DNA from: Clostridia bacterium | GTDB lineage: Bacteria; Bacillota; Clostridia; Oscillospirales; CAG-272 | Reading direction: 5' to 3' | Assembly: GCA_017467165.1 (NCBI GenBank) | Contig: JAFTST010000036.1 | Coordinates: 1-58,310 of the forward strand | Length of the DNA stretch: 58,310 nucleotides | In this document: positions 1 through 58,310 of the stretch, in pieces | How the letters are laid out: each line of letters starts with the position of its first letter | Position numbering within the stretch: position 1 is the first letter of the stretch | The notes under the pieces: generated by a model | The model's database searches: none | The model's input: only the letters and a program-made list of their open reading frames with translations | Told to the model about the DNA's origin: nothing | Program-made: the position numbers and the translations under genes

Positions 1-909
1 AACAGCGCGTCCTCCTATATCTACTACGTAAATAACCTTTCGATGTACGATATGAATGCCGAGCTTGCCGACACCGTGTTGCAAGAGGTATATCGCTATC
101 AGCAGATGGTCGATAACGACATTCCTCCCGAAATAGCATCAGAAATTTTGTCGGTACAAATTGAAAGCGGCACCGAAACGCTCGGCCAGGATCAGATGCA
201 GAACTTCTTCTACACCTACATAATGATCTTCGCGCTCTATATGGTTATTCTTCTTTACGGACAGATGGTTGCCACCAACGTTGCAACCGAAAAGAGTTCG
301 CGCGCTATGGAAGTCCTTGTAACGAGCGCAAAGCCTACCGCTATGATGTTCGGCAAGGTGCTTGCGTCCTGCATCGCAGGATTTTCTCAGCTCGTTCTTA
401 TATTCGGTACGGCGATACTGCTCTATAATGTGAATAAAGAAGCTCTTTCAAATCCCTTGATTGCTTCCATATTTGACATTCCGATTGAATTGTTTATCTA
501 TCTAATTGTGTTCTTCGTGCTTGGCTTCTTGATCTATGCGTTTATGTTCGGCGCAATCGGATCGACAGCATCCAAGCTTGAAGATATCAACACATCGGTT
601 ATGCCGATCACGTTCCTCTTTATTATCGCATTTATGGTAGTAGTATTCTCTATGAGCAGCGGAACGATTGACAATACGGCAATGATCATTTGCTCATATA
701 TCCCATTTACATCACCAATGGCTATGTTTACGCGAATTTGTATGAGTACAGTGGCGTGGTATGAGATTGTAGCATCGATTGCAATTCTCATCGGCTCTAC
801 TATCGGAATTGGCATTCTTTCCGCAAAGATTTACCGTGTGGGCGTTCTGCTTTACGGTATGCCTCCGAAATTCTCCACCATTATAAAAACAGTTTTCAAA
901 AAACAGTGA
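1..909 (+). CDS. ABC-2 type transporter permease, C-terminal part (cut by window edge)
   Basis: The reading frame is open from base 1, so the true start lies upstream; the first Met inside the window (base 43) is probably internal. The protein has a soluble stretch and then about six hydrophobic segments, beginning near the motif FFYTYIMIFALYMVILLYGQ. The region TEKSSRAMEVLVTS, directly after the first of these segments, is typical of NatB/YhaP-like ABC-2 permeases, in which a large extracellular loop separates the first helix from the remaining helices. Such proteins pair with a separate ATPase to export sodium, drugs or peptides; the ATPase would be upstream, outside the window. The family is clear, the substrate unknown. 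A strong terminator follows the stop codon. Confidence 0.85.
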   Translation, partial: NSASSYIYYVNNLSMYDMNAELADTVLQEVYRYQQMVDNDIPPEIASEILSVQIESGTETLGQDQMQNFFYTYIMIFALYMVILLYGQMVATNVATEKSSRAMEVLVTSAKPTAMMFGKVLASCIAGFSQLVLIFGTAILLYNVNKEALSNPLIASIFDIPIELFIYLIVFFVLGFLIYAFMFGAIGSTASKLEDINTSVMPITFLFIIAFMVVVFSMSSGTIDNTAMIICSYIPFTSPMAMFTRICMSTVAWYEIVASIAILIGSTIGIGILSAKIYRVGVLLYGMPPKFSTIIKTVFKKQ

Positions 910-954
910 TATCTATCGATTAGATTTTCGTTGAATATGCTCCCCCAGCAAAAA

Positions 955-980
955 CGCCACCCTTCTGGGTGGCATTTTTG
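955..980 (+). terminator. Intrinsic terminator after the ABC-2 permease
   Basis: Stem GCCACCC (956-962), loop TTCT, stem GGGTGGC (967-973), followed by a T-run, with A residues on the 5' side that make it bidirectional. The 35 bases at 928-962 recur at 3261-3295 with three mismatches. Confidence 0.85.
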
Positions 981-1041
981 TTTCTGCCTCTGGTATCCGC
1001 CGGGGGCTTTTTTATATAGCTTGTTTTTTCTACCTAACATC

Positions 1042-1070
1042 TTGACTTTCTTCAAACCCCGTGGTATAAT
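1042..1070 (+). promoter_or_regulatory. Sigma-A promoter of the structured RNA
   Basis: TTGACT (1042-1047), 17-base spacer, TATAAT (1065-1070). The predicted start (about 1075-1078) falls exactly at the 5' end of the long closing stem of the RNA described next. Confidence 0.8.
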
Positions 1071-1075
1071 AATCA

Positions 1076-1294
1076 CGCTACACAAAATTTAATTAACAAG
1101 CTATGCGAGAGGACTCTCTATTTTTTATAGAGGGTTTTGTTCCTATGCTTATTCGCTAATAATGAATTTGGCAAAAATGCAAATTCCACTTAGCGTATAA
1201 GCGAGAGTTATCTCCGTGCTTGTTAAGTTTTGTGTAGCAGCAATCGGAGTTTGCGTTTTTCGGTGTGCACGGCTTCGGTTGTGTGCACCTTTTT
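1076..1294 (+). ncRNA. Structured RNA of about 218 nt, or a leader of the downstream zinc-ribbon gene
   Basis: Two perfect long-range helices close the structure: 1077-1087 with 1228-1238 (11 bp, GCTACACAAAA) and 1093-1101 with 1218-1226 (9 bp, TTAACAAGC). Inside are a hairpin at 1110-1144 (AGGAC/GTTCCT with an inner CTCTA/TAGAG stem), a long hairpin at 1147-1202 (13 positions with one T-T mismatch, then GAATTTG/CAAATTC), and a weak hairpin at 1203-1214. A terminator follows at 1262-1294: a 12-pair stem including wobbles, capped by C(TTCG)G and followed by T residues. No coding frame explains the sequence. The next gene starts at 1326 with its own ribosome binding site, so the element could be a free RNA or a leader with an attenuator. 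I cannot assign a known family (6S, raiA and others are possible). Confidence 0.7.
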
Positions 1295-1325
1295 ATTTTA
1301 TATTTGCTTTGAAAGGAGGCTAAAT

Positions 1326-1502
1326 ATGGAATGCGATTTTTGTAAAAAGGAAGCAAATTTCTTCACTGTAAACGGAGAAGCGATTTGTGAGGACTGTATT
1401 TCAAAGGAAGGATATTACAAATGTACCCGATGCGGCAAAGTATCAAAATTCGTCACAAATGATTTGTGCACGAATTGTCAATGCGAAGAAAGCGATGATT
1501 AA
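1326..1502 (+). CDS. Small double zinc-ribbon protein
   Basis: A 58-residue protein starting at ATG 1326 behind GAAAGGAGG. It has nine cysteines: C3/C6 with C21/C24 form one CxxC...CxxC zinc site and C33/C36 with C48/C51 a second, plus C53 in an acidic tail (EESDD). It lacks a signal peptide or membrane segment, so it is cytosolic. Double zinc ribbons of this size may bind nucleic acid or act as adaptors, but no specific family is recognised. It sits directly behind the structured RNA and its terminator, and 10 bases ahead of the lipoprotein gene, with which it is probably co-transcribed. Confidence 0.75.
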   Translation: MECDFCKKEANFFTVNGEAICEDCISKEGYYKCTRCGKVSKFVTNDLCTNCQCEESDD

Positions 1503-1512
1503 AGGGAAAATT

Positions 1513-2742
1513 ATGAAAAACAAAATCTTTATCTTATTACCATTGTTTTTTTTAATGGTTATTATTTTGTCGGCGTGCGACAGCTACAAGAATTATGACA
1601 AATACGGAGAATATGTTGATGCTAAGCAATTAAAGCACTTCGATGTTCCAGCAGGAGAAACCGAAATAGGCGATTATGAATTTCTCAACTGTTCAACACT
1701 AGAGAGTGTTACAATCCCCAATAGCGTAACCAAAATTGGCGAAAACGCTTTTGTCAACTGCTATAATTTGAAAACCATTGTCATTCCAAATAGCGTTACT
1801 GTAATTGAAAGAGAAGCGTTTTCAAATTGTAGAAACCTCACAAACGTCATTATTCCCGACAGTGTGACATCGATAGGCTTTGAGGCTTTTGCCGATTGCA
1901 AAAATTTAAAATCGATTACACTCGGAAAAGGCATTATATTTATTGGGGAAGATGCTTTTGATGGCATCGAGCGAATAAACGTTCCCGACCTAAAAACCTA
2001 TTGTCAAATTGACTATGGATACGACAAAATCGACAATAGCTTTGGATACTTATCTGGACGGATATATATTGATGGGGTTAGCCTCGATTCATTATCAACA
2101 CTAACCATACCCGAAGGGGTAGAGAGGATTGGTATCAGGGCGTTTGGTCGCTTAATGAAATTAAAGCAAGTAAATCTCCCTAACTCCTTACGAGAAATCG
2201 GGTGCTCTGCTTTTTGTGGTTCATCAGTCGAAACAATAACATTTCCCAGCAATCTCAGATTGATAGGACAATCAGCTTTCCGGGCAACCAACCTCACGCG
2301 AGTCGTTATCCCAGATAGCGTGACCCAAATTGGTCAATGTGCTTTTATGGAGTGCGATATAGCGGATCTGACACTTGGAAAGGGATTGACAAACATCAAC
2401 TTCAATACATTTGCATCCAACCATATTGGTGTTTTGATTATCCCGGACAGTATAAAGATTATCGGCACGAGCGCCTTTAGTGGGGGAGGCGTCAGTATAA
2501 CCGTCTTGCCGACAAGCGTTACCTCGGTTGGTGCGGGGGCATCTTTGGGAGACATTTATTATCTAGGAACTGAAGAGGAATATCGGAAGTTGTCATTAAA
2601 TTCAAAAGGTCTCGGGTGGAATGAAGTGTATATTTACATGAAAAACCAGCCGACAAAGTACGGCGATTATTGGCATTATGACAGCAAGGGAAATCCGGTA
2701 CGCTGGTATGATGACAATTGGAACATAATTGAAGCGAACTGA
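1513..2742 (+). CDS. BspA-type leucine-rich-repeat lipoprotein
   Basis: About 409 residues from ATG 1513 (ribosome binding site AAAGGG). A lipoprotein signal opens it: positive residues, a hydrophobic core, then lipobox LSAC, so the mature protein should be anchored to the outer face of the membrane. The rest consists of LRR_5 (Treponema pallidum/BspA-type) repeats with units such as VTIPNSVTKIGENAFVNC and VIIPDSVTSIGFEAFADC, with roughly ten repeats and a short unrelated C-terminus ending WYDDNWNIIEAN. Such proteins are common surface adhesins or scaffold proteins in gut Clostridia. Base composition is AT-richer than the genes from 3400 onward. A related repeat occurs at 45431-45856. The ligand is unknown. 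Confidence 0.85.
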   Translation: MKNKIFILLPLFFLMVIILSACDSYKNYDKYGEYVDAKQLKHFDVPAGETEIGDYEFLNCSTLESVTIPNSVTKIGENAFVNCYNLKTIVIPNSVTVIEREAFSNCRNLTNVIIPDSVTSIGFEAFADCKNLKSITLGKGIIFIGEDAFDGIERINVPDLKTYCQIDYGYDKIDNSFGYLSGRIYIDGVSLDSLSTLTIPEGVERIGIRAFGRLMKLKQVNLPNSLREIGCSAFCGSSVETITFPSNLRLIGQSAFRATNLTRVVIPDSVTQIGQCAFMECDIADLTLGKGLTNINFNTFASNHIGVLIIPDSIKIIGTSAFSGGGVSITVLPTSVTSVGAGASLGDIYYLGTEEEYRKLSLNSKGLGWNEVYIYMKNQPTKYGDYWHYDSKGNPVRWYDDNWNIIEAN

Positions 2743-2783
2743 ACAGCAGAATTCATAGGTAAAGCTTAAGAAAGGATGAGATA

Positions 2784-3212
2784 ATGAAAGGTATACTGAT
2801 TGCTGTATTTGGGGGATTGTTTGGCGGATACAGATTTTACAAGAAACAGCCTCTAATGGGTGTGTTGTATTTGTGCACAGCCGGACTGTATTTTGTTGGA
2901 TGGATAATCGATATGAGTTCAGCATATAGAGAATATTTTGAAAGCAAAATTCCAACTTCGGAGTTGTCTACAAAAACGTCGGGTGCAAAAACAAAAGGAG
3001 TTATAGCCGCAATCCTTAGTTTTACAATTCTGTGTGGTGGACTAGGTGTTGCGGGGGTGTTTCTCCCCGAAACAGAATCTTCTAGCTCCTCATCTTCTTC
3101 CGGCGAATCATATGGTCATTGTGTTAGCTGTGGCAAAAGAACAGCAAAAAGTCGTTTATACAGCGGATTTTGCGGGAGTTGCTACTCAAAGTGGAAAGAT
3201 GCTGATTTTTGA
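2784..3212 (+). CDS. TM2-domain membrane protein with C-terminal zinc ribbon
   Basis: A 142-residue protein starting after AAAGGATGAG. Residues 1-45 match the TM2 pattern (GGLFGGYRFYKKQPLMG, then a second helix ending GWIIDM). A third helix lies near residues 70-95, followed by a run of serines and a zinc ribbon with CVSCGK and CGSC. Two-helix TM2 proteins are widespread and of poorly known function; the zinc ribbon resembles the theme of the first gene in this islet. Co-transcription with the lipoprotein gene (41-base gap) is likely. The terminator at 3285-3311 ends the unit. Confidence 0.75.
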   Translation: MKGILIAVFGGLFGGYRFYKKQPLMGVLYLCTAGLYFVGWIIDMSSAYREYFESKIPTSELSTKTSGAKTKGVIAAILSFTILCGGLGVAGVFLPETESSSSSSSSGESYGHCVSCGKRTAKSRLYSGFCGSCYSKWKDADF

Positions 3213-3284
3213 TATGGCAATCTATCTTTTTTAGATGCAAATTGATAATTGCTTCGACCCTCGTTGAAGCTACTCCCCCAGCAA

Positions 3285-3311
3285 AAACGCCACCCCTTTT
3301 GGGTGGCGTTT
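3285..3311 (+). terminator. Bidirectional terminator, duplicate of the one at 955
   Basis: Stem GCCACCC (3289-3295), loop CTTTT, stem GGGTGGC (3301-3307), with A residues 5' and T residues 3'. It lies between convergent genes ending at 3212 and 3399 and can serve both. Confidence 0.8.
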
Positions 3312-3398
3312 TGTTTCTTTTAGCCGGCGTTTTTCGCGGGGTGCGGGGACACGGGCGCATTGTTTTCCTTTTCTTACCTGTGTCTCAAAGCTCGCGCA

Positions 3399-4181
3399 TT
3401 ATATCGCAACCGTGCTGTTTTCCTTGGGGGCGTGTCGCTTTTCTGCGCTGCGGTATATGGCGCGGATTGCAAAATACAGGCAGTAGACGATAAAGCAGCT
3501 ACCGAAGACGCAGAACACAACGACGGGCGGCATAACCTTGTCGGGCAGGAAGGGGAATATGCTGCTCTCAATAAAAAACCAATTCATTCCGCCGCCGTAG
3601 ACGGTGTTTCCAAACGCCGCCCAGACAAGCATCATAAGGATTGCTACAAGCTCGCGCCATATTTTCTTAAACGAGAGGGTAACTCTCCCGAAGGAGAGAT
3701 TGAAGACGCCCCAGCAGAACAAAAAGGCGTGATACATAAAGGTCTGAAATATTATGTAGGAGAAGGGCGGCTGACCGCCGAGAGCCGAGCCGGGATAACA
3801 CATCCACATAAGCGAGGAGGTTACAGAGAGGACTACGACGACACCCTTTATCCTCTCGAGCCGCTTGTTAAACTGCACGAAGGGCACGAGCACCGCCATA
3901 ACGGTACAGACATTGAACGGAAGCTTGTAGGTGCTGATTCCGCTGTAGCTGTCCGACAGGGGCATAATGAAGAAGTCTGCGACGTACAGACCGATAACGA
4001 GATAGGCGAATATCCTTATCACCCTGTCCTTCGCCTCCTCCGAGCGCTTCTTGAAGATGAGCGACAGGAAAATCGCGAGAAACGCGGTAACCGAAAGGTA
4101 CAAAAAGTGCCAGCCGTCAAAGAGAGCGATTTTCAGCTCTGAGTTGTTCTCACTGAAAAGCCAAGCGAAAAAGTCCTTCAT
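3399..4181 (-). CDS. YwaF/TMEM164-like integral membrane protein, copy 1
   Basis: About 260 residues. The ATG at 4181 is preferred over the GTG two codons upstream because AGAGAGG lies at proper distance from it. Roughly seven hydrophobic helices; the profile fits the bacterial YwaF family (TIGR02206), related to eukaryotic TMEM164. The conserved Cys (C92 in LPFNVCTVM) and His (H151 in TFMYHAFLF) are both present, about 60 residues apart, as in copy 2 at 5641. In mammals TMEM164 has been reported as a Cys-centred acyltransferase for ether phospholipids; transfer of that role to this protein is inference. It has its own promoter at 4238-4266. Confidence 0.8.
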   Translation of the reverse strand: MKDFFAWLFSENNSELKIALFDGWHFLYLSVTAFLAIFLSLIFKKRSEEAKDRVIRIFAYLVIGLYVADFFIMPLSDSYSGISTYKLPFNVCTVMAVLVPFVQFNKRLERIKGVVVVLSVTSSLMWMCYPGSALGGQPPFSYIIFQTFMYHAFLFCWGVFNLSFGRVTLSFKKIWRELVAILMMLVWAAFGNTVYGGGMNWFFIESSIFPFLPDKVMPPVVVFCVFGSCFIVYCLYFAIRAIYRSAEKRHAPKENSTVAI

Positions 4182-4237
4182 AAGCACCTCTCTGAGCCTG
4201 GGATTTGTTCCGGGCTCTTTAATTAGATTTCAGTCAT

Positions 4238-4266
4238 ATTTTATCAAAGACGGAGCTTATTTTCAA
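4238..4266 (-). promoter_or_regulatory. Sigma-A promoter of the YwaF-like gene
   Basis: On the minus strand: TTGAAA (4261-4266), 17-base spacer ending TGA, TAAAAT (4238-4243). Confidence 0.65.
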
Positions 4267-4420
4267 CCCTTTGGAATGTGAAATAAAATGAATTCGGCAC
4301 CGCTTCCGGCGAGAAAACGCGACACGGGTGCGACAAAAGGTATATTTTGTACGCCTTGGTGTCGGACTTTGTCGCAGTGTGTGCTCCGACGGCCCCTCCC
4401 CGCTTGTCGGCGGCGGGCAA

Positions 4421-4461
4421 AAAAGTGTGGGAATACGGCTTTGCCATACTCCCACACTTTG
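4421..4461 (-). terminator. Terminator of the DMT transporter gene
   Basis: On the minus strand a stem AAAGTGTGGGA/TCCCACACTTT is extended by a mismatched TATGGC/GCCGTA helix and is followed by a run of T. It lies 17 bases beyond the stop at 4478. The 4267-4420 stretch beside it shows nothing further that I recognise. Confidence 0.8.
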
Positions 4462-4477
4462 GGTGATATATTGATTA

Positions 4478-5410
4478 TCAGACGAACAAGCCCTCGATAA
4501 ACGGCTGTATGGATGCCGCGCCGCCAACGAGTATGAGCGCGATAACCATAATTATACAGCCGACGATATTCGTCTTCGTGAGCTTATCCTTGAAGATAAG
4601 TGCGGACGCGAGCGCGCTGAGGAGCATAACTCCCGCGTTGTCGAAGGTGTAGAGAATGTCGGTATCAACAACGCCGAGGGTGATAACGAGGACGTTGACT
4701 CCGAGGGCTGAAACGATAGCCGACAGAATGAGGAACAACAGCGAGCCGCGGGTCTGCTTGAACGCCTTTGGCATTTCGCGCTTCGTCGTCACTGCCAGGC
4801 GTATAGCGGCAATAATTGCCGAGCCGACGAAGGTGTAGATTACCATAAGCTGCTTGTCAACCTCGCCCGTGATTCTTCCCTGAAGGTCGAACAGGACGCC
4901 GTACATACCGTTAACCAGCGCGAGCGCGGCGCACAGGGGTATGAACAGCTTCGCTCCCTTGTAGTCGCCCGAGGCGCTCTCCTCGGGTCTCTTGCTGACA
5001 AGGTAAATAGCCACGCAGATTGCAGCGATAGCCACGAGCTTAAGCCAATAGAACGTGTCGCCGAGGAAGGCAACGGTAACAACCGCGGGAATCACTATTC
5101 CGCCGCCGAGAGCGAAAACCATCATTATGGAGTAGGGGCCTCTTGTGGACGCCTTGATGATGAACTGGTCGTAGCCGTAGAGTATAAGCGCGTTGAGGGC
5201 GCCGAGAAGGAGCGTTTCCCATCTGAACGGACCGAAGGAAAAGCCCGAAAAGAAGAGGGATACCACGGTAACAACCGCGCTGCATACGATACAGAACACC
5301 TCGGGTGAGTGCGCCTGGTCGCCCGGATATCTGTCGGTGTACATCTTTGAAAAGAGCGACTGCATCGTGTATAGCAGTATCATCATAGTTATGAGAATTA
5401 TTTGTACCAT
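4478..5410 (-). CDS. EamA/DMT-family transporter
   Basis: About 310 residues with ten predicted hydrophobic helices in two halves, typical of the drug/metabolite transporter superfamily. The start at 5410 (MVQIILITMM) is chosen because AAGGAGG lies eight bases ahead; longer forms would put that site inside the gene. The C-terminal half contains FDNAGVMLLSALASALIFKD, close to the EamA signature in which a loaded-gun helix precedes the last helices. The substrate is unknown. It is monocistronic, with its own promoter (5444-5472) and terminator, between the two YwaF-like genes. Confidence 0.8.
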   Translation of the reverse strand: MVQIILITMMILLYTMQSLFSKMYTDRYPGDQAHSPEVFCIVCSAVVTVVSLFFSGFSFGPFRWETLLLGALNALILYGYDQFIIKASTRGPYSIMMVFALGGGIVIPAVVTVAFLGDTFYWLKLVAIAAICVAIYLVSKRPEESASGDYKGAKLFIPLCAALALVNGMYGVLFDLQGRITGEVDKQLMVIYTFVGSAIIAAIRLAVTTKREMPKAFKQTRGSLLFLILSAIVSALGVNVLVITLGVVDTDILYTFDNAGVMLLSALASALIFKDKLTKTNIVGCIIMVIALILVGGAASIQPFIEGLFV

Positions 5411-5443
5411 TGGTATTTCCTCCTTGGATTTCAATCAAGGGCG

Positions 5444-5472
5444 ATTATAGCATATATTGGGAGCTTTTTCAA
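5444..5472 (-). promoter_or_regulatory. Sigma-A promoter of the DMT transporter gene
   Basis: On the minus strand: TTGAAA (5467-5472), 17-base spacer ending TATGC, TATAAT (5444-5449). Extended -10 element. Confidence 0.75.
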
Positions 5473-5578
5473 GTGTGTTTTGTCATTTTTCTCGTTTTGG
5501 CCTTGCTATGCCGAGCTTTTTTGTGGTCAATGGGGTGTTGGGTGTTTATTAATTAATATGAAATGCTCTTGACCGGGG

Positions 5579-5607
5579 TTGCCATCGCGCTCGAATTATG
5601 CTAAAAT
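5579..5607 (+). promoter_or_regulatory. Sigma-A promoter of the YwaF-YhhN pair
   Basis: TTGCCA (5579-5584), 17-base spacer ending TATGC, TAAAAT (5602-5607). Extended -10. Confidence 0.7.
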
Positions 5608-5640
5608 CAGTCGGAAATCAAAAGACGAAAAGGAGTCCTT

Positions 5641-6483
5641 ATGAGCTTTTTTGAGAAGTTCCTGACAGATTTGAGAATGGGCATGGATATGCCCGAGTCC
5701 TACGGCTGGTTTCACCTTATGTTTGTTTTTCTGACTATCGTCGCGTCCGTGGCGCTCTGCTGTCGTCAGAGAGATGCGAGTGATAAGACCGTCAGGCTAA
5801 TCTGCCTTGTCGGCTGGCTTCTTATGGTTGTCGGCGAGGTGCTAAAGCAGATAGTCTATACGTACAAAATAGTTGACGGCGCTATCGTCGCCGATTTTCA
5901 GTGGTCCGCCTTCCCGTATCAGCTCTGCTCAACCCCCTTGTACGTTTTGCCCCTCGTTATCTTTTTGAAGGACGGACTTGTGAGGGACGCGGCAACCGCG
6001 TATATGATTGCCTTTTCTATCTTCGGCGGTCTGTGTGTCTACGTCTACCCGGGCGCTGTATTTAATACGAACTATGCTGTTGTATGCTTACAGACGATGG
6101 TGCACCACGGTCTGCAGATAATTCTCGGCGTCTATCTCGCGTCAAGATACAGAGCGAAGCTGAACTATAAGTATTATCTCAAGGGCGGAGCGGTCTTCGT
6201 CGCGCTGCTCGTTGTCGCTATGATAATGAATATCGCGGTGCATAACGCGCTTGTTGCGGCGGGCATTGACGAAGCCTTCAATATGTTCTATATCAGCCCA
6301 TATTTTGACTGCGAGCTGCCGCTTTTGTCGATGATTTATCCGAAGGTGCCCTATCCCGTATTCCTCGCTATATATGTCGTTGGCTTCATTGCCGCCGCGG
6401 CTATAATATTCTACGCGGCGAAGGGAATAGTATATCTGTTGCACAAAGCCTCACTTGAAAAGGAAATTCCCGATGAAGCTTAA
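5641..6483 (+). CDS. YwaF/TMEM164-like integral membrane protein, copy 2
   Basis: 280 residues, ATG 5641 behind AAAAGGAG. About seven helices. The family Cys (C96 in FPYQLCSTP) and His pair (H155/H156 in TMVHHGLQI) are present at the same spacing as in copy 1 (3399-4181), but overall sequence differs, so these are old paralogues. The end of the gene overlaps the start of the YhhN-like gene by 11 bases, implying translational coupling. The TMEM164 relationship suggests membrane-lipid acyl transfer; no bacterial function is established that I know of. Confidence 0.8.
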   Translation: MSFFEKFLTDLRMGMDMPESYGWFHLMFVFLTIVASVALCCRQRDASDKTVRLICLVGWLLMVVGEVLKQIVYTYKIVDGAIVADFQWSAFPYQLCSTPLYVLPLVIFLKDGLVRDAATAYMIAFSIFGGLCVYVYPGAVFNTNYAVVCLQTMVHHGLQIILGVYLASRYRAKLNYKYYLKGGAVFVALLVVAMIMNIAVHNALVAAGIDEAFNMFYISPYFDCELPLLSMIYPKVPYPVFLAIYVVGFIAAAAIIFYAAKGIVYLLHKASLEKEIPDEA

Positions 6484-7243
6484 TAAAACGTCACTTGTTA
6501 TCTCGGCGATACCCTTCGTTGTCGCCGAGATAGTCTTATCATATCTCGTTCAGACGGCAAGAGGCGAGGTTGTGCCCGCCGTCAGCTATTTCTGCGTTCT
6601 TCTGGCGTTTATTTTCGCTATGTCGACGCTCTCCTGTGCCAAGGATATGGGAGATAACCTTGTGCGCCTTGGTCTTTTTATCACGCTAGGCGCTGACTAT
6701 TTTCTCGTTCTGGCGAATCCGACAAGGGAGCTTGCGGGAGTTGTGGTTTTCTGTTTCGTTCAGCTCGCGTACTTCGCCGCCCTGATTCTTACCGACCCCC
6801 GCCAAAGACGCCGTGTGGCGCACGTTATTCTGCGCGTATCGGTAACGGCGCTTGTTGTCCCCGTGACACTGCTCGTCGTCGGAGAGGGAGTGGACGCGCT
6901 CGCGATATTCTCGGCTATGTACTATGCGAATCTCGTTCTGAACGCGCTGTTCGCCTTCCTTGATTATAAGAGGTGGTGGCTGTTCGGCGTGGGGCTTGTT
7001 GCCTTCGCGCTGTGTGATGCCTCGATAGGCTTCACCTTCCTTGCCAACGAGTATCTTGGCGCGACAGAGGGTAGCTTCCTGTATGCCGTTGCTAACTCGG
7101 ACCTGAACCTTGCCTGGGTATTCTACGTGCCCTCGCAGGCGATTATCGCGCTCGTGCCTCTGTTCCACGCCTTTTCGGACGTGAGGGTTAGCCCTGCCTT
7201 CCGCCTTGGAATGAGTGGCATAGAGAAGCCCTCGGCGGAATAA
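6473..7243 (+). CDS. YhhN/TMEM86-like membrane protein, possible lysoplasmalogenase
   Basis: 256 residues from ATG 6473; AAAAGG lies inside the end of the upstream gene at suitable distance. Eight or so helices. Two helix motifs resemble the YhhN/TMEM86 pattern: LFITLGADYFLVL near residue 70 and LVAFALCDASIGF near residue 180, each with an intramembrane Asp. Characterised members of this family hydrolyse the vinyl-ether bond of lysoplasmalogens. Overall similarity is remote, so the assignment is moderate. Its translational coupling to a TMEM164-like gene supports a joint role in ether-lipid turnover, a plausible trait since many anaerobic Clostridia make plasmalogens. Confidence 0.55.
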   Translation: MKLNKTSLVISAIPFVVAEIVLSYLVQTARGEVVPAVSYFCVLLAFIFAMSTLSCAKDMGDNLVRLGLFITLGADYFLVLANPTRELAGVVVFCFVQLAYFAALILTDPRQRRRVAHVILRVSVTALVVPVTLLVVGEGVDALAIFSAMYYANLVLNALFAFLDYKRWWLFGVGLVAFALCDASIGFTFLANEYLGATEGSFLYAVANSDLNLAWVFYVPSQAIIALVPLFHAFSDVRVSPAFRLGMSGIEKPSAE

Positions 7244-7265
7244 CCGAGAGCCCTTATTCAATATA

Positions 7266-7296
7266 AAAAAGGTGGAGCCTGAGGCTCCACCTTTTT
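7266..7296. terminator. Bidirectional terminator between convergent genes
   Basis: Perfect stem GGTGGAGCC (7271-7279), loop TGA, GGCTCCACC (7283-7291), flanked by A and T runs; serves the YhhN-like gene and the PC4-like gene. Confidence 0.9.
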
Positions 7297-7310
7297 GATT
7301 TTCGGTGTGA

Positions 7311-7535
7311 TTAGTCGAGATTAAGCTTGTTGAGCATATCGCGAAGAACCTTCGCCTCCTCAACGGTAATAGTAACGCCCTTGCCCATCTTCTCATGGTC
7401 AGGCGACCAGGTACGGATGTCATACACGGGTTCTCTCTCGTTCCAGCTGATAAGGTTGAGCTCCTTGTTCCAGCCGTTGTTGCCCTCGCTAACGATACCG
7501 ATTTTGTCAACTACCTCATACTTGATTTCAGGCAT
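7311..7535 (-). CDS. YdbC-like PC4-family ssDNA-binding protein
   Basis: 74 residues, start behind AAGGAG. The pattern KYEVVDKIGIVSE, then NLISWNEREPVYDIRTW and a C-terminal helix (GVTITVEEAKVLRDML) matches the bacterial YdbC/PC4 fold, a homodimeric single-stranded nucleic-acid binder related to the eukaryotic transcription cofactor PC4. The W(N)xxxPVYDIRxW core is the usual hallmark. In bacteria the role is not settled; general chromosome or transcription maintenance is likely. Monocistronic. Confidence 0.85.
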   Translation of the reverse strand: MPEIKYEVVDKIGIVSEGNNGWNKELNLISWNEREPVYDIRTWSPDHEKMGKGVTITVEEAKVLRDMLNKLNLD

Positions 7536-7595
7536 TTTCGTTTTCTCCTTAAATTATTATTTATATAAATATTTAAAAATTTAATATTTTTCTTA

Positions 7596-7624
7596 ATTCT
7601 AACACAGTATTATTATATTGTCAA
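7596..7624 (-). promoter_or_regulatory. Sigma-A promoter of the PC4-like gene
   Basis: On the minus strand: TTGACA (7619-7624), 17-base spacer ending TGTGT, TAGAAT (7596-7601), in a strongly AT-rich stretch. Confidence 0.75.
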
Positions 7625-7725
7625 TAAAATATATAAAATAATGGGAGAAAAATTGAAAAAACTTAAAAAAATGTCAAAATTTTCTCATATCCGTCCGTTT
7701 TGTCAGTATATTTGGGCTGTGGGCG

Positions 7726-7754
7726 TTGATTTTTCGCGCCCGTTGTGCTATTAT
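7726..7754 (+). promoter_or_regulatory. Sigma-A promoter of the peptidase T gene
   Basis: TTGATT (7726-7731), 17-base spacer ending TGTGC, TATTAT (7749-7754). Extended -10. Confidence 0.65.
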
Positions 7755-7821
7755 TGTGTCAAGAAACGTTAAAGACAGCTTTGGGGCGAGCAGCCACGGA
7801 GTATGTCGGGAGAGGAAAATT

Positions 7822-9060
7822 ATGAGAGCATTTGAGAGATTTTTAAAATACGCGGCATATCCCACAATGTCCGACGAAACCACGGGTACCACACCCTCGA
7901 CAGCGAAGCAGCTCGTTCTTGCAGGTGTGCTCCGCGACGAGCTTGTCGAGCTCGGGCTTGCCGATGCCGTCGTGGACGGGTTTGGCTACGTGTACGCCAC
8001 CCTTGAGGCTAACTGCGAGGGAGAGCACAACGCCATAGGACTTATCGCGCATATGGACACCTCCTCCGAGGCGTCTGATGAGAATATCAGGACACAGATT
8101 GTTGAATACCGAGGCGGAGATATTCTTCTGAGCGAGGAAAAGGGAATATATATGCGGGTCGCTGACTACCCTTATCTTGAGCGCTTCGTCGGTCAGAGCC
8201 TTATCACCTCCGACGGCACCACGCTGATAGGTGCGGACGATAAGGCGGGAATAGCCGAGATTATGACCGCTCTGGAGATTATAATCAAGGAAAATATCCC
8301 TCACGGTAAAATTTCGGTAGCCTTCACTCCCGACGAGGAGATTGGCGAGGGGGCAGACCACTTCAGCCTTGACACCCTTGGGGCTGACTACGCCTACACG
8401 GTGGACGGAGGATTTCTCGGGGAGCTGGAGTATGAAAACTTCAATGCCGCATCAGCTGTGGTGACGGTGCACGGAGTGTCGATACACCCCGGCTCAGCCA
8501 AGGATAAAATGAAGAATGCGGCGAGAATCGCCTCCGAGTTTGACAGCCTTCTACCCGAAGGGGAGATACCCGAGAGAACCGAGGGCTACGAGGGCTTCCA
8601 TCATCTGCTCTCCATTGAGGGCGGCTGTGAGCTTGCGAGGCTCGCCTATATCATCCGCGACCACGATATGACCGCTTTCCTTGAGAAGAAGGCAGAGTTT
8701 GAGAGAGTGGCGGCGCTTATCAATGAAAGATACGGCGAGGGCACCCTCGAGCTCGTTCTGCGCGACAGCTACTTCAATATGCGGGAGATTATCGAGAAAA
8801 ATATGTTCACCGTCGACAGAGCGAAGGCGGCTATGGCTAAGCTGGGTATAGCTCCCATCGTCACTCCCATCAGGGGAGGCACCGACGGGGCCAGACTTTC
8901 ATTTATGGGACTGCCCTGTCCCAACCTCTCGACGGGCGGAGCGAATTTCCACTCTCGCTTTGAGTTCGTTTCGGTGGAGGCGATGGACAGAATGTCCGAG
9001 CTTCTGGTGCAGATTGTCAAGGACGTCGCGAGCGAGCCCAGGGTTGAGGTGAAGGTTTAA
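7822..9060 (+). CDS. pepT: Peptidase T (tripeptide aminopeptidase, M20B)
   Basis: 412 residues. The start is ATG 7822 (AGAGGAAA upstream); an in-frame extension to 7726 would run through the promoter. It removes N-terminal residues from tripeptides in the cytosol. M20 metal and catalytic residues are visible: HMDT (H77, D79), GADDK (D139/D140), DEEIG (catalytic E172, metal E173), and a late HSRFEFV His. Length matches PepT (about 410). The dimerisation domain occupies the middle (from ASAVVTVHGVSIHPGSAKDK). Monocistronic, with a strong terminator. Confidence 0.93.
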   Translation: MRAFERFLKYAAYPTMSDETTGTTPSTAKQLVLAGVLRDELVELGLADAVVDGFGYVYATLEANCEGEHNAIGLIAHMDTSSEASDENIRTQIVEYRGGDILLSEEKGIYMRVADYPYLERFVGQSLITSDGTTLIGADDKAGIAEIMTALEIIIKENIPHGKISVAFTPDEEIGEGADHFSLDTLGADYAYTVDGGFLGELEYENFNAASAVVTVHGVSIHPGSAKDKMKNAARIASEFDSLLPEGEIPERTEGYEGFHHLLSIEGGCELARLAYIIRDHDMTAFLEKKAEFERVAALINERYGEGTLELVLRDSYFNMREIIEKNMFTVDRAKAAMAKLGIAPIVTPIRGGTDGARLSFMGLPCPNLSTGGANFHSRFEFVSVEAMDRMSELLVQIVKDVASEPRVEVKV

Positions 9061-9100
9061 GCCTCTTTCCCGCACCCCGTGTCAAGTATTTTTTATAGAA

Positions 9101-9142
9101 AGAGAGCCCGACGGACTTGTTCCGTCGGGCTCTTGGGTTTTT
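9101..9142 (+). terminator. Intrinsic terminator of pepT
   Basis: Perfect 13-bp stem AGAGCCCGACGGA (9103-9115), loop CTTGT, matching arm 9121-9133, then GGGTTTTT. Confidence 0.9.
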
Positions 9143-9163
9143 CATCGGTGGTTTCCCGGGGTG

Positions 9164-12031
9164 TTACACCTCGATGAGCGCATCGAGTCCCATCGCCTCG
9201 AGCTTATCCCTCGGGCCGGTTACTGCAACGGTGGCGTGCGATGTCGCCTTGTCAATTATATCGCACATCGAAAGAAGCCTCTCGGGAGTGGTGTCTATCG
9301 CCTGCTGTCTGATTTTCAAGAAGTCGGCGTAGCTCTTGCCGGACAGGTATCTCACGGTTGCCGCAGTACCGTCCATTCTCGGCGTGGTGATGCTGTCTGT
9401 CGAGCCTATGGTGCCAATAATGAATTTTGTCAGGCTGACCCCCGATGCCAGAAGCTCTCTGACAGCATCGGTAACGGTAGCGAAAACGCCGACGCTTCTC
9501 TGGGGTGACGGGTCGCGGTAGGAGTAGCAGGCTGTCGTGCCGCTGTTCGCCCGACAGATAAATCCCGCGCCGTACGCGCCGCCCTTGACTCTTATTTCGT
9601 TCCAGAGTATTTCAAAGTCGAGAATTGTCGCCAGGGTCATCATAGCGCCGTCATATTCCTCGCCGACGCCTCTGATATTGCCGACAAGCGCCGCGTATGA
9701 CACGGGCGAGGAAACCACTATTCCCTCGGTGCGCTTGGGCAGGGGAGTGAGCTTCGATACCTCGGGACGCTCGCCGCCGGGGGTTATGGCAGAGATGAGC
9801 TCGCGGACGAAGGCGCGGTCCTCGGCGCCCGTTATGCCAACTGTGAGTCTGCCTCGGGTGAGAAGCTCTATAACCCTCCTGAATACCGCTATCGGCTCTG
9901 TGGCAGGGGTATCTGTGTCGAGCTGTCTTTTGGTGTAGAGCAGCGCCTCTATACCCGTGGCGATTTCCTTCGCCGCCTCCAGCGCCTCGAGCTGCGCCGC
10001 TCCCCTCGATAGAGCTATCTTACTGCCGTCAGCGGCGAGATATTCTCTGCCGAGCGAGAGGGATTGGCGCATCTTCAGCTCGACGGGCTCGTTCTTGAAA
10101 ATCCTCTCGTACAGGTACTCGCGCATAATATCAGTAACGGTCGGCTTGCACCTGTCTAGGACGGATATGGAGAGGGTGAGATATATTCTGACACCCTCGG
10201 GGCTCTTGATGGGGGTTATCTTGATGGATATTGAGCCGAGATTTGCCTTGATAATCTGCCTTAAGTCGTTGGCGCTGTGGGATGGGGTGTCGAGGTCGGA
10301 TATACACAGCGGCAGCAGGGAGAGGGCGGAAAGCTCCGCAGATGTCAGGTCGGAGATGTCGAAGTACAGCTCGGCGTAGGTTATGCCTCCGCTTTCTTTG
10401 GCGTGGCTGATAACCCTGACTCCGTTTTCCTCATATATTTCGGTGGGAACCTCCTCGGGCGCGTCGGTGAGGTCGGATATAGAAAGAGCGGGGATGGTGG
10501 CAAGAGCCTCGTCGGTGTCCTCGTTCTCCTGCCACTCGGCAAGCGCGCGGCTGTCGCTACTGATTTTCTCTCTTTCGGCATCGGTAAGCGATGCCTCAAG
10601 CTTATCCAGCGCCTCCTTTTCAAGCCGCGCCTGCTCCTTTTCGAGCGTGGCGGACGGATGCAGGATAACGGTGGCCTCGTCGCTCTCGAGTATAGCCTTG
10701 AAGGTGTCTATGTAGTAGGGCGTGTCAATTTTTTCTCTGAGAAAGCCGAACAGCTCGGTATATTCAAGACCCTTCGCCGCATCGAAGCCGTACATCGCGT
10801 CTTCGAAAATCGACTGCATATATACGATGCCTCTGGGATACGAGCCAAAATCCGCCTCTCTCAGGGTGAACTCGGCAGAGTTTATCGCCGCCTCGAGAGC
10901 TTTTTTGTCAAGGCCCTCGGCAAGCGAGTCCGAAAGAGCCCTCTTGTATATAGAGATAAGCTCCTCCTCGCAGCCGTCCTTGACGTCGGTGAATCTGGCG
11001 GTGAGGGTGGGATAGGGAATACCCACGGATATGGAAAGGGTGAAGTTGGAGCACAGTCCGGAGTCAAGCACCCGTCTTTTCAGAGGTGAGTCGTTGCTCT
11101 CCGACAAAAGCTCCGTGACAAGAGCCACGGCGGTGCACACCTCTCTCGGAGGCTTGCCGCCCAGTCTTTTGATTATGCTGATTCGGGTCTTGTCCTTGCA
11201 CTCCTCGGCGGCGGCAACGGGATAATCCCTGATAAGAGGCTCTGTTATTATAGCCTCACCCTCGGGAATATCTGGGTAGCACTCGCCCATATCAAATCCC
11301 GAAAGAATAGCGTCGAGCCTCTCGAGCACCTGCTCAAGCTCCACCTCGCCGTCAAGGCAGATGAGCGCGTTGGACGGGTGGTAGAGCCTTCTGTGAGTAT
11401 CGCAGAATTGCTCGTAGGTGAGAGTGGGTATGGCGCTCGGATTTCCGCCGGAGTCGTGACAGTAGCATCCGCCGGGGAATGCTACCTGCCCCTCATAGTA
11501 TCCCATCAGCTCGTCGGGCGAGGAATACGCGCCGAGCATCTCGTTGTAGACCACGCCGTTTCGGGTGAGCCTGCCGCACTCGTCATATTCGAGCCTGTGT
11601 CCCTCCTGCATGAAAATGCAGGGGTTTTTCGTCGCGTTTGGGAAAAGGACGGCATCCATATAGACTTCAAGCAGGTCCATAAATGCCCGCTTATTTTTGG
11701 TCGAGAAGGGATAAACCGTCTTTTCGCCGTAGGTGAAGGCGTTGAGAAAGGTGGTTATCGAGCCCTTCAGAAGCTCGGTGAAGGGATCCTTGACGGGAAT
11801 TTTCTCCGAGCCGCAGAGCACCGAGTGCTCTATGATATGGTAGACACCCGTGTCGTCTGTCGGAACTGTGCGAAAGCCTATGGCGAAGGTCATATTCGCA
11901 TCGGGTCTGTCAAGATAATATAGAGGCGTGCCCGTCCTCTCGTAGACGTATTCGACAAGGCTGGCGTCAACGTCAGGGCATTCGGTGGCCCCAAGCAGCC
12001 TGAAGCCGTGCATGCTTTTGTATTTTTCCAT
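9164..12031 (-). CDS. M16C insulinase-family zinc metallopeptidase (presequence protease/HypA type)
   Basis: 955 residues, full length for the single-chain M16C peptidases. The inverted zinc motif HIIEH lies at residues 65-69 (H65, E68, H69) and the third ligand E164 follows in VVYNEMLGAYS. Four alpha/beta domains are expected in one chain, closing as a clamshell on unfolded peptides; the second half has the usual degenerate repeat (AALVGNIRGVGEEYDGA, GGAYGAGF). The likely role is degradation of peptides in the cytosol. The start is ATG 12031, 12 bases after the upstream alpha/beta hydrolase gene on the same strand, so both form an operon read from the promoter at 13039-13067. Confidence 0.92.
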   Translation of the reverse strand: MEKYKSMHGFRLLGATECPDVDASLVEYVYERTGTPLYYLDRPDANMTFAIGFRTVPTDDTGVYHIIEHSVLCGSEKIPVKDPFTELLKGSITTFLNAFTYGEKTVYPFSTKNKRAFMDLLEVYMDAVLFPNATKNPCIFMQEGHRLEYDECGRLTRNGVVYNEMLGAYSSPDELMGYYEGQVAFPGGCYCHDSGGNPSAIPTLTYEQFCDTHRRLYHPSNALICLDGEVELEQVLERLDAILSGFDMGECYPDIPEGEAIITEPLIRDYPVAAAEECKDKTRISIIKRLGGKPPREVCTAVALVTELLSESNDSPLKRRVLDSGLCSNFTLSISVGIPYPTLTARFTDVKDGCEEELISIYKRALSDSLAEGLDKKALEAAINSAEFTLREADFGSYPRGIVYMQSIFEDAMYGFDAAKGLEYTELFGFLREKIDTPYYIDTFKAILESDEATVILHPSATLEKEQARLEKEALDKLEASLTDAEREKISSDSRALAEWQENEDTDEALATIPALSISDLTDAPEEVPTEIYEENGVRVISHAKESGGITYAELYFDISDLTSAELSALSLLPLCISDLDTPSHSANDLRQIIKANLGSISIKITPIKSPEGVRIYLTLSISVLDRCKPTVTDIMREYLYERIFKNEPVELKMRQSLSLGREYLAADGSKIALSRGAAQLEALEAAKEIATGIEALLYTKRQLDTDTPATEPIAVFRRVIELLTRGRLTVGITGAEDRAFVRELISAITPGGERPEVSKLTPLPKRTEGIVVSSPVSYAALVGNIRGVGEEYDGAMMTLATILDFEILWNEIRVKGGAYGAGFICRANSGTTACYSYRDPSPQRSVGVFATVTDAVRELLASGVSLTKFIIGTIGSTDSITTPRMDGTAATVRYLSGKSYADFLKIRQQAIDTTPERLLSMCDIIDKATSHATVAVTGPRDKLEAMGLDALIEV

Positions 12032-12043
12032 TGTTTTCTCCCT

Positions 12044-12988
12044 TCAATTTGTATGCCTGCTTATAAATTCGGCAACGGTATTCATATATTTATCCCTGTC
12101 TACAAGATAGGATAGACCGTGGTTCGCTCCTGCGAAAAGGTGTCTTTCAATCATATTGGGGTTCGCATCGCTGAGGCGCGCGCTGTGCTCCTCGGGAACC
12201 ATACCGTCGCTGTCACCGTGTATAATCAGTATCGGCACTCTCGCCGCCCTCGCGGCTTCCGTTGCCCGCGAGTTTTCGGGGTCAAAGCCGCAGAATATTC
12301 TCGCGGACAATCGGATAAGCGGATATACGGCGGCAGGGAAGCCCATTTTCTTCGCCGTGTGAATGAGAATATCCTTCACCTCCGCGTACGGACAGTCGGC
12401 AATAACGCACCTGACCGCCTCGGGCATCGGTAGCGCAGACGCCTGCACAACCGTCGCGCCTCCCATAGATATTCCTATCGGAATAATGTCACAGTCGGGA
12501 AAACGGTCGGCTATATACTCCGTCCAATCTACAAGGTCGTATTTTTCATATATACCAAAGGAAATGAACCTTCCCTCGCTTTCAAGATGCGCGCGCTGGT
12601 CAATCAGCAAGAGATTGCAGCCGCCCTCAAGCGCCTCGAGCGCGCCACCCGAGAAATCTCTGTATGGGTTGCTCCTGTAGCCGTGCGCCATAACCTGAAA
12701 CGGCGCGCCCTCGCGCCTGAAATACAGCCTGCCGTGCAGCCTGATGCTACCCTTGGTTGAGGTTATATATACGTCCTCGTACTCCTCGTTGAGAAGTCGG
12801 GTTATTCTATCTGTGCTCTCCTCCTTGAAGGGCGCCATAGCAGGCGCGTCAAAGCCGTCGAAGGCGTCTGTGTCCTTGCCGGAGCGAATAAAGGCTGTTC
12901 TGGCAATCCAATACAGCGCTAAGAGAAAAATAAATATCAGCCCGACAAGCGAAATTGCCGAGATTAAGAGAACAGTCACGGGAGCCAC
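12044..12988 (-). CDS. Membrane-anchored alpha/beta hydrolase
   Basis: 314 residues, GTG start at 12988 placed by AAGGAGG six bases ahead. Residues 5-30 are one N-terminal membrane helix; the remainder is an alpha/beta-hydrolase domain. The nucleophile elbow GISMGG gives S174, the acid is D259 or D261 in IIHGDSDGMVP, and H290 in GANHGLSY completes the triad. AHGY near residue 101 supplies the oxyanion region. Homologues are generic serine hydrolases (esterase or peptidase) with unknown substrate. It is first gene of an operon with the M16 peptidase. Confidence 0.88.
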   Translation of the reverse strand: MAPVTVLLISAISLVGLIFIFLLALYWIARTAFIRSGKDTDAFDGFDAPAMAPFKEESTDRITRLLNEEYEDVYITSTKGSIRLHGRLYFRREGAPFQVMAHGYRSNPYRDFSGGALEALEGGCNLLLIDQRAHLESEGRFISFGIYEKYDLVDWTEYIADRFPDCDIIPIGISMGGATVVQASALPMPEAVRCVIADCPYAEVKDILIHTAKKMGFPAAVYPLIRLSARIFCGFDPENSRATEAARAARVPILIIHGDSDGMVPEEHSARLSDANPNMIERHLFAGANHGLSYLVDRDKYMNTVAEFISRHTN

Positions 12989-13038
12989 GGTGGACCTCCT
13001 TTCATATTGGCGTTATCGTTGTGCCGATTATATCTGCT

Positions 13039-13067
13039 AGTATATCAAATACTTTCGCCAAAGTCAA
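13039..13067 (-). promoter_or_regulatory. Sigma-A promoter of the hydrolase-M16 operon
   Basis: On the minus strand: TTGACT (13062-13067), 17-base spacer ending TGA, TATACT (13039-13044). Confidence 0.75.
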
Positions 13068-13187
13068 CCCGCGCGGGCGAACAGATAGATTTATCAAGAA
13101 AGGAATTTTCTCCCGTGGCGGTGTTTGAACAGAAGAAAATCAAGCAATAATTAGATAGGACGGCGCTTTGCAGAGAGGAAAAAAAAT

Positions 13188-13202
13188 TTAGAATTATTCT
13201 AA
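13188..13202. promoter_or_regulatory. PerR box
   Basis: TTAGAATTATTCTAA is a perfect 7-1-7 palindrome identical to the PerR consensus. It ends 17 bases before the -35 hexamer of the PerR-family gene, indicating autoregulation and control of rubrerythrin. Confidence 0.85.
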
Positions 13203-13219
13203 AATTTTTAAAAAACCTA

Positions 13220-13248
13220 TTGACATATCACGGGGAAATATGTATAAT
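13220..13248 (+). promoter_or_regulatory. Sigma-A promoter of perR-rbr
   Basis: TTGACA (13220-13225), 17-base spacer, TATAAT (13243-13248), both consensus; directly downstream of the PerR box. Confidence 0.85.
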
Positions 13249-13298
13249 TGACTCAGAATGATTTTAACATCGTTCAATAAATCGGAGTGTGACACAGA

Positions 13299-13670
13299 AT
13301 GACCAAGCAAAGAGCGGCTATACTTGATATTATTCGCTCGGACAAATCTCATCACACCGCCGACGAAATCTTTAGGCTTGCACGGCAACGGCTGCCCGGT
13401 ATATCTCTGGCGACGGTTTATAACAACCTGCACGCGCTCGAGAATATGGGGCTTATCCGCCGAATTACCGCCGAGCGTGATGCCGACAGATATGACAGCT
13501 CCTTCATCCCTCACGGGCACGTGGTGTGCGAGAGGTGCGGGAAAATGTGGGACTTCAATATCGACGGCCTTGATGGACTTTTGTCCGACGCTATCGGCTC
13601 GGAGTTTTCATCCTACGAGCTGAAGGTGAGAAGCCTGTGTGACAGGTGCAGAAAAAACGGCGTGGCGTAA
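13299..13670 (+). CDS. perR: Fur-family peroxide-sensing repressor PerR
   Basis: 123 residues. N-terminal winged helix (LATVYNNLHALENMGLI recognition region), then the dimerisation domain. The structural zinc site is CERC and CDRC. Regulatory metal ligands of PerR are present: His in SHHTADEI, Asp in DADRYD, HGH, and the Asp of MWDF that favours PerR over Fur type. Oxidation of ligand histidines by peroxide is the known sensing mechanism. A consensus PerR box lies in its promoter region, and rubrerythrin follows 35 bases later, so it probably represses itself and that gene. The N-terminus is short but complete for the DNA-binding domain. Confidence 0.92.
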   Translation: MTKQRAAILDIIRSDKSHHTADEIFRLARQRLPGISLATVYNNLHALENMGLIRRITAERDADRYDSSFIPHGHVVCERCGKMWDFNIDGLDGLLSDAIGSEFSSYELKVRSLCDRCRKNGVA

Positions 13671-13705
13671 CTACGAATAAAATTATTTTTTAAGGAGAAA
13701 TCAAA

Positions 13706-14239
13706 ATGGATCTCAAGGGAACGAAAACCGAACAAAATCTTATGACCGCATTCGCAGGCGAGTCTCAGGCAAGAAACAAGTACACCTACTTCGCATCGGT
13801 TGCTAAGAAGGAGGGCTACGAGCAGATCGCGGCTATCTTCCTTCAGACCGCAGAGAACGAGAAGGAGCACGCTAAGCTCTGGTTCAAGGCTCTTGGCGGA
13901 CTTTCCGACACAGCTGCTAACCTTCTTGCAGCGGCAGAGGGCGAGAACTATGAGTGGACCGATATGTACGCTCAGTTCGCTAAGGACGCTGAGGAGGAGG
14001 GCTTCAAGGCTCTTGCTTATCAGTTCCGCGCAGTAGCTGCTATCGAGAAGTCTCACGAGGAGAGATACAGAGCGCTTCTTAACAACGTTGAGATGCAGCA
14101 GGTGTTCGAGAAGGGCGAGATGACTATGTGGGAGTGCAGAAACTGCGGACATCTCGTTATGGGCAAGAAGGCGCCCCCCGTATGCCCCGTATGCGCTCAT
14201 CCTCAGGCATACTTCGAGGTCAGAAAAGAGAACTATTAA
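13706..14239 (+). CDS. rbr: Rubrerythrin
   Basis: 177 residues behind AAGGAG. The ferritin-like di-iron domain carries the EXXH-type ligands ([40 protein letters not shown]). A C-terminal rubredoxin domain follows with CRNCG and [11 protein letters not shown]. The protein reduces hydrogen peroxide to water in the cytosol of anaerobes, with electrons from rubredoxin or NADH oxidoreductases. It lies behind perR and is likely released from repression by peroxide. The codon use is strongly biased, as in highly expressed genes. Confidence 0.96.
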
Positions 14240-14253
14240 TCAATATGTGTTTG

Positions 14254-14286
14254 AGCGGAGCTGCCGTCTGGCTGCTCCGCTTTTTT
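14254..14286 (+). terminator. Intrinsic terminator of perR-rbr
   Basis: Stem GCGGAGC (14255-14261) with GCTCCGC (14274-14280), inner GCC/GGC pairing, and six T residues. Confidence 0.9.
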
Positions 14287-14324
14287 CTTCGGTTGCCGAA
14301 AAATAAAAATATTTATAACAATAA

Positions 14325-14353
14325 TTGAAATGGGAGACGATATGTGCTAAAAT
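14325..14353 (+). promoter_or_regulatory. Sigma-A promoter of the two-component operon
   Basis: TTGAAA (14325-14330), 17-base spacer ending TGTGC, TAAAAT (14348-14353). Confidence 0.75.
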
Positions 14354-14385
14354 AGAGCGTGTAACCCTTTATTTTGGAGGTAGAT

Positions 14386-15078
14386 ATGCGAGTATTGGTT
14401 GTTGATGACGAGCGCGAGATAAGACAGGTTATCAGACTTCTTCTCGAAAACGCGGGATACGAGGTTTCGGAGGCGAGGGACGGCAGGATGGCTGTTACCG
14501 TTGTTTCTGAGGACAGGTCGGTCGACCTCGTTATTATGGATATAATGATGCCTTATATGTCGGGAATTGAGGCTACGGCGGAGATAAGACGCTTTTCCAC
14601 CGTGCCCGTGCTGTTTCTGACGGCGAGGTCCTTTGACAGCGATAAGATAGATGCGTACACCGCGGGTGGCGACGACTATCTTGTCAAGCCCTTTTCTGCG
14701 CCTGAGCTGTTGCTGAAGGTTGACGCTCTGACCAGAAGATACAATTCCTACGGAGCGAAGGACGCGGATAACGCGGACGCCGTGCGGTTGTCGGGCGGGG
14801 TGGTTATCAATCCCACCAAGCGCGAGGTTATGAAAAACGGAACGCTCATAGAGCTTCGTGACAAGGAGTACGAGGTGCTCATCTACCTTGTTAAAAACCG
14901 TGGCAGAGTCGTCAGTGCGGACGAGCTCTACGAGGCGGTATGGGGCGAGATGCCCTTGCCCTCGTCGTCAAATAATATAACCGTGCACATACTTAACCTC
15001 AGGAGAAAGCTCGAGGATAACTCCTCGGCGCCTAAGGTGATAAGAACGGTATGGGGAAGGGGATACCAGATTGACTGA
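14386..15078 (+). CDS. OmpR/PhoB-family response regulator
   Basis: 230 residues from ATG 14386 (GGAGG five bases ahead; the TTG at 14374 would overlap the ribosome binding site). Receiver domain with acidic pocket (D7/D8), phospho-acceptor D52, T79 and K101. The DNA-binding winged helix occupies the C-terminus (LRDKEYEVLIYLVKNRGRVV ... NNITVHILNLRRKLED ... VWGRGYQID). The gene overlaps the histidine kinase start by eight bases. The target genes are unknown; the acetyltransferase that follows in the operon is one candidate partner. Confidence 0.94.
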   Translation: MRVLVVDDEREIRQVIRLLLENAGYEVSEARDGRMAVTVVSEDRSVDLVIMDIMMPYMSGIEATAEIRRFSTVPVLFLTARSFDSDKIDAYTAGGDDYLVKPFSAPELLLKVDALTRRYNSYGAKDADNADAVRLSGGVVINPTKREVMKNGTLIELRDKEYEVLIYLVKNRGRVVSADELYEAVWGEMPLPSSSNNITVHILNLRRKLEDNSSAPKVIRTVWGRGYQID

Positions 15079-16651
15079 CAGAAAAGGATTCACCCTTCGA
15101 CGCAGATTCCGCTCGATGCGAGTCGCGATGCTGGTTGCTACGGTTTTCGCCGTTGCTCTGGCTATTGTGACCTTCGCGGTTATCGAGGTCGGAGCGAACG
15201 CATATATAAATAAAAACTATCTTTCCAAGGAAAACAAAACCGCGAGGGAAAACGAATACGCCAAGGAGCTTCAGGAGTACGTTAACCGAAACGGGCTCTC
15301 ATCTACGGATATTCCCAAGCTTGCAGAATGGGCTCAGGGAAACAGATATCTGTACGTTATGATACACAAGGATGATAAGCTCCTATTTGAAACGGGACAG
15401 TACGAGGAGCCCGAGAAGAAGCCCGACGGCGAAGAACAGAAGCCCGACGGTGGAGCAGACGGCGGCGCAGAGGACGGTACAGACGGTGGCGCAGAGGATG
15501 GAGGCGGCTCCGATGGAGAGACTACCCCGCCAATCGATAAGCCGTCGACAGATAACGAGGGAGAGAATTCCGGCGGCGCCGCAGGCGAGAGCGGCGAGGA
15601 TAAGGAGGACGGCGGCAGCTTGGGCTCGGGAATTACCGTCAATATGCCCACCCGCGAGGAATTAATGAAGTATGCCGCCGAAAAGGAGGCACATCTTATA
15701 ACTATGTCGGACGCGTCCGTTCTCGTTTCGATGGCTGACTTCACAGAGTATTTGTACTACGATATAGTCAATATAGCCGCGGTTCTGATGGCGGTTATAG
15801 TTCTTGTTATCACCGTGCTTCTGTATTCGCACGGAGTTACGAGGCGAATCTCGGGCATAGCGAAGGACGTCGCGGCGGTTGCGGGTGGCGATATGGAGCA
15901 CCGCATTCGTCCTGACGGACAGGACGAGCTTGGCAGACTGTCGGGCGACGTTGAAAATATGAGAAGCGAGATGTTAAAAAACGTGGCGAAGGAGAGAGCC
16001 GCTCTCGATGCCAACGCGGAGCTCGTTACCTCTATGTCGCACGATATCAGGACGCCGCTCACGGTTCTTCTCGGATATCTTGACGTGATGCGTCTGCACG
16101 CTCCCGACGGAGTTATGCTGGATTATATCAACGCCTCGGAGAAAACCGCTCTGCGACTGAAAAAGCTCAGTGACGATATGTTCAATTACTTCCTGCTTTT
16201 CGGAGGAGGAGCGGCAGATGTGGATATGCAGGAGTATGACGCATATACTCTGCTTGACCAGATGCTCTCAGAGCACGTCCTGCTGCTTCGTGAGCAGGGA
16301 TATGAGGTTGAGATTAACATTATTTCTCTGGCATCAAGGCAGCCGTCGGCGAGGATTGTTACCGATGCCAACCTGCTTCAGAGAATAATCGAAAACGTTA
16401 TTTCGAACGTCCTGAAATATGCATCAAGGTCCCACCCCGTGCTGCTTTCTGCGTATATAGAGGACGGTAAGCTGCTGCTTAATCTTATAAATCGCATCTC
16501 CGATAGCACAGAGGGCGTTGAGAGCAACGGTATAGGTCTGAAGACCTGTCGGAAGCTGGCTGAGGTTATCGGCGCGTCCTTTGAAACCTGGGTTACGGAT
16601 ACCGAGTATTCTGTGACTCTGCGGATTGATATTCTGGAGGATGAAGGATGA
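15071..16651 (+). CDS. Sensor histidine kinase with long acidic extracellular linker
   Basis: 526 residues starting at TTG 15071 (AAGGGG upstream), overlapping the regulator gene. One membrane helix at residues 18-40, an extracellular region to about 230, a second helix at 232-253, HAMP at 254-306, and HisKA with SHDIRTPLT (H324). The N-box (IIENVISNVLKYAS) and a G-box (SNGIGLKTCRKLAE) mark the ATPase domain. Residues 112-188 are a low-complexity Asp/Glu/Gly stretch with repeats such as DGGAEDG, which are unlikely to fold; it could bind cations or cationic peptides (inference). Partner of the preceding regulator. Confidence 0.93.
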   Translation: MTDRKGFTLRRRFRSMRVAMLVATVFAVALAIVTFAVIEVGANAYINKNYLSKENKTARENEYAKELQEYVNRNGLSSTDIPKLAEWAQGNRYLYVMIHKDDKLLFETGQYEEPEKKPDGEEQKPDGGADGGAEDGTDGGAEDGGGSDGETTPPIDKPSTDNEGENSGGAAGESGEDKEDGGSLGSGITVNMPTREELMKYAAEKEAHLITMSDASVLVSMADFTEYLYYDIVNIAAVLMAVIVLVITVLLYSHGVTRRISGIAKDVAAVAGGDMEHRIRPDGQDELGRLSGDVENMRSEMLKNVAKERAALDANAELVTSMSHDIRTPLTVLLGYLDVMRLHAPDGVMLDYINASEKTALRLKKLSDDMFNYFLLFGGGAADVDMQEYDAYTLLDQMLSEHVLLLREQGYEVEINIISLASRQPSARIVTDANLLQRIIENVISNVLKYASRSHPVLLSAYIEDGKLLLNLINRISDSTEGVESNGIGLKTCRKLAEVIGASFETWVTDTEYSVTLRIDILEDEG

Positions 16652-17568
16652 TAAGCTTCAGCGCACTTGATAATGATACCAGGGCGCGCGTCGTCAGCGA
16701 GCTTTTGCCGCTGTGTGAGGGTGACGGGGCGCTGGAGATGATGCTTGACAGCTTTTTCTGCCTTTCAGATGAGGTAGAGGAGGTCGCCGTCTGCGCGGCA
16801 TTCGGTTGCCTTTTGGTGAGGATATACGACGAACAGAGATATGTGTTCGTCTACCCTTTGGCTGTATCCGAGGATTCGCTCGTTGAGGATGCGCTGAGAG
16901 AGCTGTCGCTCTATGCAAGAAGATATCTTATTCCACTTGCCTTCACCGACGTTATGCGCGAGGAGCTACCGGTGCTTGAGGGTGTATTTTCTCACGTCGA
17001 ACGGCACGCCTATGACGAGAGCGGCGAGAGCTATTTCGTCATGATACAGAACGAGCTTGACCTTATGGGGGAGCTGCCCGAGGTTAACAGGGAGGGCGTT
17101 TCTCTTGGATTTCTCTCCGACGCTGAAATTTCAGAGTACGCGAGGCTGTGCTCGGATAGGGAGCTGAACAGGTATTGGGGCTTTGATGATACGGCGGACA
17201 ATCCCGACTGCGACCCCGAGGGCTTTTATTTCACCGTTATGCGCGAGCTTGAGGACGGAGTCGCTCTGTCACTCGCGGTAAGATATGACGGCGGATATAT
17301 CGGCGAGGGCGTTATCTATGACTTCGATTATCACGGAGCGGCGGAGGTAGGACTGAGGCTTCTTCCCGAGTATCAGGGAAGGGGACTTGGAGAGGGGGCT
17401 CTTCTGGCACTTTTTGATATGTGTCGCGCGATTGGCCTTTTCGCCGTCTATGCCACCGTTGACGAGCGAAACACGGCGGCGCAGGAACTGTTCTCCCGTC
17501 ATCTTGTCAAGGTTGGCGAGTATGACGGCGTTATAAGATACTATAAGATATTCAATTCGTTGGAATGA
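16648..17568 (+). CDS. GNAT-family N-acetyltransferase
   Basis: 306 residues, overlapping the kinase stop (ATGA). The C-terminal third holds the GNAT core: acceptor strand, then LLPEYQGRGLGEGALLALF as the acetyl-CoA pyrophosphate loop (Q/RxxGxG/A-like) and VDERNTAAQELFSRHLV. The N-terminal half (residues 1-150) is not recognised and may be a second degenerate GNAT-like domain. The substrate is unknown. It probably belongs to the two-component operon. Confidence 0.82.
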   Translation: MISFSALDNDTRARVVSELLPLCEGDGALEMMLDSFFCLSDEVEEVAVCAAFGCLLVRIYDEQRYVFVYPLAVSEDSLVEDALRELSLYARRYLIPLAFTDVMREELPVLEGVFSHVERHAYDESGESYFVMIQNELDLMGELPEVNREGVSLGFLSDAEISEYARLCSDRELNRYWGFDDTADNPDCDPEGFYFTVMRELEDGVALSLAVRYDGGYIGEGVIYDFDYHGAAEVGLRLLPEYQGRGLGEGALLALFDMCRAIGLFAVYATVDERNTAAQELFSRHLVKVGEYDGVIRYYKIFNSLE

Positions 17569-17572
17569 AAGA

Positions 17573-17600
17573 AAATGCCACCCGAGCGGGTGGCATTTTT
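17573..17600 (+). terminator. Intrinsic terminator of the two-component operon
   Basis: Stem GCCACCC (17577-17583), loop GAGC, GGGTGGC (17588-17594), A-run 5' and T-run 3'. The stem sequence equals those at 956 and 3289. Confidence 0.88.
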
Positions 17601-17642
17601 TGACCTGTGGGAAACTGAATTGTTGAAGACGTTTTTTTGGGC

Positions 17643-20225
17643 TCAGCCCTTTTTCTTATATTTTTCGGCGAGCTCGGCGATTTCCTCTGCGGTGCTGTTG
17701 AGCTCCTCTCTGAGCTCCTTAGGGCTGACTCGCAGGGCACCGTTGCCGAGTATGATAAATTGCTCGTCCATATCCGAGGTTACGACTCTGACCGTGTTTT
17801 CCCTTGCTATTTCGTAGGTCGTTCGCTCTATATATGCGTCTGCGGTCTGGCGCTCCTTGGTGTAGATAACGGTGAGCTCACCGTATCTTTCGATGCTGCC
17901 CTTGCCATCCTTAACCATATAGGCGTCGAACACTATGATAACCTTGCACCTTCTTATAGCGGAGTAGCTGCACATCAGGCGGATGAGGGTATCTCTTGCC
18001 AGCGACAAATCGACCGCCGACACCACTCTCAGCTCGTCCCAGGCGTGGATAACGTTATAGCCGTCGACGATAAGGTAGTCGTCGCCCTTTTTCCTCGGCT
18101 TCGGCGCTTTTTTGGGCTTCTGCTCCTCGCTTTCGTTGACCCTTTTTTCGACGGGGGCGCGCTTTTTCGGCTTTCCGTAGGTAGCCTCAAAAATCCGCAT
18201 CAGCTCCTTGTCCTCCTCCGCCGTGCCTCCGTAGCGCAGGGCTCGGGCTCTCTTGGATATCTCCGTCTTTTCGTCGTCTTCCCTTGCAGATACGTCGGGC
18301 GGCGCGTGCATCTTTTCGTCTGCCTCGTACCAGGGCACGGAATATCCCGCTCCCGCGCGGCAGAAAACCGAGCCTGACGGATTTCTCTCGTCGAGCTCTG
18401 CCGTGTAGCCCGAGCTTTCAATCACCTCGCTCGCGTTGTGCGCGGGGCGATATGCTCCCGGGGTTAAAAGCATCTGCCCGTGACCGTGGGTGTAGGCTCT
18501 CAGCGTCATAGGATATGAGCGTATGGTTGCAACGGGACACACACCCGTCACGCTGACGGTCTGTCCGTTTGATTCGGTCGAGTCAATATCGCCGTGCATA
18601 TTCGAGATGTCTGTCAGAAGTCTTCCGAGATTTGACACGGGTAGCTCTATTCTGAACTCGAAGGTGGGCTCAAGAAGCACAGATTTCGCCTTCATAAGCC
18701 CCTGTCTTATAGCGCGGTAGGTCGCGGCTCTGAAATCGCCGCCGACGGTATGCTTCTGGTGAGCTCTGCCTCCGATAACGGTAATTCTGACGTCGGTCAG
18801 GGGAGCTCCGACGAGCACGCCGCGGTGAACCTTTTCCTCAACGTGCGTGGCGATAAGCCTCTGCCAGCTAAGAGCGAGGCGGTCTCTGTCACAGTCGAGC
18901 TCGCACACTATCCCGCTGCCCTCGTCGAGAGGCTCTATCCGAAGATGCACCTCGGCGTAGTGTCCCACGGGCTCGAAATGCCCCGAGCCGATAACCTCTG
19001 TGAGTATAGTTTCTCTGTATAATATCCTGCCTTCGTCAAATCCGACCTCGATGCCGAGCCTGTCGGCGATAAGTCTTATGAGAACCTCTCTTTGTATCTC
19101 TCCCATCAGGCTTACCCTTATTTCGCGGCTCTCGCCGTCGTAGGAAAGCGAGAGTGAGGGCTCCTCCTCGGCAAGCTGACTGAGGGCGAGATAGGTCGCG
19201 TGGGGATCAGCCCCGTCGGGCAGAATCATTCTGTAGCACAGAGGCGGCTCGAGCATAGCGACGTCGTTAGCCTCAAAGCCAAGTCCCATACCCGCCGCCG
19301 TTCCGGACAGCCCATACAGCGCGACAACGTCACCGGGGAGAGCTTCCTTCAGGGGAGTCGAGCGCTCGGCGGAAAATACCCGTATCTGCTCGACCTTTTC
19401 GGTTATAGTATCGGCGCCTCGCTTTATTTCTACGGTGTCCTTGGGGCGAAGAATACCGCCCGTTATTTTGGCGAAGGAGATTCGCGCTCCGCTCTTGTCG
19501 CGCGTTATCTTATAGACCTTGGCACCGAATATATTTCTCTGGTATTCTGTGGGGAGGGTGTACTTATCTATTCCGCGAAGGAGCTCCCTCACGCCCTCGA
19601 GCTTGAGGGCTGAGCCAAAAAAGCAGGGGAATATTTTCCTTGCTCTTATCCTCTCGGCTATATCCTTCGACGTGGGCATAATTCCTTCAAAATATGATCC
19701 CATCAGCCTCTCGTCGCTCGTCGCGACCTCTTCAAAAAAGCTGTCAGCTCCATCGCTGTTAAAGTCAATGCAGCCCGTCGAGAGCGCGCACTTGAGCTCG
19801 TCGCATATCTCGCGCCTGAGCCTTGTCGAAAGGTCGGTCTTGTTGACAAAAATGAGGGTGGGTATCCTCCTTGCCGCGAGCAGTCGCCAGAGCGTGCGGG
19901 TATGAGCTGTAACCCCGTCCGTGGCGCTGATAATCAGAATAGCGTAGTCCTCTATGGCAAGCGTGCGCTCGGTTTCGCAGGAGAAATCAATATGCCCGGG
20001 AGTATCGATAAGAGTGATATGGGTATCCCCCGTGTCAAATATAGCCTGCTTTGAAAAGACGGTGATGCCCCTTTCTCTCTCGAGGGCGTGGGTATCAAGA
20101 TGCGCGTCGCGCCTGTCAACCCTGCCAAGGCGGTCGGTAGCGCCCGAGAGGTACAGCATCGCCTCGGAGAGCGTCGTTTTTCCCGCGTCAACGTGAGCCA
20201 GAACACCAACGACTATGTTTTTCAT
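17643..20225 (-). CDS. Ribosome-protection-type translational GTPase fused to a Rae1/YacP-like NYN endonuclease
   Basis: 860 residues. Residues 1-650 are an EF-G-like translational GTPase of the TetM/TetO group: G1 AHVDAGKTT (10-18), G2 ERGIT (51-55), DTPGH (74-78), NKTD (128-131), then domains II-V. Residues 655-714 are a charged linker (KPKKRAPVEK, KKAPKPRKKG). Residues 715-860 align by eye along their length with Bacillus Rae1 (YacP), the A-site mRNA endonuclease: VDGYNVIHAW (D721), VIIVFDAYMVK (D767), YTKERQTADAYIE (D796), VTSDMDEQ (D818). The TetM loop that contacts tetracycline (TetM YSPVS) is replaced by HQKHTVGGDFR, arguing against drug resistance. Inference: GTP-driven delivery of a nuclease to the A site of stalled ribosomes. 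Confidence 0.9.
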   Translation of the reverse strand: MKNIVVGVLAHVDAGKTTLSEAMLYLSGATDRLGRVDRRDAHLDTHALERERGITVFSKQAIFDTGDTHITLIDTPGHIDFSCETERTLAIEDYAILIISATDGVTAHTRTLWRLLAARRIPTLIFVNKTDLSTRLRREICDELKCALSTGCIDFNSDGADSFFEEVATSDERLMGSYFEGIMPTSKDIAERIRARKIFPCFFGSALKLEGVRELLRGIDKYTLPTEYQRNIFGAKVYKITRDKSGARISFAKITGGILRPKDTVEIKRGADTITEKVEQIRVFSAERSTPLKEALPGDVVALYGLSGTAAGMGLGFEANDVAMLEPPLCYRMILPDGADPHATYLALSQLAEEEPSLSLSYDGESREIRVSLMGEIQREVLIRLIADRLGIEVGFDEGRILYRETILTEVIGSGHFEPVGHYAEVHLRIEPLDEGSGIVCELDCDRDRLALSWQRLIATHVEEKVHRGVLVGAPLTDVRITVIGGRAHQKHTVGGDFRAATYRAIRQGLMKAKSVLLEPTFEFRIELPVSNLGRLLTDISNMHGDIDSTESNGQTVSVTGVCPVATIRSYPMTLRAYTHGHGQMLLTPGAYRPAHNASEVIESSGYTAELDERNPSGSVFCRAGAGYSVPWYEADEKMHAPPDVSAREDDEKTEISKRARALRYGGTAEEDKELMRIFEATYGKPKKRAPVEKRVNESEEQKPKKAPKPRKKGDDYLIVDGYNVIHAWDELRVVSAVDLSLARDTLIRLMCSYSAIRRCKVIIVFDAYMVKDGKGSIERYGELTVIYTKERQTADAYIERTTYEIARENTVRVVTSDMDEQFIILGNGALRVSPKELREELNSTAEEIAELAEKYKKKG

Positions 20226-20259
20226 ATATACCGACCTCCCTTCGTAATTCTTTTATTGA

Positions 20260-20292
20260 AAAGTCAGCCTGACCGAAAGTTAGGCTGACTTG
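20260..20292 (-). terminator. Terminator of the PH-like membrane protein gene
   Basis: Stem AGTCAGCCT (20262-20270) with AGGCTGACT (20282-20290); the T-run is on the minus strand, ahead of the GTPase fusion gene, whose own promoter in the remaining 35 bases is not evident. Confidence 0.75.
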
Positions 20293-20312
20293 TGTTTTCG
20301 CTTGGAAATTTT

Positions 20313-21086
20313 TTAGTTGAACGCCTTGGTGATTTTCGCAGATAGAGCATCGGTGTCGATTTCGTCCGGGATAAGCCTTTTTCCCTTTCTTTTGACCGAG
20401 AATATCTCGATGGGCGCGAGGGCCTCGTCACCCTTTTTCAGGGTGAGAATATAGGTGTAGTCCACGACGGGTCTGTCGGGTGTCTCGCCGTCCGCGGTAA
20501 GATAGGAATAAGCGCACACAGCCTCAGTCCCGTCTGCCTTCGCGAGAATTGAGCGCACCTCTTTTCTCGCCTCTCTCTCCCTTGCCTTAGCTGACTCGGA
20601 GTCGGGAGCCTTGCAGTGCGAGAGCTTGTAGCGCCTTGCCGCCGCACCCTTTAATCCCTCGGGAAGAATACCGATAACCTCCTTGCCCGAGTATTTCTTT
20701 ATCATACGGGCAAGACGGGCGCTGCGCTCCATTCTGCCCTCCTTGTAGAACATATAGAAGGTATAATCCTCGCCGTCGATAAGGAAGGAGTCGAAAACGA
20801 ATGGAATAGTCATATCGTACTCCGCCTTGATGCCTCTGACGTTCTTCCAATCGTATATTTCTCTGTCACCCGTCAGATATCTGATGCGAATACCCCTGTC
20901 GTCAACGACGTAGAAAAGAGGCACGGTAGAGGCAGACAGAAGGAAGAATATGCCACAGCCGAGGGCTACCCAGCCCCAGCTCTCGAGGTGATGCGTGCGA
21001 AAATAGATGAAAAAGCCCACGAAGATAAGCGAGCCCAGAATGAGCGTGGCTGCAGTTCTTGATAACGTTATAGATTTATTTTTCAT
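20313..21086 (-). CDS. Two-helix membrane protein with PH-like domain, function unknown
   Basis: 257 residues. Two N-terminal helices (LILGSLIFVGFFIYF and WGWVALGCGIFFLLSAST), then a stretch resembling bacterial PH-like domains (YVVDDRGIRIRYLTGDREIYDWKNVRGIK), a charged middle and a C-terminal beta-rich part with ALAPIEIFSVKRKGKRLIPDEI. No catalytic motif is visible and no named family is recognised with confidence. It has its own promoter and is the gene upstream of the GTPase-nuclease fusion, separated from it by a terminator. Confidence 0.6.
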   Translation of the reverse strand: MKNKSITLSRTAATLILGSLIFVGFFIYFRTHHLESWGWVALGCGIFFLLSASTVPLFYVVDDRGIRIRYLTGDREIYDWKNVRGIKAEYDMTIPFVFDSFLIDGEDYTFYMFYKEGRMERSARLARMIKKYSGKEVIGILPEGLKGAAARRYKLSHCKAPDSESAKAREREARKEVRSILAKADGTEAVCAYSYLTADGETPDRPVVDYTYILTLKKGDEALAPIEIFSVKRKGKRLIPDEIDTDALSAKITKAFN

Positions 21087-21116
21087 AATAACCTCTTCAG
21101 ATTGATTAGCAAGTCT

Positions 21117-21145
21117 AGTATATCATAAGCGGGAGCCTGTGTCAA
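21117..21145 (-). promoter_or_regulatory. Sigma-A promoter of the PH-like protein gene
   Basis: On the minus strand: TTGACA (21140-21145), 17-base spacer ending TGA, TATACT (21117-21122). Confidence 0.8.
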
Positions 21146-21196
21146 GAAAAAGGTGAAGGAATGGGGCTGCGTCCGCTTACAAAGGGGCGATAAAGC

Positions 21197-21227
21197 GGCG
21201 AGGCAGAAAAATCCACCTCGCCTTTTT
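21197..21227 (+). terminator. Terminator-like hairpin of unexpected orientation
   Basis: Stem GGCGAGG (21197-21203), 12-base loop, CCTCGCC (21216-21222), TTTTT on the plus strand, although both flanking genes are on the minus strand. It may still weaken read-through from the ABC fusion, or stop antisense transcription. The rest of 21146-21289 shows nothing else. Confidence 0.5.
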
Positions 21228-21289
21228 GGGCCGCGCCCGAAGGCGGCGGCATATTTCAATGATAATTTGTATCCTGCCCCTGCTATAAA

Positions 21290-24160
21290 TTATTCTGTAC
21301 GAAGCGCTACCACGGGGTCCTTCTTGGACGCGCTCGATGCGGGAATCAGGCCCGATATGAGAGTCAGACCTATCGAGAGGAGCACGAGCAGCACCGCCTG
21401 AGATATGGGCAGCGCGGCAATGCGCGAATAGCCGATTAGCGGCTTCAGGATAAGGTTGACAATGACAGAGATAAGATAGGTCGTGACAACACCTATGATG
21501 CCCGCGAGAGAGCCGATAATGAAGGTTTCTGCGATAAAGAGGTGGCTGACGTCCTTTTTCCTTCCGCCGAGCGAGCGGATAACGCCTATTTCCTTGATTC
21601 GTTCAACAACCGATACGTAGGTGATGATACCTATCATTACCGTTGATACAACGAGCGAGATGGAGGTGAAGGCGATAAGGGCGTAGGAGATAACGTCAAT
21701 CATAGTGTTAATCATATCTATGATTATCTCCAGGGTGTCCGTGTAGGAGACGTTGGCTCTCTCCGAATCGGTATAAGTCTTTCCGTTGACCGTCAGGTCG
21801 TCCTTGCTGTTCCACTTATCAAGATAGTCGGTGACAAGGTTCTTCGAGTCGAACGAGAGCGGATAGATTTTGACACTGTTGGCAACGTCAATTCCGCCTA
21901 GTGAGCGCGCGCCGATTGTCTTCATAGAGACGAGAGTGCTGATATTAACGCTGGAGCCGCCGGAGCCCTCCTGCTCTCCGCCGCCCGCAGAGCCCATAGA
22001 GCCCATAAGGTCTGTGGCGCTGAGCGACTCGCCGACGAAGGCGCGGTCGGATTTGATAACGGTCTTTCCTTCCTCGTCGGGTGTGACGGAGCGATAGTTA
22101 AAGTCATAGAATACGCCAATCGCGCTTCCGTTGAAAACGGTTGAGGTGATGTCGCCCTTTTCCTTGACGTAGTCGACGATTTCACTATTCATATTCCTTT
22201 CGAGAACGTGGTTGGTGAGAGCCTCCGTGTAGTAGATACCGGAGGAAAGACAGCCGTAGTTGGTCTCCTCGTTAGCTATAAGAATACCCGTTATGCGAAG
22301 CTTGACGCCCTCGCTCCTTATATCCTTCGCGTCGTGGTGGTACTTGAAGGGAGTGGTGTTCATCACCTTGTAGGTGCCGTCACCGTTTGGTATCTTTATC
22401 TCGGTGTCGGTATTGTATTCATATATAGCGTTGTTGGGGTACCAGGTGAAGCTGTGCTTATCGCTGAGCAGGTCGTCGTACGTGTAGTAGGACACGTCGA
22501 GCTCGGGGTTGTAGTACTTGGCAAGGGGATCCCATTCCTCCTCGGGCTTATCCTTCGAGCTCTCGTATGCCGCCTTGTAGACCAGGTTATAGAACTCCGC
22601 CTCGGTGAAAATTCCAAGCCTGGCCAGAAGCATATCGGACAGCTCCTGGTCGCCGTTCAGAACGAGCATAACCTCGTCGTACTCGTCGGCGATCTCGCCG
22701 TACACCTCATACTGCGAGGCGATATAATCGGGGTTGTTCGGCGCCTGCTGGAAGGAGGGGGCGAGCTGTGTGACGTAGCTCGCGTATTTTGAGTAGTCGG
22801 TTTCCTTGAGAACAGATGTGTATATGTTAGTGAGGGCGGCTATCGAGATGTTGGAAACGGTCTCGCCCCCCTCGGCGTCGGTGTGAGTGAAGCTCGTATA
22901 GATAGAGTGATTCATATCTATACCGTAGCCGAAGCTCATAGCGTTATAATATTCCTTGGGCATAGCCTTGACAAAGTCAAGATACTCCGGCTTCAGCTCG
23001 TTTTTGATAAAGAACGCCTCCTCCGCCGCGGTCATTTTGGCAATGTAGGCAATCATTGAGCTGATATACGCCTTGTGAGGCTCCTTTTCGACGGAGTCGT
23101 CCGAGCCCTGATGCATCATATCGGATATGGCGTTGAAATCGTAGGCGGTTTCGGTGATTGTTATGGGGTTGCCCGAGAGCATATCGTCCTGCATTGCCGC
23201 GACGTAGCCCTTGATGCCCGCCGAGAAGGCAAGCACCATAGCGATGCCGATAATACCTATCGAGCCCGCGATGCCGACCATAACCGTGCGTCCCTTCTTG
23301 GAGAGCAGGTTTCTAGCCGAGAGCATCAGGGCGGTGAGGACGGACATCTTCGCCTTTTCCTTTTTCTTCTTTTTCTCCTTGACAAGCTTTTTCCGCTCAG
23401 CCTCGGCGCACGCCTCGAGCTCTGCTCTTTCCTTTTCGGCTATCGCCAGAAGCTCTGCGAGCTCCTTCGCCTCCTCTGCCTCGGTCATAGGATTGGTATC
23501 CTCGAGCAGCTGTCCGTCGAGCAGACGCACTATTCTCGTGGAATACTGCTCAGCGAGCTCGGGGTTATGGGTAACCATAATAACCAGCCTCTCCTCGGAG
23601 ATCTCGCGGATAAGGTCCATAATCTGAACGCTGGTAACCGTGTCGAGCGCTCCTGTCGGCTCGTCTGCGAGGAGTATCTCGGGGTCGTTGACCAGCGCTC
23701 TGGCGATAGCGACCCTCTGGCACTGTCCGCCCGAGAGCTGATTCGGGCGCTTGTAGTACTGTCCCGAAAGTCCGACGCGGTCGAGCGCCTCCTTTGACCT
23801 CCGTGTGCGCTCCTCCTTGCCGATGCCCGCGATGGTGAGCGCGAGCTCAACGTTTCCGAGTATCGTCTGGTGGGGTATGAGGTTATAGCTCTGGAATATG
23901 AATCCAACTCTGTGGTTTCTGTACACGTCCCAATCTCTGTCGGTGTAGGACTTGGTGCTCCTTCCGTTGATGACGAGGTCACCGTCGGTGTAGTGGTCAA
24001 GTCCGCCTACTATGTTAAGCAGGGTGGTTTTTCCGCAGCCCGATGGACCGAGAATGGAGACGAACTCTGTTTTTCTGAACGAGATTGAAACACCCCTCAG
24101 GGCATTGACAACCTCGGATGAGGTGATATAATCCTTTTTTATGCCTTCCAGTTTTAGCAT
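21290..24160 (-). CDS. MacB-like ABC transporter, ATPase and FtsX-type permease in one chain
   Basis: 956 residues. Residues 1-225 are the ATPase: Walker A GPSGCGKTTLLN, signature LSGGQCQR, Walker B ILLADEPTGALD, H-loop VTHN. A charged coiled stretch (EAEEAKELAELLAIAEKERAE) follows, then one helix, a large extracellular domain of about 480 residues, and three helices with the FtsX core (SLVVSTVMIGIITYVSVVERIKEIGVIRSLGGRKKDV). This is a half-transporter that must dimerise; such systems act as mechanotransmission pumps for peptides or toxins or in signalling. No accessory adaptor protein gene is adjacent. The substrate is unknown. Confidence 0.92.
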   Translation of the reverse strand: MLKLEGIKKDYITSSEVVNALRGVSISFRKTEFVSILGPSGCGKTTLLNIVGGLDHYTDGDLVINGRSTKSYTDRDWDVYRNHRVGFIFQSYNLIPHQTILGNVELALTIAGIGKEERTRRSKEALDRVGLSGQYYKRPNQLSGGQCQRVAIARALVNDPEILLADEPTGALDTVTSVQIMDLIREISEERLVIMVTHNPELAEQYSTRIVRLLDGQLLEDTNPMTEAEEAKELAELLAIAEKERAELEACAEAERKKLVKEKKKKKEKAKMSVLTALMLSARNLLSKKGRTVMVGIAGSIGIIGIAMVLAFSAGIKGYVAAMQDDMLSGNPITITETAYDFNAISDMMHQGSDDSVEKEPHKAYISSMIAYIAKMTAAEEAFFIKNELKPEYLDFVKAMPKEYYNAMSFGYGIDMNHSIYTSFTHTDAEGGETVSNISIAALTNIYTSVLKETDYSKYASYVTQLAPSFQQAPNNPDYIASQYEVYGEIADEYDEVMLVLNGDQELSDMLLARLGIFTEAEFYNLVYKAAYESSKDKPEEEWDPLAKYYNPELDVSYYTYDDLLSDKHSFTWYPNNAIYEYNTDTEIKIPNGDGTYKVMNTTPFKYHHDAKDIRSEGVKLRITGILIANEETNYGCLSSGIYYTEALTNHVLERNMNSEIVDYVKEKGDITSTVFNGSAIGVFYDFNYRSVTPDEEGKTVIKSDRAFVGESLSATDLMGSMGSAGGGEQEGSGGSSVNISTLVSMKTIGARSLGGIDVANSVKIYPLSFDSKNLVTDYLDKWNSKDDLTVNGKTYTDSERANVSYTDTLEIIIDMINTMIDVISYALIAFTSISLVVSTVMIGIITYVSVVERIKEIGVIRSLGGRKKDVSHLFIAETFIIGSLAGIIGVVTTYLISVIVNLILKPLIGYSRIAALPISQAVLLVLLSIGLTLISGLIPASSASKKDPVVALRTE

Positions 24161-24308
24161 TTTCTCTTCCTTCTTGGTTTGTTAGTACAATTATACGCTT
24201 AAATTATGAATAATTAAAGCATTTTCGGGACTTTTTTGAAAATAATTAAACATTTTTTTAAGAAATGTGTTATTATATACTTGAAGTCAACCCAAGGAGG
24301 CGCTCTCT

Positions 24309-25136
24309 ATGCTCGGAGCTCTTATCGGCGACGTTGTGGGCAGTCGCTTTGAATTCAAGAATTTCAAGTCCCGCGACTTCCTTTTTTTCGCTCCGGGCTG
24401 TCACCCCACCGACGACAGCCTGATGACTCTCGCCGTGGCGGAGGCACTCGTTCTGTGCCGAAACGACGATTCAAGGCTCGCCGAGGTAACCGAGAGGTGT
24501 ATGCACAGAATTGCCAGAAGACACCCCAACGTCGGCTGGGGCGGAAGGTTCTACTACTGGGTATTTGAACTGAATCCCGCCAACCCGTACAGCCTTGGAA
24601 ACGGCGCGGGAATGAGAATAAGCCCTGTCGGCTGGGTAGCGGACAGCGAGGAGAAGACCAAAGAGCTGTGCCGTACCGTGACCGAAATCACCCACGGGCA
24701 TCCCGAGGGTCTGCTCGGAGCAGAGGCAATCGCCATAGCTGTCTATATGGCGCGCACGGGCAGGTCGAAGGAGGAGATATATAAGAGGATGATAACCGAT
24801 TATTATCCCGAGATAGACGACTTCACCCTCGACAAAATACGCCCGAATTATGAGATAGACGATAAGGGTCTGTGGGTAACCTGCAGAGGAAGCATACCGC
24901 AGGCGCTCAGGGCGTTTTTTGAGGCGGAGAGCTTTGAGAGCACTATACGAAACGCCATATCGATAGGCGGAGATGCCGATACCATTGCCGCTATGGCGGG
25001 CTCGGTGGCAGAGGCGTACTACGGAGTGCCACAAGAGATGGAGGAGGAGCTTCTTAAATATTTATCCGAGGACCTTTTAGGGATATACAACGCCTTTTCG
25101 CTGATAAAGAAAGGGCGGGTCGCGAAATCCAACTGA
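24309..25136 (+). CDS. ADP-ribosylglycohydrolase-family protein
   Basis: 275 residues behind AAGGAGG. All-helical DraG/ARH fold with metal-site motifs PTDDSLMTLA (TDD near residue 38) and GGDADTIAAMAG (DxDT near residue 220). Family members release ADP-ribose from modified proteins, nucleic acids or O-acetyl-ADP-ribose. No ADP-ribosyltransferase gene is nearby, so this may be a housekeeping eraser. A GGDADT motif with all metal ligands suggests an active enzyme. Possible promoter with TATTAT about 30 bases ahead of the start. Confidence 0.9.
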   Translation: MLGALIGDVVGSRFEFKNFKSRDFLFFAPGCHPTDDSLMTLAVAEALVLCRNDDSRLAEVTERCMHRIARRHPNVGWGGRFYYWVFELNPANPYSLGNGAGMRISPVGWVADSEEKTKELCRTVTEITHGHPEGLLGAEAIAIAVYMARTGRSKEEIYKRMITDYYPEIDDFTLDKIRPNYEIDDKGLWVTCRGSIPQALRAFFEAESFESTIRNAISIGGDADTIAAMAGSVAEAYYGVPQEMEEELLKYLSEDLLGIYNAFSLIKKGRVAKSN

Positions 25137-25144
25137 ATAAGGAC

Positions 25145-25173
25145 TTGCACAGAGAAGGAAAGTGTGCTAAAAT
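25145..25173 (+). promoter_or_regulatory. Sigma-A promoter of pepF
   Basis: TTGCAC (25145-25150), 17-base spacer ending TGTGC, TAAAAT (25168-25173). Confidence 0.7.
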
Positions 25174-25205
25174 AAATAAGTAATTCAATAAAGGAGTATA
25201 AAGCT

Positions 25206-27011
25206 ATGATACTTGACAGAAAAAGCATTGACCCCAAATACAAGTGGGATCTGACCGCTATCTACGAGGACGAGGCGGCATTCTACGCCGACTACAAGAA
25301 GGTTGAGGCTCTGGTTAAGAGCTATCCCGCTCACGAAAAAACGATTACCGCGAGCGCAGAGGGACTCTATAACGCCCTTGCTGCTATGTGCGAGATCGAG
25401 GATTTGTTCGGCACCCTGTGGCAGTACGCCTCGCTGAACTTCGCGGTTGACACCACCAACAACGCATATCAGGCTCTGAACGCCAAGGTCAGAACTCTGG
25501 CTATCGAGGCGGGGGCTGCGAGCTGGTTCGTCAATCCCTATATACTGAGGCTTGATGAGAAGACGGTTGAGGAGTGGTTTGAGAGCTACCCCAAGCTTGA
25601 AACCTACCGCCGTATGATCGAAAAGATAATGCAGAGAAAGGCTCACACTCTCTCCGACGAGTGCGAGATGCTGATGTCGAAGATAGAGAACGCCTTTGGC
25701 GGAGCCAACCAGACGCGTAGTCTTTTCGCCAATGCAGACCTTCGCTTCGGAAAAATCAGAGGCGAGGACGGCAAGCTTACCGAGCTCACCGACACTAACT
25801 ACGTTCCCTTCCTGATGAGCACCGACCGCAGGGTTCGTCAGGCGGCGTTCCGCACGCTCTACAAGACCTACGAGCAGTTCGGCAACACCTTCGCCGCGCT
25901 CTACAATTCGCACGTCAAGGAGGCTACCACTCTTGCTAAGGTGAGAGGCTACAAGAGCTCCATCGCCGCCTCCACCTCCTACGACGAGGTGACCCCCGTT
26001 ATCTACAACAACCTTATCAGCACAGTCAATAAGAACCTTGCTCCCCTCTACGAGTACTACGAGCTCAAGCGCCGCATTCTCGGCGTTGACAAGCTCCACC
26101 TGTACGACGTGTACGCTCCGCTCGTTACCGAGCTTGATAAGAAGTACACCTACGAGGAGGCGGTTGCAGAGGTGCTTGACACCGTTGGTATATTCGGAGA
26201 GGAATATAAGTCCACTCTCACCGCCGGTCTTACCGAGCGCGGCTGGGTTGACGTTTATCCCACCAGAGGAAAGAGAGGAGGAGCATTCTCCTCGGGCGCT
26301 CACGGCACTGAGCCCTATATCCTTCTCAACTTCACCGAGACCTTTGACGACGTGTTCACCCTCGCGCACGAGGCTGGTCACTCGATGCACACCTACTTCT
26401 CGGATAAGTACAACGAGCCGCACAACGCCAACTACCGAATCTTCGTCGCCGAGGTTGCCTCGACCGTCAATGAGCTTCTTCTCGCTCACAGAAAGCTCCG
26501 CGAGTGCGAGAGCGACGTTGAGAAGATGTACATTCTCAATCAGCTGATGGAAACCTATAAGGGCACTCTCTACCGTCAGACTATGTTCGCAGAGTTTGAG
26601 AGGGATATGCACGCTCTGTGCGAGAAGGGCGAGCCGCTCACCGCAGACGTCATTAAGAAGAAGTACTACAGAATAGTTAAGCGCTATTTCGGCAAGGATG
26701 TAGCCTGCGATAAGCAGATTGCCTGCGAGTGGATGAGAATACCTCACTTCTTCACCTCCTTCTACGTCTACAAGTACTCCACCTGTATCTCCGCCGCCTG
26801 CGCCATAGTTAAGCGCATCGAAACCGAGGGCGAGGCGTACGTTGAGAAGTACATTGACTTCCTGAAGTGCGGTGACTCAAAGTCGCCTCTTGACAGCCTG
26901 CTCGTGGCAGGTATTGATATGACGAGCCCCGAGGTCGTTGAGAGCGCGGCGCAGGACTTCGCGGAGTGCGTCAGACAGTTCAGCGAAATTCTGGAGAGAA
27001 GCGGAAGGTAA
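25206..27011 (+). CDS. pepF: Oligoendopeptidase F (M3B)
   Basis: 601 residues, usual length for PepF. The zinc motif HEAGH lies in FTLAHEAGHSMHTYFS, with a downstream Glu in VAEVASTVNELLL as third ligand. The N-terminal helical domain carries IDPKYKWDLTAIYEDEAAFY, the typical PepF opening. The enzyme cleaves peptides of about 7-17 residues in the cytosol. The start is ATG 25206 behind AAAGGAG. Codon bias resembles that of rubrerythrin, suggesting high expression. Confidence 0.96.
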   Translation: MILDRKSIDPKYKWDLTAIYEDEAAFYADYKKVEALVKSYPAHEKTITASAEGLYNALAAMCEIEDLFGTLWQYASLNFAVDTTNNAYQALNAKVRTLAIEAGAASWFVNPYILRLDEKTVEEWFESYPKLETYRRMIEKIMQRKAHTLSDECEMLMSKIENAFGGANQTRSLFANADLRFGKIRGEDGKLTELTDTNYVPFLMSTDRRVRQAAFRTLYKTYEQFGNTFAALYNSHVKEATTLAKVRGYKSSIAASTSYDEVTPVIYNNLISTVNKNLAPLYEYYELKRRILGVDKLHLYDVYAPLVTELDKKYTYEEAVAEVLDTVGIFGEEYKSTLTAGLTERGWVDVYPTRGKRGGAFSSGAHGTEPYILLNFTETFDDVFTLAHEAGHSMHTYFSDKYNEPHNANYRIFVAEVASTVNELLLAHRKLRECESDVEKMYILNQLMETYKGTLYRQTMFAEFERDMHALCEKGEPLTADVIKKKYYRIVKRYFGKDVACDKQIACEWMRIPHFFTSFYVYKYSTCISAACAIVKRIETEGEAYVEKYIDFLKCGDSKSPLDSLLVAGIDMTSPEVVESAAQDFAECVRQFSEILERSGR

Positions 27012-27030
27012 CCCTTTCGGCTTAATACAG

Positions 27031-27076
27031 AAAAAAGAGCGGGAGCACGGGGACTTAAAGGCTCTCTCCCGCTCAA
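27031..27076 (-). terminator. Terminator-like hairpin with T-run on the minus strand
   Basis: Stem GAGCGGGAG (27037-27045) with CTCCCGCTC (27066-27074); the T-run (TTTTTT) is on the minus strand, opposite to both flanking genes. It may act on plus-strand transcripts only weakly. Confidence 0.5.
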
Positions 27077-27086
27077 TTCAAATCGC

Positions 27087-27115
27087 TTGACTTTTTAATT
27101 TCCTTTAGTTATAAT
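27087..27115 (+). promoter_or_regulatory. Sigma-A promoter of the DUF1292-MFS-PHP operon
   Basis: TTGACT (27087-27092), 17-base spacer, TATAAT (27110-27115). Confidence 0.8.
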
Positions 27116-27141
27116 ATAATAAAAACTTCATGAGGTGAAAA

Positions 27142-27453
27142 ATGGAAGAAAGAGAGCTTAATCCTATTGAGATGCTTCTCGATGAGAACAACGATGACAA
27201 TATTATTCTCTACGATGAGGACGGAAATCCCACCGAGTTTGAGCAGATTGCTATAATTCCCAACGAGGCAGGAGTTTTCGTCATCCTCTCTCCCGTTACC
27301 GAGATTGAGGGAGTTGCCGAGGATGAGGGAATGGTTTTCGTCATCGAGGAGGATGACGAGGGCGAGCTGTTCCTTACTCTCGTTACCGACGAGGAAGAGA
27401 TTGACGCGGTATTCGCAGAGTATGACAGACTTGTTGAGGAGGATGAGGACTAA
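27142..27453 (+). CDS. DUF1292 (YrzB-like) acidic protein
   Basis: 103 residues, very acidic. The pattern NIILYDEDGNPTEFEQIAII ... VFVILSPV ... MVFVIEEDDEGELFLTLVTDEEEIDAVFAEYDRL matches DUF1292, a small conserved Bacillota protein of unknown function that often lies near the RNase-H-like resolvase yrrK and alanyl-tRNA synthetase genes; here it lies instead ahead of an MFS gene. Start behind GAGGTG. Confidence 0.88.
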   Translation: MEERELNPIEMLLDENNDDNIILYDEDGNPTEFEQIAIIPNEAGVFVILSPVTEIEGVAEDEGMVFVIEEDDEGELFLTLVTDEEEIDAVFAEYDRLVEEDED

Positions 27454-27491
27454 TCCTCCTCCTTCTTTTTCACTGAAATATGGGGGTGCTT

Positions 27492-28829
27492 ATGAATAAG
27501 GAATCCTTTGGAAAGAGAAATTGGCTGGTGCTTCTCATCTTCGGTCTTGCAGGACAGATAGCGTGGAGCGTCGAAAATATGTACTTCAACCTCTTCGTCT
27601 ACGACACCGTGGCGAAGGATCTTGACTCTATAACCCTGATGGTACAGCTCAGCGGCGTTGTTGCCACAGTCGTAACTCTGCTGGCGGGTACACTTTCGGA
27701 TAAGGTCGGACAGAGGAGAAAATTTATATCCTTCGGCTACCTTATCTGGGGCGTTACCGTCGCTCTGTTCGGCTACCTGTCGCCCGAGCTTGTGGGGAAG
27801 ATATTTAACACGGATGGGGCCAAATCCGTCGCGATAACCCTCGTTCTGGTTATAGTGGGCGACTGCGTTATGACGCTTTTCGGCTCTACGGCGAACGATG
27901 CGGCGTTTAACGCCTGGCTCACGGATAACACCCGTCCGTCCTTCCGCGGAAGCGTCGAGGGTGTGGTAGCGGTGCTTCCGCTTCTGGCTATGCTTATCGT
28001 CGCGGGCGGCTTCGGAATACTCGTTGAGTCACTCGGATATTCAACCGTCTTTCTCGCTCTTGGTATAGTCATCACTCTGTGCGGAGCGCTCGGTATATAC
28101 TTGATTAAGGACAGCGACACACTCGAGAAAAACGGCGGGATCCGCGATATACTGTACGGCTTCCGTCCGTCGGTAGTCAAGAGCAATCCCGCTCTGTATC
28201 TGACCTTCCTTATAGTCGTGGTGTACGGCATAGCGTGTCAGATATTCATGCCATATCTTATAATCTATATGAGAGAATATCTCTCCTTCTCGGTAGTCGA
28301 GTACAGCGTGGTGTTTGGTGTCGCTATCGTCTTCGGCGCGATTATCAACGTCGTTCTCGGCAGAATTTCCGACCACGCCTTCAAGCCAAGACTCCTCTAT
28401 CTCGCTGTCGGAATTATGGCTATGGGACTTTTCGCTATGTACATAGCCAACGGTATGGGACATCTCGCCAACCTGATATTCTTCGGCTGCGCGGGCTTCG
28501 CTATGATAACCGGCTACATATTCGTCGCACAGCTGACGGGCTCGATAATGCGCGACTACACACCTGCGAGGGACGCGGGAAAGCTGCAGGGCGTCAGAAT
28601 GGTGTTCAGCGTGCTTATACCTATGCTCGCGGGACCCTCTATTGGAAACGCTATCAACAGAAAGATGAATGTTCCGCTCGAAAACGCGGGAGCTGACGTT
28701 ATGACTACGGAATTTATCCCCGCTCCCGAGATTTTTCTCGCGGCGGCTGTAGCCTGCCTTGTGATTCCCATTCTCGTGCATCTGCTCTGTCGCGCGTGTG
28801 AGAGCGAGGAGAGTGGCGCGAATGGTTGA
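27492..28829 (+). CDS. MFS transporter
   Basis: About 445 residues with twelve helices. The start at 27492 is preferred, since GGGGGTG serves as ribosome binding site; the ATG four codons upstream lacks one. Motif A-like GTLSDKVGQRRKFI lies between helices 2 and 3, and the second-half version GRISDHAFKPRLLY follows. LSG...LWG permease features and TIGR-like sugar-porter motifs are lacking, so the substrate is unknown. The stop overlaps the PHP gene start by eight bases. Confidence 0.88.
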   Translation: MNKESFGKRNWLVLLIFGLAGQIAWSVENMYFNLFVYDTVAKDLDSITLMVQLSGVVATVVTLLAGTLSDKVGQRRKFISFGYLIWGVTVALFGYLSPELVGKIFNTDGAKSVAITLVLVIVGDCVMTLFGSTANDAAFNAWLTDNTRPSFRGSVEGVVAVLPLLAMLIVAGGFGILVESLGYSTVFLALGIVITLCGALGIYLIKDSDTLEKNGGIRDILYGFRPSVVKSNPALYLTFLIVVVYGIACQIFMPYLIIYMREYLSFSVVEYSVVFGVAIVFGAIINVVLGRISDHAFKPRLLYLAVGIMAMGLFAMYIANGMGHLANLIFFGCAGFAMITGYIFVAQLTGSIMRDYTPARDAGKLQGVRMVFSVLIPMLAGPSIGNAINRKMNVPLENAGADVMTTEFIPAPEIFLAAAVACLVIPILVHLLCRACESEESGANG

Positions 28830-29670
28830 TCTGCATCTGCATACCACGGCGTCCGACGGTACCGATACTCCCCGTCAGCTCGTCAACAGGGCGAAGGATA
28901 AGGGCATCAGTATAATTTCAGTCACCGACCACGATACCGTGGGCGGAATAGAGGAGGCGAGAGCGGCTCTCCCTCTCGGTATGACGCTTATAGACGGAGT
29001 AGAGTTTTCCTGCGTTAGCTCCGGAGAGGGGAAATTTCGCTGTCATATTCTCGGCTACGGAATTGACCCCGGGTGCGACGCTATAAATTATGCTATCAAA
29101 AGGGGAATTGACAAGCGCCGCGAAAAGCTTTTAGCTAGGCTTGACTACCTGAAGAGCGGCTTTGGTATATGCTTTTCTCCTGACGAGGAGGAGGGGCTCT
29201 TCTCGGCTAATTCCACAGGAAAGCTGCATATCGCGCGCCTGCTTATCGAAAAAGGATATGCGGCGAGCGTCAGCGAGGCAATAGAGAAATATCTCAGTAT
29301 TAGATTGCCCGACGACCGTATAGACGCTTCGCTTGCCATAGAGGCGATTATCACCTCGGGCGGTATTCCCGTATATGCTCACCCCATAGGCGGCGAGAGG
29401 GAGAAAAGACTTGACGCGCAGGAGCTTTTCAGACGCGCTCGAGAGCTCAGGGCGCTTGGCGTCAGAGGCCTTGAGGCATATTATTCAAGATATACAGCCC
29501 GTGACCGCACACCCATTCTTGAGGTGGCGAGCGAGCTCGGTATGCTCGTCAGCGGAGGCAGCGACTACCACGGCGAAAATAAGACCGTGCCGCTTGGCTG
29601 TCTTTCCGCAGACGGAGAGCGGGTTGACGGCTTTCTTCTGACCGTGCTTCCTCTGCTTCTTGGGGATTGA
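28822..29670 (+). CDS. PHP-domain phosphoesterase (RNase AM/YciV-like)
   Basis: 282 residues from ATG 28822 (MVDLHLHTTASDGTD), behind GAGGAGAG. The PHP metal residues are visible: HLHTTASDG, TDHDTVGG, an Asp-Gly-Val-Glu-Phe-Ser element (IDGVEFSC), HILGYG, PVYAHPIGG, and GGSDYHG. Members of this group are 3',5'-nucleotide bisphosphate phosphatases or 5'-3' exoribonucleases. Length is typical. The stop codon overlaps the -35 hexamer of the next promoter. Confidence 0.9.
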   Translation: MVDLHLHTTASDGTDTPRQLVNRAKDKGISIISVTDHDTVGGIEEARAALPLGMTLIDGVEFSCVSSGEGKFRCHILGYGIDPGCDAINYAIKRGIDKRREKLLARLDYLKSGFGICFSPDEEEGLFSANSTGKLHIARLLIEKGYAASVSEAIEKYLSIRLPDDRIDASLAIEAIITSGGIPVYAHPIGGEREKRLDAQELFRRARELRALGVRGLEAYYSRYTARDRTPILEVASELGMLVSGGSDYHGENKTVPLGCLSADGERVDGFLLTVLPLLLGD

Positions 29671-29695
29671 CAAGTGCGAAAAAAGCATATATAAT
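29667..29695 (+). promoter_or_regulatory. Sigma-A promoter overlapping the PHP stop codon
   Basis: TTGACA (29667-29672), 17-base spacer, TATAAT (29690-29695). The -35 shares bases with the TGA stop at 29668-29670. Confidence 0.8.
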
Positions 29696-29734
29696 CAGTT
29701 ATAGATATATAAACTCAACATAAGGAGAAGAAAA

Positions 29735-30286
29735 ATGAGACAATGCTCTTACTGTGGGTCTGACGTTGATGACAGCACCCTCTTTTGCCCGAATTGCGGC
29801 AGCGCTATGAGCCAGACAACCAATAACAACGGCTTCAATTCCGGCTTCGGTAACGCCGGTGGCGCCTTCAACGCGGGCTTCGGAGCCAATAACGGCGCGG
29901 GCAACAACGGCTTCAATCCCTACACAACACCTCCCCAGGACACACGCGACCACCGTCGCAACGCAGGAATTGCTGTAATCAGCTTTTTGTTCCTGCTTAT
30001 CGGTCTGATTATTTATTTCGTCTGCAAGGATAAGCGTCCCGGATGGGCTGAGTCGGCTAAGACGGGTATGCTCTGCTCGCTTTCCTTCAGCTTCCCGATT
30101 GTCGGTATCATTCTCTATTTCGTATGGAAGAATGAAGACCCCAGGGCGGCTCGCAGAATGCTCAGCTGGGGTATCGCGGGCTTCGTGCTCGGTCTTGTCG
30201 GAAACCTGTTTTCGACCGTTATTCTCACCTGGCTTGCTCAGTATACCGGTGAGTATGCAGCAGCTTTGATGCTTGGCGTTATCTGA
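29735..30286 (+). CDS. Zinc-ribbon membrane protein with Asn/Gly/Phe-rich linker
   Basis: 183 residues behind AAGGAG. N-terminal zinc ribbon (CSYCG ... CPNCGSAM), then residues 28-65 rich in Asn, Gly and Phe with repeated GFN/GFG units, and about three membrane helices (GIAVISFLFLLIGLIIYFV; SFSFPIVGIILYFVW; a C-terminal one). The architecture is common in gut Clostridia and of unknown function. The linker is probably disordered. It is monocistronic. Confidence 0.75.
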   Translation: MRQCSYCGSDVDDSTLFCPNCGSAMSQTTNNNGFNSGFGNAGGAFNAGFGANNGAGNNGFNPYTTPPQDTRDHRRNAGIAVISFLFLLIGLIIYFVCKDKRPGWAESAKTGMLCSLSFSFPIVGIILYFVWKNEDPRAARRMLSWGIAGFVLGLVGNLFSTVILTWLAQYTGEYAAALMLGVI

Positions 30287-30296
30287 TGAGAAAAAC

Positions 30297-30333
30297 AAAA
30301 CACGGAGAACGATGCCGTTCTCCGTGTTTTTTT
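30297..30333. terminator. Bidirectional terminator between convergent genes
   Basis: Stem ACACGGAGAACG with CGTTCTCCGTGT around a 4-base loop, followed by seven T residues on the plus strand and an A-run on the other side. Confidence 0.9.
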
Positions 30334-30346
30334 ATAGAAGACCGAA

Positions 30347-30538
30347 TTATTCCTCGCCGCTCTCGTTTTTCTCCGCATCAAGCTGACGAACAAGCTCAAG
30401 ACGGTTCATAACGAAGCTGATGGCGTAGGTCGCGAGCATAATTATGAATACTATCATAATAACACCAAGCATACCGATACCCATCCATTTGAGGTTTTCT
30501 ACGAATGCCATAGGATTAGGTTTATCAATTCCAAACAT
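30347..30538 (-). CDS. OadG-like small membrane subunit
   Basis: 63 residues with one membrane helix (WMGIGMLGVIMIVFIIMLATYAISFVM) and a charged tail. The GxGMxGVxxVF pattern and the location 10 bases after the beta-subunit gene fit the gamma subunit of Na+-translocating decarboxylases (OAD_gamma family), which stabilises the complex. The short C-terminus lacks the long Pro/Ala zinc-binding tail seen in Klebsiella OadG. The assignment rests partly on context. Confidence 0.65.
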   Translation of the reverse strand: MFGIDKPNPMAFVENLKWMGIGMLGVIMIVFIIMLATYAISFVMNRLELVRQLDAEKNESGEE

Positions 30539-30548
30539 AGCTACCTCC

Positions 30549-31775
30549 TTAAGCGAAAAGATTCATTATGCCGTCAAGAATCGAAGCGGTGCTGCCGCCA
30601 TCGAGCATAGGCATGAAGAAGTTGAGAATAAGCGCGCCCGCGATAACCGAGGCAATCTGTCCGGATACGTTGACACCGATGGAGTGCATCAGAATGAAGT
30701 TCTGGTTGTCCTCCTCGAGCGCCATCTTGTGCACGATACGTCCGGACATAGGGAACGCGGAAATGCCTGCCGCGCCGATCATCGGGTTGATCTTTTCCTT
30801 GCCAAAAGCACCTGCAACGAGGTTATAGAGCTTGGCGAAGAGCACGCCGCCCGCGGTGTCGACGATGAAGGCGATAAGTCCAAGACCCATAATAAGCAGG
30901 GTGTTGCCGTTGAGGAACTGGGACGCGGTCATATTGAACGCGATGGTGATGCCAAGGAAGAGGGTAACGAGATTAGCCAGCACCTTCTGCGCGGTCTCGG
31001 AGAGCGAGTCAAGCACGCCGCACTCGCGGATAAGGTTACCGAACATCAAAAAGCCGATAAGCGAGCCCGCTCCGGGAGCGAAAACGCAGGCGATAATGGT
31101 GATGATAATGGGGAAGAGAATCTTCGTCGTCTTGGAAACGCTCTGGGGCTTGTAGGACATTCTTATCCGGCGCTCCTTCTTGGTTGTCAGGAGCTTGATT
31201 ACCGGAGGCTGAATGATGGGAACGAGGGCCATATAGGAGTATGCCGCGACTGTGATAGCGCCGACGTACTTCGAGCCGAGCTGGGTTGCAACGACGATAG
31301 AGGTGGGACCGTCCGCCGCGCCGATAATAGCGATAGACGCGTAGTCACGGAAGTCGGGGAAGAATATCGAAGCGAGGCAGAGGGTGAAGAAAATACCGAA
31401 CTGCGCCGCCGCGCCGAAAATCATAAGCTTGGGGTTGGTGAGCAGGGGACCGAAGTCAATCATAGCTCCGATACCGATGAAAAGTATCAGAGGGAAGAGC
31501 TCGTTGGCTATGCCCGCCTCGTAGAGAGTATGCAAAGGCTCCGCCGCGCCCGATGCGGGGAAGTTCATAATTATAGCGCCAAATCCGATTGGCAGGAGCA
31601 ACGTGGGCTCCATTTCTTTTTTTATAGCGAGATAAATCAGAACACCGCCGATAACCCACATTATCAGCATAGTCCAGTTGGGCATACCGTTGGTTGTGCC
31701 AAGGAAAAGCTCGACGACCGAGCCAAAAAGTTGTTTTAAAGCTTCCACAGTAACGTCCTTTCTTGTTTTTGTCAT
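30549..31775 (-). CDS. Na+-translocating decarboxylase beta subunit
   Basis: 408 residues with about eleven helices. GAADGPTSIVVATQLGSKYVG and YMALVPIIQPPVIKLLTTKKER are hallmark segments of the OadB/GcdB/MmdB family, which couples decarboxylation of carboxybiotin to sodium export. An alternative start at a GTG near 31736, behind GAAAGGAC, is possible. The carboxyltransferase (alpha) and biotin-carrier subunits are absent from the window, so whether oxaloacetate, methylmalonyl-CoA or glutaconyl-CoA is used cannot be told. Confidence 0.93.
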   Translation of the reverse strand: MTKTRKDVTVEALKQLFGSVVELFLGTTNGMPNWTMLIMWVIGGVLIYLAIKKEMEPTLLLPIGFGAIIMNFPASGAAEPLHTLYEAGIANELFPLILFIGIGAMIDFGPLLTNPKLMIFGAAAQFGIFFTLCLASIFFPDFRDYASIAIIGAADGPTSIVVATQLGSKYVGAITVAAYSYMALVPIIQPPVIKLLTTKKERRIRMSYKPQSVSKTTKILFPIIITIIACVFAPGAGSLIGFLMFGNLIRECGVLDSLSETAQKVLANLVTLFLGITIAFNMTASQFLNGNTLLIMGLGLIAFIVDTAGGVLFAKLYNLVAGAFGKEKINPMIGAAGISAFPMSGRIVHKMALEEDNQNFILMHSIGVNVSGQIASVIAGALILNFFMPMLDGGSTASILDGIMNLFA

Positions 31776-31789
31776 AATTAACCTTTAAA

Positions 31790-31818
31790 AGTATACATTA
31801 AACCGAGAAAAAAAGCAA
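31790..31818 (-). promoter_or_regulatory. Sigma-A promoter of the decarboxylase subunit genes
   Basis: On the minus strand: TTGCTT (31813-31818), 17-base spacer ending ATG, TATACT (31790-31795). Confidence 0.6.
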
Positions 31819-31910
31819 GGGTTTGATATTATTTATTTAAAAAATTTATCCGCGCGGTTGAATACAGGCTCTCAGAAAAGGAATAATAAAAAACAAAACG
31901 GAGGTGAAAT

Positions 31911-32291
31911 ATGAAGCATTTAATCTGTGAGGTGTGCGGCAATCTTGTCGCTATGATAAATGATGCAGGGGTTGACATCTATTGCTGCGGTCAGCCTATG
32001 GACGAGGTCGTGCCCGAGTCGCGCGTCGACGACGCGAAGCACGCGCCGAGCATCAGAATTAAGGGTGACGTTGCCATAGTCAGCGTTGGAGACGATGAGC
32101 ACAGACACCCTCAGTCGCGCGAGCACGGGATAAGATGGGTGTGCCTTGTCACCGACCTCGGAAGCCACAGAAGGCTTATCGGAGACGAGGAGGAGCCCAC
32201 GGTCGAGATTCCTCTCGACAAGGACGAGAGGCCTATCAGGGCATTCGCCTACTGCAATCTCCACGGGCTCAGGGTAACCGACTGCAAGTAA
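31911..32291 (+). CDS. dfx: Desulfoferrodoxin (superoxide reductase, two-iron type)
   Basis: 126 residues behind GGAGGTG. The N-terminal desulforedoxin site uses C6, C9, C25 and C26. The superoxide-reductase site uses H44, H66, H72, C115 and H118 (KHAP, RHP, EHGI, CNLHG). Superoxide is reduced to peroxide, which rubrerythrin can then remove. The active-site Glu that normally precedes Lys-His is Ala here (A42 in DDAKHAP), while K43 is kept. I found no PerR box in its upstream region. Confidence 0.94.
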   Translation: MKHLICEVCGNLVAMINDAGVDIYCCGQPMDEVVPESRVDDAKHAPSIRIKGDVAIVSVGDDEHRHPQSREHGIRWVCLVTDLGSHRRLIGDEEEPTVEIPLDKDERPIRAFAYCNLHGLRVTDCK

Positions 32292-32298
32292 CAACAAA

Positions 32299-32334
32299 AA
32301 ACAGAGGCTCGTGTTCGATGCCTCTGTTTTTTCT
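32299..32334. terminator. Bidirectional terminator between convergent genes
   Basis: Stem ACAGAGGC (32301-32308) with GCCTCTGT (32320-32327), followed by a T-run, with an A-run on the other side. Confidence 0.85.
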
Positions 32335-32366
32335 ATCAAAACGCTATAATATGTAAATTAATATTG

Positions 32367-33068
32367 TCAAATTGACTCGATGGCGAAGACCACGTAGTCG
32401 AGCTTCTCCAGCTCCTCTGACATCACACGGGGTGTCAGGGGGGAGCTCTTTTTGATGGAATGTACGTTTGCCTCGATGCCGACGTTGCCAACTATGCCGC
32501 TTCTCGGAGGGGTAACCTGGATATCGGTGGTGGGATAGGCTTCGGTGAGGTGGTCTATCGCTCTTCTGACGTCCTCGTCAGAGCGTATTTCAACGTAGAT
32601 GCCAAATCGGGTGTTACGTCTTGTTATCTTGTACTCGAGGCGGTGCATAATGGTGGTGGCGGATACTGCAAGCACGAACGTGACCGCCGCTCCCTCATAG
32701 TAGCCAAGACCGAGAGCAAGACCCACAGCCGCGACCGTCCACAGACCTGCCGCCGTGGTGAGTCCGGTTATCTGGAAGCGTCCCTTAACAAGTATGGTGC
32801 CAACGCCGAGAAAGCCTATGCCAGAGATAACCTGCGCCGAGATACGGAGCGGGTCGCCAACGCCGAGAACCTTATAAGCGTACATACCCGTCATAGCGGT
32901 AAGCGCGGCTCCAAGGCAGACAAGAATATGCGTCCTCATTCCCGCGGCGCGTCCCTGTCTTCCCCTCTCCATTCCGACAATACCGCCCGCTATGGTTGCA
33001 AGCAGAGCGCGGAATATCGCGCGCCAGAGCTCGTCAAGGCTGAAAATATAAGCGAAAAATTCCTTCAT
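32367..33068 (-). CDS. MgtC/SapB-family membrane protein
   Basis: About 233 residues from ATG 33068, chosen because ATAGGAG lies nine bases ahead. Four or five N-terminal helices contain GIVGMERGRQGRAAGMRTHILVCLGAALTAM, the MgtC signature with the conserved Asp replaced by the GMRTH variant as in most family members. A C-terminal cytoplasmic ACT-like domain of about 90 residues (FGIYVEIRSDEDVRRAIDHL) follows. Proposed roles include Mg2+ homeostasis and modulation of other membrane proteins. Monocistronic. Confidence 0.92.
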   Translation of the reverse strand: MKEFFAYIFSLDELWRAIFRALLATIAGGIVGMERGRQGRAAGMRTHILVCLGAALTAMTGMYAYKVLGVGDPLRISAQVISGIGFLGVGTILVKGRFQITGLTTAAGLWTVAAVGLALGLGYYEGAAVTFVLAVSATTIMHRLEYKITRRNTRFGIYVEIRSDEDVRRAIDHLTEAYPTTDIQVTPPRSGIVGNVGIEANVHSIKKSSPLTPRVMSEELEKLDYVVFAIESI

Positions 33069-33110
33069 AAGCAATACTCCTATCCAAGAGAAAAAGTCCT
33101 TTTCACTATT

Positions 33111-33139
33111 AGTTTAGCATAAATTTACAAATTAGTCAA
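33111..33139 (-). promoter_or_regulatory. Sigma-A promoter of the MgtC-family gene
   Basis: On the minus strand: TTGACT (33134-33139), 17-base spacer ending TATGC, TAAACT (33111-33116). Confidence 0.7.
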
Positions 33140-33169
33140 TATCCGCGCGTACTTATATATACGTTGCTC

Positions 33170-33198
33170 TTGAAATCTTAAGAAAAACAGGGTATAAT
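33170..33198 (+). promoter_or_regulatory. Sigma-A promoter of the HD-domain gene
   Basis: TTGAAA (33170-33175), 17-base spacer, TATAAT (33193-33198). Confidence 0.75.
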
Positions 33199-33228
33199 AT
33201 TAGCGATAAAGCTTTTTTGGAGGCGAAA

Positions 33229-33882
33229 ATGATAAGCTATGAAGGAATAAAAAAAGACGAGGCCATACGCACGTACATAACCGCGGCGGACGCTTCGCTT
33301 CTCGCGCTAGGGTACACCGAGCACAGCTTTGCCCACGTCAATAAGGTTGCCGCCGACGCGGCAAATATTCTCGAGAAGCTCGGATATTCCGAGGGGGACG
33401 TTGAGCTGTGCAAGATAGCGGGATATATGCACGATATAGGAAACCTTGTCAATAGAGTTGACCATTCGCAGAGCGGAGCTCTGATTGCCTTCCGTATCCT
33501 TGACAATATGGGTATGGAGCCTGAGAAAATTGCCAAAATAGTAACCGCCATAGGAAATCACGACGAGGGCACGGGAGTGCCCGTCAGCCCGATTGCCGCC
33601 GCTATCATCATCGCGGACAAGTCGGACGTGCGCCGCACGAGAGTGAGAAACCCCGATCCCGCAGAATTTGATATACACGACAGAGTCAACTATTCGGTTA
33701 CCAACTCTCTGTTGTCGGTCGGCGACGGAGCAATAACGCTTTCGCTCACGGTAGACACGGAAATAAGCGCGGTGCTTGAGTATTTTGAGATATTTCTCGA
33801 GCGAATGCTGCTATGCAGACGCGCCGCGGCGTTCTTGAGCTGTGCCTTTTCACTCTTCATTAACGGGCAGAGAATGCTCTGA
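33229..33882 (+). CDS. HD-domain phosphohydrolase
   Basis: About 217 residues from ATG 33229 (TTGGAGGCG upstream; the TTG at 33217 would sit in the ribosome binding site). HD-domain residues: H in SFAHVNKVA, MHDIGN (HD pair), NHDEGTG, and IIADKSD (second Asp). This matches metal-dependent phosphohydrolases, possibly of nucleotide or (p)ppGpp type. The last 30 residues (RRAAAFLSCAFSLFINGQRML) do not look like the rest of the family. Confidence 0.85.
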   Translation: MISYEGIKKDEAIRTYITAADASLLALGYTEHSFAHVNKVAADAANILEKLGYSEGDVELCKIAGYMHDIGNLVNRVDHSQSGALIAFRILDNMGMEPEKIAKIVTAIGNHDEGTGVPVSPIAAAIIIADKSDVRRTRVRNPDPAEFDIHDRVNYSVTNSLLSVGDGAITLSLTVDTEISAVLEYFEIFLERMLLCRRAAAFLSCAFSLFINGQRML

Positions 33883-33924
33883 TTTTTCACACGGGTGAGG
33901 CTTTTTGGCGATTTATAAAATATA

Positions 33925-33953
33925 TTGACAAATCGTCGCGTCTGTGCTAAAAT
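33925..33953 (+). promoter_or_regulatory. Sigma-A promoter of metY-metA
   Basis: TTGACA (33925-33930), 17-base spacer ending TGTGC, TAAAAT (33948-33953). The leader of about 30 bases before the ATG is too short for a SAM riboswitch or T-box. Confidence 0.8.
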
Positions 33954-33992
33954 CTAACTCACTAAAAATCTTTCCACAAGGAGAAAAGAAAA

Positions 33993-35282
33993 ATGGATAA
34001 AAGAAAGGTCGATATAGAAACCGTCTGCGTGCAGGGCGGATACAGTCCGAAGAGCGGAGAGCCAAGACAGATTCCCATCATACAGAGCACTACCTTCAAG
34101 TATGCTACGAGCGAGGATATGGGACGGCTCTTTGACCTTGAGGCGTCGGGATATTTTTATTCAAGACTGCAGAACCCCACCTGCGACACGGTTGCCGCGA
34201 GGATATGCGAGCTTGAGGGCGGCACTGCCGCTATGCTCACCTCCTCGGGTCAGGCGGCTAACTTCTTCGCCATCTTCAATATCGCGGGAGCCGGCGACCA
34301 TATCATTTCCTCGTCAGCCATATACGGCGGCTCCTACAACCTTTTCGCTGTGACTATGAAGAGAATGGACATAGAGTTCACCTTCGTATCTCCCGACGCG
34401 ACCAGAGAGGAGCTTCTCTCGGCATTCCGTCCGAACACCAAGGCTGTATTCGGCGAAACGATAGCCAACCCCGCGCTCAACGTGCTCGATATCGAGCTTT
34501 TCGCTGAGGTGGCGCACCAGATGGGCGTTCCTCTCATCATTGACAACACCTTCGCCACGCCTGTAAATTGCCGTCCGTTCGAGTGGGGCGCCGATATCGT
34601 CACTCACTCCACCACCAAGTATATGGACGGACACGGCTCTGCGGTTGGCGGCTGTATCGTTGACTCGGGCAGGTTCGATTGGTCGAGATACCCCGAGAAA
34701 TTCCCCGGGCTCTGCACCCCCGACGACAGCTACCACGGAATTACCTACGTAGAGAAATTCGGAGTTGAGGGCGCGTTTATCACCAAGTGCACAGCTCAGC
34801 TTATGCGCGACTTCGGCTGTACTCAGTCACCTCAGAGCGCCTTTCTGCTTGGTCTTGGACTCGAGAGCCTGCACGTCCGTATGGAGCGCCACTGCGAGAA
34901 TGCTCTGGCGGTTGCAACCTTCCTCTCGAAGCACGAGAAGATTTCCTGGGTAAGATATCCCTCGCTCGAGGGCGATAAGTACTATGAGCTTGCCAGAAAG
35001 TATATGCCAAAGGGAAGCTGCGGAGTTATCAGCTTCGGCGTTAAGGGCGGCAGAGCGGCGGCAGAAAAATTTATGAAGGAGCTGAGGCTCGGCGCTATCG
35101 AAACGCACGTCGCTGATGCTCGCACCTGCTGTCTGCACCCCGCGAGCGCCACTCACAGACAGATGAATGACGAGGAGCTGCTCGCCGCGGGCGTCAGCGC
35201 AGACCTGGTCCGTTATTCCTGTGGAATAGAGAACAAGGACGACCTTATCGCCGACATCGCGGCGGCGCTCGATAAGGTTTAA
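33993..35282 (+). CDS. metY: O-acetylhomoserine sulfhydrylase
   Basis: 429 residues behind AAGGAG. Cys/Met-metabolism PLP enzyme: DNTFATPVNCRPFEWGAD and HSTTKYMDGHG place the PLP lysine at K209; SRLQNPTCDTVAARICELEGG and TSSGQAANFFAIFNIAGAGD fit. It forms homocysteine from O-acetylhomoserine and sulfide in the cytosol. It is followed after 15 bases by metA, which supplies the substrate, so the two form a compact methionine operon. Confidence 0.95.
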   Translation: MDKRKVDIETVCVQGGYSPKSGEPRQIPIIQSTTFKYATSEDMGRLFDLEASGYFYSRLQNPTCDTVAARICELEGGTAAMLTSSGQAANFFAIFNIAGAGDHIISSSAIYGGSYNLFAVTMKRMDIEFTFVSPDATREELLSAFRPNTKAVFGETIANPALNVLDIELFAEVAHQMGVPLIIDNTFATPVNCRPFEWGADIVTHSTTKYMDGHGSAVGGCIVDSGRFDWSRYPEKFPGLCTPDDSYHGITYVEKFGVEGAFITKCTAQLMRDFGCTQSPQSAFLLGLGLESLHVRMERHCENALAVATFLSKHEKISWVRYPSLEGDKYYELARKYMPKGSCGVISFGVKGGRAAAEKFMKELRLGAIETHVADARTCCLHPASATHRQMNDEELLAAGVSADLVRYSCGIENKDDLIADIAAALDKV

Positions 35283-35297
35283 CCAAAGGAGAAATAA

Positions 35298-36230
35298 ATG
35301 CCTATCAAAATACCCAACGAGCTCCCCGCGGTGAGGGCGCTCGAGGAGGAAAATATATTCGTTATGACCGAAAGGCGAGCCATAACGCAGGATATACGAC
35401 CTCTGAAGATACTTATACTCAATCTTATGCCGACCAAGATCGATACCGAAACACAGCTGTCAAGACTCCTCGGCAACACTCCCTTGCAGGTGGAGATAGA
35501 GCTGATTCACACCACGACACACAAGTCGAAGAACGTCTCCGAGGAGCATCTTCTCGCCTTCTACAAGGAATTTCAGGACGTGCGCGACAGATACTTTGAC
35601 GGTATGATAATCACGGGCGCGCCTGTTGAGAAGCTCGACTTTCCCGAGGTTGAATACTGGGACGAGCTGTGTGAGATAATGGAGTGGACGAAGACTCACG
35701 TGCACAGCACGCTCCACATCTGCTGGGGCGCTCAGGCGGGCCTCTATTATCACTACGGCATAGATAAGTATATGATGGATGAAAAGCTGTCGGGAATATA
35801 CGCTCACACCGTGGAATACAAGAGGTCAATCCTTTTCCGCGGCTTCGACGACGTTTTCTACGTTCCTCATTCAAGATACACTACGGTGAGAAGAGAGGAC
35901 GTTGAGGCGCACGCCCCCTCTCTCAGGATACTTGCATCGTCTGAGCGGGCGGGAGTATATGCGGTTATAACCCCGGGCGGAAAGCAGGTATTCCTCACAG
36001 GACACTCGGAGTATGACGTGGATACTCTTGAAAAGGAATATCTGCGCGACAAGAAGCTTGGTATAAATCCCCGCGTGCCCGAGAATTACTACCCGAATGA
36101 CGATGATACAAAGCGCCCCGTCAATAGCTGGCGAGGACACGCGACCCTTCTTTTCACCAACTGGCTTAACTACTTCGTATATCAGACTACTCCGTATGAT
36201 ATAATGAAGATAAGAGATAATAATCAATAG
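35298..36230 (+). CDS. metA: Homoserine O-acetyltransferase, MetA family
   Basis: 310 residues. The MetA fold carries the catalytic Cys in [10 protein letters not shown], the late catalytic Glu and His. Residue 111 is Glu (GAPVEKLDF), the determinant known to select acetyl-CoA rather than succinyl-CoA (Gly in E. coli). It therefore makes O-acetylhomoserine for MetY, the gene upstream. Databases often mislabel such proteins as succinyltransferases. Start behind AAAGGAG. Confidence 0.94.
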
Positions 36231-36244
36231 AAAGGAAAATAACG

Positions 36245-36475
36245 ATGAAAAAGATTATCTGTGGTACAGAGTACGATACAGCCACCTCTACCGTTGTGCA
36301 TAAGTATACCGAGGGATATTTCGGTGACCCTGCGGGCTTCGAGGAAACCCTCTATGTTACCGAGGGCGGAAAGTATTTCCTCTACACCTTCGGCGGCGCT
36401 GAGTCCAAGTACCCTACCGAGAGCATCAAGAGAATGTCCAAGGCTACCGCTGAGGCTTGGGCGCTTGCTCACTGA
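36245..36475 (+). CDS. Small conserved protein of unknown function
   Basis: 76 residues behind AAAGGAAAAT, 14 bases after metA and ahead of a strong terminator, so co-transcribed with the methionine genes. The sequence (KKIICGTEYDTATSTVVHK, EETLYVTEGGKYFLYTFGG, SIKRMSKATAEAWALAH) looks like a small beta-sheet domain with a C-terminal helix. No family I can name; no cysteine pairs, signal or helices in the membrane. Strong codon bias suggests high expression. Confidence 0.7.
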   Translation: MKKIICGTEYDTATSTVVHKYTEGYFGDPAGFEETLYVTEGGKYFLYTFGGAESKYPTESIKRMSKATAEAWALAH

Positions 36476-36501
36476 TTGGCAGGGGCGAAGCTTACCAATG
36501 A

Positions 36502-36534
36502 AAAATCCCCGACGGCTGTCGGGGATTTTTTTCT
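36502..36534 (+). terminator. Intrinsic terminator of the metY-metA operon
   Basis: Stem AATCCCCGAC (36504-36513), loop GGCT, GTCGGGGATT (36518-36527), then a T-run. Confidence 0.9.
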
Positions 36535-36573
36535 GTATTCCTGAATTGCTTTCCGAGCCAAGATCGAAGCGAT

Positions 36574-37536
36574 TTATTCTTCTGCGCCGCTTTCGTCGGA
36601 CCCCTTGTCTGTCTTTCGCCGTTTTTCTCTGATAAGCTCCACGGGATTTATCTGCGAGAGAAGGACAGCCACGAGCAGAACCGCGCAGCCTATATATTCT
36701 CTCGGGGTGAGCGTCTGGTGAAGGATAACAGCCGTGCCAATAACACCGAAGACCGACTCAAGCGAGAGGATAATTGCCGACGAGGTCGGGTCAGAGCCCC
36801 TCTGTCCGATAATCTGCAGGGTGTATGCTATTCCGCTCGAGCCAATGCCGAGATAGAGTATGGGAATAAGGTTGTCGCCAATGGTAGAAAAGCTCTCGAC
36901 ACCCTCGAAGATAAGAGCGAAGACGGTGTTGACCACGGTGGCGGAAAGAAACTGTACCGCTGACATTCTCACTCCGTCGCATAGCGGAGAGTAGCGGTCG
37001 ATAATAAGTATGTGTATAGGGAATATGAGCGCGCACAGCGACACGAGAAGGTCGGACGGCGCTATTGAGAAATCTCCCCTGATGCACAACAGATAAAAGC
37101 CGACAGCGGCAATTCCGACACTCACCCAGGCGTTAAGCGAGGCGCGCCTTTTCAGCGCGAGAGCGTAGATGGGCACGAAAACTATATAGAGCGCGGTTAT
37201 AAACGCCGCCTTGCCTCCGTCTGTGCCCGAGCTTATACCGAGCTGTTGAAAGACGCTCGCCACCGCGAGCACCACGCCAAGAACAGCGCCCGAGGCAAGC
37301 TCAATTTTGTTAATATCTACCCCGTGTCGAGAAAACAGCCGTCTTTCACCACCCCTTAGCCTGTCAAGCACAGGAATTAAGGCGAATAAAAACACAGCTC
37401 CAAGCAGACTCCGGGCGGCGCCAAGGGTGAATGCAGGCACCTTGTCCGCTGCGTCCTGCGCCACGAAGGCGAAGCCCCATATTATAGCGGCAAGGAGCAG
37501 GATCAGAGGAGAAAAAATCCTTTTCAGCCTTTCCAT
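36574..37536 (-). CDS. EamA/DMT-family transporter
   Basis: 320 residues, ten helices in two EamA halves (LILLLAAIIWGFAFVAQDAA; LGIGSSGIAYTLQIIGQRGSDPTSSAIILSLESVFG). The second EamA motif with SLE followed by G(V)IG is typical. The substrate is unknown. The start lies 20 bases after the stop of the TIR gene on the same strand, so the two share a transcript. Confidence 0.85.
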   Translation of the reverse strand: MERLKRIFSPLILLLAAIIWGFAFVAQDAADKVPAFTLGAARSLLGAVFLFALIPVLDRLRGGERRLFSRHGVDINKIELASGAVLGVVLAVASVFQQLGISSGTDGGKAAFITALYIVFVPIYALALKRRASLNAWVSVGIAAVGFYLLCIRGDFSIAPSDLLVSLCALIFPIHILIIDRYSPLCDGVRMSAVQFLSATVVNTVFALIFEGVESFSTIGDNLIPILYLGIGSSGIAYTLQIIGQRGSDPTSSAIILSLESVFGVIGTAVILHQTLTPREYIGCAVLLVAVLLSQINPVELIREKRRKTDKGSDESGAEE

Positions 37537-37556
37537 AATGTAAACCTTTGTTTTCC

Positions 37557-38378
37557 TCAGCCCCTTCTCTCAACTATCTCGTCTATGACGGAATAGAGTG
37601 CTCCGGCCTGCTTGATTCCGACGCATCTTGGCAGTCCGTCGTACATCTCAAGAAGCGCCTGCCTGTCTGTGCGCTCTGCCTCGACGGCTATAATCCGCTT
37701 GCCGAGCTCCCTCGCGGTCTTGTATTCTATCCTGTGGACGTAGTTTCCCCGCTCGAGCACGTTTGGTGTGACAAGGAGTATGAACAGGTCGCACCCCTTA
37801 AGCTCTCTCATTATCGCCGCGCTGTAATTCTCTCCGGGGGCTATTATCTCGTCGTACCAGAGATTTATTTTGCTATATGAGGGGGAGCTTCCGATTATTC
37901 TGACGAGCTCGTACAGCGCGGGCTTGTCCGCCTTCCTGTATGAAATGAATACCGAAGGCAACGAGCGGTCGACCTCTCGCTCCGTGGCGTTCAGATATGC
38001 TCTGAGCGTGTCCATAGCGAATCCGAGGTTTTCGCTCGCATCTATATACTGGAGCTTTCCGAGCCGCATATTGATGAGGTCAACCGTGTTGCTGGTGCCC
38101 TCAATCATAATAGGCAGAACGGGTACGCCTTCTCTTTTCGCGGCGGCATACTCGGACAAATATCCGCTGTTTTTCCAGGTGAAGTATTTGACCGAGGCTA
38201 TAATAACGAAAAGCTCCGTGCCCTCGGGTATGGTGTCGCCCTCATCTCTGGGTGCGGGGTTGTACACGGCTACACACTCCCCGCTTGCCTCTATCGCGTC
38301 TATGACAGGGGCAAGATACTCGTATCTGTCGGTTGGGTGGGCGGATACGAAAACTATGCGCCGCTTCTCATTTTTCAT
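37557..38378 (-). CDS. Tandem TIR-domain protein
   Basis: 273 residues. Residues 140-250 are a clear TIR_2 domain: SVFISYRKAD, INLWYDEIIAPGENYSAAIMRELKGCDLFILLVTPN, then HRIEYKTARELGKRIIAVE with candidate catalytic E218. Residues 5-125 look like a second, diverged TIR (IVFVSAHPTD, ELFVIIASVKYF, YLSEYAAAKREGVPVLPIMIEG; candidate E76). No other effector, repeat or sensor domain is attached, nor any membrane helix. TIR domains are NAD+-cleaving or cyclic-ADP-ribose-producing in many bacteria; function here is inference. Start behind AAAGGAG. Confidence 0.85.
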   Translation of the reverse strand: MKNEKRRIVFVSAHPTDRYEYLAPVIDAIEASGECVAVYNPAPRDEGDTIPEGTELFVIIASVKYFTWKNSGYLSEYAAAKREGVPVLPIMIEGTSNTVDLINMRLGKLQYIDASENLGFAMDTLRAYLNATEREVDRSLPSVFISYRKADKPALYELVRIIGSSPSYSKINLWYDEIIAPGENYSAAIMRELKGCDLFILLVTPNVLERGNYVHRIEYKTARELGKRIIAVEAERTDRQALLEMYDGLPRCVGIKQAGALYSVIDEIVERRG

Positions 38379-38406
38379 AGCCCTGCTCCTTTCTTTTTTT
38401 CACCTA

Positions 38407-38436
38407 ATTTTATCACCCTCGGCACACGCTTGTCAA
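38407..38436 (-). promoter_or_regulatory. Sigma-A promoter of the TIR-DMT operon
   Basis: On the minus strand: TTGACA (38431-38436), 18-base spacer ending TGA, TAAAAT (38407-38412). Confidence 0.7.
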
Positions 38437-38514
38437 GAGGCGGCGGAACTAATAGTTATTTCTCAGACCTCCTGTCGGGCGCGAGCTTCAGATTATTTTT
38501 TCCAAATAACAAAA

Positions 38515-38562
38515 ACACAATATATTGTATATATATACTTGACAAGGGGCTATATATCGTGT
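38515..38562. promoter_or_regulatory. Tandem NrdR boxes
   Basis: Box 1 at 38515-38530 (ACACAATATATTGTAT) and box 2 at 38547-38562 (GGGCTATATATCGTGT) both fit the NrdR consensus, with centres 32 bases apart, about three helical turns, as known for NrdR. Box 2 overlaps the spacer and the start of the -10 of the nrdD promoter. Confidence 0.8.
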
Positions 38563-38567
38563 AGAAT
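38539..38567 (+). promoter_or_regulatory. Sigma-A promoter of nrdD
   Basis: TTGACA (38539-38544), 17-base spacer, TAGAAT (38562-38567); lies between and within the NrdR boxes. Confidence 0.8.
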
Positions 38568-38597
38568 ATAAGCACTCACTAAAATTGAGGAGGAAAG

Positions 38598-40769
38598 ATG
38601 AAGCTAATTAAAAGAAACGGCTCAGAGGTGAGCTTTGACAGAAAAAAGATTTCTAACGCGATAGCCGCCGCTAATCTGGCGGTTGAAAAGATACATAGAA
38701 TTTCTGACGAGGATATCGAGAACATCTCGGTGACTGTGGAGAATATCTGCCTTTCGCTCGGACGCTCGGTCGGGGTGGAGGAGGTGCAGGACCTGGTTGA
38801 GCGCGAGCTTATGCGCCTTGGCGCCTTCGAGCTGGCTAAGGCATATATCACCTACCGCTACAAAAGAGAGCTCGTCAGACGCTCCAATACCACAGACGAC
38901 AAGATTCTCTCGCTCATAGAGTGCAACAACGAGGAGGTCAAGCAGGAAAACGCCAACAAGAACCCCACGGTCAACTCGGTACAGCGCGACTATATGGCAG
39001 GCGAGGTGTCGAAGGATATAACCCGCCGCATACTTCTGCCCGAGGATATAGTCAAGGCGCACGAGGAGGGTATAATTCACTTCCACGATGCGGATTACTT
39101 CGCCCAGCATATGCACAACTGCGACCTCGTTAACCTCGAGGATATGCTTCAGAACGGAACTGTTATCAGCGGTACTATGATTGAAAAGCCGCACAGCTTT
39201 TCCACCGCCTGCAACATTGCAACGCAGATTATAGCGCAGGTGGCGTCAAATCAGTACGGTGGTCAGTCGATAAGCCTCACGCACCTTGCTCCATTCGTTC
39301 AGGTGAGCAGAGATAAGATTCGCGCATCTGTCGCACAGGAGCTCTCAGAGCTTGGTATTTCGGACGAGGACGCGATATCGAAAATTACCGAGAAGCGCCT
39401 GCGCGAGGAGATAAGAAAGGGCGTTCAGTGTATCCAGTATCAGGTTGTAACGCTTCTGACCACCAACGGACAAGCCCCCTTCATCACGGTATTCATGTAT
39501 CTTGGCGAGGCGAAAAACGAAAGGGAGAGGGCGGACCTCGCGGTTATTATCGAGGAAACCCTGCTTCAGCGCTACCAGGGAGTCAAGAACGAGGCGGGCG
39601 TATGGATTACCCCCGCGTTCCCGAAACTTATCTACGTTCTCGAGGAGGATAATATCCACAAGGATTCGAGATATTACTACCTCACCGAGCTGGCGGCAAA
39701 ATGCACGGCGAAGCGTATGGTGCCCGACTATATCTCCGAGAAAATTATGCTAAGGAGCAAGATTGACAAGAACGGCGACGGACACTGCTATACCTGTATG
39801 GGCTGTCGCTCCTTCCTCACACCCTACCTTGACGAGAACGGACAGCCGAAGTACTATGGAAGATTCAATCAGGGTGTAGTTACCGTCAACCTCGTTGATA
39901 TCGGACTCTCCGCCGAGGGTGATATGGAGCGCTTCTGGCAGATATTCGACGAGAGAATGACCCTTTGCCACAGAGCACTGAGAGCCCGCCACGAGAGACT
40001 TTTGGGTACGCTCTCGGATGCCGCTCCCATTCTCTGGCAGTACGGCGCTCTGACAAGGCTGAAAAAGGGTGAGGTCATAGATAAGTACCTCTTTGGCGGA
40101 TATTCCACACTTTCTCTTGGCTACGCGGGTCTTTGGGAGTGCGTATATTCGCTCAACGGAAAGAAGCTCACAGAGCCCGAGGGCGAGGCGCTCGGCCTTG
40201 AGATAATGAGAAAGCTCAACGAGTACACGGCTAAGTGGAAGGCGGCGGAGAACATCGACTACTCGCTCTACGGAACTCCCCTCGAGAGCACCACGTATAA
40301 ATTTGCCAAGTGCCTGCAGAATCGCTTTGGCATCGTCGAGGGCGTTACTGACAGAAATTATATCACCAACTCCTACCACGTGCACGTCACCGAGCCTATC
40401 GATGCGTTTGACAAGCTCGCCCTTGAGGCAAGATTCCAGGCGCTATCCCCCGGCGGAGCAATCTCCTACGTCGAGGTTCCCGATATGCAGAATAATATCG
40501 ATGCGGTGCTTGGAGTTATGGAATTCATCTATGATAACATTATGTACGCGGAGCTGAATACCAAGAGCGACTTCTGCCAGGTATGCGGCTACGACGGCGA
40601 GATAGAGATAACCGAGGACGACGGAAAGCTCGTCTGGGAGTGCCCGAACTGCCACAACAAGGACCAGTCTAAGATGAACGTGGCAAGGCGCACCTGCGGC
40701 TATATCGGCACTCAGTATTGGAATCAGGGAAGAACGGCGGAGATTAAAGACAGAGTTCTGCATCTTTGA
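38598..40769 (+). CDS. nrdD: Anaerobic (class III) ribonucleoside-triphosphate reductase
   Basis: 723 residues behind GAGGAGG. An N-terminal ATP-cone (residues 1-90, RKKISNAI, VEEVQDLVERELM) precedes the glycyl-radical barrel. The C-terminal zinc site uses CQVCGYDG and CPNCHN, followed by the glycyl radical motif RRTCGYIG (G701). It reduces ribonucleotides under anoxia and needs the activase NrdG, which is not in the window. Control by NrdR, which senses dATP/ATP, is supported by the upstream boxes. Confidence 0.96.
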   Translation: MKLIKRNGSEVSFDRKKISNAIAAANLAVEKIHRISDEDIENISVTVENICLSLGRSVGVEEVQDLVERELMRLGAFELAKAYITYRYKRELVRRSNTTDDKILSLIECNNEEVKQENANKNPTVNSVQRDYMAGEVSKDITRRILLPEDIVKAHEEGIIHFHDADYFAQHMHNCDLVNLEDMLQNGTVISGTMIEKPHSFSTACNIATQIIAQVASNQYGGQSISLTHLAPFVQVSRDKIRASVAQELSELGISDEDAISKITEKRLREEIRKGVQCIQYQVVTLLTTNGQAPFITVFMYLGEAKNERERADLAVIIEETLLQRYQGVKNEAGVWITPAFPKLIYVLEEDNIHKDSRYYYLTELAAKCTAKRMVPDYISEKIMLRSKIDKNGDGHCYTCMGCRSFLTPYLDENGQPKYYGRFNQGVVTVNLVDIGLSAEGDMERFWQIFDERMTLCHRALRARHERLLGTLSDAAPILWQYGALTRLKKGEVIDKYLFGGYSTLSLGYAGLWECVYSLNGKKLTEPEGEALGLEIMRKLNEYTAKWKAAENIDYSLYGTPLESTTYKFAKCLQNRFGIVEGVTDRNYITNSYHVHVTEPIDAFDKLALEARFQALSPGGAISYVEVPDMQNNIDAVLGVMEFIYDNIMYAELNTKSDFCQVCGYDGEIEITEDDGKLVWECPNCHNKDQSKMNVARRTCGYIGTQYWNQGRTAEIKDRVLHL

Positions 40770-40795
40770 TTTTCCCGCTTGAAAAAGGAGCAGGA

Positions 40796-41005
40796 ATGAA
40801 AAAGGGAAGAATATTCACTTATATATCTATGGCGTTGCTTGCCGCAACTCTTATCCTTCTGTGCGCTATGTCGGTGACAGCTAGGGTTACAGGGGGAGTT
40901 GGCGCGATAAATGCTGTTCTCAAGGTGTCAATGTACTCGACGTTTGGTCTTTCGGCGGTGTTTTTCGTGATTTCCTACGTCGTCGAGAAGGGTAACAAGA
41001 AATGA
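40796..41005 (+). CDS. Small two-helix membrane protein
   Basis: 69 residues from ATG 40796 (AAAAGGAG). Two membrane helices: IFTYISMALLAATLILLCAMSV and TFGLSAVFFVISYVV. It overlaps the dusB start by four bases (ATGA), and follows nrdD, so co-transcription is likely. No family is recognised. Confidence 0.65.
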   Translation: MKKGRIFTYISMALLAATLILLCAMSVTARVTGGVGAINAVLKVSMYSTFGLSAVFFVISYVVEKGNKK

Positions 41006-41985
41006 AAATAGGCAACATTGATATGCCCCACGGCATTATGCTCGCGCCGATGGCGGGATATTCCGACAGAGCGATGCGCGTTGTCTGTCACGGGCTTGGC
41101 GCGGAGTATTCGGTCACGGAAATGGTCAGCGCGAAGGCGGTTGTCTTCGGGGATAGGAAAACCCTCTCGCTCGCGGCAATCCACGCCGACGAGGGTCCCG
41201 TCGGGCTTCAGCTTTTCGGCTCTGAGCCCGAAACTGTGGCGAGGGCGGCGGCGATAATGTCGCGCGGCATCGATAGAGAGGGCTGTGTGCCACCCTCTGC
41301 CATTGATATCAATATGGGGTGTCCCGTCAATAAGATTTTTGGAAACGGAGAGGGCTCAGCTCTTATGAGAAGCCCCTCGCTCATACACGATATAGTCCGC
41401 GCGACCACAGAGGCAACCGACCTTCCGGTGACGGTCAAGCTGAGGGTTGGCATCGATGACAGAAGCATCAACGCCACAGAATGCGCCCTTGCCGCAGAGG
41501 AGGGAGGCGCGGCAATGATATGTATGCACGGCCGTACCCGTGTCGATATGTACTCGGGTGAGGTTCGCAGGGATATACTCGCGCAGGTCAAGCGGAGCTT
41601 GCGTATCCCCTTCATAGCCAACGGAGATATAATCTGTTCGTCCGACGCTCTTTCAATGCTGAGTGACACGGGCGCTGACGGTATTGCTATCGGCAGAGGA
41701 GCTGTCGGAAATCCCTTTATCTTCTCGCAGATAAGAGCGATTCTCTCGGGCGGCGAGCCAACCTGCCCGACCCTCAGAGAACAGATAGAGCTCGCGCTCT
41801 GTCAGCTCCGTATATCCGTCGAGGAAAAGGGGGAGAGAGTCGCGGTTCAGGAGTCAAGAAAGCAGATAGCATTGTATCTGCACGCCTTCAGGGGCGCGGC
41901 GGCGCTCAGGGCGAAAATCAATTCTGCCACCACCTACCGCGAGGTAGAGCATATTCTGCTCTCTGCGCTTGATGCTCTCGACTGA
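41002..41985 (+). CDS. dusB: tRNA-dihydrouridine synthase B
   Basis: 327 residues, FMN-dependent TIM barrel. Family motifs: LAPMAGYSDRAMR, DINMGCPVNKIFGNGEGSAL (catalytic Cys in the GCP), MHGRTR, FIANGDI, and IGRGAVGNPFIF. It reduces uridines in the D-loop of tRNA. Length and order match bacterial DusB. It is translationally coupled to the small membrane protein ahead. Confidence 0.93.
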   Translation: MKIGNIDMPHGIMLAPMAGYSDRAMRVVCHGLGAEYSVTEMVSAKAVVFGDRKTLSLAAIHADEGPVGLQLFGSEPETVARAAAIMSRGIDREGCVPPSAIDINMGCPVNKIFGNGEGSALMRSPSLIHDIVRATTEATDLPVTVKLRVGIDDRSINATECALAAEEGGAAMICMHGRTRVDMYSGEVRRDILAQVKRSLRIPFIANGDIICSSDALSMLSDTGADGIAIGRGAVGNPFIFSQIRAILSGGEPTCPTLREQIELALCQLRISVEEKGERVAVQESRKQIALYLHAFRGAAALRAKINSATTYREVEHILLSALDALD

Positions 41986-42043
41986 CAGATTCAAAAAACG
42001 GGAAATTTCTCTGAAAGCAGTCAAAACCCGTTTCGTATAGGTA

Positions 42044-42072
42044 TTTACAAATTTCGTAATTTGTGCTAAAAT
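42044..42072 (+). promoter_or_regulatory. Promoter of the SDR-flavin reductase-HTH-AGE operon, with internal operator-like palindrome
   Basis: TTTACA (42044-42049), 17-base spacer ending TGTGC, TAAAAT (42067-42072). ACAAATT (42047-42053), TCGT, AATTTGT (42058-42064) form a perfect 7-4-7 palindrome overlapping the -35 and spacer, a typical place for a repressor. Confidence 0.65.
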
Positions 42073-42073
42073 T

Positions 42074-42104
42074 AACCCGTAGGCGTGTTGTCCTACGGGT
42101 TTTT
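42074..42104 (+). terminator. Terminator of dusB directly overlapping the next start site
   Basis: Stem ACCCGTAGG (42075-42083), loop CGTGTTGT, CCTACGGGT (42092-42100), then TTTT. The predicted start of the SDR transcript (about 42079) lies inside the 5' stem. Confidence 0.75.
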
Positions 42105-42137
42105 AATTTTGATTTTGATTTATAAAAGGAGAAGGAT

Positions 42138-42914
42138 ATGGCACTAGCTATCATAACGGGCGCGTCAAGCGGAATCGGAATGGAATTTGCCAAGGAGCTG
42201 AAAAGGACTGAGGGCATCGACGAGTTCTGGTTTGTAGCGAGAAGGCAGGAAAGAATGGAGGAGCTTCGCGACTCGCTTGGAGCTCGGGCGAAAATTATAT
42301 GCGCGGACCTCACCACCGACGAGGGTATAGAGGCGGTAAGGAGGGCTCTTGAAGAAGAAAAGCCCACCGTCAAGTATCTTGTCAACGCCGCGGGCTTTGG
42401 CAACTTCGGTACCTTTGAGGAGCTGACCGAGAACGAGGTTGTCAAAATGATTGACCTCAACGTCAAGGCGCTGGTGCTTGTAACTCATATGACTATTCCA
42501 TATATGGAAAGGGGAGGCAGAATTATAGAGCTCGGAAGCGGCTCCTGCTTCACACCCCTTCCTGCGTTCAACATCTACTCGTCCTCGAAGGTGTTCGTGC
42601 TTCACTACACCAAGTCGCTCAACTTTGAGATAAAAAAATACGGCCTGAGGGCTACCTGCTTCTGCCCCGGCTGGGTGGAAACCGAATTTCTCGGCAAGGC
42701 AACCGCGGCAGGCGACAGGGTTATGCCGAAGAAGATGGTGCCCCTCTTATCCTGCAACAAGGTCGTGAGAAAATGCGTCAGAGCGGCAAGGCGAGGCAGA
42801 GCAATGTGCGTCACCAATTGGTATACCAAGCTGCAGCACCTGCTTTTCAAGCTTCTTCCCGACCCCGTGCTGACACGGTTGTGGATAGGTATGCTTGATA
42901 AGAAGCTGTGGTGA
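42138..42914 (+). CDS. Short-chain dehydrogenase/reductase
   Basis: 258 residues. Rossmann fold with GASSGIGMEFA (cofactor loop), DLTTDEG, VNAAGFGNFG, and the catalytic YSSSK (Tyr/Lys) preceded by the Ser of GSGSCF. The substrate is unknown. The C-terminus is longer and basic (KKMVPLLSCNKVVRKCVRAARRGRAMC), resembling lipid-handling SDRs (inference). Start behind AAAAGGAG. First gene in a four-gene operon. Confidence 0.9.
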   Translation: MALAIITGASSGIGMEFAKELKRTEGIDEFWFVARRQERMEELRDSLGARAKIICADLTTDEGIEAVRRALEEEKPTVKYLVNAAGFGNFGTFEELTENEVVKMIDLNVKALVLVTHMTIPYMERGGRIIELGSGSCFTPLPAFNIYSSSKVFVLHYTKSLNFEIKKYGLRATCFCPGWVETEFLGKATAAGDRVMPKKMVPLLSCNKVVRKCVRAARRGRAMCVTNWYTKLQHLLFKLLPDPVLTRLWIGMLDKKLW

Positions 42915-42923
42915 GGAGGAATT

Positions 42924-43676
42924 ATGGCAAGAAAGCATTTAAAGGCGGGAGCTCTTACCGCTCCGCTGCCCCCTGTGCTCGTCACGGTTGGTGAGGGCGA
43001 GAGGGCGAATATTATAACGATAGGCTGGACGGGTATTCTTTCGACAATTCCGCCGAGGACCTATATTTCCGTGCGCCCCGAGCGTCACTCACACGGGCTT
43101 CTATTGGAGCACGGTGAATTCGTTATTCACCTCACCACTACCGATATGGCAAGGCAGGTTGACTACTGCGGCATCTACACGGGAGCGAAGGTTGATAAGT
43201 TTTCCGCCTGTGGCTTCACACGGACTGAGAGCAAGGAGGTGGGCGTGCCCACCATAGCAGAGTGTCCCTTGGCGCTCGAGTGTCGGGTCGCGGAGGTTAT
43301 TTCTATGGGTACTCACGACGTTTTCGTCGCGGATATCCTCTCGGTCAGCTGTGACGAAAGAATGCTCGACTCGGAGGGAAGGCTCCGCTATGACTCCGTG
43401 GGGCTTCTCGCGTATGCTCACGGGGAGTATTTCGCGCTTGGAGAGCGCGTTGGAAAATTCGGCTTTTCAACCGATAAGAAAAGGAGCGCGACGCCGAGCG
43501 GAAAAAGGTCGGCACAGAGCGGCTCTGCGAATAAGGCACAGGATAAGAAGAGAAAGAGCAAGAGCTCGCCCGCGACAGATAAGGGAAGAGCGGGAGAGGA
43601 CACGGGAGGTCGCGAGAGAGCGCACCGCCCCTTCTATCTTGACGCCCCGAGAGGAAAGGGAAGGAAGAAGAAATGA
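42924..43676 (+). CDS. Flavin-reductase-like domain protein with basic C-terminal tail
   Basis: 250 residues behind GAGGAG. Residues 1-180 match the FMN-binding flavin reductase fold (PPVLVTVGEGERANIITIGWTGILS, PPRTYISVRPERHSH, FVIHLTT). Residues 185-250 are a Lys/Arg/Ser-rich tail (KKRSATPSGKRSAQS, DKKRKSKSS) without predicted fold. Family members reduce free flavin or handle electron transfer. The tail is unusual and might bind nucleic acid or membrane. Four-base overlap (ATGA) with the HTH gene. Confidence 0.85.
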   Translation: MARKHLKAGALTAPLPPVLVTVGEGERANIITIGWTGILSTIPPRTYISVRPERHSHGLLLEHGEFVIHLTTTDMARQVDYCGIYTGAKVDKFSACGFTRTESKEVGVPTIAECPLALECRVAEVISMGTHDVFVADILSVSCDERMLDSEGRLRYDSVGLLAYAHGEYFALGERVGKFGFSTDKKRSATPSGKRSAQSGSANKAQDKKRKSKSSPATDKGRAGEDTGGRERAHRPFYLDAPRGKGRKKK

Positions 43677-44104
43677 ATACCAAGGAAAATACCGAAAGAA
43701 TCAGAGCGAGAATTCTCGCTCTCATAGAGTCGGAGTACGAATCTGACGCGGCGTTTGAGCGCGCTGTGGGCATACCGGATAAGACTGTTAATAACTGGCG
43801 CAGGGGAAGGTCGGCATCATTTATGAGAATGCTCCCCGAGCTGTCAGAGAGATTTAAGGTGAATATCGGTGAGCTTATGGATATACCCCTGAGGCGCGAC
43901 ACCTCGGAGCTGTCAGAGGAGGAGCTGCATCTGTTGCACCTGTTCCGCCGCTCTCGCTCGATGCCGGAGAAAATGCGACACGCCCTGCGCGAAACGCTTG
44001 AAAAGACTATAACTCTATACATTTCGTCCTATGCGGAAGTCAAGAGCGCTGGCGCAGGACGCGCGAAAAGAAAAAACCAGGATGACAAAGGAGAAAAGAA
44101 ATGA
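43673..44104 (+). CDS. XRE-like helix-turn-helix protein
   Basis: 143 residues. The N-terminal helix-turn-helix is recognisable (AAFERAVGIPDKTVNNWRRG), with a preceding helix and a segment ERFKVNIGELMD as in Cro/C1-type regulators. A central helical region and a basic tail (GRAKRKNQDDKGEKK) follow. It may act on the palindrome in the operon promoter at 42047-42064 (inference). It overlaps the AGE gene by four bases. Confidence 0.8.
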   Translation: MNTKENTERIRARILALIESEYESDAAFERAVGIPDKTVNNWRRGRSASFMRMLPELSERFKVNIGELMDIPLRRDTSELSEEELHLLHLFRRSRSMPEKMRHALRETLEKTITLYISSYAEVKSAGAGRAKRKNQDDKGEKK

Positions 44105-45273
44105 GACTTGCCGAAATCAAGAATATAATGGAGAAAAATCTGAGGGGTGCTGTGGATTTCTGGCTCAGATGCTCCTGTGATAAGGAGCACGGTGGAATTC
44201 TGCAGAGTGTTGACAGAGATGGCGAGTGCTTTTCGCTGGATAAGGACGTGGCGATGCAGTGTAAGTGCGCCTGGGCGTTCGCCCACCTCTATAACAGTAT
44301 AGAGAAAAGTGAGGAGTATCTTGAGCTTTCGGAAAGCTGTATAAGATTTGTCAAGGAAAAGTGCTTTGATACCGATGGTAGAATACTCCTGACCGTAACC
44401 AGAGATGGCAGACCGCTCGAGAGGAGCTCGAATTTCTTGGGCGAGGCGTTCTATGCTTCCGCGAATATAGAATACTATAAGGCAACCGGGAAGAAGGGAT
44501 ACCTCGATGAAGCGCGCCGAGTGTACGATATGATTTTTGACATACATACGGGCGGAATTGGGGCAGGACAGGAGGTTGTCCCGGGTGGGGAGCGCCCGTA
44601 TATTCTGCTCGAGGAGCCTACGGTGCTTTTCGGCGTCAATGCTACTATGGCGAAAATTGATACCGAGAGGGAGGAGTGCTACAACGAAAACGCTGAGCTA
44701 CTTTTCGGAGAGCTGGGGCGCTTCTACAGCGAGGAATACAGGGCAACGCTCGAGGCTATCGCCACGGACGGCAGGGTGATTACCGAGTCCGAAAGGATGC
44801 GTATATCCAACCCGGGTCGCGCTATGGAGTGCGCACGGCTTCTGCTGGAGGAGGGAAGACGCCTTGGTAGCAGGGAAATGTGCAACCTTGGAAAGAGAAT
44901 GTTCGACTGCGCGTATAAGATAGGCTGGGACGAAAAGTACAGCGGAATACTTCATCTGGTCGACGTCCTCGGCGCGCCTGTTCCGTACTACGATCAGGAC
45001 GTCAAGCTCTGGTGGGTTCATACCGAGGCTATCGTTGCCGCTCTCTCGCTCTATCTTCATACCGGGGACTATGCCTATAAGATGATTCTCGAGGAGCTTT
45101 TGGAGTATTGCTTCGCGCGCTTCGTTGATAAGGACGGAGAGTGGTGCGCGGCTCTTGACAGAAGGGGCGAGCCAAAGGACTTGATGCCAAGGGGCTTCAT
45201 AGGCAAGGGGCCCTATCACACCCTCAGAATGTATATGAGGTGTATAGAATTGCTTGACGGCTGTGAGGAGTAA
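44101..45273 (+). CDS. AGE-family epimerase/isomerase
   Basis: 390 residues, an (alpha/alpha)6 barrel of the N-acylglucosamine 2-epimerase family, with WLRCSCDKEHGGILQSVDRDG, HTGGIGAGQEV, and KLWWVHTEAIVAAL, typical of the catalytic barrel residues (His in WVHTEA). Related enzymes epimerise GlcNAc, cellobiose or mannose, or isomerise sugars; specificity is unclear. It is last gene in the operon. Confidence 0.9.
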   Translation: MRLAEIKNIMEKNLRGAVDFWLRCSCDKEHGGILQSVDRDGECFSLDKDVAMQCKCAWAFAHLYNSIEKSEEYLELSESCIRFVKEKCFDTDGRILLTVTRDGRPLERSSNFLGEAFYASANIEYYKATGKKGYLDEARRVYDMIFDIHTGGIGAGQEVVPGGERPYILLEEPTVLFGVNATMAKIDTEREECYNENAELLFGELGRFYSEEYRATLEAIATDGRVITESERMRISNPGRAMECARLLLEEGRRLGSREMCNLGKRMFDCAYKIGWDEKYSGILHLVDVLGAPVPYYDQDVKLWWVHTEAIVAALSLYLHTGDYAYKMILEELLEYCFARFVDKDGEWCAALDRRGEPKDLMPRGFIGKGPYHTLRMYMRCIELLDGCEE

Positions 45274-45362
45274 TTCGCTGGGACTTGAAGAAAAGAGGCT
45301 GAGCGGGAAAAGTCAGAAAACGCTTGGCTTAAGCCCGACTTTCCGCTATCTTAGATAAATTG

Positions 45363-45400
45363 AGAACGAGGTACTGTGAAAACACAATACCTCGTTTTTC
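45363..45400 (+). terminator. Intrinsic terminator of the SDR-AGE operon
   Basis: Stem AACGAGGTA (45365-45373) with TACCTCGTT (45388-45396), inner TGTG/CACA, then T residues. An inverted repeat AGCGGGAAAAGTC/GACTTTCCGCT lies just before, at about 45301-45348. Confidence 0.8.
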
Positions 45401-45430
45401 TTCTGCTATGTCCGCTCGTCTTATGACCCG

Positions 45431-45856
45431 TCAGTATCTATACAGAACCGCGCCCTCGTCGAAGGCTCCGTCCTCTACCTCACAGCCCACAGGAAGGTGT
45501 ACGGAGCGCAGGTTCGGGCATTCTAAGAAGGCCGCCTTCTCGATTTTTCTCGCGCTTTCGGGAATATATGCGTAGGAAAGCTTCCTGCAGGAGTAGAAGG
45601 CGTACGCTCTGATAACCGAAACGCCGTCGCTTATTGTAACGCTCGAAATATCCGTGTCCTCAAAGGCGCTCTCGTCTATAATTTCGATACCCGAGGGAAG
45701 CGCAACCTCTCCCTTTTCTCCGTTGTACCGAAAAAGCACGCCGCCCCTCATAGCGAAGGTGTCCTGATCATCTGTGAGCCACGGGTTTCTTCCGCAGTAG
45801 CGGCATTCCACGTCTGAGGCGGGAACCTTTTTCTGACAGTTGTAGCATCTTATCAT
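45431..45856 (-). CDS. Zinc-ribbon protein with BspA-type leucine-rich repeats
   Basis: 141 residues from ATG 45856, chosen because GGAGAG precedes it. The N-terminal zinc ribbon uses CYNCQKK and CRYCGRN. Residues 40-141 contain three LRR_5-type repeats (VALPSGIEIIDESAFED; VTISDGVSVIRAYAFYSC; AYIPESARKIEKAAFLEC). No signal peptide, so unlike the lipoprotein at 1513 this one is cytosolic. The function is unknown; possibly a protein-interaction module. Confidence 0.75.
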   Translation of the reverse strand: MIRCYNCQKKVPASDVECRYCGRNPWLTDDQDTFAMRGGVLFRYNGEKGEVALPSGIEIIDESAFEDTDISSVTISDGVSVIRAYAFYSCRKLSYAYIPESARKIEKAAFLECPNLRSVHLPVGCEVEDGAFDEGAVLYRY

Positions 45857-45942
45857 TTTTCTCTCCATTCAAGCGTAGTGGGTACGGAAGCACCGAGGCG
45901 GGACTGCATTTTTGAGCGTGCCTTAATTTATCCTTATACCCC

Positions 45943-45971
45943 TTGAAATTTTAAAAACTATATGATATACT
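45943..45971 (+). promoter_or_regulatory. Sigma-A promoter of the gene at 46056
   Basis: TTGAAA (45943-45948), 17-base spacer ending TGA, TATACT (45966-45971). Confidence 0.75.
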
Positions 45972-46055
45972 CTTTTTAGGTTATTCTACCATGTATCGTG
46001 GAAAATTTCAAGATTTCCCGATATAAAGAAAAAATACATATACGGAGGCTATACT

Positions 46056-46688
46056 ATGGTTAAGCTTACACCCCAGGAGTGCTTTGACAACGCTTGCAAC
46101 ACCTATGAGGAGGCGAAGCGAATAATTCGTGACCTTTCCAACGCAGCAACCGAATTCAAGTCGGATTTTTCCTACGAGATCGCTATGAAGCAGTTCGATC
46201 TTATCGTTCAGTGCATTCTTCTTAATCTCGCGGTACAGGACAGAGATTTCTGCGAGCTGGAAAAGGTATTTATCAAGAACATCGTTGAGTATACCGACCT
46301 TCTCGACGTAGTCAACGAGATTATTAAGTCCGAAAACCCCGAGTGGATTGACATCACCTGGGACGTTATCAACGAGCTCACCCCCGAGAACAAGGAAAAG
46401 CTCGGACTCATCTGCGCTAACGTTATCGAGAAGTACGCAGATCAGTTCACCTACTTCTTCTCCGCTATCGACGTTATCGACGAGAGGGATTATCTCGACG
46501 AGCTTCGCGGCTGTATCTTCAAGCTCTGCATTATGCTTGACGCGGTTGACGAGGGCGGATTTGACCCCGATGCGATAGTTGACGCAGAGGCTGAGAGAGG
46601 CATCGCTATCTACAAGGCTATCTTCCAGGACAACTGGGACAAGAACACCAAGTATTTCGAGGATATGCTGAATAACTCCGAGAATTGA
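46056..46688 (+). CDS. Conserved helical protein of unknown function
   Basis: 210 residues behind GGAGG, all alpha-helical in appearance, acidic, with no membrane segment or signal peptide. The motif CILLNLAVQDRDFCELEKVFIKNIV recalls TerB-like helical proteins, though not closely enough to name. Strong codon bias. Monocistronic, with a terminator shared with the pyrimidine operon. Confidence 0.7.
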   Translation: MVKLTPQECFDNACNTYEEAKRIIRDLSNAATEFKSDFSYEIAMKQFDLIVQCILLNLAVQDRDFCELEKVFIKNIVEYTDLLDVVNEIIKSENPEWIDITWDVINELTPENKEKLGLICANVIEKYADQFTYFFSAIDVIDERDYLDELRGCIFKLCIMLDAVDEGGFDPDAIVDAEAERGIAIYKAIFQDNWDKNTKYFEDMLNNSEN

Positions 46689-46719
46689 TTTCTTTCGAAA
46701 CAGAATATCGAAAAATATT

Positions 46720-46751
46720 AAAAGGACTGCCGCGAGGCAGTCCTTTTTCTG
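46720..46751. terminator. Bidirectional terminator at the end of the pyrimidine operon
   Basis: Stem AAAGGACTGCC (46722-46732), loop GCGA, GGCAGTCCTTT (46737-46747), T-run 3' and A-run 5'; lies between convergent genes. Confidence 0.92.
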
Positions 46752-46762
46752 TCCTTATGAGC

Positions 46763-47824
46763 TTAAATTCTTCTTGCTCTCTGGTCGCAGTATATGCACC
46801 TTCCGCCTGAGAAAAGCTTCTTGATGCCTCTTTCCGAGAGAGAAAGACAGTGTGGGTTGTCGCAGACGAGAGAGTCGGACTCCTCGCCTATCTGCCTTTT
46901 GTCGTCGATACCCTTAGTGTCAAGCAGAAAGAGTATCAGCGCCATTCTGATATATCTGCCATATGCCGCCTGGTCGAAGTAATGCGCCCTCGGGTCATCG
47001 TCCACGTCGACGTCAATTTCGTTGACACGGGGCAGGGGATGCATCACGGAGAGCGTCGGTTTCGCACCGGAGAGCTTGCCCCTGTTCAGAATATAGCTGT
47101 CCTTGAGCTTTTCATACTCTGCCTCGGAAGAAAATCTCTCCCTCTGTATTCTGGTCATATAGAGTATATCGAGCTCGGGAATAGCGCCCTCGAGGTCGCG
47201 AGATTCGGTATATTCGCATCCCGTGGAATCAAGAAACTGCTCCTTGACGTAGTCGGGCAGCTTCAGCTCGTCGGGCGAGATAAGAACGAATCTCACACCC
47301 TCGTATCTTGACATTGCCGCGATGAGCGAATGTACGGTGCGCCCATACTTCAGGTCGCCGCACACGCCAACGGTAAGTCCTTCAAATCTTCCGCACTTTC
47401 TGTGAATTGTCAGAAGGTCGGTCAGCGTCTGTGTAGGGTGAAAATGTCCGCCGTCGCCCGCGTTGATAACAGGCACCGTGGCAACGGCCGATGCGGCTAT
47501 GGGCGCGCCCTCCTTGGGGTGACGCATAGCTATAATATCCGAATAAGCCGAAACCATACGGACGGTGTCAGCCACCGTTTCGCCCTTCGCTACCGAGGAC
47601 GAGCCCGCGTTGTCGAAGCCGAGCACCTGACCGCCAAGGCTCATCATAGCCGAGGTGAAGCTGAGCCTCGTTCTCGTGGAGGGCTCGAAGAAGAGCGTGC
47701 CGAGAATCTTTCCGCGGCATACCTCACGATACTTGTCGGGATTTTCTATAATATCGTCCGCGACCGAGATAAGAGCGTCAAGCTCCTCGGTGGAAAAATC
47801 TAGAATATCGATAAGATTTCTCAT
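46763..47824 (-). CDS. pyrB: Aspartate carbamoyltransferase with fused PyrI-type zinc tail
   Basis: 353 residues. Residues 1-305 are catalytic: [12 protein letters not shown] (carbamoyl-phosphate loop), [17 protein letters not shown] (80s loop), [23 protein letters not shown], and [10 protein letters not shown]. It condenses carbamoyl phosphate and aspartate. Residues 319-353 add a four-cysteine knuckle C321-x4-C326-x16-C343-x2-C346 resembling the zinc domain of the regulatory subunit PyrI (E. coli: C-x4-C ... C-x2-C). No pyrI is present. The first base of its ATG is the last base of the pyrE stop. Confidence 0.93.
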
Positions 47825-48483
47825 TATCCTTTTGCTCCGTACACCTCAAGATACTTCCTGATGCGCGCTACGTTTTCCTCGTTCTCGGGGTTTTCCTCAA
47901 GATACTCGATAATATCATACACGTCGACCACCGAATACACGGGGAAGCCGAACTGCTCCTCAATTTCAACCATAGCGCCCTTTTCGCCCTTGCCCTTTTC
48001 CTTCCTGTCAACCATAACGAATGTAGCCGCAACCTCAACCGTGGGCAGAGCCGCGTTGAGAATATCCATTGTCTCGCGGATAGCGGTACCCGCTGTGATA
48101 ACATCCTCGACGATAACCACCTTCTCGTTCTCGCCAGGCTTGTAGCCGACGAAAATTCCGCCCTCGCCGTGATCCTTGACCTCCTTCCTGTTGAAGAAGA
48201 AGGGAAGGTTAAGACCCTCACCGGCCAGCGCTATGGATGCGGAAACCGCGATGGAAATACCCTTGTAGGCGGGGCCGTAGAGCGCGGCGTCAAGTCTTCC
48301 GAGCTTGTCAAGATATGCCTTGGCGTAGAAGGAGCCGAGCTTTGAGATGTGCTCGCCTGTCTTTATCTCGCCTGCGTTGATGAAATAGGGGATTTTTCTT
48401 CCGCTCTTGGCGGTGAAGTCGCCGAACTTCAGCACTCCGGCGCTCTGCAAAAATTCAATAAATTCTCTCTTGTAGGCTTCCAT
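47824..48483 (-). CDS. pyrE: Orotate phosphoribosyltransferase
   Basis: 219 residues. The PRPP loop is [14 protein letters not shown], and [14 protein letters not shown] is the flexible catalytic loop; [16 protein letters not shown] near the N-terminus is typical of the PyrE subgroup in Clostridia. Converts orotate to OMP. Shares one base with pyrB, so translation is coupled. Confidence 0.95.
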
Positions 48484-48497
48484 TTCAGTACTCCTTA

Positions 48498-49195
48498 TCA
48501 GTCAACAAATTCTCTCAGGCATCTTTCGTATGCCAGAACGGGATCTGCGGCGGCGGTTATGGGTCTTCCGACTACTATATAGTCCGAGCCGATTTTCTTA
48601 GCCTCTGCGGGCGTCATAACTCTCTTCTGGTCTCCGACGTCCCCATCAGCGAATCTCACGCCGGGTGTGACGGTAACGAAGTCCTTGCCGCATCTGTCGT
48701 GGACCTTGCCTGCCTCAAGAGGAGAGCATACCACGCCGTCAAGCCCTGCCTCCTTAGCGCAGGACGCGTAGTGCATAACCACCTCGTCGATGGGCTCTCT
48801 GATAAGCAGGTCGTGCTCCATAGTGGCCTGGTCGGTTGAGGTGAGCTGAGTTACCGCGATAAGAAGGGGGCGCGTTCCGTCAGGACGGGTAAGTCCCTCG
48901 ATAGCGGCCTTCATCATAGGTACTGTGCCGCCGGCGTGCAGGTTCGTCATATCAACGTCGAGTCGGGAGAGAACAGCCATCGCCTTTTTAACCGTGTTGG
49001 GAATGTCGTGCAGCTTGAGGTCAAGAAAAATCTTGTGACCCCTTCTTTTGATTTCCCTGACAATTTCAGGTCCCTCGGCATAGAACAGCTCCATACCTAT
49101 CTTGACGAAGGGCTTCTTTCCCTCGAAAAGATCAAGAAAATTAAAGGTATCCTTAGCGCTCGCGAAATCGCAGGCTATAATAACGTCCTTGCCCA

Positions 49196-49196
<1 letters not shown>
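48498..49196 (-). CDS. pyrF: Orotidine-5'-phosphate decarboxylase
   Basis: 232 residues, TIM barrel. The catalytic D-K-x-x-D segment is [29 protein letters not shown] and VTPGVRF complete the pattern. Converts OMP to UMP. Its ATG overlaps the stop of pyrD (TGATG). Confidence 0.95.
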
Positions 49197-50100
<904 letters not shown>

Positions 50101-50107
<7 letters not shown>

Positions 50108-50832
50108 ATTATCTCCTCCTTTTCAAGCACGGGGCCATCGCGGCAGATGCGCTTGTTGCCGTACTTGGTTTTGCAGCTGCAGCCCATACACGCGCCAAAG
50201 CCGCAGCCCATTCTCTCCTCGAAGGAGAGCTGTCCCGAGGTGGAAGCAGCGTTATATACAGCCCTCAGCATAGGCTCGGGTCCGCAGGTGTAGAAGTAAG
50301 TGTAGTCAATATGACCGAGGGCGTCGGTAACGAAGCCCTTTATCCCCAGGTCGCCGTCAACCGTGGTGACGAGGACGGTACAGCCAAGTGCTTCGAACTC
50401 ATCCTTATAGAAAACCTCGTCCGCGGTGTTGAAGCCGAGGATAACCGTGGGGGTAACACCCCTCGCGATGAGCCTTCTGGCTGTCAGGTACATTGGCGGC
50501 ACGCCTGCGCCGCCGCCGATAAGAACGGGTCGCGCGCCGCATTTTTCAAGATCGTAGCCGTTGCCAAGACCTGTGAGGGTGAGAAATTTCTCTCATGCCT
50601 TTGCCTCAGCCATTTTCTCGGTGCCCTCACCGACCACCTTGAATATGATAGTCAGAAGGTCGCCCTCCACGTCGCACACCGAGATAGGGCGGCGCAGATA
50701 AAAGCCGTCAAGCTTTATATTAACGAACTGTCCCGGGGCGGTAACCTGAGAGGTGTCGCCCTTCAATATCCACCGGTAGGTGTTTTTGGCAATGGCGTCG
50801 CAGGACAGAAGCTCAAAAACAGTATCTTGCAT
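50101..50832 (-). pseudogene. pyrK: Dihydroorotate dehydrogenase electron-transfer subunit, interrupted by one in-frame TGA
   Basis: Read straight through, the frame gives about 243 residues of complete PyrK: an FAD-binding beta-barrel (YLRRPISVCD) joined to an NAD-binding half (VLIGGGAGVPPMYLTA) and the 2Fe-2S cysteines (CGFGACMGCSCKTKYGNKRIC). Codon 80, at 50593-50595, is TGA between AEAKA and EKFLTLTGLG, where the family usually has Gly. A GGA-to-TGA change would explain it. The frame is intact on both sides, and the neighbours are whole. It may be a true nonsense mutation, a sequencing error or a read-through codon. Confidence 0.85.
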
Positions 50833-50841
50833 TTTCTCTCC

Positions 50842-53800
50842 TTAGCTGTCGATAGTAGAGATGGTTATAGTGATATCCTCAAGCACGTCGAGAAGAACTC
50901 TCACCGTGTCAAGCGAGGTGAAGATGGTGGTGTTGGTTTCGATAGCGAGGCGGCGTATCTCGTAGCCGTCCTTCTGTTGGTCTGACGAGTTGAGGTTAGA
51001 GGTGTTGATAACGTACGCTATATGTCCGTTTCTTATAGCCTCGGGGATATCGCTACTGCCGTCGCTAATCTTTTTCTTGACACGGGTGCGTATTCCGTGC
51101 TCCTTTAAGAATGCGGCGGTGCCGCTTGTCGCCTCGATATTGAAGCCAAGGCTGTAGAAGCGCCTGATAAGAGGAAGAGCCTCCTCCTTATCCTCGTCAG
51201 CTATGGTAACGAGCACCGTGCCGTAGTTCTGAACCGTCATTCCCGATGCCTGAAGAGCCTTGTAGAATGCTCGGTAGAGGTCATCGTCATAGCCGATCGC
51301 CTCGCCCGTGGATTTCATCTCGGGGGATAGGTAGGCGTCTATTCCGTTGATTTTCTTGAAGGAGAAGACGGGAACCTTGCAGTACCATCTCTTTTTCTCC
51401 TCGGGGTACAGGCAGAAGATTCCCTGCTCCTTCAGTGACCTGCCTAGGATAACCTCGGTAGCTATATCCGCGAGCGAGTAGCCCGTGGATTTCGAGAGGA
51501 AGGGAACGGTTCTTGAGGAACGCGGGTTAACCTCTATGACGTACACGTCCTCCTTATCGTCGACGATAAACTGAATATTGAAAAGACCTATTATTCCTAT
51601 ACCTAGTCCGAGCTTTTTCGAGTAGGTGAGTATCTTGCCCTTGACCTTATCGGATATAGAGAAGGCGGGGTAGACCGAGATGCTGTCGCCCGAATGTACG
51701 CCGGTGCGCTCAACGAGCTCCATAATTCCCGCGACGAAAACGTCCTGTCCGTCGCATATCGCGTCAACCTCTACCTCCTTGCCCTGAATGTAGTGGTCCA
51801 CGAGCACGGGCTTGTCCTCGTCAATCTCAACCGCTGTGCGCAGGTAGTGACGGAGCTGGTCCTCGTTTCCTACGAGCTGCATAGCCCTGCCCCCGAGCAC
51901 GAAGGAGGGGCGGACGAGCACAGGATAGCCTATTTCTCCGGCAACCTTGACGCCGTCCTCGATTTTGGTTACCGCTCTGCCCTTGGGCTGGGGAATTTCA
52001 AGCTCCTCGAGTATTTTCTCGAAGGTGTCGCGGTTTTCCGCGCGGTCAATAGCCTCGCAGTCGGTACCGATTATCCTGACTCCGCGCGCTGCCAGGGGGG
52101 CGGCGAGATTTATCGCGGTCTGGCCTCCGAGAGATGCTATAACTCCCTCGGGATTTTCAAACTCGATAACGTTCATAACGTCCTCGACCGTCAGCGGCTC
52201 AAAGTACAGCTTGTCCGAGGTGGTGTAGTCTGTGGAGACGGTCTCGGGGTTGTTGTTGATGATAATTGCCTCGAAGCCGCAGGCGCGAATTGTGTTGACA
52301 GCGTGGACGGTGGAGTAGTCGAACTCAACGCCCTGACCGATTCTGATAGGACCTGCGCCAAGCACTACAACCTTTCTTCTGTCAGTCAGCCTTGACTGAT
52401 TTTCTCCGCTGAAGGACGAGTAGAAGTAGGGGATGTAGGAGCCGACGTGTGCCGTGTCAACCATACGGAACACGGGGATAATACCTGCCGACCTTCTTGC
52501 TTCAACAACCTTGAGCTCGGTGGTTTTCCAGAGCCTCGATATATATTTGTCGGAGAAGCCCATAGCCTTCGCTGCGCGCAGAATCTCTGCGTTGCCCGGA
52601 TTTTCTCCAAGAAGGCTCTCCATATCCGTGATTTTTTTGAAGGACTCGAGGAAGTAGGGGGTGATCATAGTCACCGCGTGCAGCTCCTCAACCGTATGTC
52701 CGCGGCGGAGCAGCTCCGCTATGGCGAAGGCGTTGTCGTCGTGGAAATCACTTATATATCCGAGGATTTCTCCGTCGGATTTTTCGTCGAACTTGGTCAT
52801 ATGAAGGTGGCACACGCCAATTTCCAGCGAGCGCACAGATTTAAGAATACACTCCTCAAGGTTTGAGCCGATGCCCATACACTCTCCCGTAGCCTTCATC
52901 TGCGTTCCGAGCTTGTTGGAAACCGAGGTGAATTTGTCGAAGGGAAAGCGGGGAAACTTCGCCACGACGTAGTCAAGCGAGGGCTCGAAGGAAGCCTTAG
53001 TGCCCGCGACCTCAATCTCGTCAAGAGTCATACCTACTGCTATTTTGGCGGTTACTCTCGCTATCGGATAGCCCGAGGCCTTGGATGCGAGCGCAGAGGA
53101 GCGGGAAACTCTGGGATTGACCTCGATAAGATAATATTCCGACGAGGTGGGGTTAAGAGCGAACTGTACGTTGCAGCCGCCCTCTATTTTGAGAGCCTTT
53201 ATTAGCTTTATAGCCGAGTCGTTGAGCATTTTCAGGTCGTGGTCGCTGAGGGTCATTATAGGAGCTACTACCATGCTGTCTCCGGTGTGAACGCCGACGG
53301 GGTCGATGTTTTCCATACCGCATATGGTGATGGCGTTGTCCTCGCCGTCGCGCATAACCTCAAATTCTATCTCCTTATATCCGCGAACGCTCTTTTCTAC
53401 AAGCACCTGGTGCACGGGAGACGCCGCGAGCGCTCCTACCGCGAGCTCACAGAGCTCGTCCTTGTTATAAGCGAAGCCTCCGCCCGTTCCGCCGAGGGTG
53501 AATGCAGGGCGCAGAACCACGGGATAGCCTATTTTCTCCGCCGCGGAAACCGCCTCGTCAAGAGTGTTGGCTATATCGGAGGGGATAACCGGCTCGCCTA
53601 TGGACTCGCACAGCTCCTTGAACAGCTCTCTGTCCTCGGCGCGCTCAATGCTCTCGCTGGAGGTGCCGAGTAGCTTAACGCCGGTCTCGCGCAGGATACC
53701 CTTCTTTTCAAGCTGCATAGCGAGGTTAAGACCCGTCTGTCCGCCAATTCCGGGGACGATAGCGTCGGGACGCTCGTATCTTATAATCTTCGCCACGTAT

Positions 53801-54015
53801 TCAAGCGTCAGGGGCTCCATATAGACCTTGTCAGCTATGGTGGTGTCGGTCATTATGGTAGCTGGGTTGGAGTTGACGAGAATAACCTCATAGCCCTCCT
53901 CCTTGAGAGCCAGACACGCCTGCGTGCCTGCGTAGTCGAATTCCGCAGCCTGACCTATGACGATAGGACCTGAGCCTATAATCATAATTCTCTTGAGATC
54001 GGTTCTTTTAGCCAT
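50842..54015 (-). CDS. carB: Carbamoyl-phosphate synthase large subunit
   Basis: 1057 residues, complete. Two ATP-grasp halves: the first begins with MIIGSGPIVIGQAAEFDYAG, the second with VVLGAGPIRIGQGVEFDYS; PRVSRSSALASKASGYPIA and NPRSSRTVPFLSKSTGYSLA are the paired metal loops. The C-terminal MGS-like allosteric domain (TGVLVTIADEDKEEAL, RTRVKKKISDG) is present. The small glutaminase subunit CarA is not encoded in this window. Confidence 0.97.
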   Translation of the reverse strand: MAKRTDLKRIMIIGSGPIVIGQAAEFDYAGTQACLALKEEGYEVILVNSNPATIMTDTTIADKVYMEPLTLEYVAKIIRYERPDAIVPGIGGQTGLNLAMQLEKKGILRETGVKLLGTSSESIERAEDRELFKELCESIGEPVIPSDIANTLDEAVSAAEKIGYPVVLRPAFTLGGTGGGFAYNKDELCELAVGALAASPVHQVLVEKSVRGYKEIEFEVMRDGEDNAITICGMENIDPVGVHTGDSMVVAPIMTLSDHDLKMLNDSAIKLIKALKIEGGCNVQFALNPTSSEYYLIEVNPRVSRSSALASKASGYPIARVTAKIAVGMTLDEIEVAGTKASFEPSLDYVVAKFPRFPFDKFTSVSNKLGTQMKATGECMGIGSNLEECILKSVRSLEIGVCHLHMTKFDEKSDGEILGYISDFHDDNAFAIAELLRRGHTVEELHAVTMITPYFLESFKKITDMESLLGENPGNAEILRAAKAMGFSDKYISRLWKTTELKVVEARRSAGIIPVFRMVDTAHVGSYIPYFYSSFSGENQSRLTDRRKVVVLGAGPIRIGQGVEFDYSTVHAVNTIRACGFEAIIINNNPETVSTDYTTSDKLYFEPLTVEDVMNVIEFENPEGVIASLGGQTAINLAAPLAARGVRIIGTDCEAIDRAENRDTFEKILEELEIPQPKGRAVTKIEDGVKVAGEIGYPVLVRPSFVLGGRAMQLVGNEDQLRHYLRTAVEIDEDKPVLVDHYIQGKEVEVDAICDGQDVFVAGIMELVERTGVHSGDSISVYPAFSISDKVKGKILTYSKKLGLGIGIIGLFNIQFIVDDKEDVYVIEVNPRSSRTVPFLSKSTGYSLADIATEVILGRSLKEQGIFCLYPEEKKRWYCKVPVFSFKKINGIDAYLSPEMKSTGEAIGYDDDLYRAFYKALQASGMTVQNYGTVLVTIADEDKEEALPLIRRFYSLGFNIEATSGTAAFLKEHGIRTRVKKKISDGSSDIPEAIRNGHIAYVINTSNLNSSDQQKDGYEIRRLAIETNTTIFTSLDTVRVLLDVLEDITITISTIDS

Positions 54016-54039
54016 TTCTATTTCCTCCGATAACGGTTT

Positions 54040-55290
54040 TTAAACTAATTTTTCCCCGTCGGCATAGACGATTCTCTCGCCGATAGCGGTAAGAAGACAT
54101 CTGCCGAACACACGGACGCCCTCGTAGGGCGTGCTTCTTCCCATTGACAGGAACTCGTCGGGATTAACCGTGTATTCCTCGTCGAGCTTCCATACGGTAT
54201 ATCCCATATCACCAGAAAGACCGAAGCGCCGTCTTGGATTTATACACATAAGCTCGGCGAGCCTCTCCAGAGTGATGATACCGGGCTTCACAAGGTAGGT
54301 GTACAGCACGGGGAACGCCGTTTCAATTCCGACAACACCCATAAGGCTGCCTGCAAGTCCCCTTGACTTTTCCTCGGCGCTGTGCGGCGCGTGGTCGGTT
54401 GCTATCATATCCACCGTGCCGTCGATAATTCCCATAACGAGCGCCTCTCTGTCCTCCCGGGAGCGCAGAGGCGGGTTCATCTTGAAGCGACCGTCCTCCT
54501 CCAGCGCGCTGTCGTCGAGCGTGAGGTAGTGGGGAGCTGTTTCACAGGTGACGTCAATTCCTCTTGCCTTCGCTTTTCTGATTATCTCAACGCTTTCCTT
54601 CGTTGATACGTGGCAGACGTAGTAGGCGCAGCCCGTTTCCTCAACGAGCCTCAGGTCGCGCGATATCTGCGCCCACTCGCTCTCGGAGCATATACCCTTG
54701 TGTCCGTGAGATTTCGCATACTCGCCGTCGTGGATATATCCTCCCCCAAGAAGCGAGTTGTCCTCACAGTGAGCAACTATGATTTTGCCGAGCCGCTTCG
54801 CCTCGAGCATAGCCGCTCTCATCATATCCTCGCTCTGTACACCCCTGCCATCGTCAGAGTAGCCTGCGACGAAGGGGGCCATCTCCTCCATGTCCGAGAG
54901 GACGTTGCCTGCCTGTCCTACGGTTATCGTGCCGTAGGGGATAACGGGTATTCTCGCATCTCTGTCGATTATATCAAGCTGAACTTTAAGATTTTCAAGA
55001 CTGTCGGGCGCTGGCTTCAGATTTGGCATCGAGAAGACGGTGGTGTAGCCTCCGCGCGCACAGGCGGCGGTGCCGCTGCTGATGGTTTCCTTATAAGAAA
55101 AGCCCGGCTCCCTGAGATGAACGTGGACATCACAGAAGCCGGGGAAAATAACGGTATTGGGAATAACAGAGGAAGGGCACATAGGGGAAAAATCACCCAT
55201 AGGAGAAAGAGAGCCGTTATCGAAAAGAACGTCCTTATTCTCGAACACGCCACCGGTATATACCGCCGCATTTTTGAACAAAGCCTTCAT
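54040..55290 (-). CDS. pyrC: Dihydroorotase
   Basis: 416 residues from ATG 55290 (GGAGAGGAGCG upstream); a longer form would read through the leader. Class I dihydroorotase motifs: FCDVHVHLREPG (metal His pair), HCED, HVSTKESVEII, and MIATDHAPHSAEEK (catalytic Asp). It closes carbamoyl aspartate to dihydroorotate. First gene of the operon; its promoter is at 55387-55415. Confidence 0.95.
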   Translation of the reverse strand: MKALFKNAAVYTGGVFENKDVLFDNGSLSPMGDFSPMCPSSVIPNTVIFPGFCDVHVHLREPGFSYKETISSGTAACARGGYTTVFSMPNLKPAPDSLENLKVQLDIIDRDARIPVIPYGTITVGQAGNVLSDMEEMAPFVAGYSDDGRGVQSEDMMRAAMLEAKRLGKIIVAHCEDNSLLGGGYIHDGEYAKSHGHKGICSESEWAQISRDLRLVEETGCAYYVCHVSTKESVEIIRKAKARGIDVTCETAPHYLTLDDSALEEDGRFKMNPPLRSREDREALVMGIIDGTVDMIATDHAPHSAEEKSRGLAGSLMGVVGIETAFPVLYTYLVKPGIITLERLAELMCINPRRRFGLSGDMGYTVWKLDEEYTVNPDEFLSMGRSTPYEGVRVFGRCLLTAIGERIVYADGEKLV

Positions 55291-55347
55291 TTTCGCTCCT
55301 CTCCGAACGGCTGAGCCGAAGCCCTCACAACAACGCCGTGGAAGACG

Positions 55348-55469
55348 CACGTGTGCCCGCCCGATAAAATATCTTTTTTTCGATATATTGTATCATATAT
55401 AGCGCGGATTGTCAAGAGAAAAAACATCATTTAAGCCCTCGGTGTATAAAAGGTTTTTGGGCACACGTG
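55348..55469. repeat. 11-bp inverted repeat flanking the pyr promoter
   Basis: CACGTGTGCCC (55348-55358) and its exact reverse complement GGGCACACGTG (55459-55469) lie on either side of the pyrC promoter, 121 bases apart end to end. Confidence 0.7.
55387..55415 (-). promoter_or_regulatory. Sigma-A promoter of the pyrimidine operon
   Basis: On the minus strand: TTGACA (55410-55415), 17-base spacer ending TGA, TACAAT (55387-55392). The leader of about 90 bases shows no obvious PyrR-binding loop or terminator hairpin. Confidence 0.8.
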
Positions 55470-55512
55470 GCGTGATTTTGTGCAAAATTACATACAGGTG
55501 TCAAAGGAAGGA

Positions 55513-57306
55513 TTATTCCGCGACGAAAATATAAGGATAGACCTGCTGTGAGCCGTCGTAGACGTAGATGTCCGTTTTCGGATATCTTTTCCGAAGCTCT
55601 GAGAGCAGGACGCTTCTTTCGGCCTCTGTCGTGTCAATTCCGGCGAAGATCTCGAGGGTCAGCGTATCCGCACTCAGAATGTACTCTGCGGTTTTCATAG
55701 CGGCGGTATGCCTGTCGGGGTCTGACAGAATAATTTTCTTGCCATCAATGGCTATCGTGTCGCCCGTCCTGATAGATACGCCGTCAATATCCGCATCCCT
55801 CACTGCGGGCGAAAGAGAGACGCATCTCACCCGACCGATAGCGTCGAGCATTGAAGCCTCAAGCTCCTCGGGCTCTGCGTCGAGCGAGGCGCAGGACAGC
55901 GCCGCATAACCCTCTCCGACGCTTTTGGTCGGGATAACGGTAACGGTGGCTCCGGTGTATATATCTGCGGCACTCTCCGCCGCCAGAAGAATATTTGAGT
56001 TGTTGGGCAGAATGAAAATATGCTCTGCGCCCGCTCTTTCGCAGGCGTCGATAAGGTCCTTGGTTGACGGGTTCATCGTCTGACCTCCAACTATAACCTC
56101 GCTCGCTCCAAGGGACTTGAAAATTGAGATAAGCCCCTCGCCGCCCGCAACCGTTATCACGGCGTTTTTTCGCACGGGGGTGGATGTTTTGGCAGTTTTT
56201 TTCTCGGAGTCGGGTGATTTTTCTCCATCCTCCTTCTCGTGAGCGCTCTCGGTGTGCTGGAGCGACATATTTTCAATCTTCACACGAAGAAGCTCACCGT
56301 ACCTGTGACAGAAGCCGAGCACCGCCTCGGGTGTATGAGTGTGCACGTGGAGCTTCACTATGCTTCCGTCCTTAACCGTTACCACGGAGTCTCCTACCTC
56401 TGACAGATATTTCTTCAGCTCGTCTATGTCAAATTCCTCGGGCTTCACTCTTGATGGGAGAAGCTGCAGGAGCAGCTCGGTGCAGTATCCGTACAGACAG
56501 AGCGACTCCTCGTCAATCTCGCCGAGGGATAGCTCTGGAAGGGCTCTCTCTGTTTTTTGAACGGCTCTTTTCGGCAGAGCCTTGCCGCTCAGAACACGGT
56601 TGAATCCGTCCATTATATAGAATAGCCCGGCTCCGCCGCTGTCGACTACGTTGGCGTCCCTCAGAACCGTGAGTATCTCGGGCGTTCGCTCTACCGCGCG
56701 GTACATCTCGTCTACCAGGTCAGAAAAAAAGCTGCGTATGGTGCTGTTATCGTCGATTCTTTATACGGCGTATTCCACCGCCTCTCTCGCGACGGTGAGA
56801 ATAGTTCCCTCCGTTGGGGTCATAACCGAGCTGTAGGCTACCTCAACGCCAAGCTCCAGAGCGTGAGCGAGTGTTCTGGCATCAGCGCGCTCCACTCCCT
56901 CAAAGCCTCGCGCTACACCTGAGAAAAACTGAGAGAGAATAACTCCCGAGTTTCCCCTCGCGCCAAGCATCATTCCTCGGGCTAAAACGCGCATCACCTC
57001 TGCGACGTTGTCCGAGTCCATATCCTCTATGGCGGCAATTCCACTCTCGATAGTCATTCGCATATTGTCGCCCGTATCTCCGTCGGGCACGGGAAAGACG
57101 TTCAGCCTGTTGACCTCCTCCGCCTTGTCCGCCAGCTCTGCAGCACCACCACGCGCCATTCTTGAAAGAAGCGAGCCTCCAAGATAACGAAGACCTCCGC
57201 TCCTCTTTTTCTGTCCTCCGGAGCTCTTAACGCTTGATTTTCTCGAGCTTTTGGTCTTGCCCGACGGGGGCTTGGCTGTGGAGTGCTTTTTCTTCTTGTT
57301 TTCCAT
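55513..57306 (-). pseudogene. fakA: Fatty acid kinase FakA (DAK2/YloV), interrupted by one in-frame TAA
   Basis: Read through, 597 codons give a complete FakA: a Lys/Ser-rich leader (residues 1-45), the DAK2 ATP-binding domain (NRLNVFPVPDGDTGDNM, LGARGNSGVILSQFF, TPTEGTILTVARE), a linker, and the C-terminal FakB-binding domain (VITVAGGEGLISIFKSLG, FILPNNSNILLAA). Codon 182 (56761-56763) is TAA, between EYAV and RIDDNSTIRSFF, and the frame continues unbroken. The usual residue may be Glu, Lys or Gln. The enzyme phosphorylates FakB-bound fatty acids; the N-terminal product alone would be inactive. Start behind AAAAGGAG. Confidence 0.85.
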
Positions 57307-57342
57307 TTATCGCTCCTTTTTTGGAAGATTAAGGCGGCTCCT

Positions 57343-58209
57343 TCATCTTTTTCTGCCTATGAAGAAGAGTGCCAGAGTGCCCGGCCCCGAGTGTGCTCCG
57401 ATGACCGGTCCTACGTCAGAAATGAGGCTAACATTGACCCCGTGTCGCGTTTTTAAGATTTCAGCGAGCCTTTCTGCGTCCGAATAGCAGTCCGCGTGGG
57501 ATATGAAAACCTCGGGGGAGCCCTCAGACGACGCGAGCTCGGCAAATTTGTTCGCCAGCGCCATTACAGAAGCCTGCCTGCCCCTTGCCTTACCAACGCT
57601 GACAAGATGCCCGCCGTCGTCCATATGGAGTATAGGCTTAATTGACAGGAGATTTCCGATAGCGGCGCTTGCCGCGCTTATCCTTCCGCCCCTTTTCAGA
57701 TATACGAGGTCGTCCACGGTGAACCAGTGACACACCGAGCCGCAGATTTTCCTTGTCATCTCTGCCGCCTCGTCGAGCGTGGCTCCCTCTTTTCGTTTTC
57801 TTGCCGTCAGATAAACCAAAAGTCCAAGACCTAAAGAAGCACAGAGGCTGTCAACCGTTATTATTCTAGCCTCGGGGCGCCCCTCTCTTAGCTCCTCTGC
57901 CGCTACCGTCGCCGCCGCGTAGGTGCCGCTGAGCGCTGATGAAAAGCCGATATACAGGACGTCATACCCCTCGTCGATAGCCTCGGAAAATGCTGAGGCG
58001 AAGGATTCTTTATTAACCGCCGCCGTTCTGCCAACTCCGCCACCTCTCATTTTTTGATAGAAGGCGTCAGGGGATATTTCGTTGTTACGGTATTCAGAGC
58101 TCTCCCCCTCGAAGCGAACCGAAAGCGAAAGACATCGGACGTCAAGCTCCTCTCTTATTTCCTGCGGCAAATCCGCAGATGAATCTGTGAAAATCAGGTA
58201 TTTTCTCAT
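57343..58209 (-). CDS. fakB: DegV-family fatty-acid-binding protein (FakB)
   Basis: 288 residues from ATG 58209 (GGAAAGGATG upstream). DegV motifs: IFTDSSADLPQEI, TAAVNKESFASAF, SALSGTYAAA, VDSLCASLGLGLLV, DDLVYLKRGGRI, and GPVIGAHSGPGTLALFF, with the conserved serines and His/Arg around the fatty-acid head group. It presents a bound acyl chain to FakA for phosphorylation. It is 36 bases upstream of fakA on the same strand. Confidence 0.92.
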   Translation of the reverse strand: MRKYLIFTDSSADLPQEIREELDVRCLSLSVRFEGESSEYRNNEISPDAFYQKMRGGGVGRTAAVNKESFASAFSEAIDEGYDVLYIGFSSALSGTYAAATVAAEELREGRPEARIITVDSLCASLGLGLLVYLTARKRKEGATLDEAAEMTRKICGSVCHWFTVDDLVYLKRGGRISAASAAIGNLLSIKPILHMDDGGHLVSVGKARGRQASVMALANKFAELASSEGSPEVFISHADCYSDAERLAEILKTRHGVNVSLISDVGPVIGAHSGPGTLALFFIGRKR

Positions 58210-58310
58210 AGGCACATCCTTTCCTCTACATATTATTCGGACAAGGGCTCTATTATTCCACACGCCCCGCCCCCCCGAAAGCCCCTTATAATTATAAAAA
58301 GTATTGACAC
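58210..58310. other. Intergenic end of window
   Basis: Contains a run of seven C residues (about 58269-58275), an AT-rich stretch with a possible minus-strand -10 for fakB, and TTGACA at 58304-58309 that may be the -35 of a plus-strand gene beyond the window. Confidence 0.4.

Follow-up and report, generated by a model that had tools for sequence, protein, structure and literature searches.

A Rae1-type nuclease domain joined to an EF-G/Tet-like GTPase in Clostridia genomes without stand-alone Rae1

Introduction

A 58,310-nucleotide stretch of a Clostridia genome, analysed here in full and called the window, carries a single gene in which a translational GTPase resembling EF-G and the tetracycline resistance (Tet) proteins is joined to an NYN nuclease domain of the Rae1 (YacP) family, which raises the question of what such a pairing does for the cell and whether it has anything to do with resistance. 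Rae1 is described as a translation-dependent endonuclease that cuts mRNA in the A site (PMC6613710, PMC12320835, PMC10100781), the same site of mRNA cleavage is given for RelE-family nucleases (PMC12320835), and ribosomal protection proteins are reported to bind over the A site (PMC8161019).

The architecture itself is published. The accessible text of Atkinson 2015 (PMC4342817) describes clostridial Tet proteins with a YacP-like NYN domain in ten Clostridiales species, files them as a Tet subfamily and proposes an rRNA RNase ability and RNase-based resistance. A preliminary description of the locus, made from the sequence, had mentioned NYN-tailed TetM-like proteins in Clostridia, which is right as to architecture, the published functional guess being a different one. 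Among the papers listed by the literature searches, which took in few subscription papers, we found no other paper on the fusion and no functional study. New here are the mutual exclusion with stand-alone Rae1, the loss of rae1 from its usual position (once in decay), the separation from Tet-type proteins and a sister group of unfused GTPases.

Organisation of the fusion gene and its surroundings

The open-reading frame was confirmed at 860 residues with an ATG start (Table 1). The complete EF-G/TetM-like chain read in the preliminary description was borne out, with Pfam domains to residue 597 and the GTPase motifs in place (AHVDAGKTT at residue 10, ERGIT at 51, DTPGH at 74, NKTD at 128 and GSAL at 204), and these motifs together with domains II–V make the protein an EF-2 family translational GTPase. 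The nuclease motifs follow (VDGYN at 720, VFDA at 765, TADAY at 794 and TSDMD at 816), and the four acidic residues named beforehand, D721, D767, D796 and D818, each lie exactly where they had been placed. The best PDB matches of the whole protein are TetO and TetM, then EF-G, and the NCBIfam EF-G equivalog TIGR00484 scores 265.7 bits, below its cut-off of 659.4, which leaves the protein outside the EF-G translocases.

Table 1 Features of the fusion gene and its flanks (positions in the window)
Feature	Position	Strand	Basis
Fusion gene: EF-G/Tet-type GTPase and NYN_YacP (Rae1)	17643..20225	-	ORF and Pfam
GTP_EFTU GTPase domain, residues 4-223, G1-G5 motifs	19557..20216	-	Pfam, motif positions
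Domain II (EF-G_D2), residues 235-309	19299..19523	-	Pfam
Domain III (EFG_III), residues 347-395	19041..19187	-	Pfam
Domain IV (EFG_IV), residues 400-514	18684..19028	-	Pfam
Domain IV tip loop HQKHTVGGDFR, residues 489-499; family signature HxKHTxGGDF	18729..18761	-	
Domain V (EFG_C), residues 516-597	18435..18680	-	Pfam
Charged linker, residues ~633-717	18075..18329	-	
Linker motif ELMRIFEATYG, residues 674-684, recurring in fused homologues	18174..18206	-	
NYN_YacP/Rae1 nuclease domain, residues 718-858; D721, N724, D767, D796, D818	17652..18074	-	Pfam
GGGAGG, ribosome-binding-site-like, 5′ of the start	20235..20240	-	by eye
Terminator-like hairpin, 12 pairs, just 3′ of the gene	17572..17599	-	consensus scan only
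Hairpin, 13 pairs, between the fusion gene and its upstream neighbour	20261..20291	.	consensus scan only

NYN_YacP, GTP_EFTU, EFG_IV and EFG_C were all present in 44 of 44 fused members scanned. Across the 59 fused rows (of 67) where it was measurable, the linker has 75–129 residues with a median of 88, and the motif ELxxIFExTYG occurs within it in 47 of 67 fused rows by the strict pattern, several of the misses being variants by eye. The terminator-like consensus scan found 7 such sites against 3.6 expected, and Rfam at the gathering threshold gave no match anywhere in the window.

By reading of the translations, the fusion gene is flanked by a GNAT-like open-reading frame and an unrelated one of 257 residues, and it does not occupy the rlmB-rae1-sigma position discussed below. 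Seventeen of the 18 named loci are fused, L044 being unfused. Across 14 loci (13 of the 18 named loci and the window) no conserved operon emerged, as no specific gene recurs beside the fusion; the open-reading frames that recur at at least 3 of the 14 are generic ABC-transporter, kinase-like, MerR-like and transporter-like genes, labelled by reading. Elsewhere in the window, a Fur-like regulator is followed by a rubrerythrin-like gene (13299–14239), and a 956-residue ABC transporter (21290–24160) holds an N-terminal ATPase and a long permease chain in one open-reading frame (both by reading).

The GTPase half and its relation to tetracycline resistance proteins

Residues were compared across 67 fused, 23 unfused, 12 Tet-type and 1 EF-G-like rows, partial open-reading frames left out. 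K16, T17, D74, H78, N128 and D131 are invariant in all 67 fused rows. At the domain IV tip, the replacement of the TetM loop by HQKHTVGGDFR was found as described, at residue 489, and the signature HxKHTxGGDF is kept in the fused and unfused rows except for 10 fused rows and 1 unfused row off the strict pattern, the unfused sister clade thus mostly sharing it. The corresponding loop of TetM contacts the drug site, and its form YSPVSTPxDF occurs in 0 of 67 fused and 0 of 23 unfused rows; among Tet-type rows it is found in L187 and L200, with a variant in L205. Five other Tet-type rows (L136, L139, L199, L201 and L203) carry a tip HxxHTHPxDF that resembles that of the fused family, and L188 and L202 carry variants. 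The earlier argument that this loop makes tetracycline resistance unlikely holds in so far as the loop is not TetM-type, but it is weaker than stated because L139, the only one of these rows compared with named genes, is 64.1% identical to an annotated tetB(P) and has a related tip.

A tree of the GTPase halves (90 rows, being 103 minus near-copies; quick IQ-TREE with SH-aLRT support only) was rooted on a divergent EF-G-like protein of the window's own genome, which sits on a very long branch. The fused GTPases form one group (99% SH-aLRT) of 56 fused rows and the row of a split gene in genome G105, and beside it lie 20 unfused rows (88% SH-aLRT); fused and unfused rows together stand apart from the 12 Tet-type rows (99% SH-aLRT, branch 1.04). 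The unfused sister GTPases come from Clostridia genomes and a Fusobacteriales MAG and, by sequence similarity, from Ligilactobacillus plasmids. GTPase-only relatives are frequent on Ligilactobacillus salivarius plasmids (H4–H25 except H6), at ~42–43% identity, and are mostly annotated as tetracycline resistance.

These observations bear on the published suggestion that the protein is a ribosomal protection protein, against tetracycline or another A-site antibiotic, whose added RNase aids resistance (PMC4342817, in its accessible text). The best NCBIfam match is indeed tet_protect, the plasmid relatives mostly carry a TetM/W/O/S family annotation, and the tip of L139 is of a related kind, but the tet_protect score of 402.9 bits is far below the NCBI cut-off of 775, which leaves the protein outside that family, and the separate clade, the absence of the TetM-type tip from the fused and unfused rows compared, the presence of the fusion in 104 of 292 Clostridia genomes (see below) and the lack of a recurring specific neighbour all speak against it. 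We consider a resistance role improbable.

The nuclease half compared with stand-alone Rae1

That the C-terminus belongs to the Rae1 family, as first proposed, is confirmed by NYN_YacP (PF05991) at residues 718–858 with 156.9 bits against a curated cut-off of 24.6, and by the B. subtilis YacP/Rae1 structures 5mq8 and 5mq9 (E ~5e-24), which match over residues 2–136 of 181, leaving the last ~45 residues of B. subtilis Rae1 unmatched. The catalytic aspartates are kept across homologues: D721, N724, D767, D796, D818 and Q822 do not vary in any of the 98 fused or 52 separate NYN rows (the separate ones taking in pieces of the split G105 gene).

The two kinds of domain differ in their tails. From the TSD motif to the end there are 45 residues in the window protein and 64–71 in separate NYN proteins, and among distinct tails (G105 left out) a tail of <60 residues was found in 53 of 88 fused and 0 of 45 separate ones. 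A basic, LExxRR-like C-terminal helix is present in 41 of 45 separate tails versus 4 of 88 fused tails, against a background for the pattern of 31 in 1760 random 20-mers of fused proteins, and the window protein is without it. The accessible text of PMC6613710 reports a suppressor change in B. subtilis Rae1, R166P, that is read as loss of function; by our own count on the B. subtilis chain numbering this residue falls in the basic helix. Given the loss of the helix in most fused tails, we infer that ribosome contact may have passed from the basic helix of Rae1 to the GTPase half.

A substrate other than mRNA deserves mention here: the NYN domain could be an RNase directed to the ribosome whose target is rRNA or tRNA, in maturation or in cleavage of faulty ribosomes. 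The GTPase would place it near the decoding centre, and the rRNA RNase ability proposed for clostridial Tet proteins (PMC4342817) points the same way, but the catalytic positions are identical in fused and separate NYN domains, and the stand-alone Rae1 that the fusion appears to displace is described as cutting A-site mRNA in B. subtilis (PMC6613710, PMC12320835). We regard cleavage of rRNA or tRNA as unlikely.

Fusion and stand-alone Rae1 exclude one another in the genomes sampled

The distribution was determined in a class sample of 292 Clostridia genomes, comprising the window's own and others at least 85% complete. The fusion is present in 104, stand-alone Rae1 in 90, neither in 98 and both in 0, so that NYN_YacP occurs in 194 of 292 genomes, all 104 fusion genomes among them. 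A whole-protein match at E 1e-70 was obtained in 126 of the 292, divided into 104 with the fusion (a count that takes in genes cut by contig ends and the G347 gene, interrupted by an in-frame stop), 17 in which the match is an unfused GTPase of that family, 4 with a more distant Tet-type protein only and 1 with a fragment (G360). In all 90 stand-alone genomes the separate NYN open-reading frames measure 160–216 residues. Fisher's exact test on the raw counts, kinship not being corrected for, gives p ~2e-22 for the exclusion, which could partly reflect shared ancestry; five families (f24, f25, f29, f30 and f49) and three genera (g105 counted) nevertheless hold fusion and stand-alone genomes alike.

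Two candidate complications were set aside. A chance fusion or assembly artefact is rejected on the recurrence of fusions across the class sample and at 17 of the 18 named loci, and in three genomes that seemed to hold both the fusion and a stand-alone gene the second match scored 21 bits over positions 3–49, below the cut-off.

Across the phylum (299 genomes, partly overlapping the class sample) 18 genomes carry the fusion, none with a second NYN by reading of the matches, and all three unfused-GTPase genomes have a separate Rae1. Among 146 genomes of the window's family no separate Rae1 was found, all 47 NYN matches being fusions or their pieces (one of them, G105, split by an in-frame stop); four genomes have an unfused GTPase without NYN, one has a fragment and seven have distant Tet-type proteins only. 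No NYN match occurs in 99 of the 146, nor in two of the three other sampled genomes of the genus, both 97–98% complete; the fusion is dispensable within the window's family and genus. A check for a stand-alone rae1 in the window's genome, suggested in the preliminary description, revealed no second NYN_YacP match in an assembly that is 73.5% complete.

The unfused GTPase is not significantly tied to stand-alone Rae1 in the class sample, where stand-alone Rae1 is present in 11 of the 17 genomes with the unfused GTPase and in 79 of the remaining 171 non-fusion genomes (p = 0.20). As 6 of the 17 are without any NYN_YacP match, and the four family genomes mentioned above likewise, a GTPase of this family can exist without Rae1.

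Loss of rae1 at the rlmB locus

One stand-alone genome has the gene order cysS-mrnC-thyX-rlmB-rae1-sigma-tuf (gene names by reading). We compared the 1.3–1.5 kb downstream of rlmB in 24 chosen genomes, 17 fused and 7 stand-alone. Five of the seven stand-alone genomes have rae1 between rlmB and the sigma gene, synteny being missing in the other two; in 15 of the 17 fusion genomes the sigma gene comes next after rlmB and there is no intact rae1, synteny again being missing in two. Three of these 15 are the genomes with a sub-cutoff second NYN match. In genus g100, two genomes show one state and two the other.

A search of these loci with 150 NYN queries found decayed remains of rae1 in the interval from rlmB to the sigma gene of the fusion genome G168 (L232:2517–2798). 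This stretch is 45.9% identical to residues 47–142 of the rae1 product of G198, which belongs to the same genus (E 1.8e-17), and has no open frame of 70 codons. At the other loci the best NYN match was E 6.6e-4 or weaker, this value belonging to a marginal 31-residue match in G163 that is perhaps also a remnant. G348 has a gap of 625 nt, about as wide as where rae1 is present, in which no NYN match was better than E 0.057.

History of the fusion

A tree of NYN domains (130 rows, being 150 minus near-copies and short ones; 145 columns) does not unite the fused rows in one clade but needs four changes, three of them forced by starred branches; among the rows out of place are the split gene, a row on a long branch and the separate NYN of G366. 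The pattern would fit a single fusion followed by exchange or release of the NYN domain. G366 encodes an unfused GTPase alongside a separate NYN whose place on the tree is with fused NYN domains (L066, L178), which hints at release. In-frame stops interrupt two homologues, L193 (G347) and L198 (G105), in one case within the GTPase half and in the other where the two halves join, and may be sequencing error, decay or true separation. Towards the homologue L045 the two halves are about equally conserved, at 68.6% identity for the GTPase and 73.8% for the NYN half.

A proposed role at the ribosomal A site

The reading that we favour, at a probability of roughly 55%, sees the protein as an endoribonuclease of the Rae1 type borne by a dedicated EF-G/Tet-like ribosome GTPase. 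In its lineage it would take the place of stand-alone Rae1, and its GTPase would bring the nuclease to ribosomes that have the A site open. Replacement of stand-alone Rae1 by the fusion is well supported by the genome comparisons; that the protein binds ribosomes, works in the order set out next, cuts A-site mRNA and is coupled to GTP are proposals. The GTPase would bind paused or stalled ribosomes whose A site is open, domain IV would probe or clear the decoding region, and GTP hydrolysis would make the GTPase let go of the ribosome. The NYN domain, held by the linker, would then take the vacated A site and cut the mRNA, which would open the way to decay and ordinary rescue. We propose that the halves act in sequence because domain IV and Rae1 would each be expected to occupy the A site, which should not hold both at once.

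The fusion might instead be a tether only, in which the GTPase keeps its own EF-G/Tet-like job in translation and Rae1 rides along uncoupled from GTP hydrolysis; this overlaps with our favoured reading on the substrate and differs on GTP coupling. A long linker of variable length and the unfused GTPases without NYN_YacP, in the class sample and in the family, would suit such an arrangement, but the fusion is kept in 56 of the 57 rows of its clade, the halves are conserved to a similar degree and the linker often carries ELxxIFExTYG, and we think an uncoupled tether possible but rather unlikely.

There is a bolder version of A-site delivery of the nuclease by the GTPase, which we put forward tentatively, as well short of an even bet. 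The protein would represent a new class of rescue factor, a translational GTPase with its own A-site mRNA nuclease in which GTP hydrolysis hands over a cleared A site, and the unfused sisters would form an unrecognised subfamily of translational GTPases whose task is to ready stalled ribosomes for a partner in trans, be it Rae1 or some other.

A natural GTPase–Rae1 fusion offers an experimental handle on how Rae1 reaches the A site and chooses paused ribosomes. The common 'TetM/TetW/TetO/TetS family' annotation may here stand on a translation-quality factor instead of a resistance gene; the unfused sister GTPases, too, are often annotated as tetracycline resistance, and a misapplied label would matter for resistance-gene counts.

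Comparison with known systems

TetM and TetO share the five-domain layout of the fused protein, TetO (4v6v_A1) matching it as a whole at E 9.4e-68, but the fused protein has the tip HxKHTxGGDF in place of YSPVSTPxDF, belongs to a separate clade and bears an NYN tail. The tetB(P)-like L139 is closer in its tip, HxxHTHPxDF, yet it is without NYN and groups with the Tet-type rows outside the clade of fused and unfused GTPases. RelE-family nucleases are alike in A-site mRNA cutting, but they involve no GTPase, have an unrelated fold and act in a toxin–antitoxin setting. B. subtilis Rae1/YacP (5mq8, 5mq9) has a homologous NYN domain, and the fused domain has the same catalytic positions as the separate NYN rows; unlike stand-alone Rae1, the NYN domain of the window sits in an 860-residue GTPase protein from which the basic C-terminal helix is missing. 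The nearest published counterpart is the set of Tet proteins with a YacP-like NYN domain of Atkinson 2015 (PMC4342817), which, compared by their description in the accessible text, have the same architecture, and the window protein belongs to that kind; the fused proteins analysed here form a clade separate from Tet-type proteins, turn up in 104 of the 292 sampled Clostridia genomes and never accompany stand-alone Rae1 there.
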